From: Enterobacter cloacae complex sp. ECNIH7
GTDB taxonomy: Bacteria > Pseudomonadota > Gammaproteobacteria > Enterobacterales > Enterobacteriaceae
DNA length: 64,000 bases
Assembly: GCF_002208095.1 (NCBI RefSeq)
Contig: NZ_CP017991.1
Span: forward strand, 1 to 64,000
Direction of reading: 5' to 3'
In this document: piece by piece, positions 1-64,000 of the stretch
Numbering within the stretch: the first letter of the stretch is position 1
Layout of the letters: every line of letters starts with the position of its first letter
Made by a program: the position numbers and the translations under genes
Notes under the pieces: generated by a model
The model's input: only the letters and a program-made list of their open reading frames with translations
What the model was told of the DNA's origin: nothing
Database searches by the model: none

Positions 1-2
1 GG

Positions 3-962
3 TTGAGTGAGGACCGGAGAACGCTGATCCTGACCTTCACCGTGAATAATGAAGCGCATCTGCGGGCGCAGATTATCAGACGTTTTGGCTTTATCCCGGA
101 CGGGATCAGGGTGATGACCTGGTTTGAGTTTCTGCACGGTTTTTGCTTCCGGCCTTTCCTGCAGGAGCGGCTGGCATCGCGTGGCCTGAGCTTCGACCGA
201 CCCCCTCCCGGAATACCGCGCACGAATGCCCGGCATTATCAGGATCCCGCCGGACGGCTATATCACCGGAGGCTCGCACACTTGCTGACAGCCCGGGGGC
301 TGCTGCCGGATATCCGTACCCGGCTTGCCCGTTACTACGATGAACTGCTTGTCGATGAAGTCCAGGACTTTGCCGGACATGACTTTGATTTTCTGCTGGA
401 GCTCTGCCGTGCGGAAATCACTGTGCTGTGTTGCGGTGATTTTTATCAGCATACCTTTGATACAAGCCGTGACGGCAACGTTAATTCAGCGCTGCACGAT
501 GACATTACGCGATATGAGGCCCGCTTCGCCGCAGCAGGTTTCATGGTTGACCGTAACACGCTCAACCGAACATGGCGTTGCTCGACTTCGGTGTGCGAGT
601 TTATCACCGGGCAACTGAACATCCGTATCGCTGCCCATGGGATACATGCCACCCTGATTGAAACGATCACAGATGCAGAGCGCACAGCCGCCCTGCACGC
701 CGATAATACGGTGATTAAGCTCTTCTATCGTGAGCATCACCGTTACGGCTGCTATTCCATGAACTGGGGCGTCAGCAAAGGGCTCGATCACTTTCAGGAT
801 GTCTGCATTGTGATGGGGCCCGCCCACTGGAAGCTTCTGACCCGTCAGGAACTGGCAGCCCTTCCACCATCGTCCCGTAACAGGCTGTACGTGGCATGCT
901 CACGGGCGCGCGGCAACATTTATTTTGTTCCGGAAACTCATCTGCGCCGATTCCGAAACTGA
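3..962 (+). CDS. SF1 (UvrD/PcrA-like) DNA helicase, C-terminal part
   Basis: This is the C-terminal portion of a superfamily 1 ATP-dependent DNA helicase; the gene enters from beyond the left edge. The visible 319 residues contain a Walker B/motif II box DEVQD at about 118-122, a following CCGDFYQ stretch typical of motif III, and a motif VI-like YVACSRARG near 296-304. No Walker A loop is present, which is expected if the first part of the gene is outside the window. The TTG at position 3 is only the first in-frame start codon and is unlikely to be the true start. The stop is TGA at 960-962. Its role on the plasmid is unknown: such helicases occur in DNA repair, in plasmid transfer and in defence modules. 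The family call is firm, the function is not. Confidence 0.75.
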   Translation: MSEDRRTLILTFTVNNEAHLRAQIIRRFGFIPDGIRVMTWFEFLHGFCFRPFLQERLASRGLSFDRPPPGIPRTNARHYQDPAGRLYHRRLAHLLTARGLLPDIRTRLARYYDELLVDEVQDFAGHDFDFLLELCRAEITVLCCGDFYQHTFDTSRDGNVNSALHDDITRYEARFAAAGFMVDRNTLNRTWRCSTSVCEFITGQLNIRIAAHGIHATLIETITDAERTAALHADNTVIKLFYREHHRYGCYSMNWGVSKGLDHFQDVCIVMGPAHWKLLTRQELAALPPSSRNRLYVACSRARGNIYFVPETHLRRFRN

Positions 963-1508
963 GTTACCGATTTCTCAGTCGGGCACAAATCAGTAAAAAG
1001 CGAGGGTCATCGACGGAAATACCGGCTGGACAGGTGCGGTTCCGGTTCTCGCTTTCCGGAACCTGGCTGACAATATGTAACATTATCATTAAATTCAATT
1101 ATGCCAGTTATTTTCATTCGCAAAATGTGAATAATGTGGCATACACGCCAGCATGAAATTATTGTTAACATTTTAAGTTCTGAATGGTTTTTCACTTGTT
1201 CAGTTAAAAGTGCAGGTCATTGAAAACATTGTACGGTTTTGTTGGCCGGAGACTATTTCATCATCGCGGATAATGAGCGGAACTAACTGTCCATTATATC
1301 TGGGCCAGACAGAAAACATGGTATAGTCGGTGATGGATGCTGAAGTTTAGTAATTTCAGAAATAATTTAATTTGAGATGCCATGACAATGGTTTTTCTGA
1401 TTTACCAGAGCTGAAAATATGGCATACTGCAGATGTTACCTGACTGCACTCATACCGGGTAACGGACTGTGTATTGTGATGATTTTTTTATTACAGGGGG
1501 GATAGATC
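963..1508. other. Non-coding interval with one strong hairpin
   Basis: About 545 bases without a convincing gene on either strand. The short open frames here have no ribosome binding site and are not protein-like. A perfect 8-bp inverted repeat (GGTTCCGG at 1038-1045, CCGGAACC at 1056-1063, 10-base loop) lies about 75 bases after the helicase stop. It may end that transcript, although no T-run follows it. The rest is AT-rich (about 1075-1480) and presumably holds the promoter of the HNH gene; I could not fix a -35/-10 pair with confidence. Confidence 0.5.
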
Positions 1509-2417
1509 GTGATCTATAAGATTTGCCAGGTAATTGACGGGGAGTACGTCTGCGACATTGATATCAGTGTGGAAGAATGGAAAAATCTGTTAATGAATGA
1601 AAAGGTTTTTGACTCTAAAAGTATTGAGGCGTTAAAAAAATGGTATATTGAACCAAATCATTCCTGCACATGTTTTGATATAGGCAAAAAGTACGACCAG
1701 CACAGTATGAGTGCTAATGGCGTTATTAACGGGCTCGGTGGTAGAGTTCAAAAAGAGCTAGGAAGGTTTGAAGTTAAAGGGATCGGGAATATAGCACCTG
1801 GCACAAAATTCATTACAGTCATGAAGAGTAAAGAAACCGGTGAAAAACCAAAAAGATACTTATGGACTATTCGTGATGAACTTGTTCAGGCAATTAAAGA
1901 GCTGGATTTATTTGGTGTGGAAGAAATAACCATCAATGAGTATTACTCAGACGATGAGTTGATCAACGCCATGGAAGCGAATAATACATTTGATATCGCC
2001 CAGGCATTTGAATATACAGGGGAAGCTAAACCAAAGAAACATGCAATTGAAGTAAAAAATGGCGTCTCGTACCCAAGAAATAAAGGGGTTTCGAAAAATG
2101 CACTGAACAAAGCAGGTTACAGATGTGAAGTCGATGGTGAACACCCAACCTTCAGAAGGCGTAACTCTTCCCTGAATTATACTGAACCTCATCACATTGT
2201 ACCTATGTCCATGCAGGATGATTTTAACACTTCGCTTGACGTCGAAGAAAATATAATATCGCTGTGTTGCAATTGCCATAAGCAAATTCACCTCGGCCAG
2301 GGATATGAAGAAATGCTTGAGAAAATATATAATGAGAGAAAGGAGTTATTAAAACAGGTAGCTATCGATATATCTCTGGAGGATTTGATTCGCTATTATA
2401 AAGGTGAGAACAGGTGA
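1509..2417 (+). CDS. HNH endonuclease family protein
   Basis: A 302-residue protein whose C-terminal third is an HNH (beta-beta-alpha metal) nuclease domain. It has EPHHIVPM at about 227-234 (His general base) followed by an ENIISLCCNCHKQIH segment (Asn, then the Cys-x-x-Cys and last His) at about 248-262. The first 190 residues show no motif that I recognise. The GTG start at 1509 is supported by a purine-rich AGGGGGGAT eight to fifteen bases upstream. Codons are AT-rich compared with the metal genes that follow, a sign of separate origin. HNH proteins of this layout are found in restriction (McrA-like), in phages and beside mobile DNA, and the sequence does not decide between these. It stands alone between the helicase and the silver cluster. 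Confidence 0.7.
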   Translation: MIYKICQVIDGEYVCDIDISVEEWKNLLMNEKVFDSKSIEALKKWYIEPNHSCTCFDIGKKYDQHSMSANGVINGLGGRVQKELGRFEVKGIGNIAPGTKFITVMKSKETGEKPKRYLWTIRDELVQAIKELDLFGVEEITINEYYSDDELINAMEANNTFDIAQAFEYTGEAKPKKHAIEVKNGVSYPRNKGVSKNALNKAGYRCEVDGEHPTFRRRNSSLNYTEPHHIVPMSMQDDFNTSLDVEENIISLCCNCHKQIHLGQGYEEMLEKIYNERKELLKQVAIDISLEDLIRYYKGENR

Positions 2418-2503
2418 GTGTTATTCAATAGTAATGCTTTTACCTTGCTTGCAGAGACGGTCATTATTTCCTGGTAGTTACCGATTTGGCGCGTGAAAAT
2501 ACA

Positions 2504-2525
2504 AAACCCGAAATTAATCGGGTTT
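2504..2525 (-). terminator. Candidate terminator behind the copM-like gene
   Basis: Inverted repeat AAACCCGA / TCGGGTTT with a 6-base AATTAA loop. Read on the minus strand it is followed by a T-rich tract (TTTTGTATTTTC), as expected for an intrinsic terminator of the silE/copM-like transcripts. It could also stop read-through from the HNH gene on the other strand. Confidence 0.5.
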
Positions 2526-2602
2526 GAATTATATAAAGATTAACAGACTCCCGTGCCCAGGAGCGATGTAAAATCACGCTTGTCGTGACATTTCTGCAAT
2601 GT

Positions 2603-2953
2603 TTACTTTTGACTATCAAGCCATTTATTCATCTGCTCAATTTCACCTTTTTGAGCTTTAATGATGTCCTGTGCGAGCTTTCTCATTTCCGGATCTTTTC
2701 CGTATTTTAGCTCGGTCTCAGCCATTGCTATTGCCCCTTCATGGTGCGCTACCATGCCTTTCGCAAAAGCCTTGTCGGGATCGGATTCATTTACGGCAGC
2801 CATCATTTTGTCATGCATGTCTTTCATGCCAGCCATATATTCCTGTGACGAAGCCGAGGTAGACATATCAGTCATTTTCATTTCTGAATGTTCTGCTGAA
2901 ATCGCTGGCAGGGATAACAATAATACTGCAAATAAAGTGTTTCTGGCTTTCAT
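2603..2953 (-). CDS. CopM-like DUF305 periplasmic metal-binding protein
   Basis: A 116-residue secreted protein of the DUF305 family, some members of which (CopM of cyanobacteria) bind copper in the periplasm. The start at 2953 was chosen because AAGGA lies just upstream and a signal peptide follows at once (MKARNTLFAVLLLSLPAISA). A longer frame to 3109 exists but its extra residues look untranslated. The mature part is rich in Met and His: EYMAGMKDMHDKMM, then GMVAHHEGAIAMAETEL, the family hallmark, and a helical KAQKGEIEQMNKWL tail. It lies 145 bases behind silE on the same strand and is probably co-expressed. A role in Ag/Cu binding is inferred from family and position. Confidence 0.8.
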   Translation of the reverse strand: MKARNTLFAVLLLSLPAISAEHSEMKMTDMSTSASSQEYMAGMKDMHDKMMAAVNESDPDKAFAKGMVAHHEGAIAMAETELKYGKDPEMRKLAQDIIKAQKGEIEQMNKWLDSQK

Positions 2954-3098
2954 AAAAAATATCCTTTTAAGTTGATACCCGTTAACTGTAGCAGAATCTG
3001 ATAAAAATGCCCCTGTAGGGGGCAAAGATGTTGCCATATATCCGGTTACGGAAAAATCTATCAAGGAAATAAGGACAGCACAGATACTTCCCTCGCCG

Positions 3099-3530
3099 TC
3101 AGCCTGCACTGAGCATGCGACGATGCGCTTCGGCCATGGCCTGATGTGGGCCAGACTGACCGTTATTCATAAATTCATGGGCAACTGCAGCTCTTTCATG
3201 CTCATTCATTGCCGCTAATGACTTCGACGGCCCGGTAGGGGAAACGGTCTGACTTCCCATCATCCTCTGATGACTTTCAACCATTTTCTGGTGCGCATCC
3301 GCCGACCCGTTCGTCATGGTTTCATGAGCAATAATGGCCTGTTCATGCTGGTCCATACCGGCCATACGAGGAGCAGTCCCCTGGATCCCGACAGGAGCCG
3401 CAGCAGACTGCATCTGGTGAGCAGGAGCCTGTGCATTGTTGACCCGCTCATGGATATTCACGGTTTCAGTGGCCCAGGCCGAAGAAATTAAACCAAAGCC
3501 CAGCAAGGATGCTAATACGATATTTTTCAT
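3099..3530 (-). CDS. silE: SilE periplasmic silver-binding protein
   Basis: SilE is a small periplasmic protein that binds several Ag(I) ions and buffers silver before efflux. The 143 residues equal the known SilE length. The start at 3530 has GGAG upstream and gives a signal peptide (MKNIVLASLLGFGLISSAWA); an upstream in-frame extension to 3647 is rejected. The mature protein consists of Met/His repeats of the form HE.M.N..A.AHQKMVE.HQRMM, which fold into helices on metal binding in this family. It lies divergent from nothing and downstream of silRS on the same strand, but has its own promoter with a SilR/CusR-type dyad at 3750-3767 and an unusually long leader of about 175 nt. Confidence 0.95.
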   Translation of the reverse strand: MKNIVLASLLGFGLISSAWATETVNIHERVNNAQAPAHQMQSAAAPVGIQGTAPRMAGMDQHEQAIIAHETMTNGSADAHQKMVESHQRMMGSQTVSPTGPSKSLAAMNEHERAAVAHEFMNNGQSGPHQAMAEAHRRMLSAG

Positions 3531-3711
3531 GATAAATCTCCATTTCTGAATTAGTGATGTCCGGGGAAGTACAACCGACGTTTTCAGTTCCATAACTGAA
3601 ACAGGTTCGGCAGTGTTTATTTCTCCGGGAGAGGACTGGATATTCATTTCCTGGCGTACTCTGACGCCGGGTATTGATGAAGCAATCCAGCCTTCCTGAT
3701 AAGTTGCACTA

Positions 3712-3767
3712 ATTATATCGAATGGCTTCTGTTTGCTGCATGACAGGCTAATGACATCTTTGTCATT
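3712..3767 (-). promoter_or_regulatory. silE promoter with SilR/CusR-type dyad
   Basis: The dyad AATGACA-TCTT-TGTCATT (3750-3767) has the half-site spacing of the known CusR box. Thirty-two bases downstream, on the minus strand, is a perfect TATAAT (3712-3717). The same box to -10 distance is seen at pcoE, silC and silR, so I read this as the SilR activation site and -10 of silE. No good -35 is visible, as is usual for activator-dependent promoters. Confidence 0.7.
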
Positions 3768-3780
3768 TAAATCTTTATTC

Positions 3781-5256
3781 TCAGTATTGGGTTTCCGGAA
3801 TCATTTTCTCCAGTCTGGGCACGGATAAGATAAAACGCGTTGAGTGTACGTCCGATTCCACCTGCACTCTTCCGTGATGTGCTTCCACGATTGACTTCAC
3901 AATCGCAAGGCCGATGCCGCTGCCTTCTCCTTTTCGTTGTCTGGACGGATCCACCCGATAAAAGCGATCAAACAGCTTTGATAAATGCTCTTCAGGGATT
4001 GGTTTCCCCGGATTTTCAATCACAAGGTCAAAAAAGCTCTCCTGCTCTCTTATTGAGACGGTGATTGCCTGTCCCTCTGGGGTATAACGCAGGGCATTGG
4101 ATAACAGATTATTGATCGCTCTTCTGAACATTTGTGGATCTCCCTCAACCAGGCAGGGCATCCCGTTAAATTTGAGCGTGATATTTCGTTCTTCGGCCCA
4201 GGCTTCGAAAAACTCGAAGACTTTCATGACTTCTGCTCTGAGGTCAAACCGAACCCTGTCAGGTATCAGCTGATTATTGTCCGCCTGGGCCAGGAACAGC
4301 ATGTCGCTGACCATTTTTGTCATCCGGTTATACTCTTCAAGGCTGGAATAGAGGACATCCTCAAGTTCCTTCTGGGTTCGATCCTGACTCAGAGCGATTT
4401 CAGTCTGCGTCACCAGATTGGTGATGGGGGTTCTGATCTCGTGCGCGATATCGGCAGAGAAATTGGCCTGGCGGGTAAAAACATCCTCAATCTTTCCAAT
4501 CATATGATTGAACGAGATAACCAGCTGCTCCAGCTCAATGGGAACGCGTGTCGGTTCCAGCCGCGCATCAAGATTCTCGGAGGTGATGTTTTTAATGGCA
4601 TTGCTGACATTACGAAGGGGCAGGTGCCCCTGACGGACAGCAATGCGAATGATCAGAACAATTAGCAGACTTATCACGACAGCGATCGCAATCAGATTTT
4701 TTTTCAGCGCATCGAGGTAATGGAGATGGAAATTAATGGAGAGGCCAGTCAGCATGACATAGTTCTGCTGTTTGCCCTGAAATATCGCCTGACCAGATGA
4801 GGCGATAATTCTGTATGTTTCCATCTTCATTCCGGACCCGGTATCCATCGCTCTCGCAGGATCCTCCACCGTCCAGAGAAAGACATCACGTGCACGGCTG
4901 TGCTCGCTAAAATCGGCTGAATTCACAGCAGAGCGTAAAGCAGCCCCCTGCACAGAGCTGTACAGCACCTCTCCCCGGGGATTGAGGAGCAAAAGAGCAA
5001 CGTTACGGTAGCTGGCGATCGATTCCTTTATTTTGCTTACTTTTTTTTCATCCGGATCAACCGGAGACTGCAGGATACGGTTTAGTGTGGTGCTGATTTG
5101 TTGCAGATCGCTGACATCCTGCTCGGCAAAATGCTTATCAACAGAATGCAGCATAAACCAGGTGAAGGCGATAAACGCCAGTATTGTGGACAGGCTGATA
5201 AAAAAGGTCAGCCGCAGAGCGAGTGAGAAAGGTCGTCTGGACGGTTTGCTATGCAT
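3781..5256 (-). CDS. silS: SilS sensor histidine kinase
   Basis: Membrane histidine kinase that senses periplasmic Ag(I)/Cu(I) and phosphorylates SilR. At 491 residues it has the usual SilS/CusS length. There are two membrane segments (about 14-36 and 187-207) around a periplasmic sensor loop, a HAMP linker, the H-box [15 protein letters not shown] with the phospho-acceptor His, an N-box ([13 protein letters not shown]) and a G-box ([11 protein letters not shown]). The start at 5256 overlaps the silR stop by 8 bases, so the two are translationally coupled and form one operon transcribed from the silR/silC intergenic region. Confidence 0.95.
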
Positions 5257-5929
5257 CCGGGATCTCCAGCATGTAGCCCACGCCCCGCACTGTCTGGATC
5301 AGTTTTGTCTCGTAATCGTTGTCAATTTTAGCGCGGAGTCGCTTTACTGCGACATCAATCGCGTTAGTGTCGCTGTCAAAATTCATGTCCCAGACCTGAG
5401 AGGCAATCAGGGAGCGGGGAAGAACTTCTCCTTGATGGCGAATGAAGAATTCCAGCAGGCTGAACTCTTTACTGGTGAGCACAATGCGGTTCCCGGCGCG
5501 GCTGACTTTTCTGGATACGAGATCAACCGAGAGGTCAGCCACTTTAAGCTGGCTTTCCGTGATCATCGTGTTTCCCCGCCTGAGGAGGGTTCTTACCCGG
5601 GCGAGCAGTTCAGCAAACGCAAAGGGCTTCACCAGATAATCGTCCGCACCCAGCTCAAGTCCTTTGACCCTGTGTTCAATCGTGCCAAGGGCCGTCAGCA
5701 GTAATACCGGCATCCCCTTTCCGGCACTGCGCAGCATACGGATGATATCCCAGCCGTTTACATCAGGCAGCATGATATCCAGGATGACTAAATCATACTC
5801 GGCTGTCATGGCAAGATGATATCCGGTCAGACCATTATCAGCGTGATCCACGACGAACCCCGCCTCTGTCAGCCCCTTGCTGAGATATTCACCTGTTTTA
5901 ATTTCGTCTTCAACGATTAATATTTTCAT
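5249..5929 (-). CDS. silR: SilR response regulator (OmpR family)
   Basis: Cytoplasmic response regulator of 226 residues: receiver domain with the acidic pair ED near residue 8, the phospho-acceptor Asp in [12 protein letters not shown] (about 51) and Lys in LVKPF (about 101), followed by a winged-helix DNA-binding domain ending in the family signature VRGVGYMLE. It is expected to bind TGACA-N4-TGTCA dyads at the silR/silC, silE and possibly pcoE promoters. It is divergent from silC, with its own -10 (TAAAAT) 34 bases from the shared dyad, which suggests autoregulation. Confidence 0.95.
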
Positions 5930-5956
5930 TATGCTCCCTGGCTGGCTGCTAATGTC

Positions 5957-6059
5957 ATTTTATTGCGCCCACGATCGTTATCAACGGATTACAGCAAAAA
6001 TGACAACATTGTCATTATCCTGTCACCCGGCAAACAGAGAGCGTTCGGTAAAGTATCCC
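5957..6059. promoter_or_regulatory. Divergent silRS / silCFBA promoter with SilR box
   Basis: The dyad AAAATGACAA-CA-TTGTCATTAT at 5997-6018 matches the CusR box known from the chromosomal cus operon. Towards silR, TAAAAT (read on the minus strand, 5957-5962) lies 34 bases away. Towards silC, TATCCC (6054-6059) lies 35 bases away. One box between two genes read in opposite directions at equal distance suggests that SilR activates both operons from a single site. Confidence 0.75.
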
Positions 6060-6118
6060 TATCAATACTCTGGACTTCGTTTGAACCATTTACCAGGTCT
6101 GCCTGTACGAGAAGCGTT

Positions 6119-7504
6119 ATGTTCAAATTAAAATTACTCAGCATCAGTACCATATTCATCCTGGCTGGTTGTGTTTCTCTGGCACCTGAATATCAGCGTC
6201 CGCCAGCTCCGGTTCCCCAGCAGTTTTCATTGTCTAAAAACAGTCTGACGCCTGCGGTAAACAGCTATCAGGATACGGGCTGGCGAAACTTTTTTGTCGA
6301 TCCCCAGGTCAGCAGGCTGATCGGTGAAGCCCTGAATAATAACCGTGATTTGAGAATGGCTGCCCTGAAGGTTGAAGAGGCCCGGGCCCAGTTCAACGTC
6401 ACGGATGCAGATCGTTATCCTCAACTGAATGCCTCATCCGGGATCACATACAGCGGTGGTCTGAAAGGTGACAAGCCGACCACACAGGAGTACGACGCGG
6501 GTCTGGAGCTCAGCTATGAGCTCGATTTTTTTGGCAAACTTAAGAACATGAGTGAGGCTGATCGCCAGAACTACTTTGCCAGCGAAGAAGCCCGTCGTGC
6601 CGTACACATCCTGCTGGTCTCCAACGTTTCACAGAGCTATTTCAGCCAGCAACTGGCGTACGAACAACTCCGTATTGCGCGGGAAACGCTGAAAAATTAT
6701 GAACAGTCTTATGCATTCGTTGAGCAACAACTGGTGACCGGGAGTACGAACGTTCTGGCGCTTGAACAAGCCAGGGGGCAAATCGAAAGTACCCGCGCCG
6801 AAATAGCCAAACGAGAAGGCGATCTGGCTCAGGCAAACAATGCCCTGCAACTGGTGCTGGGAACGTACCGCGCAGTTCCGTCAGAAAAAGGGATGAAAGG
6901 TGGGGAGATCGCACCAGTAAAATTGCCACCAAATCTGTCGTCACAAATATTGCTGCAGCGTCCGGATATTATGGAAGCGGAATACCTGTTGAAAGCGGCT
7001 GATGCTAATATTGGCGCAGCGCGAGCGGCTTTTTTCCCGTCCATTACCCTGACCAGTGGCCTTTCCGCAAGCAGTACGGAGCTGTCCAGCCTCTTTACGT
7101 CAGGAAGTGGAATGTGGAATTTTATCCCTAAAATTGAAATTCCTATTTTCAATGCCGGCAGAAACAAAGCCAATCTGAAGCTGGCTGAAATTCGCCAGCA
7201 ACAGTCCGTGGTTAATTACGAACAAAAAATTCAGTCAGCCTTTAAGGATGTTTCCGACACGCTTGCGCTGCGCGACAGCCTTAGCCAGCAACTTGAGTCA
7301 CAGCAGCGTTATCTTGATTCACTTCAGATAACTCTACAGCGTGCCAGAGGATTGTATGCAAGTGGTGCTGTCAGTTACATCGAAGTGCTGGATGCAGAAC
7401 GTTCCCTCTTCGCGACGCAGCAAACCATTCTCGATCTTACCTATTCCCGACAGGTTAACGAAATTAATCTGTTTACCGCGCTGGGTGGCGGTTGGGTAGA
7501 GTAA
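6119..7504 (+). CDS. silC: SilC outer-membrane efflux channel
   Basis: Outer-membrane factor (TolC/CusC family) of the SilCBA silver efflux complex. The start at 6119 gives 461 residues, the family length, and a lipoprotein signal with lipobox LAGC (Cys at about 17), as in CusC. The longer frame from 5963 would run through the promoter and was rejected. The body has the two repeated outer-membrane-efflux domains with long coiled helices (for example ALEQARGQIESTRAEIAKREGDL) and the LLQRPDIMEAEYLLKAADANIGAARAAFFPSI family signature split between helix and strand. First gene of silCFBA; silF follows after 28 bases. Confidence 0.95.
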   Translation: MFKLKLLSISTIFILAGCVSLAPEYQRPPAPVPQQFSLSKNSLTPAVNSYQDTGWRNFFVDPQVSRLIGEALNNNRDLRMAALKVEEARAQFNVTDADRYPQLNASSGITYSGGLKGDKPTTQEYDAGLELSYELDFFGKLKNMSEADRQNYFASEEARRAVHILLVSNVSQSYFSQQLAYEQLRIARETLKNYEQSYAFVEQQLVTGSTNVLALEQARGQIESTRAEIAKREGDLAQANNALQLVLGTYRAVPSEKGMKGGEIAPVKLPPNLSSQILLQRPDIMEAEYLLKAADANIGAARAAFFPSITLTSGLSASSTELSSLFTSGSGMWNFIPKIEIPIFNAGRNKANLKLAEIRQQQSVVNYEQKIQSAFKDVSDTLALRDSLSQQLESQQRYLDSLQITLQRARGLYASGAVSYIEVLDAERSLFATQQTILDLTYSRQVNEINLFTALGGGWVE

Positions 7505-7532
7505 ATTTATTCAATTAATCAGGAAATTAAAA

Positions 7533-7886
7533 ATGCGTAATTCACTTAAAGCCGTTTTATTTGGTGCCTTCTCTGTCATGTTTTCTGCCAGTCTTCATGC
7601 TGAAACACATCAGCATGGCGATATGAATGCTGCCAGTGATGCTTCGGTACAGCAGGTTATCAAGGGCACCGGTATCGTTAAAGACATTGATATGAATAGT
7701 AAAAAGATTACCATTTCGCACGAAGCAATCCCGGCGGTGGGCTGGCCTGCAATGACCATGCGCTTCACTTTTGTTAATGCAGACGACGCTATCAATGCCC
7801 TGAAAACCGGCAACCATGTCGATTTCTCGTTTATTCAGCAGGGCAATATCTCCTTACTCAAAAGCATTAACGTTACGCAATCCTGA
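7533..7886 (+). CDS. silF: SilF periplasmic metallochaperone
   Basis: CusF-like periplasmic chaperone that passes Ag(I)/Cu(I) to SilB. It has 117 residues with an N-terminal signal peptide ending near SLHA, a His-rich mature N-terminus (ETHQHGDMNAA) and the CusF beta-barrel motif in which His, Trp and two Met bind metal: ISHEAIPAVGWPAMTMRF. It lies between silC and silB, as in the cus and sil operons; a 113-base gap follows before silB, longer than the other gaps of the operon. Confidence 0.95.
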   Translation: MRNSLKAVLFGAFSVMFSASLHAETHQHGDMNAASDASVQQVIKGTGIVKDIDMNSKKITISHEAIPAVGWPAMTMRFTFVNADDAINALKTGNHVDFSFIQQGNISLLKSINVTQS

Positions 7887-7999
7887 TTAACAGTCCGGAG
7901 CGAATACATCCAGTGCGCCTGAACATTCATTATGGGATTACTGTGAATGAATGATCGGGCGCATATGCCAGGTGTTTTGATTTTTCAGCGAGAAATTGT

Positions 8000-9292
8000 A
8001 TGGCTTCTTTAAAGATAAAATATGCTGCAATAATTATCAGCAGCCTCATAGCAGGAGGGCTGATATCGGTTACTGCCTGGCAGTATTTAAACTCATCACA
8101 AAAAACAGTACCAGCAGAACAAAAGGCACCGGAGAAAAAGGTGCTTTTCTGGTATGATCCTATGAAACCGGATACCAAATTTGATAAACCCGGAAAATCG
8201 CCTTTTATGGATATGGACCTTGTGCCGAAATATGCTGATGAAAGTGGCGATAAAAGCAGTGGCGGGATCCGTATCGATCCAACTCAGGTTCAGAATCTGG
8301 GATTAAAAACGCAAAAAGTCACGCGAGGAATGCTGAATTATTCTCAGACAATCCCGGCTAATGTCAGTTACAACGAATATCAGTTTGTCATTGTGCAGGC
8401 GCGTTCTGACGGTTTCGTCGAAAAAGTGTATCCCCTGACGATTGGCGATCATGTGAAGAAAGGCACTCCGCTTATCGATATCACCATTCCTGAATGGGTT
8501 GAGGCACAAAGTGAGTTTCTGCTGTTATCCGGTACAGGCGGTACGCCAACCCAGATAAAAGGGGTTCTGGAGCGACTTCGTCTGGCTGGTATGCCGGAAG
8601 AGGATATTCAAAGGCTGCGTTCAACCCGCACAATCCAGACCCGTTTTACCATTAAAGCACCTATTGATGGTGTCATTACTGCATTTGACCTGCGCACCGG
8701 CATGAATATTTCCAAAGATAAGGTGGTGGCTCAGATTCAGGGGATGGACCCGGTCTGGATCAGCGCTGCAGTGCCAGAATCTATCGCCTATCTGCTGAAA
8801 GATACGTCGCAGTTTGAAATTTCGGTACCGGCTTATCCGGATAAAACATTCCATGTCGAAAAATGGAACATTCTTCCCAGCGTGGATCAGACAACCCGCA
8901 CGCTTCAGGTCCGCCTCCAGGTTACTAACAAGGATGAGTTTCTCAAGCCGGGCATGAATGCCTATCTCAAACTGAATACCCAAAGTCAGGAGATGCTGCT
9001 GATACCAAGCCAGGCCGTTATCGATACCGGCAAAGAACAGCGCGTGATTACTGTTGATGATGAAGGCAAGTTTGTGCCGAAACAGATCCACGTTCTGCAT
9101 GAATCACAGCAACAGTCCGGCATTGGCTCCGGTCTTAATGAAGGCGATACCGTGGTGGTCAGTGGCCTGTTCCTCATTGACTCCGAAGCCAATATTACGG
9201 GCGCGCTGGAACGTATGCGCCACCCTGAAAAAACAGAAAACAGTATGCCAGCAATGTCTGAGCAGCCTGTAAATATGCATTCAGGGCACTGA
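8000..9292 (+). CDS. silB: SilB membrane-fusion protein
   Basis: Periplasmic adaptor (CusB family) linking the SilA pump to the SilC channel. It has 430 residues with one N-terminal membrane anchor (about 8-28), then the metal-binding N-terminal region ([19 protein letters not shown] followed by [10 protein letters not shown]), where Met residues accept metal from SilF, then barrel, lipoyl and helical hairpin domains. The C-terminus ends in a His/Met-rich tail (NMHSGH). The silA start follows 10 bases after the stop, so the two are probably coupled. Confidence 0.95.
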
Positions 9293-9302
9293 GGAGACGA
9301 CG

Positions 9303-12300
9303 ATGATTGAATGGATTATCCGGCGCTCTGTCGCCAACCGTTTCCTGGTCATGATGGGTGCCCTGTTTCTCAGCATCTGGGGCACATGGACGATAATTAA
9401 CACGCCGGTCGATGCGCTGCCTGACCTGTCAGATGTGCAGGTCATTATTAAAACCAGCTATCCCGGACAGGCTCCGCAGATTGTAGAAAACCAGGTCACC
9501 TATCCGCTTACCACCACCATGCTGTCCGTACCTGGCGCAAAAACTGTGCGTGGCTTTTCACAGTTCGGTGATTCGTATGTGTATGTCATTTTTGAAGACG
9601 GGACCGATCTGTACTGGGCCCGTTCGCGCGTGCTGGAATACCTGAATCAGGTTCAGGGCAAACTGCCTGCGGGTGTGAGTTCTGAAATCGGTCCGGACGC
9701 CACGGGAGTGGGCTGGATATTTGAATATGCCCTGGTCGATCGCAGCGGAAAACACGACCTTTCAGAACTGCGTTCTTTGCAGGACTGGTTTCTGAAATTT
9801 GAACTGAAGACCATCCCGAACGTGGCTGAGGTAGCCTCGGTTGGTGGCGTGGTGAAGCAGTACCAGATTCAGGTCAATCCGGTAAAACTGTCTCAGTATG
9901 GGATCAGCCTGCCCGAAGTGAAACAGGCTCTTGAATCGTCTAACCAGGAGGCCGGTGGTTCATCCGTTGAAATAGCCGAAGCGGAGTATATGGTCCGCGC
10001 CAGCGGCTATCTGCAGAGCATTGATGATTTTAATAACATCGTCCTGAAAACAGGCGAGAACGGCGTGCCGGTTTATTTGCGGGATGTTGCCCGCGTGCAG
10101 ACAGGGCCTGAAATGCGGCGTGGTATTGCCGAACTGAACGGCCAGGGGGAAGTCGCTGGCGGCGTGGTGATCCTGCGGTCGGGTAAAAACGCGCGTGACG
10201 TAATCACGGCAGTGAGGGATAAACTGGAGACACTGAAGGCCAGTCTGCCGGAAGGTGTTGAAATCGTGACCACCTACGATCGCAGCCAGTTAATCGACCG
10301 GGCGATTGATAACCTCAGTTCCAAACTTCTGGAAGAGTTTTTCGTGGTGGCCATCGTCTGTGCCCTGTTCCTGTGGCACGTACGTTCTGCCCTGGTGGCG
10401 ATTATCTCTCTGCCGCTTGGCCTGTGTATCGCCTTTATCGTCATGCACTTCCAGGGACTGAACGCCAATATCATGTCGCTGGGAGGGATAGCTATTGCCG
10501 TCGGTGCGATGGTGGATGCCGCCATTGTGATGATTGAGAATGCGCATAAACGGCTTGAGGAGTGGGATCATCGGCATCCGGGTGAGCAGATTGACAACGT
10601 CACCCGCTGGAAGGTGATTACCGACGCCTCCGTGGAAGTGGGACCCGCACTGTTTATCAGCCTGCTGATCATCACCCTGTCCTTTATACCTATCTTTACC
10701 CTGGAAGGTCAGGAAGGACGTCTGTTTGGCCCGCTGGCATTCACGAAAACGTACTCCATGGCGGGCGCGGCCGCGCTGGCCATCATTGTCATTCCGATCC
10801 TGATGGGATTCTGGATCCGGGGAAAAATTCCTGCCGAGACCAGTAACCCCCTGAACCGGGTGCTGATCAAAGCGTATCATCCATTGCTGCTGCGGGTCCT
10901 CCACTGGCCAAAAACAACCCTGCTGGTTGCGGCCTTGTCCATTTTCACCGTTGTATGGCCATTGAGTCAGGTGGGGGGGGAGTTTCTGCCGAAGATCAAT
11001 GAGGGCGACCTGCTGTATATGCCGTCAACATTGCCTGGCGTCTCTCCGGCAGAAGCTGCAGCACTCCTGCAGACGACGGACAAGTTAATCAAAAGCGTTC
11101 CTGAAGTGGCCTCTGTATTTGGCAAGACCGGTAAAGCAGAGACCGCAACGGATTCCGCACCGCTTGAAATGGTGGAAACCACGATCCAGCTCAAACCTGA
11201 GGATCAGTGGCGTCCGGGTATGACGATTGACAAGATTATTGAAGAACTCGACAAGACCGTCCGTTTACCGGGTCTGGCAAACCTGTGGGTTCCGCCAATC
11301 CGTAACCGTATTGATATGCTCTCAACCGGGATCAAAAGCCCGATAGGTATCAAGGTCTCAGGGACTGTCCTGGCCGATATTGATGCGACTGCGCAGAGTA
11401 TTGAGGCGGTAGCCAAAACCGTGCCGGGCGTGGTGTCTGCCCTGGCTGAGCGACTTGAAGGCGGGCGTTACATCGATATCGATATCAACCGGGAAAAAGC
11501 GTCCCGTTACGGTATGACTGTCGGTGATGTACAGCTGTTTGTCTCATCAGCCATCGGCGGCGCAACGGTAGGGGAAACGGTTGAAGGCGTGGCCCGCTAC
11601 CCGATTAATATTCGCTATCCGCAGGATTACCGGAACAGTCCAAATGCATTGAAACAGATGCCGATCCTGACCCCGATGAAGCAGCAGATCACGCTGGGCG
11701 ATGTCGCGGATATTAAGGTCGTTTCAGGGCCGACTATGCTGAAAACGGAAAATGCCCGTCCAGCCAGCTGGATTTACATTGACGCGCGCGGCAGGGATAT
11801 GGTGTCGGTGGTTAATGATATTAAAACGGCTATCAGTCAGAAAGTGAAACTGAGACCGGGTACCAGCGTGTCATTCTCCGGACAATTTGAACTGCTTGAG
11901 CACGCCAACAAGAAACTTAAACTGATGGTGCCGATGACGGTGATGATCATTTTCATCCTGTTGTATCTGGCGTTCCGCCGGGTTGATGAAGCGTTGTTGA
12001 TCCTGATGAGTCTGCCGTTCGCCCTGGTTGGCGGGATATGGTTCCTGTACTGGCAGGGCTTCCATATGTCAGTCGCAACCGGAACCGGGTTTATCGCCCT
12101 GGCCGGTGTGGCAGCAGAGTTTGGCGTGGTCATGCTGATGTATCTGCGTCATGCCATTGAAGCGCATCCGGAACTGTCAAACAAGGAAACGTTCACACCG
12201 GAAGGTCTTGATGAAGCCCTTTATCATGGTGCCGTGCTGCGTGTCCGGCCGAAAGCCATGACCGTGGCGGTGATCATCGCGGGTCTGCTGCCGATACTCT

Positions 12301-12449
12301 GGGGAACCGGCGCAGGTTCAGAAGTCATGAGCCGTATTGCGGCCCCCATGATTGGCGGGATGATCACAGCTCCGCTGCTGTCCCTGTTCATTATTCCTGC
12401 CGCCTATAAACTCATCTGGCTGCGCAGACATAAAAAGAGCGTGTCATAA
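9303..12449 (+). CDS. silA: SilA RND heavy-metal efflux pump
   Basis: Inner-membrane proton/Ag(I) antiporter of the HME-RND family, 1048 residues, close to CusA. It has an N-terminal membrane helix, the large periplasmic porter/docking loops, and the central transmembrane block with the RND signature [20 protein letters not shown] containing the proton-relay Asp. A second loop (about 560-870) and a C-terminal membrane block close the protein. It ends the silCFBA operon; a strong hairpin terminator follows 5 bases after the stop. Confidence 0.95.
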
Positions 12450-12454
12450 CCCTG

Positions 12455-12481
12455 AAAGGACACCCCTGCGGGTGTCCTTTT
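12455..12481 (+). terminator. Intrinsic terminator after silA
   Basis: The stem AAAGGACACCC pairs with GGGTGTCCTTT around a CTGC loop and is followed by T residues. It sits 5 bases behind the silA stop and should separate silCFBA from the DUF411-silP genes. Confidence 0.85.
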
Positions 12482-12534
12482 GCATAAATTCACCCTGACG
12501 TCAGGGTTTACATCGATAACATACAGAGGTGAGT

Positions 12535-12975
12535 ATGAAAAAAATAATTTTAATGGCCCTGGCTTTTGGCCTTTCACTTCCGGCAATGGCAGGTGAAAAA
12601 GTAATAGACATGTACAAGTCTGAAAACTGTGGTTGCTGTTCCCTGTGGGGCAAGGCGATGGAAAAGGACGGGTTTGAGGTACGGACCCACGTCATGAATG
12701 ATCAGGCTCTGTCAGCCCTGAAAGAAAAATATGCTGTTCCTGCTGAGCTGAGAAGCTGTCATACCGCAGTTACTGGTAATTTGATCATTGAAGGTCATGT
12801 GCCTGCCACAACGATACATAAGGCAATGCAGTCTGATTCAGGGATTTATGGCCTTGCCACCCCCGGTATGCCTGCGGGAAGCCCGGGAATGGAGATGGGG
12901 GCCCGTAAAGAGGCTTACGATGTTATCGCATTCTCTCCGGAGGGCAGTAAAAAGATCTTCCAGCGAATCGAATAG
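12535..12975 (+). CDS. DUF411 periplasmic metal-binding protein (CopG-like)
   Basis: A 146-residue secreted protein of the DUF411 family, found between silA and silP in most sil clusters and called CopG in related copper islands. I prefer the ATG at 12535 over the GTG two codons upstream, because GAGGTG then falls at normal spacing. A signal peptide (MKKIILMALAFGLSLPAMA) precedes a thioredoxin-like fold with the cysteine motif SENCGCC near residues 31-37 and a third Cys in RSCHTAV. Family members bind copper or silver in the periplasm; the exact role is unsettled. It has no close promoter motif that I could define, but a terminator stands directly upstream, so it needs its own. Confidence 0.85.
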   Translation: MKKIILMALAFGLSLPAMAGEKVIDMYKSENCGCCSLWGKAMEKDGFEVRTHVMNDQALSALKEKYAVPAELRSCHTAVTGNLIIEGHVPATTIHKAMQSDSGIYGLATPGMPAGSPGMEMGARKEAYDVIAFSPEGSKKIFQRIE

Positions 12976-13102
12976 TCAGCGGAACGGCTGTTAACGGGAC
13001 GCCGGTAGCAGGCACTCCTGTGCCGGCGACATTCGTGGTAATCGCATCCATGACATAACCTGAATACAGAAGACGCTTCAGGTTTGCATAAGGAGAGTTA
13101 CT

Positions 13103-15544
13103 GTGAAAAATGACAATGCAGTGCAACACAACAACCAGACTGCCTCTGAACAGACATTATCCCCGGACGAGAGTCACGTATTGCATAAGGTGAGAGATCC
13201 CGTGTGCGGGATGACAATCATGCCCGATAAGGCGCACAGCAGCATTCGATACCAGGAGCATCAGCTTTATTTCTGCTCCGCCAGCTGTGAGAGCAAATTT
13301 AAAGCTCATCCCGATCATTATCTTACAGAAGATGCCAGTGAACATTCCCATCACCACCATCACCACGAGGTCATCCCTGATCAGATAAAACAGCCTCACC
13401 ACCAGGCGGAGAACGATATTTCTGAAGGTGTGTGGACATGCCCGATGCACCCGGAGATACGCCGTCGTGGTCCAGGAAGCTGTCCTGTCTGTGGAATGGC
13501 ACTGGAACCACTCGTAGCCACGGCATCCACGGGGCCGAGTGATGAACTTCGCGACATGACAAGACGCTTCTGGCTGGGGTTGTTGCTGGCGTTTCCGGTT
13601 CTGATACTCGAAATGGGATCTCATCTGTTTCCCGCCTTGAGAAATACAGTATCGCCACAGTACAACACATGGCTGCAGCTGCTTCTGGCCTCTCCTGTCG
13701 TGTTGTGGTGTGGCTGGCCATTTTTCGCCCGGGCCGGGATGTCGTTACGTAACCGTTCCCTGAATATGTTTACCCTTGTTGCTATGGGGACCGGCGTAGC
13801 CTGGGTTTACAGCGTCATTGCAACTGTCTTCCCCTCCTGGTTTCCTGCATCGTTCAGAAACATGGATGGCCTGGTGGCCGTTTATTTTGAAGCCGCGGCA
13901 GTAATTACGGTGCTTGTACTGCTGGGACAGGTTCTTGAGCTGCGGGCACGGGAACAAACCTCAGGTGCCATTACTGCGCTTCTGAACCTTGCCCCCAAAA
14001 CCGCCAGGCGGCTGGACCATGACGGTCATGAAACGGATATTAATGCGGAAGATGTCCTGCCTGGCGATAAGCTCCGCATCAGACCTGGGGAGAGTATTCC
14101 GGTCGACGGTATCGTGGTCGAAGGCACAACAACCGTTGATGAATCGATGGTGACCGGGGAGTCTATGCCGGTTACCAAAACGGAGGGTGCCCCTGTCATT
14201 GGGGGGACGATTAATCAGACAGGTAGTCTTATCATCCGTGCAGAGAAAGTCGGAGATGAAACGATGCTCTCACGAATTGTTCAGATGGTCGCTGATGCAC
14301 AGCGTTCGCGAGCCCCCATCCAGAGAATGGCTGACAGCGTTTCAGGCTGGTTTGTTCCTCTGGTGATACTTATCGCGGTTGTTGCTTTCGTGATCTGGTC
14401 TGTCTGGGGGCCCGAGCCCAGGATGGCGCACGGTCTGATTGCGGCTGTGTCGGTCCTGATTATTGCCTGTCCCTGCGCGCTGGGGCTGGCCACGCCGATG
14501 TCGATAATGGTGGGGGTGGGCAAAGGAGCCCAGGCCGGGGTGTTAATCAAAAATGCCGAAGCCCTTGAGCGTCTTGAAAAAGTGGACACGCTGGTTGTCG
14601 ACAAAACAGGCACGCTCACCGAAGGTTCGCCTACGGTGACAGGAATTATCAGTCTCAGTCCGGGTGGGGAAGCCTCTCTTTTGCGTGTAACGGCCGCAGT
14701 GGAAAAAGGCTCGCAGCATCCGCTGGGTATGGCAGTCGTCAGAGCAGCACAGGAAAAGGGGATCGCAATACCCGCAGTCACTCATTTCGATGCGCCGTCG
14801 GGTAAAGGTGTCACAGGCGATGTCGAAGGTCAACGGATTGTTATTGGTAATGAACTGGTTATGCAGGAAAACAGTATCGTTATTGATAATCAAAAGGCCG
14901 TTGCGGATACGTTGCGGATGGAAGGCGCTACCGTTATCTATGTGGCCACGGACGGGGACCTTGCAGGCCTGATAGCTATTTCGGATCCCGTGAAAGCAAC
15001 CACGCCGGATGCACTTAAAGCGTTGCGTCAGGCGGGGATCCGCATTGTTATGCTCACCGGGGATAACCAGCTAACAGCTGAAGCCGTCGCACGAAAACTG
15101 GGAATAGAGGATGTTGAAGCCGGGATTCTGCCGGATGGCAAAAAAGCAGTGATAACCCGACTGAAAGCGTCTGGTCATGTGGTTGCGATGGCCGGAGACG
15201 GTGTGAATGATGCCCCGGCGCTGGCAGCGGCTGACGTGGGTATAGCCATGGGAACGGGTACAGATGTGGCAATTGAAAGTGCCGGAGTCACCCTTCTCAA
15301 AGGCGACCTGATGATACTGAACAGGGCCCGTCATCTGTCAGAGATCACCATGAAAAATATCCGACAGAATCTGTTTTTTGCATTTATCTACAACGCACTT
15401 GGTGTGCCGGTGGCTGCAGGCCTGCTTTATCCTGTGTATGGAATACTGCTGTCGCCAGTTATTGCGGCGGCGGCCATGGCTCTTTCTTCCGTCAGCGTCA
15501 TTGTGAATGCGTTGCGTCTGAAAAGTGTCAGGCTCGGGAAATAA
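13103..15544 (+). CDS. silP: SilP Ag(I)/Cu(I)-exporting P-type ATPase
   Basis: P1B-type ATPase moving Ag(I)/Cu(I) from cytoplasm to periplasm, 813 residues. In place of CXXC heavy-metal domains it has a YHS-like region (DPVCGMTI at 33-40), a His run (82-88) and a CPMHPEI...SCPVCGM metal-binding segment (113-132). Catalytic features are the membrane CPC motif at about 456-458, the phosphorylation site DKTGT near 500, and MLTGDN and GDGVNDAPAL in the hinge. The start is GTG at 13103, supported by AAGGAG eight bases upstream. A small DUF2933 gene follows 40 bases later. Confidence 0.95.
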   Translation: MKNDNAVQHNNQTASEQTLSPDESHVLHKVRDPVCGMTIMPDKAHSSIRYQEHQLYFCSASCESKFKAHPDHYLTEDASEHSHHHHHHEVIPDQIKQPHHQAENDISEGVWTCPMHPEIRRRGPGSCPVCGMALEPLVATASTGPSDELRDMTRRFWLGLLLAFPVLILEMGSHLFPALRNTVSPQYNTWLQLLLASPVVLWCGWPFFARAGMSLRNRSLNMFTLVAMGTGVAWVYSVIATVFPSWFPASFRNMDGLVAVYFEAAAVITVLVLLGQVLELRAREQTSGAITALLNLAPKTARRLDHDGHETDINAEDVLPGDKLRIRPGESIPVDGIVVEGTTTVDESMVTGESMPVTKTEGAPVIGGTINQTGSLIIRAEKVGDETMLSRIVQMVADAQRSRAPIQRMADSVSGWFVPLVILIAVVAFVIWSVWGPEPRMAHGLIAAVSVLIIACPCALGLATPMSIMVGVGKGAQAGVLIKNAEALERLEKVDTLVVDKTGTLTEGSPTVTGIISLSPGGEASLLRVTAAVEKGSQHPLGMAVVRAAQEKGIAIPAVTHFDAPSGKGVTGDVEGQRIVIGNELVMQENSIVIDNQKAVADTLRMEGATVIYVATDGDLAGLIAISDPVKATTPDALKALRQAGIRIVMLTGDNQLTAEAVARKLGIEDVEAGILPDGKKAVITRLKASGHVVAMAGDGVNDAPALAAADVGIAMGTGTDVAIESAGVTLLKGDLMILNRARHLSEITMKNIRQNLFFAFIYNALGVPVAAGLLYPVYGILLSPVIAAAAMALSSVSVIVNALRLKSVRLGK

Positions 15545-15584
15545 CACTGAGTGAAGGGTCTGTTATGAACAGAAGGAGTCCAGT

Positions 15585-15782
15585 ATGAAAAGTACCACCT
15601 ATGCGCTTATTGCTGTCGCCGCGATCGCGGCATTTGCCCTCCTGCGAGAACACTGGTCACATGTGGCAGGTTACTGGCCATATCTGTTATTGCTGGTCTG
15701 CCCGCTAATGCATCTTTTCCACGGCCACGGAGGGCATGGGGATCACCAACATCACGGAAGTGAAAACGATAAAAAAAATTAA
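15585..15782 (+). CDS. DUF2933 small His-rich membrane protein
   Basis: A 65-residue protein with a clear AAGGAG-type binding site. It has one or two hydrophobic segments (about 6-20 and 31-45) and a C-terminal histidine-rich tail (HLFHGHGGHGDHQHHG). Proteins of this type (DUF2933) commonly follow silP or copper ATPase genes. The His tail suggests metal contact at the membrane, possibly with SilP, but no function is established. It is the last gene before the convergent pcoG-type gene. Confidence 0.8.
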   Translation: MKSTTYALIAVAAIAAFALLREHWSHVAGYWPYLLLLVCPLMHLFHGHGGHGDHQHHGSENDKKN

Positions 15783-15789
15783 TCCGGCA

Positions 15790-15814
15790 AACGGGGCCGC
15801 GTCGCGGTCCCGTT
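15790..15814. terminator. Hairpin between convergent genes
   Basis: AACGGGGCCGCG and CGCGGTCCCGTT form an almost perfect inverted repeat in the 33-base gap between two convergent stops. It could end transcription from either side, although neither side has a long T-run. Confidence 0.4.
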
Positions 15815-15815
15815 A

Positions 15816-16553
15816 TCAGTCCAGGTATCGTTCGTAGTCTCTGGCATGCGCAAAGGCATGCTGTTCGAGTTTGTTATCAGCGGGTGCCGATGCCCGGAAC
15901 GCCAGTGAATTAACAGGATTGTTATTGATGACCAGCTCGTAATGTAAATGAGGACCGGATGAACGTCCGCTGTTACCGGATAACGCAATAGCACCTCCCC
16001 GGGTAACTCTGGCCCCTTTAGTAACGAGTATTTTATTGAGGTGGAGATAGCGAGTTTTAACACCGGCTTTTCCCGTTACTTCAACAAAATATCCCATGGT
16101 ACTGTTGTATTCGGCCCGGGTGATTTTTCCGTCGATGACGCTGACTATTTTCGTGTTCATGGGCATGGAATAATCAATGCCATTATGGGGACTCACTTTT
16201 CCCGATACCGGGTTAAGTCTTGCAGGATTGAAAGGTGAACTGAGTCTTGCTGTGGCTGGTAACGGATAATCGAGACTGCCTTTCCCGGAAGTATCGGAAA
16301 GATTATAGAACTTTTTGTCTGATATACGATACGCCGTGTAATTAAATGAGCCGGACGTAAATTTATAAGCCACTACACGTGATTTTCCCGCTTTCTTTTG
16401 CAGTACGAGTTTTAATGATTCATTTTTTTTCAAATGCCGAAGATTAAAGCGGGAAGGCAAAGAGCGCTGAAGGATAGCGATCTCGTTCGATTCCAGCCCC
16501 GAGCGGGTGGCTGAAAGGTAAGCATTTTCTTTTACGACATCGGTAGAATACAT
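15816..16553 (-). CDS. pcoG: M23/LytM metallopeptidase (PcoG-type)
   Basis: A 245-residue peptidoglycan peptidase-like protein found at this place in sil-pco clusters. An N-terminal OapA/LysM-like region is followed by the M23 domain, with zinc ligands in SPHNGIDYSMP (His and Asp, about 141-151) and the closing GPHLHYELVINNNPVN (about 208-223). The usual family has a signal peptide or membrane anchor. Here the frame starts at 16553 with no such segment, has no clear ribosome binding site, and an in-frame TAA stands immediately before the ATG with 21 more open codons above it. The N-terminus may therefore be lost or mis-read. Its link to copper resistance is by location only. Confidence 0.75.
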   Translation of the reverse strand: MYSTDVVKENAYLSATRSGLESNEIAILQRSLPSRFNLRHLKKNESLKLVLQKKAGKSRVVAYKFTSGSFNYTAYRISDKKFYNLSDTSGKGSLDYPLPATARLSSPFNPARLNPVSGKVSPHNGIDYSMPMNTKIVSVIDGKITRAEYNSTMGYFVEVTGKAGVKTRYLHLNKILVTKGARVTRGGAIALSGNSGRSSGPHLHYELVINNNPVNSLAFRASAPADNKLEQHAFAHARDYERYLD

Positions 16554-16645
16554 TTACTGGAATTCGCCGTTAGCATGAACACTGCGGCGTATGCTAGGGG
16601 TTTTCAGGAGGAGTGTCATCTGCCAGTTAATCGGGAGCACCGTTG

Positions 16646-16732
16646 ATGGTCGTCATTTTTGTAACATATCTTGTTTCCCGTTTGCTCCTGAAGCTCTGGG
16701 AAGTGTATGACCAGCCCGGCGGTGATGATTAA
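16646..16732 (+). CDS. Possible 28-residue membrane microprotein
   Basis: A short frame starting with MVVIFVTYLVSRLLLKLWEV and ending in DQPGGDD. It has a GGGAG ribosome binding site 8 bases before the ATG and would form a single amphipathic or membrane-spanning helix with an acidic tail. It lies in the 288-base interval between the divergently placed pcoG-type and PcoE-like genes, on the opposite strand to both. No family is recognised, and coding is not proven. The remainder of the interval shows nothing clear. Confidence 0.35.
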   Translation: MVVIFVTYLVSRLLLKLWEVYDQPGGDD

Positions 16733-16841
16733 CGGGTCTGAAACAGGTTACGGCAGAGCAATATGAAGCTCATGTCCTGCGACGTAACCCGTCAGTGAAA
16801 CCCTGCTGCGCACCTGACGCTAAGCACTAACCCACCTGCCT

Positions 16842-17291
16842 TTACCTGGACGAATCCAGCCCACGAAGCTTTCTTGCCTGCGTCTGATGAGCTTCCGCAG
16901 CGGCATTATTGACCTGCTCATGCACGAGGGCGGCTTTCTCTCCGGCATTCAGTTCGTTAAAAGAAGAAGATGATGTCTCTGAATTTGCGTCACTCCCGGA
17001 CAGCATTTTTTTATGTTCCTCAATCATTTTTTGATGTGCATAGGACGCGCTGTTGTTCATAAATGAATGCGCAACAATGGCCCTTTCATGTTCATTCATT
17101 TCAGAGAATGATGGCGTGCTCTTTTTATTAATCCTGCCCGGCAAGTTTTCATGCGTCGAGGAATTAACATGACTGACGGCTGAGGCATTGTTCACGAATC
17201 GATGTGCTTCATGGGCAATATCACTGGACTTGGCAAAAACTGCCCCACAAAATAAAGCTGTAAACGCAGTGGTAGTGATTAATATATTCAT
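16842..17291 (-). CDS. SilE/PcoE-family periplasmic metal-binding protein (third paralogue)
   Basis: A 149-residue protein with an AAGAAGG binding site and signal peptide (MNILITTTAFTALFCGAVFA). It contains the same repeated unit as SilE and PcoE: FSEMNEHERAIVAHSFMNN followed by AHQKMIEEHKKML, and a second weaker copy (ELNAGEKAALVHEQVNNAA). It has fewer Met and more Ser/Thr than SilE, so its metal capacity may differ. It is divergent from pcoA and shares the intergenic region that holds the PcoR-type dyad (17392-17409), 101 bases from its start, so copper induction through PcoR is likely. Probably a periplasmic Cu/Ag buffer. Confidence 0.8.
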   Translation of the reverse strand: MNILITTTAFTALFCGAVFAKSSDIAHEAHRFVNNASAVSHVNSSTHENLPGRINKKSTPSFSEMNEHERAIVAHSFMNNSASYAHQKMIEEHKKMLSGSDANSETSSSSFNELNAGEKAALVHEQVNNAAAEAHQTQARKLRGLDSSR

Positions 17292-17391
17292 GTGTGATTA
17301 CCTTCTTAGGTACATAAAAGATGTCATCACGATCATATATAAAAATAATCAATCTGTGGTGAAGATGACGTAAATGTAATACAGCTACGTA

Positions 17392-17409
17392 CATTACACG
17401 ATTGTAATG
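17392..17409. promoter_or_regulatory. PcoR-type copper box between pcoA and the PcoE-like gene
   Basis: A perfect dyad CATTACA-CGAT-TGTAATG. Its architecture equals the SilR boxes (7-base arms, 4-base centre), but the core is TTACA/TGTAA instead of TGACA/TGTCA. This resembles the cop box of PcoR/CopR regulators as I remember it. It lies 117 bases before pcoA and 101 bases before the divergent paralogue, so one site may serve both. Confidence 0.7.
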
Positions 17410-17525
17410 AATTTGTTTCTTAAGGTGTGCTAGCTTCATTTCATTGTAAGAGGATGAACCAGAAATTTAATTTAAATCGGTTCTCGAACTTTGTCAGTAA
17501 CCATACTTTAAATAAGGGAACGCGC

Positions 17526-19343
17526 ATGCTGTTGAAAACGTCTCGACGAACTTTCCTGAAGGGATTAACCCTCTCTGGCGTAGCCGGAAGTCTTGGCGTA
17601 TGGAGTTTCAATGCGCGTTCCAGTCTGAGCCTGCCAGTTGCCGCATCCCTGCAGGGTACTCAGTTTGACCTGACCATTGGTGAAACGGCCGTCAATATCA
17701 CTGGCAGTGAGCGTCAGGCCAAAACAATCAATGGAGGCCTGCCGGGGCCCGTTCTTCGCTGGAAAGAAGGTGACACCATTACCCTGAAGGTCAAGAACCG
17801 TCTTAATGAACAGACGTCCATTCACTGGCACGGCATTATTCTTCCAGCCAATATGGATGGTGTTCCGGGGCTGAGTTTTAGGGGCATAGAGCCTGATGAT
17901 ACCTACGTTTACACCTTTAAGGTTAAGCAGAACGGGACTTACTGGTACCACAGCCATTCCGGTCTGCAGGAACAGGAGGGGGTATACGGTGCCATTATCA
18001 TCGATGCCAGGGAGCCGGAACCGTTTGCTTACGATCGTGAGCACGTGGTCATGTTGTCTGACTGGACCGATGAAAATCCTCACAGTCTTCTGAAAAAATT
18101 AAAAAAACAGTCGGATTACTACAATTTCAATAAACCAACCATTGGCTCTTTTTTCCGCGACGTGAATACCAGGGGGCTGTCAGCCACTATTGCCGATCGG
18201 AAAATGTGGGCTGAAATGAAAATGAATCCGACTGACCTCGCGGATGTCAGTGGCTACACCTACACCTATCTCATGAACGGTCAGGCCCCGCTGAAAAACT
18301 GGACCGGGCTGTTCCGTCCCGGTGAAAAGATACGCTTACGGTTTATCAACGGTTCGGCAATGACCTATTTCGATATCCGCATCCCCGGGCTGAAAATGAC
18401 GGTCGTGGCTGCAGATGGCCAGTATGTAAACCCGGTTACCGTTGACGAATTCAGGATTGCCGTTGCCGAAACCTATGATGTCATTGTGGAGCCTCAGGGT
18501 GAGGCCTATACCATCTTCGCACAATCCATGGACAGGACCGGCTACGCTCGGGGGACACTGGCCACGAGAGAGGGGTTAAGTGCTGCCGTTCCCGCCCTGG
18601 ATCCACGTCCTCTGTTGACCATGGAAGATATGGGTATGGGAGGAATGGGGCATGATATGGCAGGAATGGACCACAGCCAGATGGGGGGCATGAATAACAG
18701 CGGAGAGATGATGTCTATGGACGGTGCTGAGCTTGCGGATAGCGGGACATCCTCCGCACCCATGGATCACAGCAGCATGACTGGTATGGATCATTCCCAG
18801 ATGGCCGGAATGCCGGGTATGCAAAGTCATCCTGCGTCAGAAACGGGTAACCCACTGGTTGATATGCAGGCGATGAGCGTCTCTCCGAAATTAAACGATC
18901 CGGGTATCGGTCTTCGAAATAACGGAAGAAAGGTTCTCACGTACGCGGATTTGAAAAGCCGCTTTGAGGATCCTGACGGACGTGAACCTGGCCGCACCAT
19001 AGAACTGCATTTAACCGGTCACATGGAAAAGTTTGCCTGGTCATTTAACGGAATCAAGTTTTCAGATGCCGCACCGGTGCTGCTGAAATACGGTGAGCGA
19101 CTCAGGATCACTCTGGTCAACGATACCATGATGACTCACCCCATTCACCTGCATGGTATGTGGAGCGATCTGGAAGATGAAAACGGTAATTTCATGGTTC
19201 GTAAACACACAATAGATATTCCCCCTGGTACAAAACGCAGTTACAGAGTGACAGCAGATGCGCTTGGCCGCTGGGCGTATCACTGCCATTTGCTCTATCA
19301 CATGGAAATGGGAATGTTTCGTGAAGTCCGGGTGGAGGAATGA
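17526..19343 (+). CDS. pcoA: PcoA multicopper oxidase
   Basis: Periplasmic multicopper oxidase, thought to oxidise Cu(I) and bound catechols. The start at 17526 (AAGGGA upstream) gives 605 residues, the known PcoA length, and a Tat signal beginning [13 protein letters not shown]. Copper ligands are in [27 protein letters not shown] and [12 protein letters not shown], the type 1/2/3 sites. A Met-rich loop (about 364-440, [18 protein letters not shown] and similar repeats) binds extra copper. The upstream in-frame extension to 17427 overlaps the promoter and is rejected. First gene of pcoABCDRS. Confidence 0.95.
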
Positions 19344-19348
19344 TGCGA

Positions 19349-20239
19349 ATGAAGAGAAGTTTTAAGGCCATAACTGTTCTGGTCGCTGGTTTGTTTACCT
19401 CACCGTTTTCTATTGCGGCGGGCTCCGTCTCTGCAGATCCTCATGCCGGGCACGACATGTCTTCCATGCAGATGCCGGTAGATGAGAATTTCACTGAGAT
19501 GACGTCAATGGAGCCCATTGTAACTGAGAGCAGAACGCCAATTCCGCCTGTTACCGATGCCGACCGGAAGGCTGCATTCGGCAATTTACCGGGGCATGCG
19601 ATTCACGACAGTGCGATTAATTATCTGGTCTTGCTGGATCAACTGGAATGGCAACGGTCGGATAACACCAATAATTTCAGCTGGAGTGTTAACAGCTGGA
19701 TTGGAGGCGACACTGACCGGCTCTGGCTAAAGAGTGAAGGCGAACGAAGCGGGGGGAAAACGGAGACGGCAGAAGCCCAGCTACTCTGGGGGCATGCGGT
19801 TGGCCCCTGGTGGGATTTGGTTGCGGGTGTAAGACAGGATTTCAGACCTGCTTCAGCCCAGACCTGGGCTGCTGTCGGTTTTCAGGGGCTCGCGCTCTAT
19901 AATTTTGAGTCTGAAATTACGGCTTTTGTCAGTAATGACGGAAAAGCAGCCCTCCGTCTGGGGGGAGAATACGACGTTTTACTGACTAACCGGCTCATAC
20001 TCCAGCCATCCTATGAGGTAAATCTCTACAGTCAGGATGATGAATCGCGGGAGCGCGGCAGAGGATTAGCTGACACAGAGCTGGGCCTTCGGCTGCGCTA
20101 CGAAATACGCCGTGAGTTTGCACCCTATATAGGCGTCTCCTGGAATCAGCTTTACGGGAAAACGTCCGATATGGCGAAAAGAGAGGGTGAGAAAGACCAT
20201 CAGGTAGTATTCCTGGCGGGAGCCAGAATCTGGTTTTAA
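19349..20239 (+). CDS. pcoB: PcoB outer-membrane copper resistance protein
   Basis: Predicted outer-membrane beta-barrel that works with PcoA. The ATG at 19349 gives 296 residues, as in known PcoB, and sits 9 bases after GGAGGA; ATGs at 19340 and 19343 are too close to that site. A signal peptide is followed by a Met/His region ([14 protein letters not shown]) and then the CopB domain with alternating beta strands ending in aromatic [11 protein letters not shown]. It practically overlaps the pcoA stop, so translation is coupled. Confidence 0.93.
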
Positions 20240-20278
20240 TGCGTTGACTTAAAACACTAAACTAAACAGGTAAATAAT

Positions 20279-20659
20279 ATGTCGATTTTACATAAAGCCA
20301 TTCTTACAGGTGGCCTGGTTATGGGCGTCGCTTTTTCTGCTATGGCCCATCCGGAATTAAAAAGCTCTGTGCCACAGGCTGATTCGGCCGTAGCGGCCCC
20401 GGATAAGATTCAGCTTAATTTCTCGGAAGATCTGACCGTGAAATTCTCAGGTGCAAAATTAACGATGACGGGTATGAAAGGTATGTCATCACATTCTCCG
20501 ATGCCGGTCGCGGCAAAAGTGGCACCAGGCGCTGACCCTAAATCGATGGTCATTATTCCGCGAGAACCTTTACCCGCTGGCACTTATCGTGTTGACTGGC
20601 GCGCAGTTTCTTCAGATACGCACCCTATTACCGGTAATTACACCTTTACAGTGAAGTAA
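20279..20659 (+). CDS. pcoC: PcoC periplasmic copper carrier
   Basis: Small cupredoxin-like periplasmic copper carrier, 126 residues as in the known protein. A signal peptide ends at about SAMAHPEL, leaving the mature N-terminal His that binds Cu(II). The Met-rich Cu(I) loop is [19 protein letters not shown], and HPITGNYTF near the C-terminus completes the family pattern. It passes copper to PcoD or PcoA. pcoD starts 5 bases after its stop. Confidence 0.95.
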
Positions 20660-20663
20660 TATT

Positions 20664-21593
20664 ATGAACGACCTGATTATGATTGTTATTCGTTTTCTTC
20701 TTTATCTTGATTTGATGGTAATATTTGGATTGCCATTTTTTCAGATATATGGATTAAGTGGTGTCAGACATGAAACGTATAACCTGACTAATTTCAGGTC
20801 GTTTATAACCTTTGCTGTTGTTGCAGGCATCATTCTTACTGGCATTAATATGCTCCTGGTATCTAATGCCATGAGCGGAGTAACTGATCTCAGGGAATTA
20901 TCCATCCATATTATCGAGATGGTTATAGAAGAAACTGATGTAGGTATTAGCTGGATTGTCAGACTTTGTGCACTGTTTATCACTCTCGGTGCTTTGTTCC
21001 TTTACACTAACAAGAGACTATTGTCCTGCCTGCTGATGACGATGAGTGGGGGCGTGGCGCTGGCTACACTTGCCTGGGGAGGACACGCCGTCATGCATGA
21101 CGGTCTGCATTACTATCTCCATTTACTGAGCGATCTGACTCATCTCGGCGCTGCAGGTGCCTGGACAGGTGCTCTGGTTGCATTTGCTATCCTGCTGATG
21201 CGCAGAAACGCGCACAATGCACAGAGCGTCATTGTGATATCTGACTCCCTGGCAAAATTTGCCACGGCAGGTACGGTGATTGTTGTAGCCCTGATCCTGA
21301 GTGCGATGGTCAACTATCTGTATATTGCTGAAGGTAACTTAACCCCCTTATTCAACAGCTCCTGGGGGGGAATATTGCTTGCTAAGACGGCTCTGTTTGT
21401 TCTGATGCTTCTTCTGGCTGCAGCAAACCGGTTTCACCTGGGTCCCCGGCTTGAAGTTATGGTCAGGGAAGGGAATTATGATCGCAGCGTTGCCCTGATG
21501 CGAAACAGCATCCTGACAGAATTCGTTGTTGCGATTATCATTCTGGGTGCCGTAGCGTGGCTCGGAATGCTTGCTCCGTCTCAGGTCAGCTAA
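20664..21593 (+). CDS. pcoD: PcoD inner-membrane copper transport protein
   Basis: CopD-family inner-membrane protein of 309 residues with eight hydrophobic segments, thought to bring copper from PcoC across the inner membrane, perhaps to load PcoA. Conserved His and Met residues lie in [20 protein letters not shown] between the fourth and fifth segments. It is a member of the pcoABCDRS transcript; 54 bases separate it from pcoR. Confidence 0.93.
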
Positions 21594-21647
21594 GGGACAA
21601 CCAACGCTCACGCGTGAGATTTTTACTTTCATATCAGCGAGTTGACC

Positions 21648-22328
21648 ATGCAGCGTATTTTAATCGTTGAAGACGAACAAAAAACAGGTCGTTACCTGCA
21701 GCAGGGACTGGTTGAGGAAGGCTATCAGGCCGATCTCTTTAATAATGGCCGCGATGGTCTTGGGGCCGCGTCGAAGGGACAGTATGATTTGATAATACTG
21801 GACGTGATGCTGCCTTTCCTCGACGGGTGGCAAATCATCAGCGCACTGAGGAAGTCCGGGCACGAAGAACCGGTCCTGTTTTTAACCGCAAAAGACAACG
21901 TGCGGGACAAAGTGAAAGGACTGGAGCTTGGTGCAGATGACTACCTGATTAAGCCCTTCGATTTTACGGAGCTGGTTGCACGTGTAAGAACCTTACTGCG
22001 GCGGGCACGCTCGCAGTCCGCAACGGTTTGCACCATCGCCGATATGACCGTTGATATGGTGCGCCGAACCGTGATCCGTTCGGGGAAGAAGATCCATCTC
22101 ACCGGTAAAGAATACGTTCTGCTTGAGTTGCTGTTGCAACGCACCGGAGAAGTGTTACCCAGGAGTCTTATCTCGTCCTTGGTCTGGAATATGAACTTTG
22201 ACAGTGATACGAATGTGATTGATGTCGCCGTGAGACGTCTGAGAAGTAAAATTGATGATGACTTTGAACCAAAACTGATCCATACCGTTCGCGGTGCCGG
22301 ATATGTCCTGGAGATCAGAGAAGAGTGA
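21648..22328 (+). CDS. pcoR: PcoR response regulator
   Basis: OmpR-family response regulator for the pco genes, 226 residues from the ATG at 21648; a TTG two codons earlier is less likely. The receiver has EDE (8-10), [10 protein letters not shown] with the phospho-acceptor Asp (about 51) and LIKPF. The winged-helix domain ends in VRGAGYVLE. It differs from SilR throughout, in line with a different operator (TTACA-N4-TGTAA). The stop overlaps the pcoS start by 4 bases. Confidence 0.95.
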
Positions 22329-23725
22329 GGTTCAAAATTTCCCTGACCACACGCCTGAGCCTGATTTTTTCTGCAGTGATGCTTACGGTATGGTGGTTAT
22401 CAAGTTTTATCCTGATTAGCACCCTTAATGGCTATTTCGATAATCAGGATCGCGATTTTCTGACTGGTAAACTTCAGCTCACCGAAGAGTTTCTTAAAAC
22501 AGAGACGTTCAGGAACAAAACGGATATTAAGTCATTATCAGAAAAAATAAACGATGCGATGGTGGGGCACAATGGCTTATTCATTTCTATAAAAAATATG
22601 GAAAATGAAAAACTGGTGGAACTGTATGCCAAAAATTCTGTTGTTCCAGCGGTCCTGCTAAATAAGTCGGGGGATATTCTCGACTATATGATCCAGACGG
22701 AAGAAAATAACACCGTATACCGCAGTATCTCGCGGCGGGTTGCCGTGACGCCGGAACAGGGTAAAAGCAAACATTTCATCGTTACGGTTGCCACGGATAC
22801 CGGGTATCACACCCTGTTTATGGATAAGCTCAGTACCTGGCTGTTCTGGTTCAATATCGGTCTGGTTTTTATTTCTGTTTTTCTGGGCTGGCTGACCACA
22901 CGCATTGGTCTGAAACCGTTACGGGAAATGACCAGTCTGGCTTCCTCCATGACCGTGCACAGCCTGGATCAGCGTCTTAATCCCGATCTGGCTCCGCCGG
23001 AAATCTCAGAGACCATGCAGGAATTCAATAACATGTTCGATCGCCTGGAGGGTTCATTCCGGAAACTGTCAGATTTCTCGTCTGACATCGCGCATGAGCT
23101 GCGCACACCGGTCAGTAATCTGATGATGCAGACGCAGTTTGCACTGGCTAAGGAAAGGGATGTTTCGCATTACCGCGAAATTTTATTCGCTAACCTGGAA
23201 GAACTGAAAAGGTTGTCACGAATGACCAGTGACATGCTTTTTCTGGCACGTTCAGAGCATGGTCTGCTGCAGCTGGATAAACATGATGTGGATCTGGCCG
23301 CCGAACTGAATGAATTACGTGAGTTATTCGAGCCCCTTGCAGACGAGACAGGAAAGACAATCACGGTTGAAGGTGAAGGGGTTATTGCCGGAGACAGCGA
23401 CATGCTGCGGCGTGCTTTCAGTAACCTGCTTTCGAATGCAATCAAGTATTCTCCCGATAACACCTGTACAGCGATACGCCTTGAGCATGACAGTGACTGT
23501 GTGAACGTGATGATTACGAATACGATGTCTGGCCCGGTTCCCGCTAATCTTGAACGTTTGTTTGACCGGTTCTATCGCGCAGACTCATCACGGGTCCACA
23601 ACACGGAAGGCGCGGGGCTGGGGTTATCAATAACGAGGTCAATCATTCATGCTCACGGCGGCGAGCTGTCAGCAGAACAGCAGGGGCGGGAAATTGTGTT
23701 CAAAGTGCGCCTGTTAATGGATTAA
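22325..23725 (+). CDS. pcoS: PcoS sensor histidine kinase
   Basis: Membrane copper sensor kinase, 466 residues from a GTG start that overlaps the pcoR stop (GTGA). Two membrane segments (about 13-33 and 171-191) enclose a periplasmic domain. HAMP, the H-box [16 protein letters not shown], the N-box [13 protein letters not shown] and the G-box [11 protein letters not shown] follow. It phosphorylates PcoR. It ends the pcoABCDRS operon; the pcoE promoter follows 28 bases later. Confidence 0.95.
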
Positions 23726-23753
23726 CCCCGTTATTCAGGAGAAACCTGGAAGG

Positions 23754-23807
23754 TGACAAAATTGTCATCATCCAGTCACGCGATAAACAGATGCGGTTTT
23801 TTATAAT
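23754..23807 (+). promoter_or_regulatory. pcoE promoter with CusR/SilR-type dyad
   Basis: TGACA-AAAT-TGTCA at 23754-23767 lies 34 bases before a perfect TATAAT (23802-23807). The core matches the silver-type box, not the pcoA box. This agrees with the published observation, from memory, that pcoE is controlled by CusRS and not by PcoRS. The leader to the pcoE ATG is about 130 nt and contains a hairpin (arms at 23827-23833 and 23840-23846). Confidence 0.75.
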
Positions 23808-23942
23808 CATTCATAAATCAGGAGCAGGGTGATAACGCAATCACCTGGTTCCTGGAGTGATGAATAACCCGCCCTGAGATCAAATGCTTTCTCTGTCATA
23901 AGCCGTTGATTGTTTGGGGATGTAAACACCGGAGACCCAACC

Positions 23943-24377
23943 ATGAAAAAGATCCTTGTATCATTTGTTGCCATTATGGCTGCCGCTTCATCTGCCATGG
24001 CTGCAGAGACAATGAACATGCATGACCAGGTAAATAATGCACAGGCACCTGCCCACCAGATGCAGTCATCTGCTGAAAAAAGTGCAATTCAGGGAGACAG
24101 CATGACAATGATGGATATGAGCAGTCACGATCAGGCCGCAATGTCCCATGACATGATGCAAAACAGCAATTCTGCTGCCCACCAGGACATGGCTGAAATG
24201 CATAAAAAAATGATGAAAGCTAAACCAGGAGCTACCAACGAAACAGCAAAGTCATTTTCTGAAATGAGCGAGCATGAGAAGGCCGCAGCTGTGCATGAGA
24301 AGGCGAATAATGGTCAGTCTTCCGTTGTTCACCAGCAGCAGGCTGATAAGCATCGTAGTCAGATCACCCAGAATTAA
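23943..24377 (+). CDS. pcoE: PcoE periplasmic copper-binding protein
   Basis: SilE paralogue that sequesters copper in the periplasm early in induction. The ATG at 23943 gives 144 residues (known length) with a signal peptide (MKKILVSFVAIMAAASSAMA). The mature part is Met/His rich with the unit AHQDMAEMHKKMMKA and a related C-terminal copy (EMSEHEKAAAVHEKANNGQ). It is transcribed from its own CusR/SilR-type promoter rather than from pcoA. A terminator follows after about 50 bases, closing the metal island. Confidence 0.95.
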   Translation: MKKILVSFVAIMAAASSAMAAETMNMHDQVNNAQAPAHQMQSSAEKSAIQGDSMTMMDMSSHDQAAMSHDMMQNSNSAAHQDMAEMHKKMMKAKPGATNETAKSFSEMSEHEKAAAVHEKANNGQSSVVHQQQADKHRSQITQN

Positions 24378-24428
24378 CCCGCAGCTCCACTTGTTAGACC
24401 CTCATTTGACGCCGAAGTCACTGGCTTA

Positions 24429-24454
24429 CGCTCCTGATAGGGAGCGTTTTTTTT
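24429..24454 (+). terminator. Intrinsic terminator after pcoE
   Basis: The stem CGCTCC/GGAGCG with a 6-base loop is followed by eight T residues. The next 110 bases to the insertion sequence hold no recognisable gene. Confidence 0.85.
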
Positions 24455-24663
24455 AAACTAAATGAAAGAGTATATCTGTGTATGACTAATCGTAGTCTGC
24501 GGTCGGGTATAAAATAAATGAACGACGGACTAAATTTAACATAAGATAGATTACACGAACTAAACTTGTAATGGCTCAATAGTAATGTCCGCCTGTGGCT
24601 CAATTCAGATGTCCGCGCTATGGTAAGCTTCACTGGTCCGTTTAAACTACCGGGAGGCATATC

Positions 24664-26067
24664 ATGAGCGCAGAAAGCTCAGGAGTGTTTACTTTGAAAG
24701 AGATCAACCGGATCAAGATTATACAGGACGTCATTGAACGTCGCATCACAACGCGCCGTGCGGCCGAGCACCTCGGTATCAGCGACAGGCAATGCCGCAG
24801 ACTTCTTGCCCGTTACCGTGAAGGCGGACCGCTTGGTATGGCCAGCAGACGATGTGGCATGCGTGGTAACCGCCAGTTGCCACCCGGGCTCGCAGATCAG
24901 GCTCTGGAACTGATCAAGACGCGTTATGCTGATTTCGGTCCGACTCTGGCGCGTGAAAAGCTCGAAGAACTCCACGGACTGTTTCTTGGCAAAGAAACTG
25001 TCCGGCGCATCATGGTGCGGGCTGGCTTATGGGTTCCCCGTAAACAACGTGCCGCAAGGATCCCTCAACCACGGTACCGGCGTCCGTGTACTGGTGAGCT
25101 GATACAAATAGATGGCTGTGATCACGACTGGTTTGAAGGCCGTGGCCCGGCCTGCACCGCGCTGGTCTATGTTGATGATGCAACCAGCAAACTGATGGAA
25201 CTGTTGTTTGTTAAATCGGAGTCCACGTTTTCTTACTTCGAAGCCACGCGGCGCTATATCGATAAGCATGGTAAACCGCTGGCACTGTACAGCGATAAAG
25301 CCGGTGTTTTTCGTGTTAACAATAAACACGCCACAGGCGGAGACGGGCATACTCAGTTTGGGCGAGCCATGCATGAACTGAACATCCAGACTATCTGTGC
25401 AGAAACCAGTCCCGCCAAAGGGCGTGTAGAACGAGCTCACCTCACTTTACAGGATCGTCTGGTCAAAGAGCTGCGGTTACAGGGCATTTGTTCAATGGAG
25501 GCTGCAAATGACTTCGCTGAGGCCTATATGGCTGACTATAACCGCCGTTTTGGCAAAGTACCGCGACATGATTTTGACGTACACCGTGCTGTAGAACATG
25601 ATGAGGACCTGGGGCTTATTTTCACTGTTCGTGAAAAACGTAAAGTCTCAAAATCGTTGACGATACAATATGATAAAATGTTGTACCTGATTGAAGACAG
25701 CGAACTGAGTCGCCGTGCAATAGGTAAATATATCGATGTGTATCACTATCCTGATGGCAGAAAAGAGCTGCGCCTGAACGGTACGCTACTTCCCTACTCT
25801 ACCTACGACCGACTGTCAGAAATCGACCAGGGCGCGATTGTCGATAACAAGCGTCTTGGCCGAACCCTGGAGTTTATCAGTCTGGTGCAGAGCAAGCGGG
25901 ATAACACGCGCTCTCAGTCAATTCCCGCTGGAGATGGCCCTTCCCGACGACGGCCAAAGCAGGAAGGGAAGAAATCCCAGCGCTCACTGGATAATGATGA
26001 CATGCTCGAAGCACTCAAACAGCTTCAGTCACGTTCAGAGGACATTTTTGGTAAAAGAGCCCGCTGA
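24664..26067 (+). CDS. ISNCY-family transposase
   Basis: A 467-residue transposase. The N-terminus has a helix-turn-helix typical of this group (TTRRAAEHLGISDRQCRRLL). The core is an RNase H-like integrase domain, with the first catalytic Asp in IQIDGCDHDWF (about residue 150), the second in ALYSDKAGVF (about 220) and the Glu in SPAKGRVERAHLTLQDRL (about 260). A basic tail (RRRPKQEGKKSQR) ends the protein. It has a GGGAGG binding site. An identical copy, missing the last 54 residues, lies 2283 bases further on. Confidence 0.9.
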   Translation: MSAESSGVFTLKEINRIKIIQDVIERRITTRRAAEHLGISDRQCRRLLARYREGGPLGMASRRCGMRGNRQLPPGLADQALELIKTRYADFGPTLAREKLEELHGLFLGKETVRRIMVRAGLWVPRKQRAARIPQPRYRRPCTGELIQIDGCDHDWFEGRGPACTALVYVDDATSKLMELLFVKSESTFSYFEATRRYIDKHGKPLALYSDKAGVFRVNNKHATGGDGHTQFGRAMHELNIQTICAETSPAKGRVERAHLTLQDRLVKELRLQGICSMEAANDFAEAYMADYNRRFGKVPRHDFDVHRAVEHDEDLGLIFTVREKRKVSKSLTIQYDKMLYLIEDSELSRRAIGKYIDVYHYPDGRKELRLNGTLLPYSTYDRLSEIDQGAIVDNKRLGRTLEFISLVQSKRDNTRSQSIPAGDGPSRRRPKQEGKKSQRSLDNDDMLEALKQLQSRSEDIFGKRAR

Positions 26068-26095
26068 TGGTACTCACTGGCCGGACAGTGGTTGC

Positions 26096-26740
26096 TCACC
26101 AGTTGATATTGTCCGGCCAGACCCATGATGTATTATTCATTTCGTTCAGCATCTTTATGTCCTGCTTTTCACGGGCATACTTACCCCATAATGAATGAAA
26201 AGAACGAACAATACTGATTAACTGCTTTTTTCTTTGCTCCGGAGATAGGCTGATAAAATAGCAGCACCTGCTGTCAATATTATCCTCAATGAAATTAAAA
26301 TCAGAGTCTGATGCATATTTTACTGTTAGCATAATATCATTCGACGTTGTTCTCTCAGACTCTGTTAATGCTGATTCTATCAGGTATTCAAAGGCATACA
26401 TGACAGACAGCTGGTTTTTGTCTGTCTGAATATAACCCATTGAGTTTCTGAGTATTGAGGACTGTACCAGGACCAGAGGCCATAAAAGCTCAACACCATA
26501 AAGCTTATATGTATCATGTTGATCATACTGATGTTGCTCAACACGACGATTACCTTCCCGTGCTTTACGAATATCATAGGCAAGGGATAACATAAATCCG
26601 TCTTTAACTTTAATCAGTGGGCTTTCATCCACGATGTAATGAATGAGTTCATGTAATTCATTCAGGGCTTCTGAATCTCCCCACAGTATAAAACCTGCAT
26701 TGTTCGGCGTTAACTCGTATCGAAGCATGGGCTCAATCAT
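26096..26740 (-). CDS. DUF6904-like passenger protein of the insertion sequence
   Basis: A 214-residue protein read against the transposase and lying wholly inside the element. It starts MIEPMLRYELTPNNAGFILW and has no signal, membrane segment or catalytic motif that I can see; it is acidic and mostly helical, with many Trp and Tyr. I associate it with DUF6904, a family of unknown function, with moderate certainty. It may influence transposition, or be cargo such as a stress or antiphage gene. Its AT-rich codon use differs from the transposase, suggesting separate acquisition. Confidence 0.65.
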   Translation of the reverse strand: MIEPMLRYELTPNNAGFILWGDSEALNELHELIHYIVDESPLIKVKDGFMLSLAYDIRKAREGNRRVEQHQYDQHDTYKLYGVELLWPLVLVQSSILRNSMGYIQTDKNQLSVMYAFEYLIESALTESERTTSNDIMLTVKYASDSDFNFIEDNIDSRCCYFISLSPEQRKKQLISIVRSFHSLWGKYAREKQDIKMLNEMNNTSWVWPDNINW

Positions 26741-26849
26741 CCTGTTGTTTCAGTCGGAGGAAAGTCTATCAGTAAAGAGAATGAGAGATCAAAGTGGTCA
26801 TTTTAATTGAGCTGGATAACGGACATTTCAATTGAGCCTTGACAAAACT

Positions 26850-28189
26850 TGTAATGGCTCAATAGTAATGTCCGCCTGTGGCTCAATTCAGATGTCCGCG
26901 CTATGGTAAGCTTCACTGGTCCGTTTAAACTACCGGGAGGCATATCATGAGCGCAGAAAGCTCAGGAGTGTTTACTTTGAAAGAGATCAACCGGATCAAG
27001 ATTATACAGGACGTCATTGAACGTCGCATCACAACGCGCCGTGCGGCCGAGCACCTCGGTATCAGCGACAGGCAATGCCGCAGACTTCTTGCCCGTTACC
27101 GTGAAGGCGGACCGCTTGGTATGGCCAGCAGACGATGTGGCATGCGTGGTAACCGCCAGTTGCCACCCGGGCTCGCAGATCAGGCTCTGGAACTGATCAA
27201 GACGCGTTATGCTGATTTCGGTCCGACTCTGGCGCGTGAAAAGCTCGAAGAACTCCACGGACTGTTTCTTGGCAAAGAAACTGTCCGGCGCATCATGGTG
27301 CGGGCTGGCTTATGGGTTCCCCGTAAACAACGTGCCGCAAGGATCCCTCAACCACGGTACCGGCGTCCGTGTACTGGTGAGCTGATACAAATAGATGGCT
27401 GTGATCACGACTGGTTTGAAGGCCGTGGCCCGGCCTGCACCGCGCTGGTCTATGTTGATGATGCAACCAGCAAACTGATGGAACTGTTGTTTGTTAAATC
27501 GGAGTCCACGTTTTCTTACTTCGAAGCCACGCGGCGCTATATCGATAAGCATGGTAAACCGCTGGCACTGTACAGCGATAAAGCCGGTGTTTTTCGTGTT
27601 AACAATAAACACGCCACAGGCGGAGACGGGCATACTCAGTTTGGGCGAGCCATGCATGAACTGAACATCCAGACTATCTGTGCAGAAACCAGTCCCGCCA
27701 AAGGGCGTGTAGAACGAGCTCACCTCACTTTACAGGATCGTCTGGTCAAAGAGCTGCGGTTACAGGGCATTTGTTCAATGGAGGCTGCAAATGACTTCGC
27801 TGAGGCCTATATGGCTGACTATAACCGCCGTTTTGGCAAAGTACCGCGACATGATTTTGACGTACACCGTGCTGTAGAACATGATGAGGACCTGGGGCTT
27901 ATTTTCACTGTTCGTGAAAAACGTAAAGTCTCAAAATCGTTGACGATACAATATGATAAAATGTTGTACCTGATTGAAGACAGCGAACTGAGTCGCCGTG
28001 CAATAGGTAAATATATCGATGTGTATCACTATCCTGATGGCAGAAAAGAGCTGCGCCTGAACGGTACGCTACTTCCCTACTCTACCTACGACCGACTGTC
28101 AGAAATCGACCAGGGCGCGATTGTCGATAACAAGCGTCTTGGCCGAACCCTGGAGTTTATCAGTCTGGTGCAGAGCAAGCGGGATAACA
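26850..28189. mobile_element. Second ISKpn21-like copy, right part lost
   Basis: It begins with the same left end as the first copy, directly after the AAACT repeat, and its 1340 bases look identical to the first copy. It is cut by the left end of IS1 at 28190; the transposase tail, the passenger gene and the right inverted repeat are missing. Confidence 0.85.
26947..28189 (+). pseudogene. Truncated ISNCY-family transposase
   Basis: The first 414 codons are the same as in the complete transposase upstream, including all three acidic catalytic residues, and then run into IS1, where a stop follows within two codons (TAA at 28192-28194). The basic tail is lost. It might still be translated from its intact ribosome binding site, but without the right end the copy cannot move by itself. 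Confidence 0.8.
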
Positions 28190-28244
28190 GGTAATGGTGC
28201 CAACTTACTGATTTAGTGTATGATGGTGTTTTTGAGGTGCTCCA

Positions 28245-28520
28245 GTGGCTTCTGTTTCTATCAGCTGTCCCTCCTGTTCAGCTACTGAAGGCGTGGTGCG
28301 TAACGGTAAAAGTACTGCCGGACATCAGCGCTATCTCTGCTCTCACTGCCGTAAAACATGGCAACTACAGTTCACTTACACCGCTTCTCAACCCGGTACG
28401 CATCAGAAAATCATTGATATGGCCATGAATGGCGTCGGATGTCGCGCCAGTGCACGCATTATGGGCGTTGGCCTCAACACGATTTTACGTCACTTAAAAA
28501 ACTCAGACCGCAGTCGGTAA
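28245..28520 (+). CDS. insA: IS1 InsA repressor protein
   Basis: A 91-residue zinc-finger and helix-turn-helix protein ([22 protein letters not shown]) that binds IS1 ends and represses transposition. It ends shortly after the A6C slippage site (28496-28502), where -1 frameshifting fuses it to InsB to make the active transposase. Confidence 0.92.
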
Positions 28521-28942
28521 CCTCACGCATACAACCGGGCAGTGACGTCATTGTTTGCGCGGAAATGGACGAACAGTGGGGTTATGTCGGCGCTAAATCA
28601 CGCCAGCGCTGGTTGTTTTACGCGTATGACAGGATACGGAGGACGGTTGTGGCGCACGTATTCGGTGAACGCACGTTGTCCACGCTGGAGCGTCTTCTGG
28701 GCCTGCTGTCGGCCTTTGAGGTCGTGGTATGGATGACGGATGGCTGGCCGCTTTATGAATCACGCCTGAAGGGAGAACTGCACGTTATCAGCAAGCGATA
28801 TACGCAGCGCATTGAGCGGCATAACCTGAATCTGAGGCAACATCTGGCAAGGCTGGGCAGGAAGTCACTGTCGTTCTCAAAATCGGTGGAGCTGCATGAC
28901 AAAGTCATCGGGCATTATCTGAACATAAAACACTATCAGTAA
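28439..28942 (+). CDS. insB: IS1 InsB (transposase catalytic frame)
   Basis: A 167-codon frame overlapping insA in another frame. Downstream of the A6C site it provides the DDE-type catalytic domain of InsAB' ([21 protein letters not shown], the [21 protein letters not shown] region). It is intact, so this IS1 should be able to produce transposase by frameshifting. Confidence 0.9.
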
Positions 28943-28957
28943 GTTGGAGTCATTACC

Positions 28958-29692
28958 GGCACCCATCACAATCAGGTTAATGTCGTTTTCATTAGCGTGA
29001 CGGCAGAGCGCCTCAGCAACGGATGTACCTTCCAGTAGGTGGCTTTCGGTCGCGATGCCAGCTGCTTGCAGCACACTCTGTGCTTCCTGCAAGGCTCGTG
29101 TATCCCCCTTAACCATCACGAGGTGGCAAACCAGGCCATTGAGTAGCGGGCTAAGTGTCAGGCGCGTCAGGTTTTTGCGACTCTCATCGCTGCCATCATA
29201 GGCGAACATAACTTTGGATGGTGGAGAATAAGCCTCCGGCACGATAAGTACCGGTTTTTTCTGCAGGCGAATAATGCTTTCCAGGTGGCTGCCAACCGGG
29301 TTCTGCGTTCCACGGCGGCCCAGCACCATCAGGCGAACATCCCCTAAATCAGCCAGGATTTCATCCAACGCGCCATGTTTTTGCAGTAATTGAACATCAG
29401 CATGACCAGCATCATTCAGCAACTTCGCACAGCTAGCCAGTATGGCTTTGCCCTGTGCCATTAATAATCGGTTACGCTCTCCTTCAACTTTCACCAACTC
29501 TTCGGTGAGATGCGCCTGGCTATCAATGCCGATACTTCCGGTCAAATCTGACACGGCAGGATGTACGTCTTTCTCCAGTACGTGCAGCAGGGACAGCGGC
29601 GCATCCAGCAGATTGGCGGCCCAGGCCGCGTATTCGCACACAGGTCGGGTAGACGGTGAGCCGTCAACGCAGGCAATAACGGTATTGTTCAT
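28958..29692 (-). pseudogene. Universal stress protein (tandem UspA), 3' end removed by IS1
   Basis: The first 245 residues of a two-domain UspA protein (full length usually about 280). Domain 1 begins MNNTVIACVDGSPSTRPVCEYA; domain 2 begins VMFAYDGSDESRKNLTRL. The final ATP-binding GxxG...G(S/T) part of domain 2 is lost: after NLIVMGAG the frame runs into IS1 and ends there with unrelated residues. It lies 18 bases behind the SulP transporter gene in one operon, a pairing known from several mobile elements. The first domain could still be functional. Confidence 0.85.
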
Positions 29693-29709
29693 CTCTGTTC
29701 TCCTGACTG

Positions 29710-31188
29710 TTAATGGCCGCCCATTAATTTTTCCACTTCTTCAGGTTTGTCATGCACCCCGAAGCGGTCAACAATTGTGCGGGTAGCCTGATTCATTCCA
29801 CGGATTTCCACGTTCGTGCCTTCACGGCGGAACTTAATAACCACCCTGTCGAGTGCGCTGACCGACGTAATATCCCAGAAATGGGCATGTGAGACGTCAA
29901 TGACTACGTGCTCCACCGCTTCGCGAAAATCGAAGTGGCTCATGAACCGATCGGCAGAAGCAAAGAACACCTGACCGGCTACGGTGTAGATCCGCGTTGA
30001 CGCTTTAAGTTCGGACGACACCGCCATAAAACGGGCCACTTTGGTGGCAAAGTTCAATGAGGCAATCAGAACGCCGGTTAAGACGCCATACGCCAGATTA
30101 TGCGTGGCGACCACTACCACCACGGTGGCCAGCATGACGACACTGGTTGACAGTGGATGGCTGCGTAAGTTAGCGATCGACCCCCAGGAGAAGGTACCGA
30201 TAGAGACCATGATCATGACCGCGACCAGGGCCGCCATTGGGATTTGTGAGACCCAGTCACGCAGGAAAACCACCATACAAAGCAGGACAACGCCCGCAGT
30301 GAGTGCGGAGAGGCGGCCACGCCCCCCAGATTTCACGTTGATCACCGACTGACCGATCATCGCGCACCCAGCCATACCGCCAATAAATGCGGCGCCAATG
30401 TTGGCGATACCCTGTGCTTTGCATTCCCGGTTCTTGTCGCTCGGTGTATCGGTCATGTCATCCACAATAGTCGCGGTCATCATTGACTCAAGCAGCCCCA
30501 CCACGGCAAGGCCGGCGGAATAAGGCAGAATGATTAATAGGGTATCGAGATTGAGAGGTACATCGGGTAACAGAAATACTGGCAGGCTGTCCGGCAACTT
30601 ACCCATGTCGCCGACAGTGCGTACGTCCAGATGCAGCCACATGGAGATCCCGGTCAGCACGACGATGCAGACCAGCGGCGAGGGGATGGTTTTATTGAGG
30701 TACGGGAACAGATAAATAATGCCTAGACCGGCCGCCGTCAGGGCGTAAACGTGCCAGGTGACGTTGGTCAACTCCGGCAACTGCGCCATGAAAATGAGGA
30801 TCGCCAGCGCATTAACAAAACCGGTAACTACCGAGCGGGAAACATAGCGCATCAGGCTTCCAAGCTTCAGATAGCCCGCAATAAGCTGAATCACACCTGT
30901 AAGAACGGTGGCTGCCAGTAAATACTGCAAGCCGTGGTCCTTCACTAGGGTGACCATCAGCAATGCCATAGCACCGGTTGACGAAGATATCATCCCTGGA
31001 CGACCACCACAGATGGCGATTATCAGCGGGATACAAAACGCAGAGTAGAGCCCAACTTGCGGGTCAACACCAGCGATGATGGAAAAGGCGATCGCTTCAG
31101 GGATAAGCGCGAGCGCGACAACAATACCGGCGAGGACGTCTCCACGGACGTTACCCAGCCAGTCCTTACGCGTCGAGGACAGCAACAT
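29710..31188 (-). CDS. SulP family (SLC26) anion transporter
   Basis: Inner-membrane transporter of 492 residues with the SulP pattern: about 12 hydrophobic segments, the early signature [25 protein letters not shown], the substrate-site [16 protein letters not shown], and a C-terminal STAS domain (about 390-490, with [23 protein letters not shown]). SulP proteins move sulfate, bicarbonate, chloride or other anions; the substrate here cannot be told. It lies directly upstream of the truncated universal stress gene. The ribosome binding site is weak (GAGAAA). Confidence 0.85.
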
Positions 31189-31612
31189 AGTCGTTTCTCA
31201 GTTTTTGAATACAGTCAGCCCGTAAAGGGCAAAAAATTTAGATACGGTAAAGCACATCCGCAGACGGGATGTTAAAGAGTGCGCGCTGAGGGTTACTCAG
31301 AACGACAGAGAAGGGGAAAACTCAGGGTGGCGTCATATGCATGGTAGTTTTTATTACTCCTTGATGGTCGGTGTGTACACCTTCAGGGATCAGATAAACC
31401 AGATGAAGATATTCAAGGCTGGCCGCGGAGTCTGCCAAGGCAAACAGCGTCTTACTATAAACGAAACTGAAACAGGGTCAATCATGGATTAAATGTGCCA
31501 TTAATGTATACCCCAGTGTCATAGCCTAAAGTGTCGCCATTTTCCCCTTGGATCATCACCTATCTGTCACGTACATTATGATCATCACTTAAACGTCATA
31601 AATGGGTGAAAA
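31189..31612. promoter_or_regulatory. Intergenic region with promoters and probable res site
   Basis: This interval lies between the divergent SulP and resolvase genes and contains no convincing gene. The AT-rich part just upstream of tnpR (about 31480-31612) has repeated TGTCA/CGTCAT-type motifs (GTGTCATAGCC, CTGTCACGTACATTATGAT, AACGTCATAAATG) at spacings like resolvase subsites, so it is the likely res site and tnpR/tnpA promoter. The part nearer SulP should hold the SulP-usp promoter. Confidence 0.5.
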
Positions 31613-32236
31613 ATGTACATTCATGGTTACCTCCGCGCATCAACAAAAGAACAGGATGCTCTCCGAGCAAAAAATCGGATGAAAGCCTTTGTTGAAGAAA
31701 AAGGATTTCGGCTGGCCAGTTGGTACACCGAAAATGTATCCGGGGCATCACTTCAACGGCCAGAACTTTTACGGTTACTTGATGATGCTGCACCTGGTGA
31801 CATTATTCTCATCGAGCAGGTTGATCGCCTTTCGCGCCTGGATGAAGAGGGCTGGCAAAAACTAAAGCATCTTATCCAGGAAAAACACCTTGTGGTTGTC
31901 AGTCTTGACCTCCCAACGAGCCATATGGCTCTTGCAACACATGCTGGCGATGACTTTACCCTTGCAATACTTAAGGCTATTAACGGAATGATGCTTGATA
32001 TGCTGGCCGCCATAGCTCGCAAAGACTATCAGGATCGTCGCCGGCGCCAAGAGGAAGGGATAGCGAAAGCCAAGGTGGCCGGTAAATTTCGGGGACGTCA
32101 GGCAGATCATCAATTGCATGAAAAAATCATAGAGCTTCGGGTTAAAAACAGGCAGAGCATCCGTGATACCGCAAGGTTGTGTGGCGTTTCAGAACGAACG
32201 GTTATACGCATTGTTAAACTCAAAGCATGTTCTTGA
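31613..32236 (+). CDS. tnpR: Serine resolvase TnpR of the Tn3-family element
   Basis: Serine recombinase of 207 residues that resolves cointegrates. The catalytic Ser is in LRASTKEQ (residues 7-14). The conserved Arg motif IEQVDRLSRLDEEGW is followed by the long helix and a C-terminal helix-turn-helix (SIRDTARLCGVSERTVIRIV). The same strand carries tnpA 54 bases later. The likely res site is directly upstream. Confidence 0.88.
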   Translation: MYIHGYLRASTKEQDALRAKNRMKAFVEEKGFRLASWYTENVSGASLQRPELLRLLDDAAPGDIILIEQVDRLSRLDEEGWQKLKHLIQEKHLVVVSLDLPTSHMALATHAGDDFTLAILKAINGMMLDMLAAIARKDYQDRRRRQEEGIAKAKVAGKFRGRQADHQLHEKIIELRVKNRQSIRDTARLCGVSERTVIRIVKLKACS

Positions 32237-32290
32237 TGCGTATATTTTGAACGTCCAAGCGGACAGCGTCCGTATGCAGGGAGAGCATTT

Positions 32291-35275
32291 ATGCCACGGC
32301 GACAGATACTGAGCAGTGATGAAAAAGAACGCTTACTGATTGTGCCGGATGATGACATTCTGCTAACCAGGATGTGCTTTTTAAGTGAGCAGGATCTGGT
32401 CCTCATCAACAAACACCGGAGACCCGCTAACCGCCTGGGCTTTGCCGTTTTACTCTGTTATCTGCGAGGGCCGGGTTTTACTCCAGACAAAAACAGTCTC
32501 CCTCACGATGGCGTTATGTCCAGAGTGGCAGAGAGATTGAAACTTCAACCTGATTTATGGCGAGAGTACGCAACGAGGGAGGAAACCCGTTGGGAGCATC
32601 TTGCCGAACTCTATCGCTACTTGGGATTAGTGCCTTTCAACAGGTCATTGCAAAAAACATGCATCCGCCATTTATATCCGCACGCCATGCGGACCGACAA
32701 AGGCCTGATTCTTGCTGAAGAGATGCTCGCTTGGTTGCACAACAACAACGTTATTTTCCCTTCCGTTGATGTGATGGAGCGAACCCTTGCTGAAGCCGCA
32801 ACACTTGCAGACAGAGCCGTATTTTCTACACTGACGACGCAACTGGAACAACGACATAAAACAGCACTGGATAATCTGCTTGCATCAGGTGATGAGCAAC
32901 TTTCCCGTCTTGCCTGGCTGCTTCAGCCCCCGGGTAAGATTAACGGTAAAAACGTGCTGCAACATATTGATCGGTTGAATGCCATTGAGGGGTTGGCACT
33001 GCCGGAAGGTATTACGCTTTCCGTTCACCAGAACCGACTGCTGAAACTGGCTCGCGAAGGCCGGAAAATGAGTAGCAGGGACCTGGCAAAATTCTCCGGC
33101 ACACGTCGTTATGCCGTGCTGGTTTGTATTATCTCAGAAGCAAGGGCAACGCTTACCGATGAAATCATCGAACTACACGAACGTATCCTGGGTAGCTTGT
33201 TCAGCAGGGCAAAGCGCACACAAGCCGAACGGCTTCAGAAAACAGGAAAACTCATCCAGAGCAAGTTAAGGCAATATCTTACTGTTGGGCAGGCGCTGCT
33301 AAACGCACGGGAGTCAGGAGAAGATCCCTGGGCGGCGATAGAAGACGTACTTCCCTGGCCGGAATTTATCACCAGTCTGGAGGAAACACAGTTTCTGGCC
33401 CGAAAGGATAATTTTGATCCGCTTCATCTGATCACCGAAAAATACAGCACGCTGCGTAAATATGCGCCCCGTATGTTGTCTGCATTGCAGTTCAGTGCAG
33501 CCCCTTCAGCACTGCCACTCGGTGATGCGCTGGATACCGTCAGAGAAATGTACCGCAAACAACTCCGCAAGGTTCCGTCAACAGCGCCAGTAAAGTTTAT
33601 CCCTGAGAGCTGGAAAAAGTTGGTAATAACGCCATCGGGTATCGATCGCCGGTATTATGAATTCTGTGTACTGAATGAGCTGAAAGGCGCATTGCGATCT
33701 GGTGATATCTGGGTTAGAGGATCACGACGCTACAGGAATTTTGACGATTACCTCATTCCTCCTGCTGATTTTGAAAAATCACTCAAAGAGAAACAGTTAC
33801 AGCTTGCCATTCCGACAGACTGCCAGGAATACCTTCACTCCCGTATGACACTGCTGGCGTCGCGACTGGAAGAGGTCAATGCGATGGCGATTGCCGGTGA
33901 TTTGCCTGATGTTGATATATCGGACAAAGGTGTGAAGGTCACGCCTCTTGATAACAGCGTTCCTTCGATTGTATCACCGTTTGCCGACCTGGTTTACGGC
34001 ATGCTGCCGCACCCAAAAATTACCGAGATATTAGATGAAGTGGACAGTTGGACGGGATTTACCCGCCACTTTACTCACCTCAAAAATAATCACGTCAGAC
34101 CAAAAGACAAAAAGCTGTTGCTGACCACCATCCTGGCAGATGGTATCAACCTGGGGCTGACTAAAATGGCAGAATCCTGCCCGGGAACCACAAAAGCGTC
34201 GCTGGAAAGCATTCAGGCATGGTACATCAGGGATGAAACGTATGCAGCCGCGCTTGCCGAACTAGTGAATGCACAAAAAAAGTGCCCACTGGCAGCATCA
34301 TGGGGGGACGGTACAACGTCATCCTCCGACGGCCAGAATTTTCGAGTCGGAAGTCATGGCCGCTATGCCGGACAGGTGAATTTAAAGTACGGTCAGGAAC
34401 CCGGCGTGCAGGTTTATACACATATATCAGACCAATACAGCCCATTTTATACCAAAGTGATCAGCCGGGTCAGGGACTCTACCCATGTGCTGGATGGGTT
34501 GCTCTATCACGAAAGCGACCTGGAAATTACGGAGCATTACACCGATACAGCGGGTTTCACTGAACATGTTTTTGCGCTAATGCATCTACTTGGGTTTGCA
34601 TTTGCACCAAGGATCCGGGATCTCCATGACAAACGGCTATTCATTCATGGAAAGGCGGAAAAATATTCTGGGCTTCAGTCAATCATATCCACGACCAGTC
34701 TGAATCTCAAAGAAATTGAGACACACTGGAATGAGGTACTGCGCCTGGCGACCTCGATCAAGCAGGGCACGGTAACCGCCTCGCTGATGTTAAAAAAGTT
34801 GGCCAGCTACCCCAAACAAAACGGCCTGGCAAAAGCGTTACGGGAAATTGGCCGTATCGAGCGAACGTTGTTTATGCTGGACTGGTTTCGCGATCCGGCC
34901 CTGCGTCGTCGTGTGCAAGCCGGTTTAAATAAGGGTGAAGCCCGCAATGCGCTTGCGCGGGCCGTTTTTATGCACCGGTTGGGCGAAATAAGAGACAGGG
35001 GGCTGGAAAATCAAAGCTATCGCGCCAGCGGGCTGACGCTGTTGACTGCGGCGATCACGTTGTGGAACACGGTGTATATAGAAAGGGCCATCGAATCACT
35101 AAAACGAAAGGGGCTCCAGATTAATGAGCCGTTGGTTTCTCACCTGTCCCCTCTGGGCTGGGAGCATATCAACCTGAGCGGAGATTACATCTGGCGTAAT
35201 AATCTTAAGCTGGGATCCGGTAAATATCGACCGTTACGCACAGTTGATGTCAGTCTGTACAAAAAAGAGGCTTAG
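32291..35275 (+). CDS. tnpA: Tn3-family transposase TnpA
   Basis: DDE transposase of 994 residues, full length for the family. It begins MPRRQILSSDEKERLL and carries the conserved regions AESCPGTTKASLESIQAWYIRDE, WGDGTTSSSDGQNFRVG (first catalytic Asp), HVLDGLLYHESDLEITEHYTDTAGFTEHVFAL (second Asp) and GEARNALARAVFMHRLGEIRDR (Glu), here quoted from separate stretches. It ends 33 bases before the outer end of the transposon. Since the left terminal repeat is gone, the enzyme may be active but the element is not autonomous. Confidence 0.93.
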   Translation: MPRRQILSSDEKERLLIVPDDDILLTRMCFLSEQDLVLINKHRRPANRLGFAVLLCYLRGPGFTPDKNSLPHDGVMSRVAERLKLQPDLWREYATREETRWEHLAELYRYLGLVPFNRSLQKTCIRHLYPHAMRTDKGLILAEEMLAWLHNNNVIFPSVDVMERTLAEAATLADRAVFSTLTTQLEQRHKTALDNLLASGDEQLSRLAWLLQPPGKINGKNVLQHIDRLNAIEGLALPEGITLSVHQNRLLKLAREGRKMSSRDLAKFSGTRRYAVLVCIISEARATLTDEIIELHERILGSLFSRAKRTQAERLQKTGKLIQSKLRQYLTVGQALLNARESGEDPWAAIEDVLPWPEFITSLEETQFLARKDNFDPLHLITEKYSTLRKYAPRMLSALQFSAAPSALPLGDALDTVREMYRKQLRKVPSTAPVKFIPESWKKLVITPSGIDRRYYEFCVLNELKGALRSGDIWVRGSRRYRNFDDYLIPPADFEKSLKEKQLQLAIPTDCQEYLHSRMTLLASRLEEVNAMAIAGDLPDVDISDKGVKVTPLDNSVPSIVSPFADLVYGMLPHPKITEILDEVDSWTGFTRHFTHLKNNHVRPKDKKLLLTTILADGINLGLTKMAESCPGTTKASLESIQAWYIRDETYAAALAELVNAQKKCPLAASWGDGTTSSSDGQNFRVGSHGRYAGQVNLKYGQEPGVQVYTHISDQYSPFYTKVISRVRDSTHVLDGLLYHESDLEITEHYTDTAGFTEHVFALMHLLGFAFAPRIRDLHDKRLFIHGKAEKYSGLQSIISTTSLNLKEIETHWNEVLRLATSIKQGTVTASLMLKKLASYPKQNGLAKALREIGRIERTLFMLDWFRDPALRRRVQAGLNKGEARNALARAVFMHRLGEIRDRGLENQSYRASGLTLLTAAITLWNTVYIERAIESLKRKGLQINEPLVSHLSPLGWEHINLSGDYIWRNNLKLGSGKYRPLRTVDVSLYKKEA

Positions 35276-35308
35276 CGTAGGATATTTTCCGTTTTCCAAG
35301 CGGACCCC
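35271..35308. repeat. Right terminal inverted repeat of the Tn3-family element
   Basis: Reading inward from 35308 the sequence starts GGGGTCCGCTTGGAAAACGG, the Tn3-family pattern. An 11-base copy of its core (TCCAAGCGGAC) also occurs between tnpR and tnpA at 32254-32264. The hsdR reading frame changes identity exactly at this border. Confidence 0.85.
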
Positions 35309-36962
35309 TCTTAGCCACTTGATAGAAGCTGTCGTAGGTGGTGTAGTTCTCCACCACGTCGAGGATGAACTTCTCCTGGATCGCCTGCTTGGTGGTGTAG
35401 GTCAGTTCTTCGGGCGAGCGGGACTGCACCTTGTCACCGACCAGGGTCTTCTCGCCGAACAACTCCAACGTCTTGTTCTTAGGTGTGGCAGTGAACGCGA
35501 AGTAGCTGGCGTTGGCCAACAGTTTGCGCGAGGCAATACGCTTCTCGATTTCCGCGTTGACTGCATCCTGCGTGCTGTCCTCCTCGAACTCCTCCGCAGC
35601 AACCTTGCCGCCGAGGGCTTCGTGCATCCGCGCCGTGGTCTTGCCGCCTTGGCTGGAATGCGCCTCGTCGATCAACAGCGCGAAGCTCTTGCCTGAGAGG
35701 TCGCCCAGCTCATCGAGGATGAACGGGAATTTCTGCACCGTGGTGACGATGATCTTCTTGCCCCGGCGCAGATACTCGCGCAGCTCCTGCGCGTTGTCGG
35801 AGTGGCCGAAGATCGCCGCCACATGGTCATAACCCTTGATGGTGCGGGCGATCTGTGTGTCCAACGCACGCCGGTCGGTGATGACGATGATGGAGTCGAA
35901 CTGCACCGTCAGCGGATCGTCCTTGCGGCGCAGCTCCACCAACTGGTGCGCCAGCCAGGCAATGGTGTTGCTCTTGCCGCTTCCTGCCGAATGCTGGATT
36001 AGGTAACGATTACCCACCCCATCCGCATGGGCGAGGCGCAGAAGGGCTCGCACCGTGCGCAACTGATGGAAGCGTGGGAAGATCTGCTTGCGCTTCTTGC
36101 GTTTCTTGCCGCCAGCGTCCACTTCTTCCTCTTCTACCACCTGCGCGTAGCTCTCGATGATGTTGGCCAGCGACTCGCGAGTCAGCACCTGCTTCCATAG
36201 GTAATCAGTCTTCAGACCATCCGGATTGGGTGGGTTGCCAGCGCCGCTGTTCCAGCCCTGGTTAAATGGCAGGAACCACGAGGCCTTGCCCTTCAGCTCG
36301 GTACAGAACGCAGCCTCCACATCATCCACTGCAATGTGCGCCACACAACGCCCCAACTGGAACAGCAGCTCCTGCGGGCTGCGCGTGGTCTGGTACTGGA
36401 CGATGGCGTCGGCCAGGGTCTGCTTGGTCAGCGAGTTCTTCAACTCGAAAGTCAGCACCGGCAGACCGTTGATGAAGATGGCCAAGTCTAACTCGTTGCC
36501 GGATTCGTTGCTGTAGCGTACCTGTCGGGTAACGCTGAAGATGTTCTTGCCGAAGGCGTCTGCTGCTGCTGCGTTGCCCGGCGTGGGTAGCAGCTTGTAG
36601 AGATCGACGTGTACGGGGCCGTGGCTAACCCCCTTGCGAAGCACATCCACCACACCGCGCTTGGTGATCTCACCTTGCAACCGGTGCAGGAACTGAGTGC
36701 GCTTGATGCCGTCCGCCGCCAGTTCCAGCGTGTCTACTGCCTTGGGCTGGGTGGATTGCAAGAAGGCGAGCAGCTGTGTCACATCCAGCGCCACGTCGCG
36801 GTTGTAGTCGGTGGGCTTGCCCTGCACGTAGCCGTTGTGGGTGGCGGCGAAGTCCGTGGGAGCCAGCTCATGGCTGTACTCGGGCTGCGGCACACCGGTC
36901 AAGCTGCGTACCACGCGCGCCTCGAACCAGCGCTCACTGGTGTCAGTTTTCGCCATCGCCAT
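35309..36962 (-). pseudogene. hsdR: Type I restriction subunit HsdR, C-terminal part cut off by Tn3-family insertion
   Basis: The first 552 residues of the ATP-dependent motor and nuclease subunit of a type I restriction enzyme; full-length HsdR has about 1000. The PD-(D/E)xK nuclease is present (Asp159, then FELK with Glu173 and Lys175), as are Walker A HSAGSGKS (324-331), DEAH (432-435) and the TAT motif (491-493). Motor domain 2 and the C-terminal helical region are missing, replaced by 18 foreign codons from the transposon. Cleavage and translocation should be lost. It overlaps hsdS by 20 bases on the same strand. Confidence 0.9.
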
Positions 36963-38340
36963 CCTCCTCCTCGGTCACATCATCTGGGTCATCGCCGAGC
37001 GCAGCCAGCGCCGTGTCGTCCACCACGTCGTCCGGGCCGGGCTGCCAGCCCCGCACGTCCACTTGGCCTGTGACCACATCGGCAATCAGGCGGTCGCGGT
37101 ATTCGCGGATCAGCTTGATTTCTTCTTCGGTACGGGCGATGGCGTCGTCCAGCGGCTGGCATTCGTCGCTGATCCACCGGCAGATGGCTTTTTGTTCTTC
37201 GATGGGAGGGACGGTGAACGGAATCGTCACGAGCTTTTCGCGCGTCAGGTGCGCGATGCTGACGCGGTTCACGATGGCATTGAAACGGCCACGCTTGCCA
37301 TAGGTGAAAAACTGGTGAAACAGGAATTCCGGCAGCATCATCGGCTTGGCCGCAACCCGATGCACAGAGTTCTGGATGTAGCACTCCGGCAGTTCATCGT
37401 TCCACATGCAGGCCCGACCAACTTCTCCGCCTTCGCTGACCAGCAAGTCACCCTTGCGGACGCGGAGCTGCGCCATCTCAGCTTTGGCTACCCACATTTC
37501 CTTTACGTCGCGCACATCGGGCTTAATCCACTGCACATTCGTGGAGCGCAGGTAGGGCTTGAAATCCCCATCGCCAGCCTTGGCTTCCGTGGTCAGCATC
37601 TTGCCCAAGACCACGTTGGCCACGTTCTTCAGCCTTTGCACTTCCCAGTGCTCCGGTACCTCACCCAGCCATTCGATGCCGGACGGCTTCAGAGCCACCG
37701 ATGAATCAAGGCCGCGCGTGACAGCGTGGTCGATAATTCGCAGCTTCTGTTCGGTGAGCAGCTTGATCAGATCGCGCTTGGTCTTGATGAAGCGGGCCAT
37801 GTGCGCATCCTGAGCGCGCAGGTAAGCGACGATTTGGTCCTGCTCAGGGCGCGGAGGGACAGGAATTGGAATTTGCCCAAACTGGTCAAAATACAGCCGA
37901 AGGCGCATATCCATTATGCCCCTCGACCTTATTTTGAACTGCTGAAGATATTTCTTCGTTCTGAATAGAAAATGATAATAGTCAGTGTTGCATGACTTGA
38001 TTGGCCTCAAAATATCATAAGCTGGGCTGGTAACGCCTTGATAATGGGAGGCGCCAATAGCACCCATCCAAGCAAGGAGCTTGTTGCAAATTATGTCACC
38101 CTCTTTTACAACCCAGTATCCATCGGTTGAAGAAGCTTTATTGCCGCGTTGCTCAAGGCTTTTTCTCGGTCTGACGCCAATATGAGTGTAAACAGATAGC
38201 AACTCCATCTGGTTATTTGCTGGAGCTTTTTCAATGACCAAGCGGAACATTTGCTTGGTACGCAGAATGGCCCACGACTCAGGTAAATATTCAAACCATT
38301 GCAAACCAGTTCGCCAGTAATCCGGATAAGGGCCAAACAT
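36943..38340 (-). CDS. hsdS: Type I restriction specificity subunit HsdS
   Basis: DNA-recognition subunit of 465 residues with two target recognition domains, each starting with the typical LP..W...(R)L pattern (YLPESWAILRTKQMF near 18 and EVPEHWEVQRLKNVA near 232) and each followed by a helical conserved region (RPEQDQIVAYLRAQD at about 166-180, and PPIEEQKAICRWISDE at about 389). It defines the half-sites that are methylated or cut. The C-terminal tail is strongly acidic (DDPDDVTEEEDGDGEN), which is unusual for the family. Its start overlaps the hsdM stop (TAATG). Confidence 0.92.
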   Translation of the reverse strand: MFGPYPDYWRTGLQWFEYLPESWAILRTKQMFRLVIEKAPANNQMELLSVYTHIGVRPRKSLEQRGNKASSTDGYWVVKEGDIICNKLLAWMGAIGASHYQGVTSPAYDILRPIKSCNTDYYHFLFRTKKYLQQFKIRSRGIMDMRLRLYFDQFGQIPIPVPPRPEQDQIVAYLRAQDAHMARFIKTKRDLIKLLTEQKLRIIDHAVTRGLDSSVALKPSGIEWLGEVPEHWEVQRLKNVANVVLGKMLTTEAKAGDGDFKPYLRSTNVQWIKPDVRDVKEMWVAKAEMAQLRVRKGDLLVSEGGEVGRACMWNDELPECYIQNSVHRVAAKPMMLPEFLFHQFFTYGKRGRFNAIVNRVSIAHLTREKLVTIPFTVPPIEEQKAICRWISDECQPLDDAIARTEEEIKLIREYRDRLIADVVTGQVDVRGWQPGPDDVVDDTALAALGDDPDDVTEEEDGDGEN

Positions 38341-40721
38341 TATTTTTCTACCCCCACTATCTTGTGCAGCAACCCCTCGCTTTGCTGCTCCAGAGCGAGG
38401 ATGTCGGCGCGGATTTCGGCCAGCGTGCGCAGTGGTGTGGGCTTGTAGAAGTAGCGGGCAAACGATATCTCATAACCGATCTGGGTCTTGTCGGTAGCGA
38501 TCCAGGCGTCCGGTACATGCGGCAGCACTTCCCGCTCGAAAAACGCATCGATACCACCCGACTCCTTCAGCGGTACCTGCTCGGTATCGCGCAGCTCACT
38601 GTCGGGTTCGTACTCGACCATGAACCGATCCTTGCCCACTGTCTCCAGGTACGCGCCATCGAAGCCGGGCTCAAAGAAGTCGCTCGCCTTGAGTTTGCTG
38701 CGTTTGGCAATGACTGGCGGGGCCGTTTCGTCACGCCAGCTCACAGCTTTGTAGATGGCCTTCTTCTCGGGTGCGCTGAGCTTGTCACCCTGAGCTTTCA
38801 GGGCAGTATCGAAGCGGGTACGGAATTCATTGTGGTCATCGAACACGGCGCTACCTAGAGCTTTTTGCACCCGTTGCGCCACCACCATCAGCGCCTTGTC
38901 GCGCAGCCACGTCGATGCGTCGAGCAGCTTCTTGCGGCGCTTGGCGGGCACGGCCTTACGCGCGGCGGGAGTCTCGCTGTCATCGCCGCTGTCTTCGTTC
39001 TCGTCCTCTTCGTTCTCGTCCTCGCCTTTCAGCCATGCCTCGATGGTCGGCTTGAGCTTGGCGAAATCGGTATAGAGCGCCTCGCCGTGGGTGGCGTAGA
39101 TCTCGGCGCGTATCGCCTCGTCGCCGGTGGCAAAACGCAGGAGTTCGATTCGCTCGTCGGAGAGCTGGCTTTTCAGGCGCAGCGGGCGCTCGACAGTGAT
39201 CTTCCAGTAGCCGAAGTCCTGAGTGTCGAACCATTTCGACTCGGCGGTTTCTTGCGCCTCGCCGAGGTAGATGTCGATGATTCGCTGGATGTCTCCATCC
39301 GAGAGTTCACAATTCTTCTTGCCGAGATTGCGGCGCAGCGGCTGGAACCAGCCACTTGCATCGATCAACTGCACTTTGTCACGACGCGCTTCGGCTTTCT
39401 TGTTGGCCAACACCCAGATATAGGTGGCGATGCCGGTGTTGTAGAAAATGTTGAGCGGCAGGGCGATGATGGCCTCCAGCCAGTCGTTCTCCAGCACCCA
39501 ACGGCGGATGTTACTCTCGCCCTGGCCTGCATCGCCGGTGAACAGCGCGGAGCCATTATGAACCAGCGCGATGCGGCTGCCCAACGGCGTGTGGTGTTTC
39601 ATCTTTTGCAGCTTATTCACCAGGAACATGAGCTGTCCGTCGCTGGAGCGGGTGATAAGCTTGAACTCAGCATTGCCCGCGTGGCTGACGATGAAGCGCT
39701 GGTCATTGAATTCCTTCTTGCCGCCCATGCGCTCCAGATCGGTCTTCCAACTCTTGCCGTAGGGCGGGTTGGAGATCATGAAATCAAATTCGCGCGAACG
39801 GAACTGGTCAGCGGACAGAGTGGACTTATCAGCGCCACCGACGATGTTCTCGGCCTCCTCGCCTTCGCCCTTCAAGAGCAGATCGGCCTTGCAGATGGCG
39901 TAGGTTTCGTCGCTAATTTCTTGCCCGAACAGGTGGATGGAGACTTCCTTGCCATGCTGCCCGGCAAGCTCGTGTAGCGATTCCTCGGCCACGGTGAGCA
40001 TGCCGCCGGTGCCGCAGGAGCCGTCGTAGAGCGAATAGGTGCTAGACTCGATGCGCTCGGCCACAGGAAGGAACAGCAGCTTGGCCATGAGCTGCACCAC
40101 GTCGCGCGGGGTGAAGTGCTCGCCTGCCTCTTCATTGTTATCTTCGTTAAAGCGGCGGATCAGCTCTTCGAACACAGTGCCTATGCCATGGTTGTCCAGC
40201 GGCGGCAGCTTGATGCGGCCGTCGGCATCCTTCACCGGCAACGGCGAGAGATTGACCTCCGGGTCGAGGAAATCTTCAATCAAGTAGCCCAGAACGTGGG
40301 AATCCACCAACTTCTGGATCTGGTTGTGGAAACTGAACTTGGCGAGGATTTCCTGGACGTTGGGCGAAAATCCATCCAGATACGCAATAAAATCATCACG
40401 CAGCCGCTGGCCTGCGGCACTGGCCTTGAGCTTGGCCAGAGTAAATTCCGATACGTTGTAGAAGGCTTGGCCTGCTGCCATACGCAGAGCGCCGTCTTGC
40501 TCGACCACTTTATGGGCATCAAGGAGCTTCTTGCGCTCTAGCACAGCATCTTTCGTCGCCTCTAGCACGGCATCAAGCCGTCGCAGTACGGTGAAGGGCA
40601 GGATCACGTCGCGGTACTTGCCGCGTACATAGACGTCGCGCAAGCGGTCATCGGCAATGTTCCAGATGAAATCGGAAATCCACTTGATCTGGCTTTGGTC
40701 TTGTTGTTGCTTCTTATGCAT
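38340..40721 (-). CDS. hsdM: Type I DNA methyltransferase HsdM
   Basis: N6-adenine methyltransferase subunit, 793 residues. An N-terminal helical HsdM domain is followed by the SAM-binding motif DGSCGTGGML (233-242) and the catalytic NPPY (318-321). The C-terminal 250 residues are an extension with an acidic stretch (GEDENEEDENEDSGDDSE near 565-582) and basic residues, longer than the EcoKI type of about 530. With HsdS it should still methylate DNA even though HsdR is broken, so the locus may now act as an orphan methylase. It lies 11 bases after the DUF262 gene. Confidence 0.92.
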   Translation of the reverse strand: MHKKQQQDQSQIKWISDFIWNIADDRLRDVYVRGKYRDVILPFTVLRRLDAVLEATKDAVLERKKLLDAHKVVEQDGALRMAAGQAFYNVSEFTLAKLKASAAGQRLRDDFIAYLDGFSPNVQEILAKFSFHNQIQKLVDSHVLGYLIEDFLDPEVNLSPLPVKDADGRIKLPPLDNHGIGTVFEELIRRFNEDNNEEAGEHFTPRDVVQLMAKLLFLPVAERIESSTYSLYDGSCGTGGMLTVAEESLHELAGQHGKEVSIHLFGQEISDETYAICKADLLLKGEGEEAENIVGGADKSTLSADQFRSREFDFMISNPPYGKSWKTDLERMGGKKEFNDQRFIVSHAGNAEFKLITRSSDGQLMFLVNKLQKMKHHTPLGSRIALVHNGSALFTGDAGQGESNIRRWVLENDWLEAIIALPLNIFYNTGIATYIWVLANKKAEARRDKVQLIDASGWFQPLRRNLGKKNCELSDGDIQRIIDIYLGEAQETAESKWFDTQDFGYWKITVERPLRLKSQLSDERIELLRFATGDEAIRAEIYATHGEALYTDFAKLKPTIEAWLKGEDENEEDENEDSGDDSETPAARKAVPAKRRKKLLDASTWLRDKALMVVAQRVQKALGSAVFDDHNEFRTRFDTALKAQGDKLSAPEKKAIYKAVSWRDETAPPVIAKRSKLKASDFFEPGFDGAYLETVGKDRFMVEYEPDSELRDTEQVPLKESGGIDAFFEREVLPHVPDAWIATDKTQIGYEISFARYFYKPTPLRTLAEIRADILALEQQSEGLLHKIVGVEK

Positions 40722-40732
40722 CGATACTTACC

Positions 40733-42463
40733 TTAATTCGCCGCTGAGGCGCTGGCATTGTCTGTGGTGACGGCGAGTTTCCAATGATTTTTGAGTTCGC
40801 CCATCAGGCGTTTCTGACGCTCAGCCAGAAGGTTGGGTGTCCACTCGTTTTCTGACCTGACTTCCTGCGTTAGCACGAAGGGCGACGCCTTGCCCTTACC
40901 CCTGAAGTAGGCATCCTTCTTCTTGGAAAAGTCGTAGTTGCTGGCAGATGAGTTCTTGTTCCTATCCAGCGGAACTAGATTGGCCAAACGGTGCGTCCAG
41001 CAATCTCGCTCGTCTTCATCCGGGAACCACTTGATCCAGTCCGAACCGTCAGGCGGGTTTTGCGGCAGCACATGCTCCAGCGACACGGCGTTTTGCAGCT
41101 GCACTCCAGGGGCTCGAACCAGAGATTCGAGACGTAAAACCAGTGCCATGCGGGCTTTGGGCAGGTTGCGGTAGATATCTCCGTCGAGAGCAGCCACGAA
41201 ATCTCGCTTCTGTTTGTCTGTAAGTGCCAGAGTGCCCAAGGTGACTAGATCGCCGTCGAAGGCCGTGGACTCGATGTCTTTAATGAGCGCAGCGTAGGTT
41301 TCGATGCGTTCGTTGATACCCACCTTTGTAACCAACATGAAATAGGTAAGGCGTTCTAGTGATTGGAAGAATTCTGCGAGCAATTTTGGTTTTTGCCGGA
41401 ATCGCTTGAAATACACCAGTGCCGGGGGTACCCAGTCCTTGAAGTCCACGCGGTTGAGCCAGAACAGGTGCTCGTTGATCGTCTCGGCGTGCTCGGTCGC
41501 CTCAAAGTCAGCGTCGCGCACGAAGTCCCATACTTCTGCGTAAGGTTTGATGACGGAGTCGATCAGGGCGATAGGGTTATTGTACTCGGTGACGTGCTCT
41601 TGGAATTCTTTGACCAAAATGTACTTCTGCTTCTTCTTCGCATAGATGCTACGGATGTGACCGAACAGATCACCAAAGGCGTCACGGCCCAGTGAGGTTT
41701 CGATGCGACTCCACTCCTTGGCATAGACCCGACTCTTAATGTCGCCTGCCGTGGTGCGGATTAGGCCCAGAACCTGCGCCTTGATGATGTCGATAGGCGC
41801 GAGGTCAAGCCCCCGATTATTGAGCACGGAAAAGATGCGGTAGGCAGCTTCAAGATCGGGCGTGGAGATAACAACCAGCGAGCAGTCGTTGGCCAGGAAC
41901 TGCCACAGTGCGCTCAGATCGGCGGGCGGTAGCGCCTTGGCTTTGGCAAGCAGCAGCGTGGCGTTTTCGCGGTATCGAAGTCGGCTGTCTTCCAGCTTGT
42001 CGGTGCTAGTGACCAACTGTGCGATGCCGCCCGGCTCTTGAATGTTGGTGCGAAAGAAGTCGGCATCCTCCTCGCGGGCGGTCAGGCGGTATTCATTTTT
42101 CTCGCCGAGGCTGACCTTGCCCTTCTTGTAGAGGAAATCGGTGATGTCGTCGGCTGCGTGCGGCATGGCCTCGCGCAGCACTGCAAACAGCATCGTCAGC
42201 GTCGACAGGCGCTGCTGGCCATCGACCACCGACGATTTGGGCTCTCGGTCGTTCTTGATCAGAACGATACTGCCGAGGAAGTATTGGCTGGTTGCACCGG
42301 AGACACGCGCATCCAGCATCGCCGAGTGCAGATCATCGAACAGCTCTGTGGCCTGCTCGGTTGTCCAGGCATAGGGACGCTGGTAGTCCGGAATCTCGAA
42401 CTGGTAGCTGCCTTCGAAGATCTCGCGGATCAGTTTGTCGTGGGCTTCAAGTGTCTTGGCCAT
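40733..42463 (-). CDS. DUF262/DUF1524 (GmrSD-like) protein
   Basis: A 576-residue protein with an N-terminal DUF262 domain: IPDYQRPYAW at 24-33 and the nucleotide-binding VDGQQRLST at 80-88. A C-terminal DUF1524 His-Me finger nuclease domain follows: EHVLPQNP at 463-470, HRLANLVPLDRNKN at 491-504 and SNYDFSKKKDAY at 508-519. This is the architecture of fused GmrSD type IV restriction enzymes, which cleave modified phage DNA, and of related DUF262 defence proteins such as BrxU. It is encoded between the WYL regulator and hsdM with gaps of 14 and 11 bases, so it is part of one operon with the type I system. All expected catalytic residues appear intact. Confidence 0.88.
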   Translation of the reverse strand: MAKTLEAHDKLIREIFEGSYQFEIPDYQRPYAWTTEQATELFDDLHSAMLDARVSGATSQYFLGSIVLIKNDREPKSSVVDGQQRLSTLTMLFAVLREAMPHAADDITDFLYKKGKVSLGEKNEYRLTAREEDADFFRTNIQEPGGIAQLVTSTDKLEDSRLRYRENATLLLAKAKALPPADLSALWQFLANDCSLVVISTPDLEAAYRIFSVLNNRGLDLAPIDIIKAQVLGLIRTTAGDIKSRVYAKEWSRIETSLGRDAFGDLFGHIRSIYAKKKQKYILVKEFQEHVTEYNNPIALIDSVIKPYAEVWDFVRDADFEATEHAETINEHLFWLNRVDFKDWVPPALVYFKRFRQKPKLLAEFFQSLERLTYFMLVTKVGINERIETYAALIKDIESTAFDGDLVTLGTLALTDKQKRDFVAALDGDIYRNLPKARMALVLRLESLVRAPGVQLQNAVSLEHVLPQNPPDGSDWIKWFPDEDERDCWTHRLANLVPLDRNKNSSASNYDFSKKKDAYFRGKGKASPFVLTQEVRSENEWTPNLLAERQKRLMGELKNHWKLAVTTDNASASAAN

Positions 42464-42477
42464 TGTTTTCCTCTTTC

Positions 42478-43386
42478 CTATGATTCCTTGGAACTGCTCA
42501 GGGCTTGGTATCCTGGAGCCAGCTTGGCGCTCTCGACTCCGTACAGCACCAGCGGATCGCTAAGCCATAGGCGATACTGTTCTTCTTTGAGGCGATGGTC
42601 AGGCGAGCAGTCCACGCTCCAGTGCAGCAGCATGTAGCCCACAACAGCAGCCCGCACGCGCATCTTGATCGACCCGTTGGTCATCCCGTAGTCCATCTTG
42701 ATGACCTCGGGACGCGCAAAGCGCGGATGAGGCACTAAGTCCAACTCCACGATCCGAGTCCACTGAATGTCGTTGTCCGAACGCTCGTTAGCCTTGGGTT
42801 CTTCATCAAGCAGGATAGGCGCTTCAATGCGGGTGACAACGAAGTCGCGGAACTCGCCACTCTTGCGATCAAAAGCTCGGACGTGCCAGCGCAGGCCGGT
42901 ATCGACCAGCGCAAAGGGCACAATGATCCGCTCGGTCTCACCGCTGCTCATTGAGTGGTAGCGGATGGCTACTGGCCGCTTGGCGTGGATAGCCCGGCAG
43001 ATTGGGGCCAGCACATCCATCCGTGGGCAGCTCAAAGCCACTGGAGACTCGCATGGCAGCAGCGGCCGCGAGTCGACGTTCACTCCATCTCCAAACCCAA
43101 GCGCGAGTGTCGACAAAACACGTTGCGTCGAGTGCTCGAAAATTGGAACAAACGCCTTGCCTATGCGGTAGATCTTGTTGCTACCATCGAATTCAATGTT
43201 CTGCGGTGCGATTTCCCGGTAAAGAGCCAGATCGCGAGTTGCCCCTGCCGGCGCCACACCGAAGCGCTCAATCAGGTCTGGGCGCCCAATATCACCGAAG
43301 AAGTAGAGCTGGAAGTCGATGTAGGCCAGCCGCTCGCGCTGGGCAAGGCTCAAATCCTCGACCCGTTTAGAGGGTGAACTAATCAT
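42478..43386 (-). CDS. WYL-domain transcriptional regulator (BrxR/CapW-like)
   Basis: A 302-residue regulator: a winged-helix DNA-binding region (about 15-75, AYIDFQLYFFGDIGRPDLIE followed by RFGVAPAGATRDLALYRE), a WYL ligand-binding domain (about 125-200, including RWHVRAFDRKSGEFRDFVVTRI) and a C-terminal WCX extension. This is the layout of BrxR/CapW repressors that control BREX, CBASS and other defence operons, probably by sensing a nucleic-acid or nucleotide signal. It is the first gene of the minus-strand operon. A perfect palindrome upstream (43433-43442) is a candidate operator. No good Shine-Dalgarno is visible before the ATG at 43386. Confidence 0.88.
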   Translation of the reverse strand: MISSPSKRVEDLSLAQRERLAYIDFQLYFFGDIGRPDLIERFGVAPAGATRDLALYREIAPQNIEFDGSNKIYRIGKAFVPIFEHSTQRVLSTLALGFGDGVNVDSRPLLPCESPVALSCPRMDVLAPICRAIHAKRPVAIRYHSMSSGETERIIVPFALVDTGLRWHVRAFDRKSGEFRDFVVTRIEAPILLDEEPKANERSDNDIQWTRIVELDLVPHPRFARPEVIKMDYGMTNGSIKMRVRAAVVGYMLLHWSVDCSPDHRLKEEQYRLWLSDPLVLYGVESAKLAPGYQALSSSKES

Positions 43387-43549
43387 GTGCCGCAGCTATG
43401 AAATGAAAGGAGAATGTAGTGATGTGATCCATATAGCGCTATTGTTATCATCAAATTGATTACAATCATGCACCATCTTTACTATAACAACAAGATATAA
43501 AGCCTCAAACGTAGACATAGTTCGTCTTGTATTAAATCTCTTCAATACG
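43387..43549 (-). promoter_or_regulatory. Promoter region of the WYL-DUF262-hsd operon
   Basis: An AT-rich stretch between the tnsE remnant and the WYL gene, unlike the GC-rich operon it precedes. It contains the perfect 10-base palindrome ATAGCGCTAT (43433-43442), about 47 bases before the start codon, overlapping a possible promoter (TTGATG about 15 bases upstream of TATGGA on the minus strand). It is the natural place for WYL autoregulation. Confidence 0.45.
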
Positions 43550-43876
43550 TTAGATTGATGTCATCCAACTGTGAAATCTTGCCGCCCAGTGCTCTGTCGA
43601 CTCCTCATGCAACTTGCCCTTATCCACGGATTTGGTCTGCGGGTGAGGAATGCCGGAATAGCCATCCTTGCCGCAGAGCATTTTTAACCGCTGATTTGGC
43701 CAGTGCAGTGATTTCTGGGTTAACTCTTCTGCCAACAGCGTAAGCTGCTTGGGCCAATCCAGAGGCGACTTCAGCCGTAATAGCAAAGTTGATAGAGAAC
43801 AAACACCGTCAGATGTATCGACTTCTAGGATATAGAAGGTGCGGCCCTGCAACTCCACCTCAACAACGGCCAGGCA
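43550..43876 (-). pseudogene. TnsE C-terminal fragment (Tn7-like transposition protein)
   Basis: About 108 codons that I recognise as the C-terminus of TnsE, the Tn7 protein directing insertion into replicating and conjugating DNA. Matching features in the same order as Tn7 TnsE: LEVDTSDGV followed by LST, then SLHWPN, GKDGYSG, HPQ and a closing W-A-R segment (EHWAARFHSW). The frame is closed upstream by a stop at about 43880, and no earlier TnsE sequence follows. The N-terminal four fifths are therefore missing, apparently lost where the IncFII replicon was joined. It points the same way as the WYL-hsd operon behind it, as cargo next to tnsE would. Confidence 0.65.
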
Positions 43877-44749
43877 CCTTTAACCTGCTCCCCGTATTTT
43901 CACACAGACTGCTGTTAGTTACTTCCGCTTTTGGCACAAAGCAGACGTTAAGACTTACAGCATCGGGAAACTTCTGGATGCCGCGTCAGCGGCATGGAGG
44001 CGCCAGATGAGGTTACATGTGTCTGTGGAGTCAAATGGCGCCGAAAGCCCGGCGTAGCCGGTTACCGGGCTATAAATTCTGCCACCCTACCCCCTGCCCT
44101 GATTAGCCTTAACCCGCTATCAGCAATGAAGAAATTAAGGTAATCCCTTTTAACCCCGGTGAGCGGGCTTTACGGCGTTTACGACGTAAAGGGCGTGATT
44201 TCCGGGGCCTTAGCGGCGGCAGCTTGCTGCTGACGCTTAGGGGGATGTTCATCAACTATTTCAGCGACACCAGGGAACTTAACATGGTAGCTGCAAAGCC
44301 ATACCCGCGAAAAACATCTCAGACGCCGCTGTACGCGGTCGGAGTGGACCCGGCAAGGCGACAGCCGCAGTCGGGGCGTATCTCCGCGTTAGCGGGCCGC
44401 AGGGCCGCTTACGAGCGTGTACTAAACAACTGACCACAGCTCCACCCACAGCGATGAAGAAGAGTAGTTACAACACCCATCATTAAAAGCGATGGTGTTC
44501 CCCGGCCTTTGGCCGGGGGCGGCGGCGCTTTTCAGTGGTGGGGAGGGGCACGGGATGTCAGAACGGCGCTGGTTTTCTGCCATAAGGGATTGTTTGTATG
44601 TTGTAACTACTGGTTCCGGGGCCCGTCGCAAGGCGACGGGAGGTACATATGTTGTTTCCGAACCGGCGCGACCGTCAGGTCGCTGCAAGGGCGGGCATTC
44701 TCAGGAGCCTGTCCAGAGGTCAGGCGATGAACAGGTTATATCTTTATAA
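43877..44749. other. Replicon-distal region, mostly non-coding
   Basis: The 870 bases beyond the origin of the IncFII-type replicon. They have many short inverted repeats (for example around 44050-44075 and 44160-44200) and a palindromic look, but no strong gene. One frame, 44555-44749, is listed separately. Another at 44224-44433 has no ribosome binding site. The tnsE/replicon junction lies at the left border. Confidence 0.4.
44555..44749 (+). CDS. Hypothetical small protein near the origin
   Basis: A 64-codon frame starting MSERRWFSAIRDCLYVVTTG, with a strong GGGGAGGGG purine tract 6-14 bases upstream. It is basic and has no recognised domain. Similar frames are annotated as hypothetical next to the origin of IncF replicons, in the area where repA4-type frames are described. 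Expression is unproven, and an opposing frame (44422-44688, minus) overlaps it. Confidence 0.3.
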   Translation: MSERRWFSAIRDCLYVVTTGSGARRKATGGTYVVSEPARPSGRCKGGHSQEPVQRSGDEQVISL

Positions 44750-44891
44750 GAGAGAAAAAGTCTTTATTTAAAAGAAGTAGAGATCTGGTTTTTAAAAGAA
44801 ACCACGCACTTTGAAATTACTTCGCCTGGCGCTTTGTAAGCATAACGGTTGTAACCTTATGGAAACTTCCCTTGCAGTTATTTGTGGATAA
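44750..44891. other. Replication origin (oriR) of the IncFII-type replicon
   Basis: An AT-rich tract (about 44750-44830) ends with a perfect DnaA box, TTATCCACA on the minus strand (44883-44891). It lies about 170 bases beyond the repA stop, the same distance and order (repA, CIS, DnaA box, AT-rich region) as in plasmid R1. The exact borders are by analogy. Confidence 0.7.
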
Positions 44892-45063
44892 CTGAATTCA
44901 GCGGCCGAAAGTGACGCCAGCGATGAAATTTCTGGCTATTCTGATGGTCGGAAAACATGGGATTTGGTTAACAGCCCCGCCACTTAGCTCAGATAATAAG
45001 CTGTGGCGGGAAGCAGACGTGCGGAACCCTCCGGCGCCAGCCGGATTTTTCACACAGGAAGGG
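44892..45063. promoter_or_regulatory. CIS element between repA and oriR
   Basis: These 172 non-coding bases directly behind repA correspond in place and size to the CIS element that loads RepA onto the origin in cis. They contain a GC-rich hairpin, CCGGC-GCCA-GCCGG, near 45032-45045. Called by position and analogy to R1. Confidence 0.55.
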
Positions 45064-45945
45064 TTATATGGGGACGGTGGCCAGCCGCGTGTAGTTGTTA
45101 CCGCGCGACATTAGCATGCGCTCTTTCACTCGCCGCTCCAGCTCCCGCTTCATGGCATCAAGACCACCGGTAAAGCGTCCGCAGGCGTATTCCCGTGTCA
45201 GCTGTTGTTTCACCAGGGTCACAATGTACTTGCGGGTTCTTTCCGCGTCACGACGTGCACGGGCACGTTTCAGGCCATGCTGTTTACGTTCGGACTGGTA
45301 GCTGCGGAACCGTTCGCGCACAAACCGCCAGGACTTCGCTATCAGCTCGTCCATCTCCAGCGGCTTCAGGTTCTGCTTTTTGCGCTGCTGATTTTCCCAT
45401 TCCACGCGGCTGCGGCGGGCAGCCACAACAGCCACGTCAGAGACATCGAGCGCCGAGAAAAGTGCTGGTGTGAAGGTGATATCAGTCGGTATATTGCAGC
45501 CAATCTGGGGGTCGTATTCGGTCTGGTAGGTAATCAGCCCCAGCTCCGCCATAAACTTCAGCGCCCGTGTGGCACGGGTGATGGACAGATTGCCGGTTTT
45601 CGACTCGGTGGCCAGTCCGCATTCAATAGCCAGATTGGTGATGGAACGCTGGACACGGTTGGCCAGCGGGTCATAGTGGAAACACAGTCCCTGGAGAAGG
45701 GCATCAATGGCCCGACGGCGCAACAGTGGCGGCATGCGATGACGCTTACCGAGTGAACGCACGAACGCCACATGAACGGAAAAATCAAAACGGGACGTGA
45801 AGCCTTCGGCTTTCGCCATCAGCTTACGACAGAACGGTAGTGTCGCTTTCTCTTCATCGCTGCCTTTTTTCTTCGGCACTACGAATTGTGGGAAAGGATT
45901 TTTTACCTGTCGGTAATGAGAGAACAGGGCCTTGGCGTCAGTCAC
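45064..45945 (-). CDS. repA: RepA replication initiator (IncFII family)
   Basis: Initiator protein that binds oriR and starts replication. The GTG at 45945 gives 293 residues beginning (M)[20 protein letters not shown]. It overlaps the tap leader by 8 bases, just as repA and tap of R1 are coupled; a longer frame from a GTG at 45957 is less likely. Family hallmarks are [49 protein letters not shown] and [20 protein letters not shown], read from separate parts. The N-terminus resembles the Klebsiella (FIIK-like) branch more than R100. Expression depends on tap translation and is blocked by CopA RNA. Confidence 0.95.
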
Positions 45946-46012
45946 ACCTTCCCGCACTTATGTTGCACGGAAGGAGCACTGAGCACAGAAGGTATTGCAG
46001 TTTTCTGAGCAT
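45938..46012 (-). CDS. tap: Tap (RepA leader peptide)
   Basis: A 24-residue leader peptide starting [20 protein letters not shown] and ending GRCD. Its translation opens the repA start, which overlaps its last codons, and is the step inhibited when CopA RNA binds the leader. It is too short for ordinary gene finding but fits the IncFII pattern almost residue by residue. Confidence 0.88.
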
Positions 46013-46029
46013 AAAACTATACTCCCTGC

Positions 46030-46117
46030 ATAGAGCAACAGCTTCTATACAGTTTAAGTAGGCCCCGTTAATCTTCTTCCCGTCGCCAAACTAGATGAAG
46101 ATTATCGGGGTTTTTGC
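46030..46117 (+). ncRNA. copA: CopA-type antisense RNA
   Basis: Antisense RNA against the repA leader that sets copy number and incompatibility. A promoter with TTGCAG (45995-46000), 17 bases, TATACT (46018-46023) predicts a start near 46030. The RNA contains the long hairpin formed by CCCCGTTAATCTTC (46063 onward) and GAAGATTATCGGGG, followed by TTTTTGCTTTT as terminator. It is very similar to R1 CopA as remembered. Its loop sequence is the part that determines the incompatibility group. Confidence 0.88.
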
Positions 46118-46228
46118 TTTTCTGGTTCTGGGTAGACACCTCATCAGAACCAGTTCCCTGCCACCTTACGGCGTGGCCAACCAGAAATCTCTAAACGATC
46201 AGTAATCTAGCACTCATAGCCAGTAGGA

Positions 46229-46498
46229 TCAAGAATGTGACGTCGTTACGCCTATTCCAAGCTTGGCTGATTCCATTTCGATAAGCCTTTCAATCATTTC
46301 CGCTTGGGTGATCCCTTCATTTTCACACATTAACTGAAGCTGGCTTTTAAGCGAGTCACGCACAAACACCCTCACTTCTTTATGCGTGGCTTTTTTACGT
46401 GCAACAGCTTTCTGCTGACGCTCTGCAGCAGAAAGCGGATTCCCTTTTCTGTAGGGACGTTTAGATGAGGAAGTAACTGCGTTAACGACCTGTGACAT
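46229..46498 (-). CDS. copB: CopB/RepA2 transcriptional repressor of repA
   Basis: An 89-residue basic protein that represses the repA promoter in IncFII plasmids. The start at 46498 (MSQVVNAVTSSSKRPYRKGN) is preceded by GAGGAGG; six more in-frame codons upstream are rejected. It has a ribbon-helix-helix-like C-terminal part (EVRVFVRDSLKSQLQLMCENEGITQAEMIERLIEM, quoted as a region). The 110 bases between its stop and CopA should contain the repA promoter it controls. Confidence 0.88.
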   Translation of the reverse strand: MSQVVNAVTSSSKRPYRKGNPLSAAERQQKAVARKKATHKEVRVFVRDSLKSQLQLMCENEGITQAEMIERLIEMESAKLGIGVTTSHS

Positions 46499-46647
46499 CT
46501 CTGCCTCCTCAAGCATTTAACAAAATACTTGGACAAAGATACTACACGTAGCCAGATGCAGCGAGAGTCTATGTTATTTTTTGTTATATAACCTGCCCTT
46601 GTTGGCGCAATGAACAGGTTATTCAGCGAGGGGGTTAATACGAAGAA

Positions 46648-46685
46648 GGGGTCGTCTCAGAAAACGGAAAATAAAGCACGCTAAG
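46648..46685. repeat. Left terminal inverted repeat of the Tn21-subgroup transposon
   Basis: A 38-base Tn21-type repeat starting GGGGTCGTCTCAGAAAACGG and ending in CACGCTAAG. It borders copB upstream sequence on the left. The stop codon of the adjoining recombinase gene lies inside its last bases. Two further copies in the same orientation occur at 49880 and 55308. Confidence 0.9.
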
Positions 46686-47238
46686 CGTGCGTGGAGGCTG
46701 GCACCCAGCGGTACAGCGTCGGAATGGACACGCCGAGGTTCTTGGCCACGTCCTTGGGCGGCACCCCGCTGGCCAGCAGCTTCTTGGCCGACTCGATCTT
46801 GCTGTCGGTCATCTTCGGCTTGCGGCCGCCTTTGCGGCCGAGCTGCTTGGCGACTTCCAGCCCGGCGCGGGTGCGCTCGACGGTCAGCTCGCGCTCCATT
46901 TCGGCAAGGCTCGCCATGACGTGGAAGAAGAACCGCCCGGATGGTGTGCCGGTGTCGATGGAGTCGGTGAGGCTCCTGAACTGGACACCGTGCTTGTGCA
47001 GATCGCCGACCAGATCGACCAGTTGCTTGACCGACCGGCCCAGCCGGTCGAGCTTCCAGACGACCAAAGTATCGCCTTCGCGCAGCATTTCGAGCGTCTT
47101 GGCCAAGCCAGGCCGGTCTGCCCGCGTGCCACTCACCTTGTCCTCGAAGACCTTTTTACATCCGGCCTTGCTCAAGGCTTCGCGTTGCAGCTCCAGGTTC
47201 TGATCCTGCGTCGAGACGCGCGCATAGCCAATCAACAT
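46681..47238 (-). CDS. Serine recombinase/resolvase
   Basis: A 185-residue serine recombinase. The catalytic Ser is in YARVSTQDQN, the Arg pair in VVWKLDRLGRSVKQLV, followed by the E-helix and a C-terminal helix-turn-helix (VPPKDVAKNLGVSIPTLYRWV). It looks more like Hin/Pin and Tn5053 TniR-type recombinases than like Tn21 TnpR, although it abuts a Tn21-type terminal repeat. Its stop (TAG at 46681-46683) falls inside that repeat. It overlaps the upstream 123-residue gene by 7 bases, so it is the last gene of a four-gene coupled set. Probably the transposon resolvase. Confidence 0.85.
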   Translation of the reverse strand: MLIGYARVSTQDQNLELQREALSKAGCKKVFEDKVSGTRADRPGLAKTLEMLREGDTLVVWKLDRLGRSVKQLVDLVGDLHKHGVQFRSLTDSIDTGTPSGRFFFHVMASLAEMERELTVERTRAGLEVAKQLGRKGGRKPKMTDSKIESAKKLLASGVPPKDVAKNLGVSIPTLYRWVPASTHA

Positions 47239-47603
47239 GGCTTGTCTCGCGCCCGGTCGATGCGTTCCTGCATCGCCTGCATCACTTCTTCGTGGGTGTA
47301 CGATCTGGCGTTGGCGTCGGTGGCTTGCCGCAGGGCTTCCTCAACCTCGCGCGTCATCCGCTCGTAATCCTCCGGCCACAGCGCTTGCTCCATGCGCAGC
47401 GACGCCTGACCCAGCAGGTGCAGCAGGCTGAACAGCCGCATGTCGTTGGTGGCGACGATGCGCTCCCGAATCTGCTCCTGAATAGCTTCGCTAGCCCGAT
47501 GCGCTTGTGGTGTGGCAGTCCCCTCGTAGTCAGCGGGGAATTCCGCTTCCTCGGCAATCCTTGCCCAGGCGCTGGCCAGCGCCTCGATGGTTGACGTGCT
47601 CAT
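47232..47603 (-). CDS. Uncharacterised 123-residue protein coupled to the recombinase
   Basis: The start at 47603 has GGAG upstream. The protein (MSTSTIEALASAWARIAEEA...) is acidic and wholly helical, without signal or membrane segment, and ends in a helix rich in Glu and Arg (EEVMQAMQERIDRARDKPC). No family is recognised. It overlaps its neighbours by 4 bases on one side and 7 on the other, so it must be translated together with the recombinase and the membrane protein gene. It could be an accessory factor for recombination or part of a cargo system. Confidence 0.7.
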   Translation of the reverse strand: MSTSTIEALASAWARIAEEAEFPADYEGTATPQAHRASEAIQEQIRERIVATNDMRLFSLLHLLGQASLRMEQALWPEDYERMTREVEEALRQATDANARSYTHEEVMQAMQERIDRARDKPC

Positions 47604-48100
47604 TTCCGCCGCTCCTGTGCTCTTTGGCGAATCAACCGGCCAAGGGGCCTCGACGCGAAAACCAGCAGCATCACGCCTATCGGATACCAGGTCGAGAAGA
47701 CCACCAAGGCATCGAAGGCTGGCCGTCCGGTGTTGGTAGGCAGTACGGCGGTCACAGCCATCAACCCGCCGACCGTCCAGATGATGCGCCACACGTAGGG
47801 CATCACGCGGGGCACGTAGCCGTCATCGAAAGCGGTCTGGTAGTAGCGGCGCAGGCCGCGCTCGGCAAGCGCCTGGCGCTGCCGCTCCGACAGCGCATCC
47901 GTCCGGCCATACCAGCGCCGGAATGGTGGACAGCGCAGCAGCAAAGGGGTGAAGAGGATCATCACCGCCACGATCGCGACACCCCACGCCATGACGGCGC
48001 CGGCATCGGGCCGCTTGGCGTTCTCGATCACGGGCGCGAAGACGCCCGGAGCACCGATCATCCAGAACAGCGCAATGTGCTGATGGAAGGAGAGCTTCAT
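47600..48100 (-). CDS. Uncharacterised three-helix membrane protein
   Basis: A 166-residue protein from the ATG at 48100, which overlaps the stop of the preceding gene (ATGA). Three hydrophobic segments are clear: about 35-55 (AVMAWGVAIVAVMILFTPLL), about 102-122 (MPYVWRIIWTVGGLMAVTAV) and about 133-155. The loop between the first and second is basic, and the C-terminus is very basic (RLIRQRAQERRK). No family is recognised. It is in the coupled set with the 108- and 123-residue genes and the recombinase. Confidence 0.7.
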   Translation of the reverse strand: MKLSFHQHIALFWMIGAPGVFAPVIENAKRPDAGAVMAWGVAIVAVMILFTPLLLRCPPFRRWYGRTDALSERQRQALAERGLRRYYQTAFDDGYVPRVMPYVWRIIWTVGGLMAVTAVLPTNTGRPAFDALVVFSTWYPIGVMLLVFASRPLGRLIRQRAQERRK

Positions 48101-48423
48101 TTGCTCATCCACTTGCGCAGCAGGCGCTTTTTCAGGGAGGCGCGTTCTTGCGGGTTGCGTCCCTTGTGATTGGCGATGCGATCCGCCGTGGCGGCCTGGC
48201 GCTTGACGGGCCAGTAGGAGCGGCCATCCTTGCCCATCGACCAGACGCTGCTGGCCTGGTTTTCCAGCAGGGGCAGATGGGCGCTCAGGGCTTCGGGCGA
48301 CGCGCTGGTCAGCGCCGTGCGCTCACGGGTGCGCCAGCGCTGATGCCAGAGCTTCTTGTCCTCGCGCTCGCTGCCGCAGGTCGTGTGCCCGACGATGGGT
48401 GTTTTGCGGCGGCTGCGGCTCAT
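48097..48423 (-). CDS. Uncharacterised small basic protein
   Basis: A 108-residue, highly basic protein (MSRSRRKTPIVGHTTCGSER... ending KKRLLRKWMSK). The composition suggests nucleic-acid binding, but no fold is recognised. It is the first gene of the coupled set on the minus strand. The 254 bases upstream (48424-48677) separate it from the cupin operon; they carry no gene but should contain its promoter, and possibly a recombination site for the adjoining recombinase. Confidence 0.6.
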   Translation of the reverse strand: MSRSRRKTPIVGHTTCGSEREDKKLWHQRWRTRERTALTSASPEALSAHLPLLENQASSVWSMGKDGRSYWPVKRQAATADRIANHKGRNPQERASLKKRLLRKWMSK

Positions 48424-48677
48424 AACGTAGTGGTCTCCAAGAACATTCAGGACTGATCCCAGGCGTCGATGGTCAAGACCTGATCGGCAGGACAGGCGGC
48501 TACGCGGTCGGGAACTGGATGGTGTTCAGTCTCATGCCGACCCCATTCGATTGATCGCGTCGCTTGCGGCACGCTGCGACGCAAGGAGGTTTGCGACCTG
48601 GTTTAGCAGCCGTGTCCGCTGCATGTCTGTTACCTATCTCCCCGACCGCTCATTGGACCAACTCCAGAGATTGGGCT

Positions 48678-49034
48678 CTATCGCTCAGCCAATACGAAAC
48701 CGGCATTGGCTGATGCCACAACCGAGACTAACACAAATGGCTCGGTACCTGTATTTCGCGCCCCGTGCACTTGGCCCGGTCTTGCCACGGCTATCTCACC
48801 TTCCCTGAGGGCACGAACAATCCCATTGCCCTGAAAGTAATCAGCCATTCCCGACAAAACAGTCCACGTGTCTTGGCCGTGAGGATGAATGTGAGCCGCA
48901 ATTTCCTGCCCGGGATGGACATGCCAAACCACGATAATTGAGTCTCGGGTTTCAAGCACAACGGAACGAATAGGCTCGCCTTCGGACGGCTGAACATACT
49001 CGGCTACAGAAAATATTCTCGATTCAACAGTCAT
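48678..49034 (-). CDS. Cupin-domain protein
   Basis: A 118-residue single-domain cupin with the metal-binding HVHPG followed by AAHIHPHGQDTWTVLSG, and a second motif around ARPGQVHGARNTG. The ATG at 49034 has AGAGGGA upstream. It overlaps the hepT stop by 11 bases, so it is the third gene of an mntA-hepT-cupin operon. The substrate is unknown. Whether it modulates the toxin-antitoxin pair or is independent cargo cannot be told from sequence. Confidence 0.75.
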   Translation of the reverse strand: MTVESRIFSVAEYVQPSEGEPIRSVVLETRDSIIVVWHVHPGQEIAAHIHPHGQDTWTVLSGMADYFQGNGIVRALREGEIAVARPGQVHGARNTGTEPFVLVSVVASANAGFVLAER

Positions 49035-49425
49035 CGGAGATCCCTCTTTCACAGTTGTCGTTACGGTCTTCATCGTCGGCATCCTGACGCACGGCGGGCA
49101 ATTGCTGGAGCAACGCCGGCAGCCATTCCTGTACCGTCTCCCACACCACATCGAGGTTGATGTCGAAATAGCCGTGAGCCATGCGATTACGCATATTGCG
49201 CATGCTGCGCCACGGCACGTCGGCATGCGCCTGGGTGAACTCGACGTAGCCATCCATCACCTTTGTGGCCGCCTCGCCGATGACGATCAGGCTCATGATG
49301 ACGGCCTGCTGGGTGCGCTTGTCGGCCAAGAAGTCGTCCTTGGCCATCCCTTCCACGAAGCTGCGCGCATCGGTTGCGGCCTGCTGAATGTGGTCGAGGT
49401 AATCGGGCAGGCGGTTCTCGCTCAT
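49024..49425 (-). CDS. hepT: HepT-like toxin (DUF86, HEPN RNase)
   Basis: A 133-residue HEPN-family protein with the catalytic Rx4HxY motif RNRMAHGY near residue 81-88, preceded by the typical helix around IVIGEAATKVM. HepT toxins cleave RNA and are silenced when MntA adds AMP units to the tyrosine of this motif. The start overlaps the mntA stop by 4 bases. The C-terminal tail (about 113-133, rich in Asp) overlaps the cupin start and may be variable. Confidence 0.88.
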   Translation of the reverse strand: MSENRLPDYLDHIQQAATDARSFVEGMAKDDFLADKRTQQAVIMSLIVIGEAATKVMDGYVEFTQAHADVPWRSMRNMRNRMAHGYFDINLDVVWETVQEWLPALLQQLPAVRQDADDEDRNDNCERGISDDC

Positions 49426-49712
49426 ATCGGTTGCGCCTCCGCGAGCACCTTGGCCCGGAACTTCGGCGGCAGGTCGCCGGGAGTCAGCAGATCGACGTCA
49501 ACGCCGAGCAGCGATTTCAGTTCTTCTTCCAAATCGCCCAAGTCCAACAACGTGGCACCGGGCAGCGCATCGACCAACAGGTCGAGGTCGCTGCCATCCC
49601 GGTCGGTGCCATGCAGCACCGAGCCGAAGACGCGCGGGTTCGCGGCGCGAAAGCGGCCTACCGCTTCACGCACTGCGCTTCGCTTCATGTCAAGCACAAC
49701 AGACGGTCGCAT
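49422..49712 (-). CDS. mntA: MntA-like nucleotidyltransferase antitoxin
   Basis: Minimal nucleotidyltransferase of 96 residues that AMPylates HepT. It has the GSx10DxD motif (GSVLHGTDRDGSDLDLLV). I chose the second ATG at 49712, since the purine tract AAGAAAGG directly adjoins the first (49718) and fits the second. It is first in the mntA-hepT-cupin operon. The promoter should lie in the AT-rich 100 bases before the Tn5053-like insertion. Confidence 0.88.
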   Translation of the reverse strand: MRPSVVLDMKRSAVREAVGRFRAANPRVFGSVLHGTDRDGSDLDLLVDALPGATLLDLGDLEEELKSLLGVDVDLLTPGDLPPKFRAKVLAEAQPI

Positions 49713-49879
49713 GCGCATCCTTTCTTATCGAAACTCGTTGAGATGATATGCAATCAAGAATAGAATTTCAAGAACTATTTTCGAGAATCGCAATGCCTTG
49801 ATTCCCGTGCCGCGCCTGTCATTTTCAGAAGGTGACTGCACGGAATATCAAGAGTCGGCTGCACAGTCTTTTCTGATCT

Positions 49880-49917
49880 GTGGTCGTCTCAGAAAACGGA
49901 AAATAAAGCACGCTAAG
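49880..49917. repeat. Tn21-type inverted repeat beside merR (module 1)
   Basis: The same 38-base repeat as at 46648, except for GTGG in place of GGGG at the outer end. It lies 38 bases inside the Tn5053-like left end. It is a known relic in Tn5053-type elements, showing that the mer genes came from a Tn21-like transposon. The merR stop is within it. Confidence 0.85.
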
Positions 49918-50347
49918 CTGTGGAAGCCCCTGCCAAGCTCGTTCCACCTTGCAACGACGCAATCAGCGGACACGAAACATTCCCCTGCCGCGAATGGCAG
50001 GCGCACACCAGGTCAGACAGCACAGCCTCCATGCGCGCCAAATCGGCCATCTTCTCGCGCACGTCTTGGAGCTTGTGCTCGGCCAGGCTGCTGGCCTCCT
50101 CGCAGTGGGTGCCATCGTCGAGCCGCAACAGCTCGGCAATCTCGTCCAGACTGAACCCCAGCCGCTGTGCCGATTTCACGAATTTCACCCGAACCACGTC
50201 CGCCTCTCCATAGCGGCGGATGCTGCCGTAAGGCTTGTCCGGTTCCGGCAACAGGCCCTTGCGCTGATAGAAGCGGATTGTCTCCACGTTGACCCCGGCC
50301 GCCTTGGCAAAAACGCCAATGGTCAGGTTTTCCAAATTATTTTCCAT
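49913..50347 (-). CDS. merR: MerR mercury-responsive regulator (module 1)
   Basis: A 144-residue MerR: N-terminal helix-turn-helix ([22 protein letters not shown]), long dimer helix, and the three Hg(II)-binding cysteines (GTHCEEA, then [14 protein letters not shown]). It represses and, with Hg(II), activates the divergent merT promoter. It differs from the MerR of module 2 at only a few residues ([10 protein letters not shown] here, [10 protein letters not shown] there), yet their last 100 bases look identical. Confidence 0.95.
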
Positions 50348-50352
50348 ATCGC

Positions 50353-50383
50353 TTGACTCCGTACATGAGTACGGAAGTAAGGT
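50353..50383 (+). promoter_or_regulatory. mer operator-promoter (module 1)
   Basis: -35 TTGACT (50353-50358), a 19-base spacer holding the dyad CCGTACATGAGTACGG, and -10 TAAGGT (50378-50383). The over-long spacer is the classical MerR target that is untwisted upon Hg(II) binding. It drives merTPAGBD; merR is read the other way. Confidence 0.92.
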
Positions 50384-50418
50384 TACGCTATCCAATCCAA
50401 ATTCAAAAGGGCCAACGT

Positions 50419-50769
50419 ATGTCTGAACCACAAAACGGGCGCGGTGCGCTCTTCGCCGGCGGGCTGGCCGCCATTCTTGCATCGACCTGCTGCCTGGGGC
50501 CGCTAGTACTGGTCGCCCTGGGCTTCTCCGGTGCTTGGATCGGCAACCTGACGGTGCTGGAACCCTATCGACCGTTGTTCATCGGCGCGGCGCTAGTGGC
50601 GCTGTTCTTCGCCTGGAAGCGGATTTACCGGCCCGTGCAGGCATGCAAGCCAGGTGAGGTCTGCGCGATTCCGCAGGTGCGCGCCACCTACAAGCTGATT
50701 TTCTGGATCGTGGCCGTGCTGGTCCTGGTCGCGCTTGGATTTCCCTATGTCGTTCCATTTTTCTATTAA
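50419..50769 (+). CDS. merT: MerT mercuric ion transporter
   Basis: Inner-membrane protein of 116 residues with three hydrophobic segments. The vicinal cysteine pair is in the first (ASTCCLGP, about 23-30) and a second pair in the cytoplasmic loop ([14 protein letters not shown]). It takes Hg(II) from MerP and hands it to MerA. The ATG at 50419 follows AAAAGGG. merP starts 14 bases after the stop. Confidence 0.95.
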
Positions 50770-50782
50770 CCAGGAGTTCATC

Positions 50783-52955
<2,173 letters not shown>

Positions 52956-52990
52956 ACCTTGGGCACCAAAACAGGGACAGAGGAGTTTTT

Positions 52991-53644
52991 ATGTTTTGTG
53001 ACATCAGACTTAAATTACGCCGTGTACGCGCGTGCTTGACGATCGTACTGGCAAGTACCGCAACGTTAGGCATGCCAAACCAAGCGTTGGCGGCTTATGA
53101 TTTTTCTAAGCTCGGCGCCGCGATTGAAACATTGTCGCCAGAGACCGTCAGTGATTGGGAAAAGAAGGCCAGGGCTGGCGATGCCATGGCTCAGAACATC
53201 ATGGGTCTTGCGTACAAATGCGGTATGGGCGTAAAGCAAAACCACGCGGCATCGATCCAGTGGTTCCGCAGGGCGGCCGAGCAGGGTGAAGCCGATGCAC
53301 AGTTCAACCTCGGGCGCCTCTACGGAAGTGAAGTCGACGGTATGTATAAGAATGGGCGTGCGGCTCCTGCCAACGATGCAGAGGCTTTCAAGTGGTACCG
53401 CCTCGCTGCCGAGCAGGGACACACGCAGGCTCAAGTCAGGCTGGCCCAGCTGTTTGCAAAGGGTCTTACCGACATCGCGCCCGACCAGGTGCAGGCATAC
53501 CAGTGGATGAGTCTGGCCGCAGCGTCGGGAGAACCGACAGCAGCAAAAGTCGTTGCAGACTATGCAGCTCAAATGAAGCCCGAACAGTTACAGCAAGCCC
53601 AGCTGCTGGCCGAGGAATGGCAACGCCGGCAAGGCACAAAGTAA
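52991..53644 (+). CDS. merG: MerG-like periplasmic Sel1-repeat protein
   Basis: A 217-residue secreted protein between merA and merB, with a good GAGGAG site before the ATG at 52991. A signal peptide (to about ALAA, 35) is followed by Sel1-like repeats (about 64-99, 100-143, 144-180: A..G...AQ..LG..Y..G pattern) which form a helical solenoid. The length and location equal merG of Pseudomonas plasmid pMR26, reported to lower entry of phenylmercury. The name is from memory; the Sel1 repeats are seen directly. Confidence 0.75.
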   Translation: MFCDIRLKLRRVRACLTIVLASTATLGMPNQALAAYDFSKLGAAIETLSPETVSDWEKKARAGDAMAQNIMGLAYKCGMGVKQNHAASIQWFRRAAEQGEADAQFNLGRLYGSEVDGMYKNGRAAPANDAEAFKWYRLAAEQGHTQAQVRLAQLFAKGLTDIAPDQVQAYQWMSLAAASGEPTAAKVVADYAAQMKPEQLQQAQLLAEEWQRRQGTK

Positions 53645-53724
53645 TTCGTCTTTTTTAAGCGCAGGACGTAACCGCCGAGTAAGGTTTATCTCGGTTGATC
53701 GCTGCCCGATATAACAGGTGGAAA

Positions 53725-54363
53725 ATGAACAAGACTATTTATTCCAAAAAGATTGCCGAAAGCCTTTCATCTGGCAATCATCCTAAAGAGTTCGCAACGC
53801 TCTTTGTCGCGCTGCTCCGACAGCTAGCGATGGGGGGACCTGTATCACGCGAAAAGCTCGCCGGCGCACTCGGATGGTCTGGAGCGAGAGTTGCAACGGT
53901 ACTTGAGCAGGCACCTGGTACGGAATATGACGACGAGGCCAATATCATTGGACTGGGGCTGACACTACGTGAAACCTCTCACGTTTTTGAGGTGGATGGC
54001 CGTCATTTGTACACATGGTGTGCGCTGGACACCTTGATGTTTCCCGCCTTGACCGGCAAGATTGCCCGTGTCACTTCCCGCTGCGCCGCCACCGGTAGGC
54101 CGATCACTCTCACCGTTGCACCAGAAGCAGTGCTTCATGTCGAACCGGCAGAAGCAATGGTTTCACTGCGAACTCCGGATACTTCGCCCGACATTCGTTG
54201 TTCGTTTTGCTGTCATGTGCATTTCTTTGCGTCTCCGTCTATTGCAAATTCGTGGGCTTCGACCCACCAAGGGATTGAGGTCGTGCCTGTCGAGAGTGCG
54301 TTCGACCTTGGTCATGATGTCGCGCTTAAGCTGCTAGAGGACTGCGAGGAAAGCCCAGTATGA
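53725..54363 (+). CDS. merB: MerB organomercurial lyase (MerB1)
   Basis: Enzyme that breaks C-Hg bonds, releasing Hg(II) for MerA. It has 212 residues from the ATG at 53725. The catalytic residues are present: Cys99 and Asp102 in TWCALDTLMFPAL and Cys162 in SFCCHVHFF, equivalent to Cys96, Asp99 and Cys159 of the R831b enzyme. It is clearly different from the MerB of module 2. Its stop overlaps the merD start. Confidence 0.95.
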   Translation: MNKTIYSKKIAESLSSGNHPKEFATLFVALLRQLAMGGPVSREKLAGALGWSGARVATVLEQAPGTEYDDEANIIGLGLTLRETSHVFEVDGRHLYTWCALDTLMFPALTGKIARVTSRCAATGRPITLTVAPEAVLHVEPAEAMVSLRTPDTSPDIRCSFCCHVHFFASPSIANSWASTHQGIEVVPVESAFDLGHDVALKLLEDCEESPV

Positions 54364-54707
54364 ATGCGTACTCGATATCGAAGCTGGCTGATGATGCTTG
54401 CGTCAGCGTGCATGTCGTGCGCGACTACATGATACGCGGCTTGTTGCACCCTGCTCGGCGAACCGAAAGTGGCTATAACATTTTCGATGACAAAACACTC
54501 GGAAGGCTGCGGTTTCTCCGCGCAGCCTTCGAGTCCGGAATTGGGCTCGACGAACTGGCGCGACTTTGCAAAGCATTGGACGCAGACGATAGCGAAAGCC
54601 TGGACCGATGCGTCGAGCGCGTGCGATGGAAGATCGACGTGCGTCGAACAGTTTTGACTGTCGTCGAGGCCTCTTTGAATGAAATGGCGGCCGGTGCAGC
54701 TACTTGA
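54360..54707 (+). CDS. merD: MerD co-regulator (module 1)
   Basis: A 115-residue MerR-type protein without mercury ligands (helix-turn-helix ISKLADDACVSVHVVRDYMIRG). It is thought to displace Hg-MerR from the operator and end induction. It overlaps merB by 4 bases and closes this module; merE is absent here. It is quite divergent from the MerD of module 2. Confidence 0.9.
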   Translation: MNAYSISKLADDACVSVHVVRDYMIRGLLHPARRTESGYNIFDDKTLGRLRFLRAAFESGIGLDELARLCKALDADDSESLDRCVERVRWKIDVRRTVLTVVEASLNEMAAGAAT

Positions 54708-54797
54708 GGTCCGGCCGGTAAAAGCGTTGGAATTAGCCACTTCGTATATAATATATTGATTAATATAGCTTTTTCGATGAATGTTTGACTAAAGCCT

Positions 54798-55307
54798 TTA
54801 TCGCGACAGTGACTCCTGAAGCTGCTTAAACTGCCCCTGAATCACCGCTTTTTCCTGAAGAATCAACTTGTTCTCATCGGACAGAACTTCCGCTCTATTC
54901 TGAGAGGCTTTCAGATCCGTTTTGGTGACCTCTAATGCTTGGGATAGTACGGCCACCTGCTTATCGGCATCTGCTTTCTGGCTTGCGAGTGCGGCAATAT
55001 TATCCGCCAATTGTTTGCTTTCATGCTTCCGCTCCCGGTTTTTTGCCGAGGCGTCGTTAAGTTGATGCTCCAAGTTCTGGATATCGGCCACTTGCCTATC
55101 CAAGGTGCTTTTGTGCATCGCATTGGCCTGTTCGAGCTCATGCGTTTGTCGTTGTAATTGCGCATTAGTGTCTATCAGCTCGGACGCTCTTGACTCGGCT
55201 TGGATGAGCCGGTTTTGCAGGTCTTGAATCTGGTCTTTCAGGCCCCGGTTAACCATCTGGAATTGCTCGCGCTCCTGCTGCCGGTCTTCGGCGGTGCGTT
55301 GCTGGTA
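54798..55307 (-). pseudogene. KfrA-like coiled-coil protein, C-terminal fragment
   Basis: An open frame of 170 codons with a continuous coiled-coil pattern (heptads rich in Gln, Leu, Glu, Asn; for example LQNRLIQAESRASELIDTNA). The frame continues without stop through the ATG at 55256 to the border of a Tn21-type repeat at 55308. The start is therefore missing, and the fragment is the C-terminal part of a longer protein such as KfrA, a plasmid DNA-binding protein with a long coiled coil. It shows that a Tn21-like element once inserted into a plasmid backbone gene. The name is tentative. Confidence 0.6.
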
Positions 55308-55340
55308 GGGGGCACCTCAGAAAACGGAAAATAAAGCACG

Positions 55341-55345
<5 letters not shown>
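55308..55345. repeat. Tn21/Tn501-type inverted repeat beside merR (module 2)
   Basis: A 38-base repeat beginning GGGGGCACCTCAGAAAACGG, the classical Tn501/Tn21 form; it differs from the two GTCGTCTCAG copies at 46648 and 49880. It interrupts the kfrA-like frame and contains the stop of the second merR. Confidence 0.9.
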
Positions 55346-56058
<713 letters not shown>

Positions 56059-56072
56059 AAGGAGATGGAACC

Positions 56073-56711
56073 ATGAAGCTCGCCCCATATATTTTAGAAC
56101 GTCTCACTTCGGTCAATCGTACCAATGGTACTGCGGATCTCTTGGTCCCGCTACTGCGGGAACTCGCCAAGGGGCGTCCGGTTTCACGAACGACACTTGC
56201 CGGGATTCTCGACTGGCCCGCTGAGCGAGTGGCCGCCGTACTCGAACAGGCCACCAGTACCGAATATGACAAAGATGGGAACATCATCGGCTACGGCCTC
56301 ACCTTGCGCGAGACTTCGTATGTCTTTGAAATTGACGACCGCCGTCTGTATGCCTGGTGCGCGCTGGACACCTTGATATTTCCGGCGCTGATCGGCCGTA
56401 CAGCTCGCGTCTCATCGCATTGCGCTGCAACCGGAGCACCCGTTTCACTCACGGTTTCACCCAGCGAGATACAGGCTGTCGAACCTGCCGGCATGGCGGT
56501 GTCCTTGGTATTGCCGCAGGAAGCAGCCGACGTTCGTCAGTCCTTCTGTTGCCATGTACATTTCTTTGCATCTGTCCCGACGGCGGAAGACTGGGCCTCC
56601 AAGCATCAAGGATTGGAAGGATTGGCGATCGTCAGTGTCCACGAGGCTTTCGGCTTGGGCCAGGAGTTTAATCGACATCTGTTGCAGACCATGTCATCTA
56701 GGACACCGTGA
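56073..56711 (+). CDS. merB: MerB organomercurial lyase (MerB2)
   Basis: A second organomercurial lyase of 212 residues. The ATG at 56073 follows AAAGGAG at good spacing; an earlier ATG at 56055 overlaps the merA stop. Cys96, Asp99 ([13 protein letters not shown]) and Cys159 (SFCCHVHFF) are in place. It differs from MerB1 in most of its surface positions, so the two may prefer different organomercurials, as reported for the paired lyases of pMR26. Confidence 0.95.
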
Positions 56712-56822
56712 TCGGATATCGACCCAATGTTCTACGGCACCGGCATCGGATTCGCAGCGCGCGGATTGAACTCGGCGAAACGGTATATGCATTGCCGTGA
56801 ACCGACCAAAAGGAGGTGTTCG

Positions 56823-57188
56823 ATGAACGCCTACACGGTGTCCCGGCTGGCCCTTGATGCCGGGGTGAGCGTGCATATCGTGCGCGACTACCTGCTGCGC
56901 GGATTGCTGCGGCCAGTCGCCTGCACCACGGGTGGCTACGGCCTGTTCGATGACGCCGCCTTGCAGCGACTGTGCTTCGTGCGGGCCGCCTTCGAGGCGG
57001 GCATCGGCCTCGGCGCATTGGCGCGGCTGTGCCGGGCGCTGGATGCGGCGAACTGCGATGAAACTGCCGCGCAGCTTGCTGTGCTGCGTCAGTTCGTCGA
57101 ACGCCGGCGCGAAGCGTTGGCCAATCTGGAAGTGCAGTTGGCCGCCATGCCGACCGCGCCGGCACAGCATGCGGAGAGTTTGCCATGA
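56823..57188 (+). CDS. merD: MerD co-regulator (module 2)
   Basis: MerD of the Tn21/Tn501 type, 121 residues from the ATG at 56823 preceded by AAGGAGG. It has the helix-turn-helix [20 protein letters not shown] and the Ala/Leu-rich C-terminal helix. It overlaps merE by 4 bases. It lies 111 bases after merB2; the interval has no gene. Confidence 0.93.
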
Positions 57189-57421
57189 ACAGCCCCGAGC
57201 GCATGCCGGCCGAGACGCACAAACCGTTCACCGGCTACCTGTGGGGCACGCTGGCCGTGCTGACTTGCCCCTGCCACCTGTCCATCCTCGCTGCCGTGCT
57301 GGCCGGCACAACCGCCGGTGCATTCCTTGTCGAGTATTGGGTCATCACGGCGCTCGGTTTGACCGGCCTGTTTCTTCTGTCACTGGCGCGGGCGTTGCGG
57401 GCATTCAGGGAAAGATCATGA
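57185..57421 (+). CDS. merE: MerE mercury/methylmercury membrane transporter
   Basis: A 78-residue inner-membrane protein with two hydrophobic segments and the Cys pair CPCH in the first ([10 protein letters not shown]). It is implicated in uptake of CH3Hg and Hg(II). It overlaps merD and the following urf2 remnant by 4 bases each, so all are coupled. It is the only MerE for both modules. Confidence 0.93.
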
Positions 57422-57553
57422 GCGCTTCCCGGCCGGATGGATGGACTACGGCGGAGGGCCCAAGCGTTCGAGCGCGGGCAAGGCTTTCTGTTCGCAAAGC
57501 CGATGCCGGCGGCGGCATTCGCCGTCTTCGTCAGTCAATGGAGGGGTGCCACC
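57418..57553 (+). pseudogene. urf2 remnant (EAL protein of Tn21/Tn501), internally deleted
   Basis: It begins [13 protein letters not shown], the start of Tn501/Tn21 Urf2. It then jumps across the EAL domain to [20 protein letters not shown], the C-terminal part of the same protein, in another frame. The EAL part (about 200 codons) is missing; the joint is at GGGCAA, a short repeat likely used in the deletion. A small frameshift near 57453 puts start and end out of phase, so no EAL enzyme is made. Confidence 0.75.
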
Positions 57554-57757
57554 ATGAATGCAAATGATCCGACCGCCACCAGTTGCTGCGTGTGCTGCAA
57601 GGAAATTCCGCTCGATGCCGCCTTCACACCGGAAGGCGCGGAGTACGTCGAGCACTTCTGCGGGCTGGAGTGTTATCAACGTTTCCAGGCGCGGGCCAGC
57701 ACTGCGACCGAAACGAGCGGCGAACCGAACGCTTGCGGTTCGCCGCCGTCAAATTGA
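57554..57757 (+). CDS. DUF3330 small cysteine-rich protein
   Basis: A 67-residue protein starting [20 protein letters not shown] with a strong GGAGGGG site. Two Cys pairs and a later FCGLEC suggest a zinc-bound treble-clef fold (DUF3330). In Tn501/Tn21 the same sequence is the tail of Urf2; here it can be translated by itself after the deletion. The function is unknown. Followed by a 38-base gap to the convergent tniR. Confidence 0.7.
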
Positions 57758-57795
57758 GACAAACCACGCTTTCGCTACGTCGCCTCATGTCGGCA

Positions 57796-58410
57796 TCAAA
57801 TTCGGCTGAGTAGCTTCTCGCCATCTGGACGTAGCTCGCCCTTGGGTGAAATATGCCGATACAGGGTCTGCCGCGTGATGCCAAGTTCCTGGCACAGGTC
57901 GCCGACCTTGGTCTCTGACTGCCCCATTGCCGCCATCGCCAGCCGCAGCTTGGCGGCGGTCATCTTGAACGGCCGGCCGCCTTTCCGGCCGCGTGCCCGT
58001 GCTGAGGCCAGGCCCGCCACGGTGCGCTCGGCGATCAACTCGCGCTCGAACTCGGCCAGCGCGGCGAAGATACCGAAGACCAGCTTGCCGGCGGCGGTCG
58101 TGGTGTCAATGGCCGCGCCGTGCCCGGTCAGCACCTTGAGGCCGATGCCGCGTCCGGTCAGGTCATGGACGGTATTGATCAGATGGCGCAGGTCGCGCCC
58201 GAGCCGATCCAGTTTCCAAACGACCAACGTGTCGCCTGGCCGTAGTGCCTTCAGACAGCTCGCCAGACCGGGACGATCCTCGCGTTTTCCGGACGCTTGG
58301 TCTTCATAGAGATGCGCCGGATCAACACCGGCCGCGACCAGCGCATCGCGCTGCAAGTCCGTCGCCTGGGAGCCATCCGCCTTCGATACTCGCATGTAGC
58401 CAATCAGCAT
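57796..58410 (-). CDS. tniR: TniR serine resolvase
   Basis: A 204-residue serine recombinase resolving Tn5053-type cointegrates at res. The catalytic Ser is in YMRVSKADGS, the Arg motif in VVWKLDRLGRDLRHLI, and the C-terminal helix-turn-helix is KVGDLCQELGITRQTLYRHI. It is the last tni gene, separated from tniQ by the res site. Confidence 0.95.
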   Translation of the reverse strand: MLIGYMRVSKADGSQATDLQRDALVAAGVDPAHLYEDQASGKREDRPGLASCLKALRPGDTLVVWKLDRLGRDLRHLINTVHDLTGRGIGLKVLTGHGAAIDTTTAAGKLVFGIFAALAEFERELIAERTVAGLASARARGRKGGRPFKMTAAKLRLAMAAMGQSETKVGDLCQELGITRQTLYRHISPKGELRPDGEKLLSRI

Positions 58411-58545
58411 CTTGTACCTGTCACATATACGTTCGATTATGTGACAGTTTGCATCGGGAAGCTCTGCACGTCAAAATTTGTCACTTAACCCGTCATTCTG
58501 TCTAAGGCATGCAAAGGGTAGGCTAGGCTCATAATGTGACAGAAA
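58411..58545. other. res site of the Tn5053-like element
   Basis: Between tniR and tniQ and reaching into the end of tniQ are repeated TGTCAC/GTGACA motifs. The clearest is an inverted pair, TGTCACATA (58419-58427) and TATGTGACA (58438-58446). Others are near 58479-58484 (TTGTCAC) and 58535-58541 (TGTGACA). Position and layout fit the three-subsite res of Tn5053/Tn402. Confidence 0.75.
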
Positions 58546-59688
58546 TTCCGGGGGGATGCCTTCCTTCGCGAAGGTGGCGCGCAACTGTTCCAAGGAAGCG
58601 GGGTCGCGCCGACCATAGGAAGCCAACGCGAACAGCGAGCGTGCCGTCTCGGGGTTGTGTCGTGCTTCAATGATGGCCTCATCAATGGCCTGGATTGCAC
58701 GCTGCCAGTGATCGACGGGTTCGGGCTTCGGCGCTTTCGCCGGCAGGCCACTGGTGAACCCGGTTTGGGGCTCGGACCAGAATAGCTTTGCGTGCTCGCC
58801 TGGCGGGCTTATATCCCTCACCTCAATCAAGCTGATTGCCGTTGCCGCCGCCTCCAGCATCTGCAACCGTACTGCCGGGTTCAGGGTTTCATACGGTCGC
58901 CACAGACTTTGCCCAGCACGCAGCGGATGCCCGCAGCATTCCCAGATTTGGCGGAGATACCCCGCGTAGGTGCCGCACGTCGAAAGCGGGGTGTTCAGCT
59001 CATCGAGCAGCGTGCGTAGCAGCCTAAACCACAATCCGGCGTGGATGCGTCGGCGCGGCAACTCCACGTGGCCGGTCGTCAGTGCCTGCCAGGTACGCTG
59101 GTCCATCGCCGCAATCGCGTCGCTGGCAGTGCGCGGTTCGGCGTCGGCGTTCTCCCAGCCGAGAAACCGCCCTGGCACGCCCCAATAGGATTCCAGCCAG
59201 CAGCCATGCAGTGGGCAGCTCAGCATCAGGGGCAGCTTCCACGCGAGCAGTACGGCTTGGTTCTCCGGATCGTTCAGACAGAGCGGGCAGGCGCGATGTA
59301 TCGGCTGGCTGGGCAGCCAGGCACGCCAGCTCGTGATGGATCGCGTCCTACGGCGGAGTTTCGGCAGCAGCACCGAGAGCTGGAACGCATAGGTTTCCAA
59401 TGCATCTGGAATCTGATCATCAAGGCTGTCCAGTAGCCAAGGCACCCAGCCGGCGAAACTCATGCAACGCAGCCGGTCCGGCTCGATGCCGCTCCGCTGG
59501 GAGAGCATCGCCAGCAGCGCCAGTGGTGGCGCGGTGTCCAGGTCATCAACCTGGCCGTGACCAAGATCGTGCTCCAGCAGCTCGGACACCTCCATGTGAT
59601 AGCAAAGGGCCACGCGGTTGAGCCACGAAGACAAGGCTTCGCCTTCCCTGGGAGCCGGATGCAGTGGCCAGTGTGGCGCTGGCTTCAC
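58471..59688 (-). CDS. tniQ: TniQ transposition accessory/targeting protein
   Basis: A 405-residue protein of the TniQ/TnsD family, needed for Tn5053 transposition and thought to take part in target choice. It has the zinc-binding Cys/His pattern (HRACPLCLND, about 133-142, and LSCPLHGCW, about 155-163) and the N-terminal family start LHPAPREGEALSSWLNRVA. It overlaps the tniB stop by 4 bases. Confidence 0.93.
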   Translation of the reverse strand: MKPAPHWPLHPAPREGEALSSWLNRVALCYHMEVSELLEHDLGHGQVDDLDTAPPLALLAMLSQRSGIEPDRLRCMSFAGWVPWLLDSLDDQIPDALETYAFQLSVLLPKLRRRTRSITSWRAWLPSQPIHRACPLCLNDPENQAVLLAWKLPLMLSCPLHGCWLESYWGVPGRFLGWENADAEPRTASDAIAAMDQRTWQALTTGHVELPRRRIHAGLWFRLLRTLLDELNTPLSTCGTYAGYLRQIWECCGHPLRAGQSLWRPYETLNPAVRLQMLEAAATAISLIEVRDISPPGEHAKLFWSEPQTGFTSGLPAKAPKPEPVDHWQRAIQAIDEAIIEARHNPETARSLFALASYGRRDPASLEQLRATFAKEGIPPEFLSHYEPSLPFACLRQNDGLSDKF

Positions 59689-60593
59689 ATCAGTTCCCGC
59701 TCGAATTGCCGCCGCCGCTCGCTGGGACCGGTGTAATCGGCCATGCTGAGCGTGCGATGGTTGATCGCTTCCTCACCGCTCTCCACGGCAGCGACGGCCG
59801 CCGCCATCAACAGGTGCGCCAGCTCGCCGATGGTGCCCTCGCTGCGCGTGAGCAGGTAGCGGGCCATATCCAGCGTGGCAATCGACGAGGGTCGCCGCAG
59901 CGGGAGCGAAGCCGCGAAGCTGGCCAGCAGTGAGCAGCAATCGTCGTTGGCCTCCCACACCGGCAGCATCATCGGCTCGAAGCGGTTTTCCAACTGGTCG
60001 TCCGAGCGGATCGCCAAGTAGGCATCGCGTGTGCCGACCCCGACCAGCGGGATGCGCAGCTCGTTGCCGAGGAAACGCAGCAGGTTGAGGAATTCCCGGC
60101 GGTTGACGCTGTTGCCGGCCAGGACGTTGTGCAATTCGTCGATCACCAGCATGCGCACGCCGACCTTGCGTAGCAGTGCCAGCGCCAATTGCTCCATTTC
60201 CGGCAGCCGTGGGCGCGGGCGCAATGGCGCGCCCATCGCGGCAAGTAGCGCGACGTAGAAGCGGATTACCGACGGTTCGGATGGCATCTGCACGACCAGT
60301 ACCGGAATGTGCTCCTGGTCGGCGTCGGAGCTGGCCGGGTGGGTGCGGCGGAATTTCTCGACGATCATCGACTTGCCGTTGTTGGTTGGACCGACCAACA
60401 GCAGGTTGGGCATGCGTTGTTTGTTCGGCCACGCATACAGGGCTTCCAGCCGATTCAGCGCCTCGACTGCTCGCGGATAGCCGATCCAGCGGTCAGCGCG
60501 AAGGCGATGGATGCGTTCGTCCGCCGGAAGACGGGCCAAGCCCTGGGCCACCGGCATCAGGTGGGACAAGTCGATGATGGGATATTCTTCCAC
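59685..60593 (-). CDS. tniB: TniB AAA+ transposition ATPase
   Basis: AAA+ ATPase (TnsC/MuB-like) that regulates target capture. The GTG at 60593 gives 302 residues, the Tn5053 length, with GAGGAG at proper distance; a GTG at 60602 is too close. It has Walker A VGPTNNGKS (about 70-78) and Walker B MLVIDELHN (about 147-155). It is coupled with tniA upstream and tniQ downstream. Confidence 0.95.
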   Translation of the reverse strand: MEEYPIIDLSHLMPVAQGLARLPADERIHRLRADRWIGYPRAVEALNRLEALYAWPNKQRMPNLLLVGPTNNGKSMIVEKFRRTHPASSDADQEHIPVLVVQMPSEPSVIRFYVALLAAMGAPLRPRPRLPEMEQLALALLRKVGVRMLVIDELHNVLAGNSVNRREFLNLLRFLGNELRIPLVGVGTRDAYLAIRSDDQLENRFEPMMLPVWEANDDCCSLLASFAASLPLRRPSSIATLDMARYLLTRSEGTIGELAHLLMAAAVAAVESGEEAINHRTLSMADYTGPSERRRQFERELM

Positions 60594-60595
60594 GG

Positions 60596-62278
60596 CTACC
60601 ACTCCTCAATCTGGTCGAACGGTTTGGCAGGTGGCTGGTTGTCTGCCTGCGGGTCAGCCATGTCCGCGTCCGGTGGTGGCGTGGTTTTGAAAAGAACTGC
60701 CGTTGCCTTGAGATGCTGGCGTCGATCCGCGTCGCGCCGCGCCTTGCGCGTAGCTTTCTGCGCGGTGGACACGATTTCGCGCATCTGGCCGATCATGCGA
60801 AACAGCGCCGACTCATCCACCTGTTCGCGCCCTTGCTGCCGCAATTTCGCCAGCGCCTGTCGTTGTTCCCAGAGGGTGACAGCCGGGTGCGACAAGGTGC
60901 GGTATGGAATTTCCAGATAGTGCTGCCCCTCCGGCTCCAGCACCCAAATGCGGCTGATGTCGCGCGGGTCGCGCCGGATCAGGAACGCAGGCAAGCGGTC
61001 GCGCCGAGCTATCCACGGCTTGAGCGCATCGGCGTAGTAATGGATGTGGTCGATGACGAAGCCGGTGCGGGTCAGCGTGCGGCGGATGATGGGCAGAAAA
61101 TCGACCAGAAAAGCCGTGGTGCGAGTGATGACGGTTGGCACGCCGGTCCGCGCGATAGCTTCGGCCCAGCGCGCTGCCGGCGGCTGGAGCAGGCCGTTGT
61201 GCACGGAGCCGTGGTAGGTGCCGACCGCCAATGTGAGCCAGCGCTCCAGCTCACGCAGCGTCAGGGCGGCCTTGTTTTCGGAATCGTAGTCGCCGCGCTG
61301 GTCAGGGTTGGAGAAGGTCGTCCCTGGCAATTCGTCGTGGATCATCTGCATCGCCGTGCCGATGATCCGTTCCACGATGCCGCCGTAGTGCGGCTGCCCG
61401 AGCGGGCGATAGTCAAGCCGGATGCCATGCTGCTCGCAGCCTCGGCGTAGCGCTTCGCTCTTGAACTCGGCCGCGTTGTCCAGGTAGAGCAGCCTGGGCT
61501 TGCCGCTCATCGGCCACTCCATTTCTATGTTCAGACCCTCCAGCCAGGGACGCTTGTCGCAGGCGACATGCACAAGGCACAGGCCGACCGAAACAGATGA
61601 CGGCGCTTCCAGCGTGACGACCATGCCGAGCACGCAGCGGGTAAACACGTCGATGGCGATGGTCAGATACGGACGGCCAATCGGTTGCCGGTCGCGCTCG
61701 TCCACCACGATCAGGTCGATGACCGTGTGATCAATCTGCACTTGTTCCAGTGGCGCGGTCACGGCGGGAGGCTCACCACCGACACCTTGCAGGCTGCGGG
61801 ACGCATCCTGACCTTCCCGGCGGCGAGTGGCCTTGAGCGGATCGAGGCCGGCGATCCGCAGAGCCACGGTGTTGCGCGCCGGCGCCCGCAGCTTTTGCGC
61901 TTTGCAAGCCTGCGCGACCTCGCGGTGGAACGCTGCCAGGCTACGCTTCTGCTTGGTCAGGAAGCGCTTTTGCAGCAACTCGCGGATGATGCGCTCAACT
62001 GATTCCGGCAAGCGTCCCTTGCCTTTTCCGCCGCCGGATCGGCTGCGAGCCAGGTCCGTCACAAGCCCAGCACCTTGCCGGGCACGGCGGATTAGGACAT
62101 ACACCTGCCGCCTGGACAGGCCAAGCGCGTGAGCAGCGGCATCGGCGGCTTCATGCCCGACCACATCAAGCGCTGCCAGCGGCCCGATGATTTCCGCCCG
62201 TTGCCGGGCCTGCGCCCAAGCCGCATCGGGCAGGGTGGCCACGCCTTGCTCGGCAATCAATGATGTGTCTGACGCCAT
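60596..62278 (-). CDS. tniA: TniA DDE transposase
   Basis: Transposase of 560 residues from the ATG at 62278 (GAGGTG upstream); the longer frame to 62371 runs through the terminal repeats. It has an N-terminal helix-turn-helix (HALGLSRRQVYVLIRRAR). The integrase core has the Asp in VQIDHTVIDLIVVD (about 202), the Asp in LLYLDNAAEF (about 267) and the Glu in YGGIVERIIG (about 303). It is intact. Together with TniB and TniQ it should mobilise the element, and TniR should resolve cointegrates. Confidence 0.95.
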   Translation of the reverse strand: MASDTSLIAEQGVATLPDAAWAQARQRAEIIGPLAALDVVGHEAADAAAHALGLSRRQVYVLIRRARQGAGLVTDLARSRSGGGKGKGRLPESVERIIRELLQKRFLTKQKRSLAAFHREVAQACKAQKLRAPARNTVALRIAGLDPLKATRRREGQDASRSLQGVGGEPPAVTAPLEQVQIDHTVIDLIVVDERDRQPIGRPYLTIAIDVFTRCVLGMVVTLEAPSSVSVGLCLVHVACDKRPWLEGLNIEMEWPMSGKPRLLYLDNAAEFKSEALRRGCEQHGIRLDYRPLGQPHYGGIVERIIGTAMQMIHDELPGTTFSNPDQRGDYDSENKAALTLRELERWLTLAVGTYHGSVHNGLLQPPAARWAEAIARTGVPTVITRTTAFLVDFLPIIRRTLTRTGFVIDHIHYYADALKPWIARRDRLPAFLIRRDPRDISRIWVLEPEGQHYLEIPYRTLSHPAVTLWEQRQALAKLRQQGREQVDESALFRMIGQMREIVSTAQKATRKARRDADRRQHLKATAVLFKTTPPPDADMADPQADNQPPAKPFDQIEEW

Positions 62279-62396
62279 GCTCACACCTCGCTTTGGTGCA
62301 CACGAGTATTGAGCATAGTCGAGATTGGTGCAGATGACTTCTGATATTGCGTTGTCAGGAGTCGCCTGCACATCTGGCGTTACGCCCCGTCAATTG

Positions 62397-62421
62397 GTGC
62401 AGTCGTCTTCTGAAAATGACA
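62397..62421. repeat. Right terminal repeat of the Tn5053-like element
   Basis: The complement reads TGTCATTTTCAGAAGACGAC and continues TGCAC. Further 19-base tni-type repeats (GGTGCAGATGACTTCTGATA around 62328, for example) lie inside, as expected at the tniA end. The next five bases, GCGCC, repeat the five before the left end. Confidence 0.92.
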
Positions 62422-62480
62422 GCGCCGGTTGCCTTGGCGGGCTTGTCACAAACCTACGTTTTTGAGAAGAAGGAGACTGC

Positions 62481-64000
62481 ATGCCCCGCCGTTCAATCCT
62501 CTCCGCCGCAGAGCGCGACAGTCTCTTGGCGTTGCCCGATACCCAAGACGAACTCATCCGGCTCTACACGTTCAGCGAACCCGACCTGTCACTAATCCGC
62601 CAGCGGCGCGGTGACGCCAACCGCCTGGGTGTCGCGGTGCAATTATGCTTATTGCGCTTTCCCGGTCAGGGCCTGCTGCCCGACGCTGCGGTGCCGATGC
62701 CCCTGCTGCAATGGATCGGACGGCAACTGCGCATCGATCCATCGTGCTGGCCACAGTATGCAGAGAGGGAAGAAACCCGGCGCGAGCATCTGCTTGAGCT
62801 GCGTGCATATTTGGGCATGGAGCCGTTCGGCCTGGCGCACTATCGGCAGGCTGTCCATGCCGCGACCGAGTTGGCCTTGCAAACCGACAAGGGCATCATG
62901 CTGGCCAACAGTGTTCTCGACGACCTGCGGCACCGACACGTCATCTTGCCGACGCTGGATGTTGTCGAGCGCGTCTGTGCCGAGGCGATCACCCGCGCCA
63001 ACCGGCAAATCTACGAAACCTTGTCCGAACCGCTATCGGACGCGCATCGTCGCCGCCTTGACGATCTGCTCAAACGCCGGGACAACGGCAAAACGACCTG
63101 GCTGGCCTGGCTGCGCCAGTCACCCGTCAAGCCCAATTCGCGGCACATGCTCGAACACATCGAACGCCTCAAGGCATGGCAGGCGCTCGACCTGCCTTCC
63201 GGCGTCGAGCGGTCGGTGCACCAGAATCGCCTGCTCAAGATCGCCCGCGAGGGTGGCCAGATGACACCCGCCGACCTGGCCAAGTTCGAGGCGCAGCGGC
63301 GCTACGCCACCCTGGTCGCGCTCGCCATCGAGGGCATGGCCACGGTCACCGACGAAATCATCGACTTGCACGACCGCATCCTGGGCAAGCTGTTCAACGC
63401 CGCCAAGAACAAGCATCAGCAGCAGTTTCAGGCATCCGGCAAGGCGATCAACGCCAAGGTGCGGCTGTTCGGGCGCATCGGCCAGGCGCTGATCGAGGCC
63501 AAGCAAGCGGGCCGCGATCCGTTCGCCGCCATCGAGGGCGTACTATCCTGGGATGCTTTCGCCGAAAATGTCACCGAAGCGCAGAAGCTCGCGCAGCCCG
63601 AGGACTTCGATTTCCTGCACCGCATCGGCGAGAGCTACGCCACGTTACGCCGGTACGCGCCGGAATTCCTCGCCGTGCTCAAGCTGCGGGCTGCGCCCGC
63701 TGCCAAGGATGTGCTGGACGCCATCGAGGTGCTGCGCGGCATGAACAGCGACAACGCACGCAAGGTGCCTGCCGATGCGCCGACCGACTTCATCAAGCCG
63801 CGCTGGCAGAAGCTGGTGATGACCGATGCCGGCATCGACCGGCGCTACTACGAGTTGTGCGCACTGTCGGAACTGAAGAACGCGCTGCGCTCCGGCGACA
63901 TCTGGGTGCAAGGCTCACGCCAGTTCAAGGATTTCGAGGACTACCTGGTACCGCCTGTGAAATTCGCCAGCCTCAAGCTGGCCAGCGAACTGCCGCTGGC
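62481..64000 (+). CDS. tnpA: Tn21-subgroup transposase TnpA, N-terminal part
   Basis: Transposase of the host Tn3-family transposon, open from the ATG at 62481 (AAGGAG upstream) to the edge of the window, about 506 codons. It begins [20 protein letters not shown] and carries the family segments [60 protein letters not shown] and [20 protein letters not shown], all close to Tn21 TnpA. The catalytic DDE part lies beyond the window. The Tn5053-like insertion left 60 bases of its leader, so expression may be changed. Confidence 0.92.

Follow-up and report, generated by a model that had tools for sequence, protein, structure and literature searches.

Genes for a WYL-domain regulator, a nuclease with fused DUF262 and DUF1524 domains and the three subunits of a type I restriction-modification (R-M) enzyme follow one another in a 64,000-nucleotide stretch (the window) of Enterobacter cloacae complex sp. 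ECNIH7 (contig NZ_CP017991.1, positions 1 to 64,000). This arrangement raises the question of whether the five genes form one composite defence system, as a sequence-only reading had proposed. We favour, with a probability of about two in three, the explanation that the window holds a degraded, plasmid-borne version of a recurring, modular locus repressed by a BrxR-type protein, in which an autonomous type IV enzyme would complement an exchangeable type I enzyme. The gene order, the truncation, the conservation of a promoter with its palindrome, the module exchange and the motifs on which this explanation draws were established by sequence comparison.

The operon in the window

The ORF list contains five co-directional, tightly packed minus-strand frames in the order WYL, DUF262/DUF1524, hsdM, hsdS and hsdR, with gaps of 14 and 11 bp followed by overlaps of 1 and 20 bp, which bears out the compact layout first proposed. 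The proposed gene identities also held, as Pfam domains were over cut-off for WYL, GmrSD_N plus GmrSD_C, HsdM_N plus N6_Mtase, Methylase_S, and HSDR_N plus SWI2_SNF2 (Table 1). The TnsE neighbour is annotated likewise in L001, L003 and L004.

Table 1 Features of the locus and of the adjoining transposon.
Feature	Position	Strand	Basis
BrxR/CapW-family WYL transcriptional regulator, 302 aa	42478..43386	-	Pfam PF13280; PDB 7qfz, CapW 9c5g/7tb6
GmrSD-type single-chain type IV restriction endonuclease, 576 aa	40733..42463	-	PF03235 + PF07510 over cut-off
HsdM, 793 aa, motifs DGSCGTG and NPPY, internal acidic linker	38340..40721	-	Pfam, motif alignment
HsdS, 465 aa, two Methylase_S stretches, acidic tail overlapping hsdR start	36943..38340	-	Pfam
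hsdR 5' part, 551/1025 residues	35309..36962 (ORF 35250-36962)	-	Alignment to intact L001 gene
TnsE C-terminal remnant, upstream of operon	43550..43858	-	PF18623
-35-like element TTGTTG, 17 bp from -10	43488..43493	-	
-10-like element CATGAT, 2 bp from palindrome	43465..43470	-	
Palindromic putative WYL operator TAATCAATTTGATGA, 15 bp, consensus TCATCAAnTTGATGA	43448..43462	-	
Terminal inverted repeat of Tn3-family element, 37 bp, ends hsdR	35272..35308	-	
Recombinase, Resolvase PF00239, of the Tn3-family element (with the transposase gene, 31613..35275)	31613-32236	+	Pfam
Tn3 transposase, PF01526, adjoins 37-bp inverted repeat	32291-35275	+	Pfam

The nuclease has the features of a GmrSD enzyme, namely a DUF262 domain with DGQQR and a DUF1524 domain with a His-metal motif, and its motifs YQRPY, DGQQR, FSVLN and EHVLPQ are kept in 23/23 aligned sequences. 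Among PDB sequences it matched DUF262 chains and SspE (E 2.2e-6), BrxU not being listed at E 0.001. Its AlphaFold model, built from an alignment (A1) of 23 sequences that are all at least 82% identical, had a pLDDT of 46.6, too poor for a fold search. The best PADLOC matches of this protein were Orf5 (487 bits) and HEC-06 (218 bits), both as protein models only.

HsdM and HsdS had been described as having unusual acidic C-terminal stretches. The acidic tail of HsdS is indeed terminal, but varies among homologues, whereas the HsdM stretch is internal (starting at residue 559 of 793) and is a family trait: an excess of at least 10 acidic over basic residues within 25 was found in 27/27 scanned sequences, the window-identical L001 included, with start residues 545-569.

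The implication that the operon is complete did not survive. The window hsdR aligns with the intact 1025-aa ORF of L001 (L001:10577-13648) over 551 residues, beyond which its frame runs on into the end of the transposon; it keeps the nuclease motif and the helicase motifs up to TAT and lacks the remainder. Homology to plasmids begins at 35309 (query base 110), which is also where the sequence-only reading had placed the left end of the locus. In the window, the Tn3-family element has no partner repeat on its other side at up to 8 mismatches in 25, save one match with 8 mismatches that lies inside the recombinase gene. The missing 3' part of hsdR had no match anywhere in the whole genome, a weak result given that the search had no positive control. 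The complete set of HsdM, HsdS and HsdR that defines a type I R-M system is present in relatives such as L001, L016 and L031 and absent from the window, and intact copies of the operon occur on other enterobacterial plasmids. The type I restriction arm of the window copy is, judged from its reading frame, broken.

Regulator, promoter and gene order in relatives

The resemblance of the WYL gene to brxR and capW was confirmed. Its product matched the PDB sequences 7qfz (E 8.5e-87, over residues 9-294), the CapW entries 9c5g and 7tb6, and BrxR 7t8k (E 1.6e-20). PF26109, PF13280 and PF26107 are carried by the best 120 of 5510 WYL homologues (84-99% identity); we take PF26109 and PF26107 to be the N- and C-terminal parts of BrxR. 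The window regulator has the winged helix-turn-helix, WYL and BrxR-type C-terminal domains of this family, and its gene has an inverted repeat, a putative operator, at its own promoter.

This palindrome was found with at most two mismatches in 23/28 loci of the WYL clade, against 0/8 loci of the WYL55 clade and 11/1160 background pieces. It is weak or missing in 5/28 loci, and some loci have a further weak match elsewhere. A YATDAT hexamer precedes it by 0-4 bp in 22/27 loci (0.85% in shuffles), and TTG followed after 16-18 bp by a -10 abutting the palindrome in 21/27 (17/23 distinct upstream sequences; 0.08% in shuffles). Taken by themselves, promoter-like matches in the region did not exceed shuffles (6 observed, 3.8 expected), and the match called by the scan upstream of WYL (43481-43508) differs from the assigned promoter while overlapping it. 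What is new here is a predicted promoter that borders on a 15-bp palindrome in front of the WYL gene, a pair kept in most relatives and in the window and absent in a divergent WYL clade.

In order to assess gene order, we counted full-length GmrSD relatives in GTDB genomes with at least 60% identity and at least 700 bp of downstream sequence, scoring hsdM when it was co-directional and no more than 100 bp away. In 30/38 assessable relatives GmrSD is immediately followed by a type I hsdM, and 26 of these 30 loci have a BrxR/CapW-type WYL gene upstream, adjacent in 21 and separated by an Hhe-like gene in five. The scan covered neither the neighbours of L032 nor the upstream side of L040. Where both genes adjoin, the gap from the WYL stop to GmrSD is 15-18 bp in 20/21 plus-strand loci. 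A complete WYL gene was found in 0/8 GmrSD loci without hsdM, in a tblastn search with two WYL proteins (E 1e-6) that a more distant WYL gene could escape. The order WYL-GmrSD-hsdMSR recurs across Pseudomonadota, so the neighbours are not random, and on this point the earlier proposal was well founded.

The linkage is nevertheless one-sided, since these 38 loci were found through a GmrSD search and, among 369 class genomes, GmrSD is present in one of four close foreign HsdM relatives and absent in three. Pairwise distances correlate strongly for HsdM-HsdR (r 0.96) and less for GmrSD-HsdM (r 0.40, p 0.0002) and GmrSD with the main WYL clade (r 0.57, p 0.0002); the latter two may come from common descent or from partial coupling. 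Proteins interrupted by more than two stops, five in all (WYL L033, GmrSD L051, HsdM L043, HsdR L013 and SLATT L002), were left out; with them, HsdM-HsdR r was 0.15, which we attribute to frame-shifted rows. The sets also include the plasmid loci L001-L003 and the class-sample loci L091-L093, L106 and L107.

Exchange of the type I module

The slot beside one GmrSD clade is filled by three type I families. This is clearest in L011 and L014, which are 96% identical in GmrSD, 91% in SLATT, 98% in CD-NTase and 95% in C5, a putative nuclease, yet carry hsdMSR genes from different families and WYL proteins of 55% identity. At the DNA level the two loci cease to be homologous some 60 bp short of the end of GmrSD, and homology is regained some 40 bp into SLATT. 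In relative L014, CD-NTase and an effector together form the pair that defines CBASS, which the window lacks: SMODS is over cut-off and PADLOC scores the cyclase at 395 bits and a 2TM effector at 253 bits, SLATT_4 staying under the Pfam cut-off (21.7 of 27). A PDB profile search with C5 gave nothing credible (best E 0.97); to the eye, YPDVV...FEAK may be a PD-(D/E)XK stretch, and the protein may resemble HrgA/COG2958.

GmrSD itself comes and goes. It stands between housekeeping genes in L037 and beside TatD in L035, with no restriction genes in either; L106 and L107 are alike save for GmrSD, missing from L107; and L002, L091 and L093 likewise have type I genes without it. At least 80% of WYL plus GmrSD is found in 78 plasmid records, at least 80% of hsdR in 22, and 15/40 plasmids among the matches listed keep GmrSD without hsdS and hsdR. 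As these counts include clonal spread with resistance genes (NDM-1 lies next door), such retention is not proof of selection. Two further observations are new: the type I slot holds three families, with hsdMSR swapped between 91-98% identical neighbours in the pair L011/L014, and GmrSD is missing from otherwise matching loci, found without type I genes and persistent on plasmids lacking hsdS and hsdR.

These data do not support a single, indivisible system, as 8/38 GmrSD loci lack an adjacent hsdM, L002, L107 and three of four HsdM relatives lack GmrSD, and unrelated families replace the type I module while the flanks stay. A classical R-M system swapped for unrelated ones between near-identical neighbours looks modular, and not like one new enzyme machine. 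Coupling in the strict sense, with GmrSD needing or reading the HsdM-HsdS methyl mark or sensing type I inhibition, has precedents: SspE depends on a phosphorothioate mark of the host and PrrC senses type I inhibition. The position of GmrSD immediately before hsdM, its proximity to other methyltransferase genes in L025 and L036, the SspE match and the GmrSD-HsdM correlation would all suit such a machine, which we still consider improbable given one GmrSD clade served by three type I families, GmrSD without restriction genes, type I genes without GmrSD, and plasmids that keep GmrSD alone of the two nucleases.

The opposite explanation, a defence island without functional coupling whose independent systems share a promoter only since cassettes land at one recombination-prone spot, accounts for Hhe, CBASS-like, RhuM, PRTase-CE, NADAR and Wadjet genes gained and lost in the same loci and for breakpoints that lie close to the edges of genes or within WYL or hsdS. 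We regard it as unlikely, because order, strand and WYL-GmrSD spacing are kept across distant hosts, no hsdM-less GmrSD copy has a complete WYL gene, and the palindrome tracks the regulator clade. Slightly less unlikely, though still doubtful, is that the window operon is mere passenger debris on a plasmid, without present function. Its truncated hsdR, the surrounding transposon remnants and the scarcity of near-complete hsdR among plasmid records point that way; uninterrupted WYL, GmrSD, HsdM and HsdS genes, with GmrSD and HsdM motifs kept and the promoter-palindrome in place, argue against it.

Proposed working and relation to known systems

For the modular, BrxR-repressed locus that we favour, we infer repression, substrate, autonomy and complementarity as follows. 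A WYL dimer on the palindrome abutting the -10 would hold the operon low, until phage infection or a nucleic-acid signal lifted repression. HsdM-HsdS would methylate the host and HsdR cut incoming unmethylated DNA, while single-chain GmrSD would work alone, with NTP, against phages whose hypermodified cytosines type I enzymes cannot read. The hsdMSR genes would be an exchangeable cassette, flanked by GmrSD at one end and by SLATT/CD-NTase plus a putative nuclease at the opposite end. In the window copy the regulator, GmrSD and the methyltransferase could still work; type I restriction could not.

More tentatively, and with the odds against it as a whole, the locus may consist of a 'shell and core', an autorepressed BrxR promoter driving a shell made up of GmrSD ahead of the core and of CD-NTase/SLATT with an HTH-nuclease-like protein after it. 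Whole, unrelated type I operons would be swapped in as core by homologous recombination through the shell genes. Lineages would then change specificity, and even enzyme family, keeping the regulator, anti-modification and backup layers. The shell may serve as a guard that comes into play once phages block the core or escape from it. If true, bacteria renew a whole restriction enzyme, and not just its specificity subunit, between conserved partner genes under one repressor. Loci with the same flanks and different cores, with and without GmrSD, and with and without the CBASS-like pair would form a natural series that allows a direct test of the assumed type I/type IV complementarity and comes with a predicted operator for shared control.

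GmrSD proteins in type I loci and the idea of complementarity are already published, for RloF (PMC4619093), TgvAB (PMC11411939) and BrxU (PMC9122601). We found no description of a WYL-GmrSD-hsdMSR operon in listings and excerpts of the accessible literature, most subscription papers and bioRxiv lying outside the search. In TgvAB of VPI-2, type IV genes of the GmrSD family are likewise embedded in a type I operon of five genes, and complementarity against modified and unmodified phages has been proposed (PMC11411939). Unlike its two proteins between hsdS and hsdR, the window has a single-chain GmrSD between WYL and hsdM. Having one DUF262 protein, upstream of hsdM, the window locus was rejected as a TgvAB system, and also as MADS (mad1-8), since the MAD2 and MAD5 equivalogs scored 40 bits (cut-off 720) and 28 (cut-off 400). 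The word WYL is absent from PMC11411939; according to PMC12409362, the ddmDE operon of that VPI-2 defence region has a WYL protein, VC1772, encoded upstream of it. RloF is likewise a DUF262 protein inside type I loci of Campylobacter, and type I domains are the most frequent defence neighbours of GmrSD; unlike the window protein, RloF lies between hsdS and hsdR, and the word WYL is absent from that text (PMC4619093).

Shared control has two close parallels. In the RptR-RMS-DarTG-M48 island the product of the first gene represses a type I operon that harbours a second system, with palindromes at the -10; RptR is however a small helical repressor and not a WYL protein, and DarTG2 takes the place of GmrSD (PMC12255303). 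The plasmid-borne BrxR-BREX-BrxU island of pEFER combines a BrxR repressor, an inverted repeat immediately after the promoter and a GmrSD-type nuclease beside a methylation-based system (PMC9122601). That system is BREX, with 11-bp repeats and a 5-bp spacer, whereas here it is type I R-M, and the palindrome spans 15 bp and lies 0-4 bp away from the -10.

The operon of the window and its truncated hsdR

The five open reading frames lie on the minus strand from 43386 down to 35309, with spacings, in order from the WYL regulator to hsdR, of 14 bp, 11 bp, a 1-bp overlap and a 20-bp overlap, in agreement with the sequence-only reading of five genes on one strand with overlaps or gaps of 15 bases or less. 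All the gene identities it proposed were assigned by Pfam or PADLOC, but hsdR is present as a fragment only. HsdM and the DUF262/DUF1524 protein (GmrSD) retain their motifs. Over 551 of 1025 residues the hsdR frame follows the intact homologue in plasmid locus L001, and it then runs into a transposon end, a 37-bp inverted repeat placed exactly where plasmid homology ends and adjoined by genes for a Tn3 transposase and a resolvase-type protein. No partner of this repeat turned up on the other side of the element within the window, and the absent 1.4 kb of hsdR had no match in the same genome, in a search run without a positive control for that query. Because the fragment lacks the last 474 residues, type I restriction in the window should be dead, although the nuclease motif, Walker A, DEAH and TAT are retained.

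Features located in the window and in compared loci
Feature	Position	Size	Remarks
WYL regulator	first gene, minus strand	302 aa	Pfam over curated cut-off
DUF262/DUF1524 protein (GmrSD)	second gene, minus strand	576 aa	Pfam over curated cut-off; PADLOC GmrSD-like (Orf5, HEC-06)
HsdM	third gene, minus strand	793 aa	Pfam over curated cut-off; PADLOC type I methyltransferase
HsdS	fourth gene, minus strand	465 aa	Pfam over curated cut-off; PADLOC specificity model
hsdR fragment	fifth gene, minus strand		Pfam over curated cut-off; PADLOC type I endonuclease
Inverted repeat	window 35272-35308	37 bp	transposon end
Palindrome	window 43448-43462		upstream of WYL gene
Repeat-like starts	window 46648, 49880, 55308		4-5 mismatches/25 relative to the 35308 repeat; likely termini of other Tn3-family elements
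Silver/copper resistance genes (sil, pco)	window 1-25000		at least 5000 plasmid records match this stretch
NADAR-HsdS frame	L034:13618-16167
NADAR-HsdS frame	L041:13699-16161
NADAR-HsdS frame	L017:13972-16281		preceded by PRTase-CE gene
NADAR-HsdS frame	L049:13567-16359
Insert between hsdS and hsdR	L013:14460-15635		RhuM family
Insert between hsdS and hsdR	L018:14590-15927	445 aa	no assigned family
Insert between hsdS and hsdR	L049:16712-17551		DUF1828/DUF1829
Hhe/PDC-S37-like protein	L015:3519-8963		DUF4011-helicase-nuclease; also in 6 other loci
DUF3375, DUF4194, SbcC-like genes	L012:2388-7949		divergent, adjoining WYL gene
C5	L014:10369-11316	~315 aa	after hsdR; also in 11 other loci
GmrSD-like stretch	L095:8878-9843		27% over 56% of query

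Recurrence of the gene order and a putative operator

The gene-neighbourhood search proposed by the sequence-only reading was run from the GmrSD side. The GmrSD alignment recovered 50 loci from GTDB genomes; in 39 the match reached 60% identity and 90% coverage, and 38 of these have at least 700 bp downstream (L021 excluded). A co-directional type I hsdM lies no more than 100 bp away in 30 of the 38, belonging to the window's family in 26 and to a second family in four (L012, L014, L019 and L026); it is cut by a contig end in L012, L020, L028 and L029 and reduced to a fragment in L022 and L033. The WYL gene adjoins GmrSD in 21 of these 30, counting L046 (a WYL fragment only) and L033 (51%, with stops), while in five a divergent WYL gene (WYL55) is separated from GmrSD by an Hhe-like gene encoding about 1800 residues, and four, including L024, which begins at a contig edge, are without a WYL gene. 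No complete WYL gene was found by the search used in the eight loci without hsdM (L025, L032, L035, L036, L037, L040, L051 and L052), whose surroundings differ from one another: GmrSD is flanked by enoyl-CoA hydratase and biotin carboxylase genes in L037, preceded by TatD in L035 and by a DUF4145/HSDR_N-like protein in L052, and accompanied by one Res-type and one methyltransferase gene in L036 and by helicase, AIPR and methyltransferase genes in L025. In L054, L055, L056, L057 and L059 the match ends after the first 37-120 residues of GmrSD, where unrelated genes take over: a recurrent breakpoint close to its start.

A palindrome upstream of the WYL gene (consensus TCATCAAnTTGATGA) is found with at most two mismatches in 23 of 28 WYL-clade loci (failing: L033, L023, L026, L017 and L043), whereas all eight WYL55-clade loci lack it at this threshold. 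Of 1160 pieces drawn at random from the same loci, 11 matched, and some of these pieces may overlap genuine sites. It is the sole such match in 18 of 22 site-bearing fetched loci or plasmids; additional matches with 1-2 mismatches occur in L038, L049, L058 and L106, the window has another at 32107, and L030, L048 and L093 have one weak match each without the upstream site. A YATDAT hexamer just before the palindrome, with TTG at 16-18 bp, was present in 21 of 27 loci (17 of 23 distinct sequences; L028, L029 and L033 excluded, sites with three mismatches admitted) and in 0.08% of shuffles. This layout is like that published for BrxR, a repressor over the transcription start, whose repeats sit just downstream of the promoter (PMC9122601); the palindrome fits a putative operator at which a repressor would cover the transcription start.

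Exchange of the type I core and presence or absence of GmrSD

The first-family locus L011 and the second-family locus L014 (HsdM 26% identical to that of the window over half the length) share GmrSD (96% identity), SLATT (91%), CD-NTase (98%) and the conserved putative nuclease C5 (95%), with WYL proteins 55% identical. Their DNA is 96% alike over a stretch that starts 15 bp ahead of GmrSD and stops about 60 bp short of its end; homology restarts (94%) about 40 bp inside SLATT. L014 and L019 have DNA 91-96% alike that begins within the WYL gene and is interrupted inside hsdS; their CD-NTases are 82% alike. These alignments indicate that the type I core is swapped between conserved flanks in relatives. 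Of the 21 loci in which hsdR is complete and followed by at least 400 bp, counting L039 (GmrSD cut by a contig end), 15 have SLATT, CD-NTase and/or C5 directly after it. Protein distances, with frame-shifted rows dropped, correlate at r 0.96 for HsdM-HsdR (22 loci), 0.57 for WYL-GmrSD (21 loci; 0.02 over 28 loci with the divergent WYL clade added), 0.40 for GmrSD-HsdM (23 loci) and 0.38 for GmrSD-HsdR (19 loci).

In the independent class sample, HsdM matched at E <= 1e-100 in 35 of 369 genomes, that of the window included. Four foreign matches are nearly full length at 80% identity or more (G303, with only about 1.5 kb upstream visible, G136, G334 and G125), and GmrSD adjoins that of G334 (L092) only. 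Two foreign genomes, G277 and G334, have GmrSD at 70% or more, each with an adjoining type I hsdM; the HsdM of G277 (L106) shares only 27% identity with the second-family protein and represents by sequence a third family. WYL at 85% was found in G277 and G332, the latter (L107) with a type I operon resembling that of G277 but without GmrSD. As L106 and L107 align on both sides of GmrSD (DNA identity 82% before, 88% after), GmrSD is a presence/absence module there. Aeromonas plasmid L002 shows the same pattern, with WYL, a 63-residue GmrSD remnant and then hsdMSR.

PLSDB holds 24 plasmid records with at least 80% of the 8.4-kb query and 22 with at least 80% of hsdR; the same share of WYL plus GmrSD is found in 78, as is that of hsdM. 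The IncFIB/IncFII plasmids L001, L003 and L004 carry all five genes complete, adjoining repA. A second allele group, to which L003 belongs, has HsdS at 80% identity and WYL, GmrSD, HsdM and HsdR at 97-100%, as expected for a specificity swap. Among the 40 matches listed for the 8.4-kb query, 15 (H26-H40) contain only WYL, GmrSD and an hsdM without its end, and the same 221 bases are missing from 16 (H97-H112) of the 40 listed hsdM matches, 41 further records lying outside this count. In pKPX-1, the one such plasmid examined, the cut hsdM is adjoined by an IS3000-type transposase gene; the annotation gives WYL and GmrSD as complete, with NDM-1 alongside.

Proposed roles, precedent and additional genes

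Family membership, motifs, the promoter-palindrome, modular exchange and truncation are read from sequence. Going by established family knowledge, the WYL protein would repress the operon, the type I enzyme would methylate and, in intact copies, cleave unmethylated DNA, and GmrSD would cleave modified-cytosine DNA in an NTP-dependent manner. GmrSD is probably autonomous, because copies exist without adjoining restriction genes, because its type I partners come from three families and because it is retained after hsd loss, an argument weakened by the clonal spread of resistance plasmids.

GmrSD genes have already been described within type I loci (PMC4619093), as has TgvAB, which lies in a type I operon and for which the same complementarity was proposed (PMC11411939). 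Also published are BrxR homologues adjoining type I (34/210) and type IV (37/210) systems (PMC9122601) and a type I island headed by a repressor (PMC12255303). The literature searches turned up no description of the order WYL-GmrSD-hsdMSR, of the promoter-palindrome of this operon or of whole type I operons exchanged between conserved flanks.

Relatives carry further genes. C5 is conserved and had no match in Pfam or PADLOC; visual inspection suggests an HTH-like N-terminal region and, in the stretch YPDVV...FEAK, a possible nuclease motif. NADAR and HsdS share one open frame between hsdM and hsdR in four loci, and the Hhe/PDC-S37-like protein lies between the divergent WYL gene and GmrSD. The DUF3375, DUF4194 and SbcC-like genes of L012 we take to be Wadjet-like. 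In the type I operon of L095, where HsdM and its counterpart in the window share 61% identity, a distant GmrSD-like stretch occupies another insertion place, between hsdM and hsdS.
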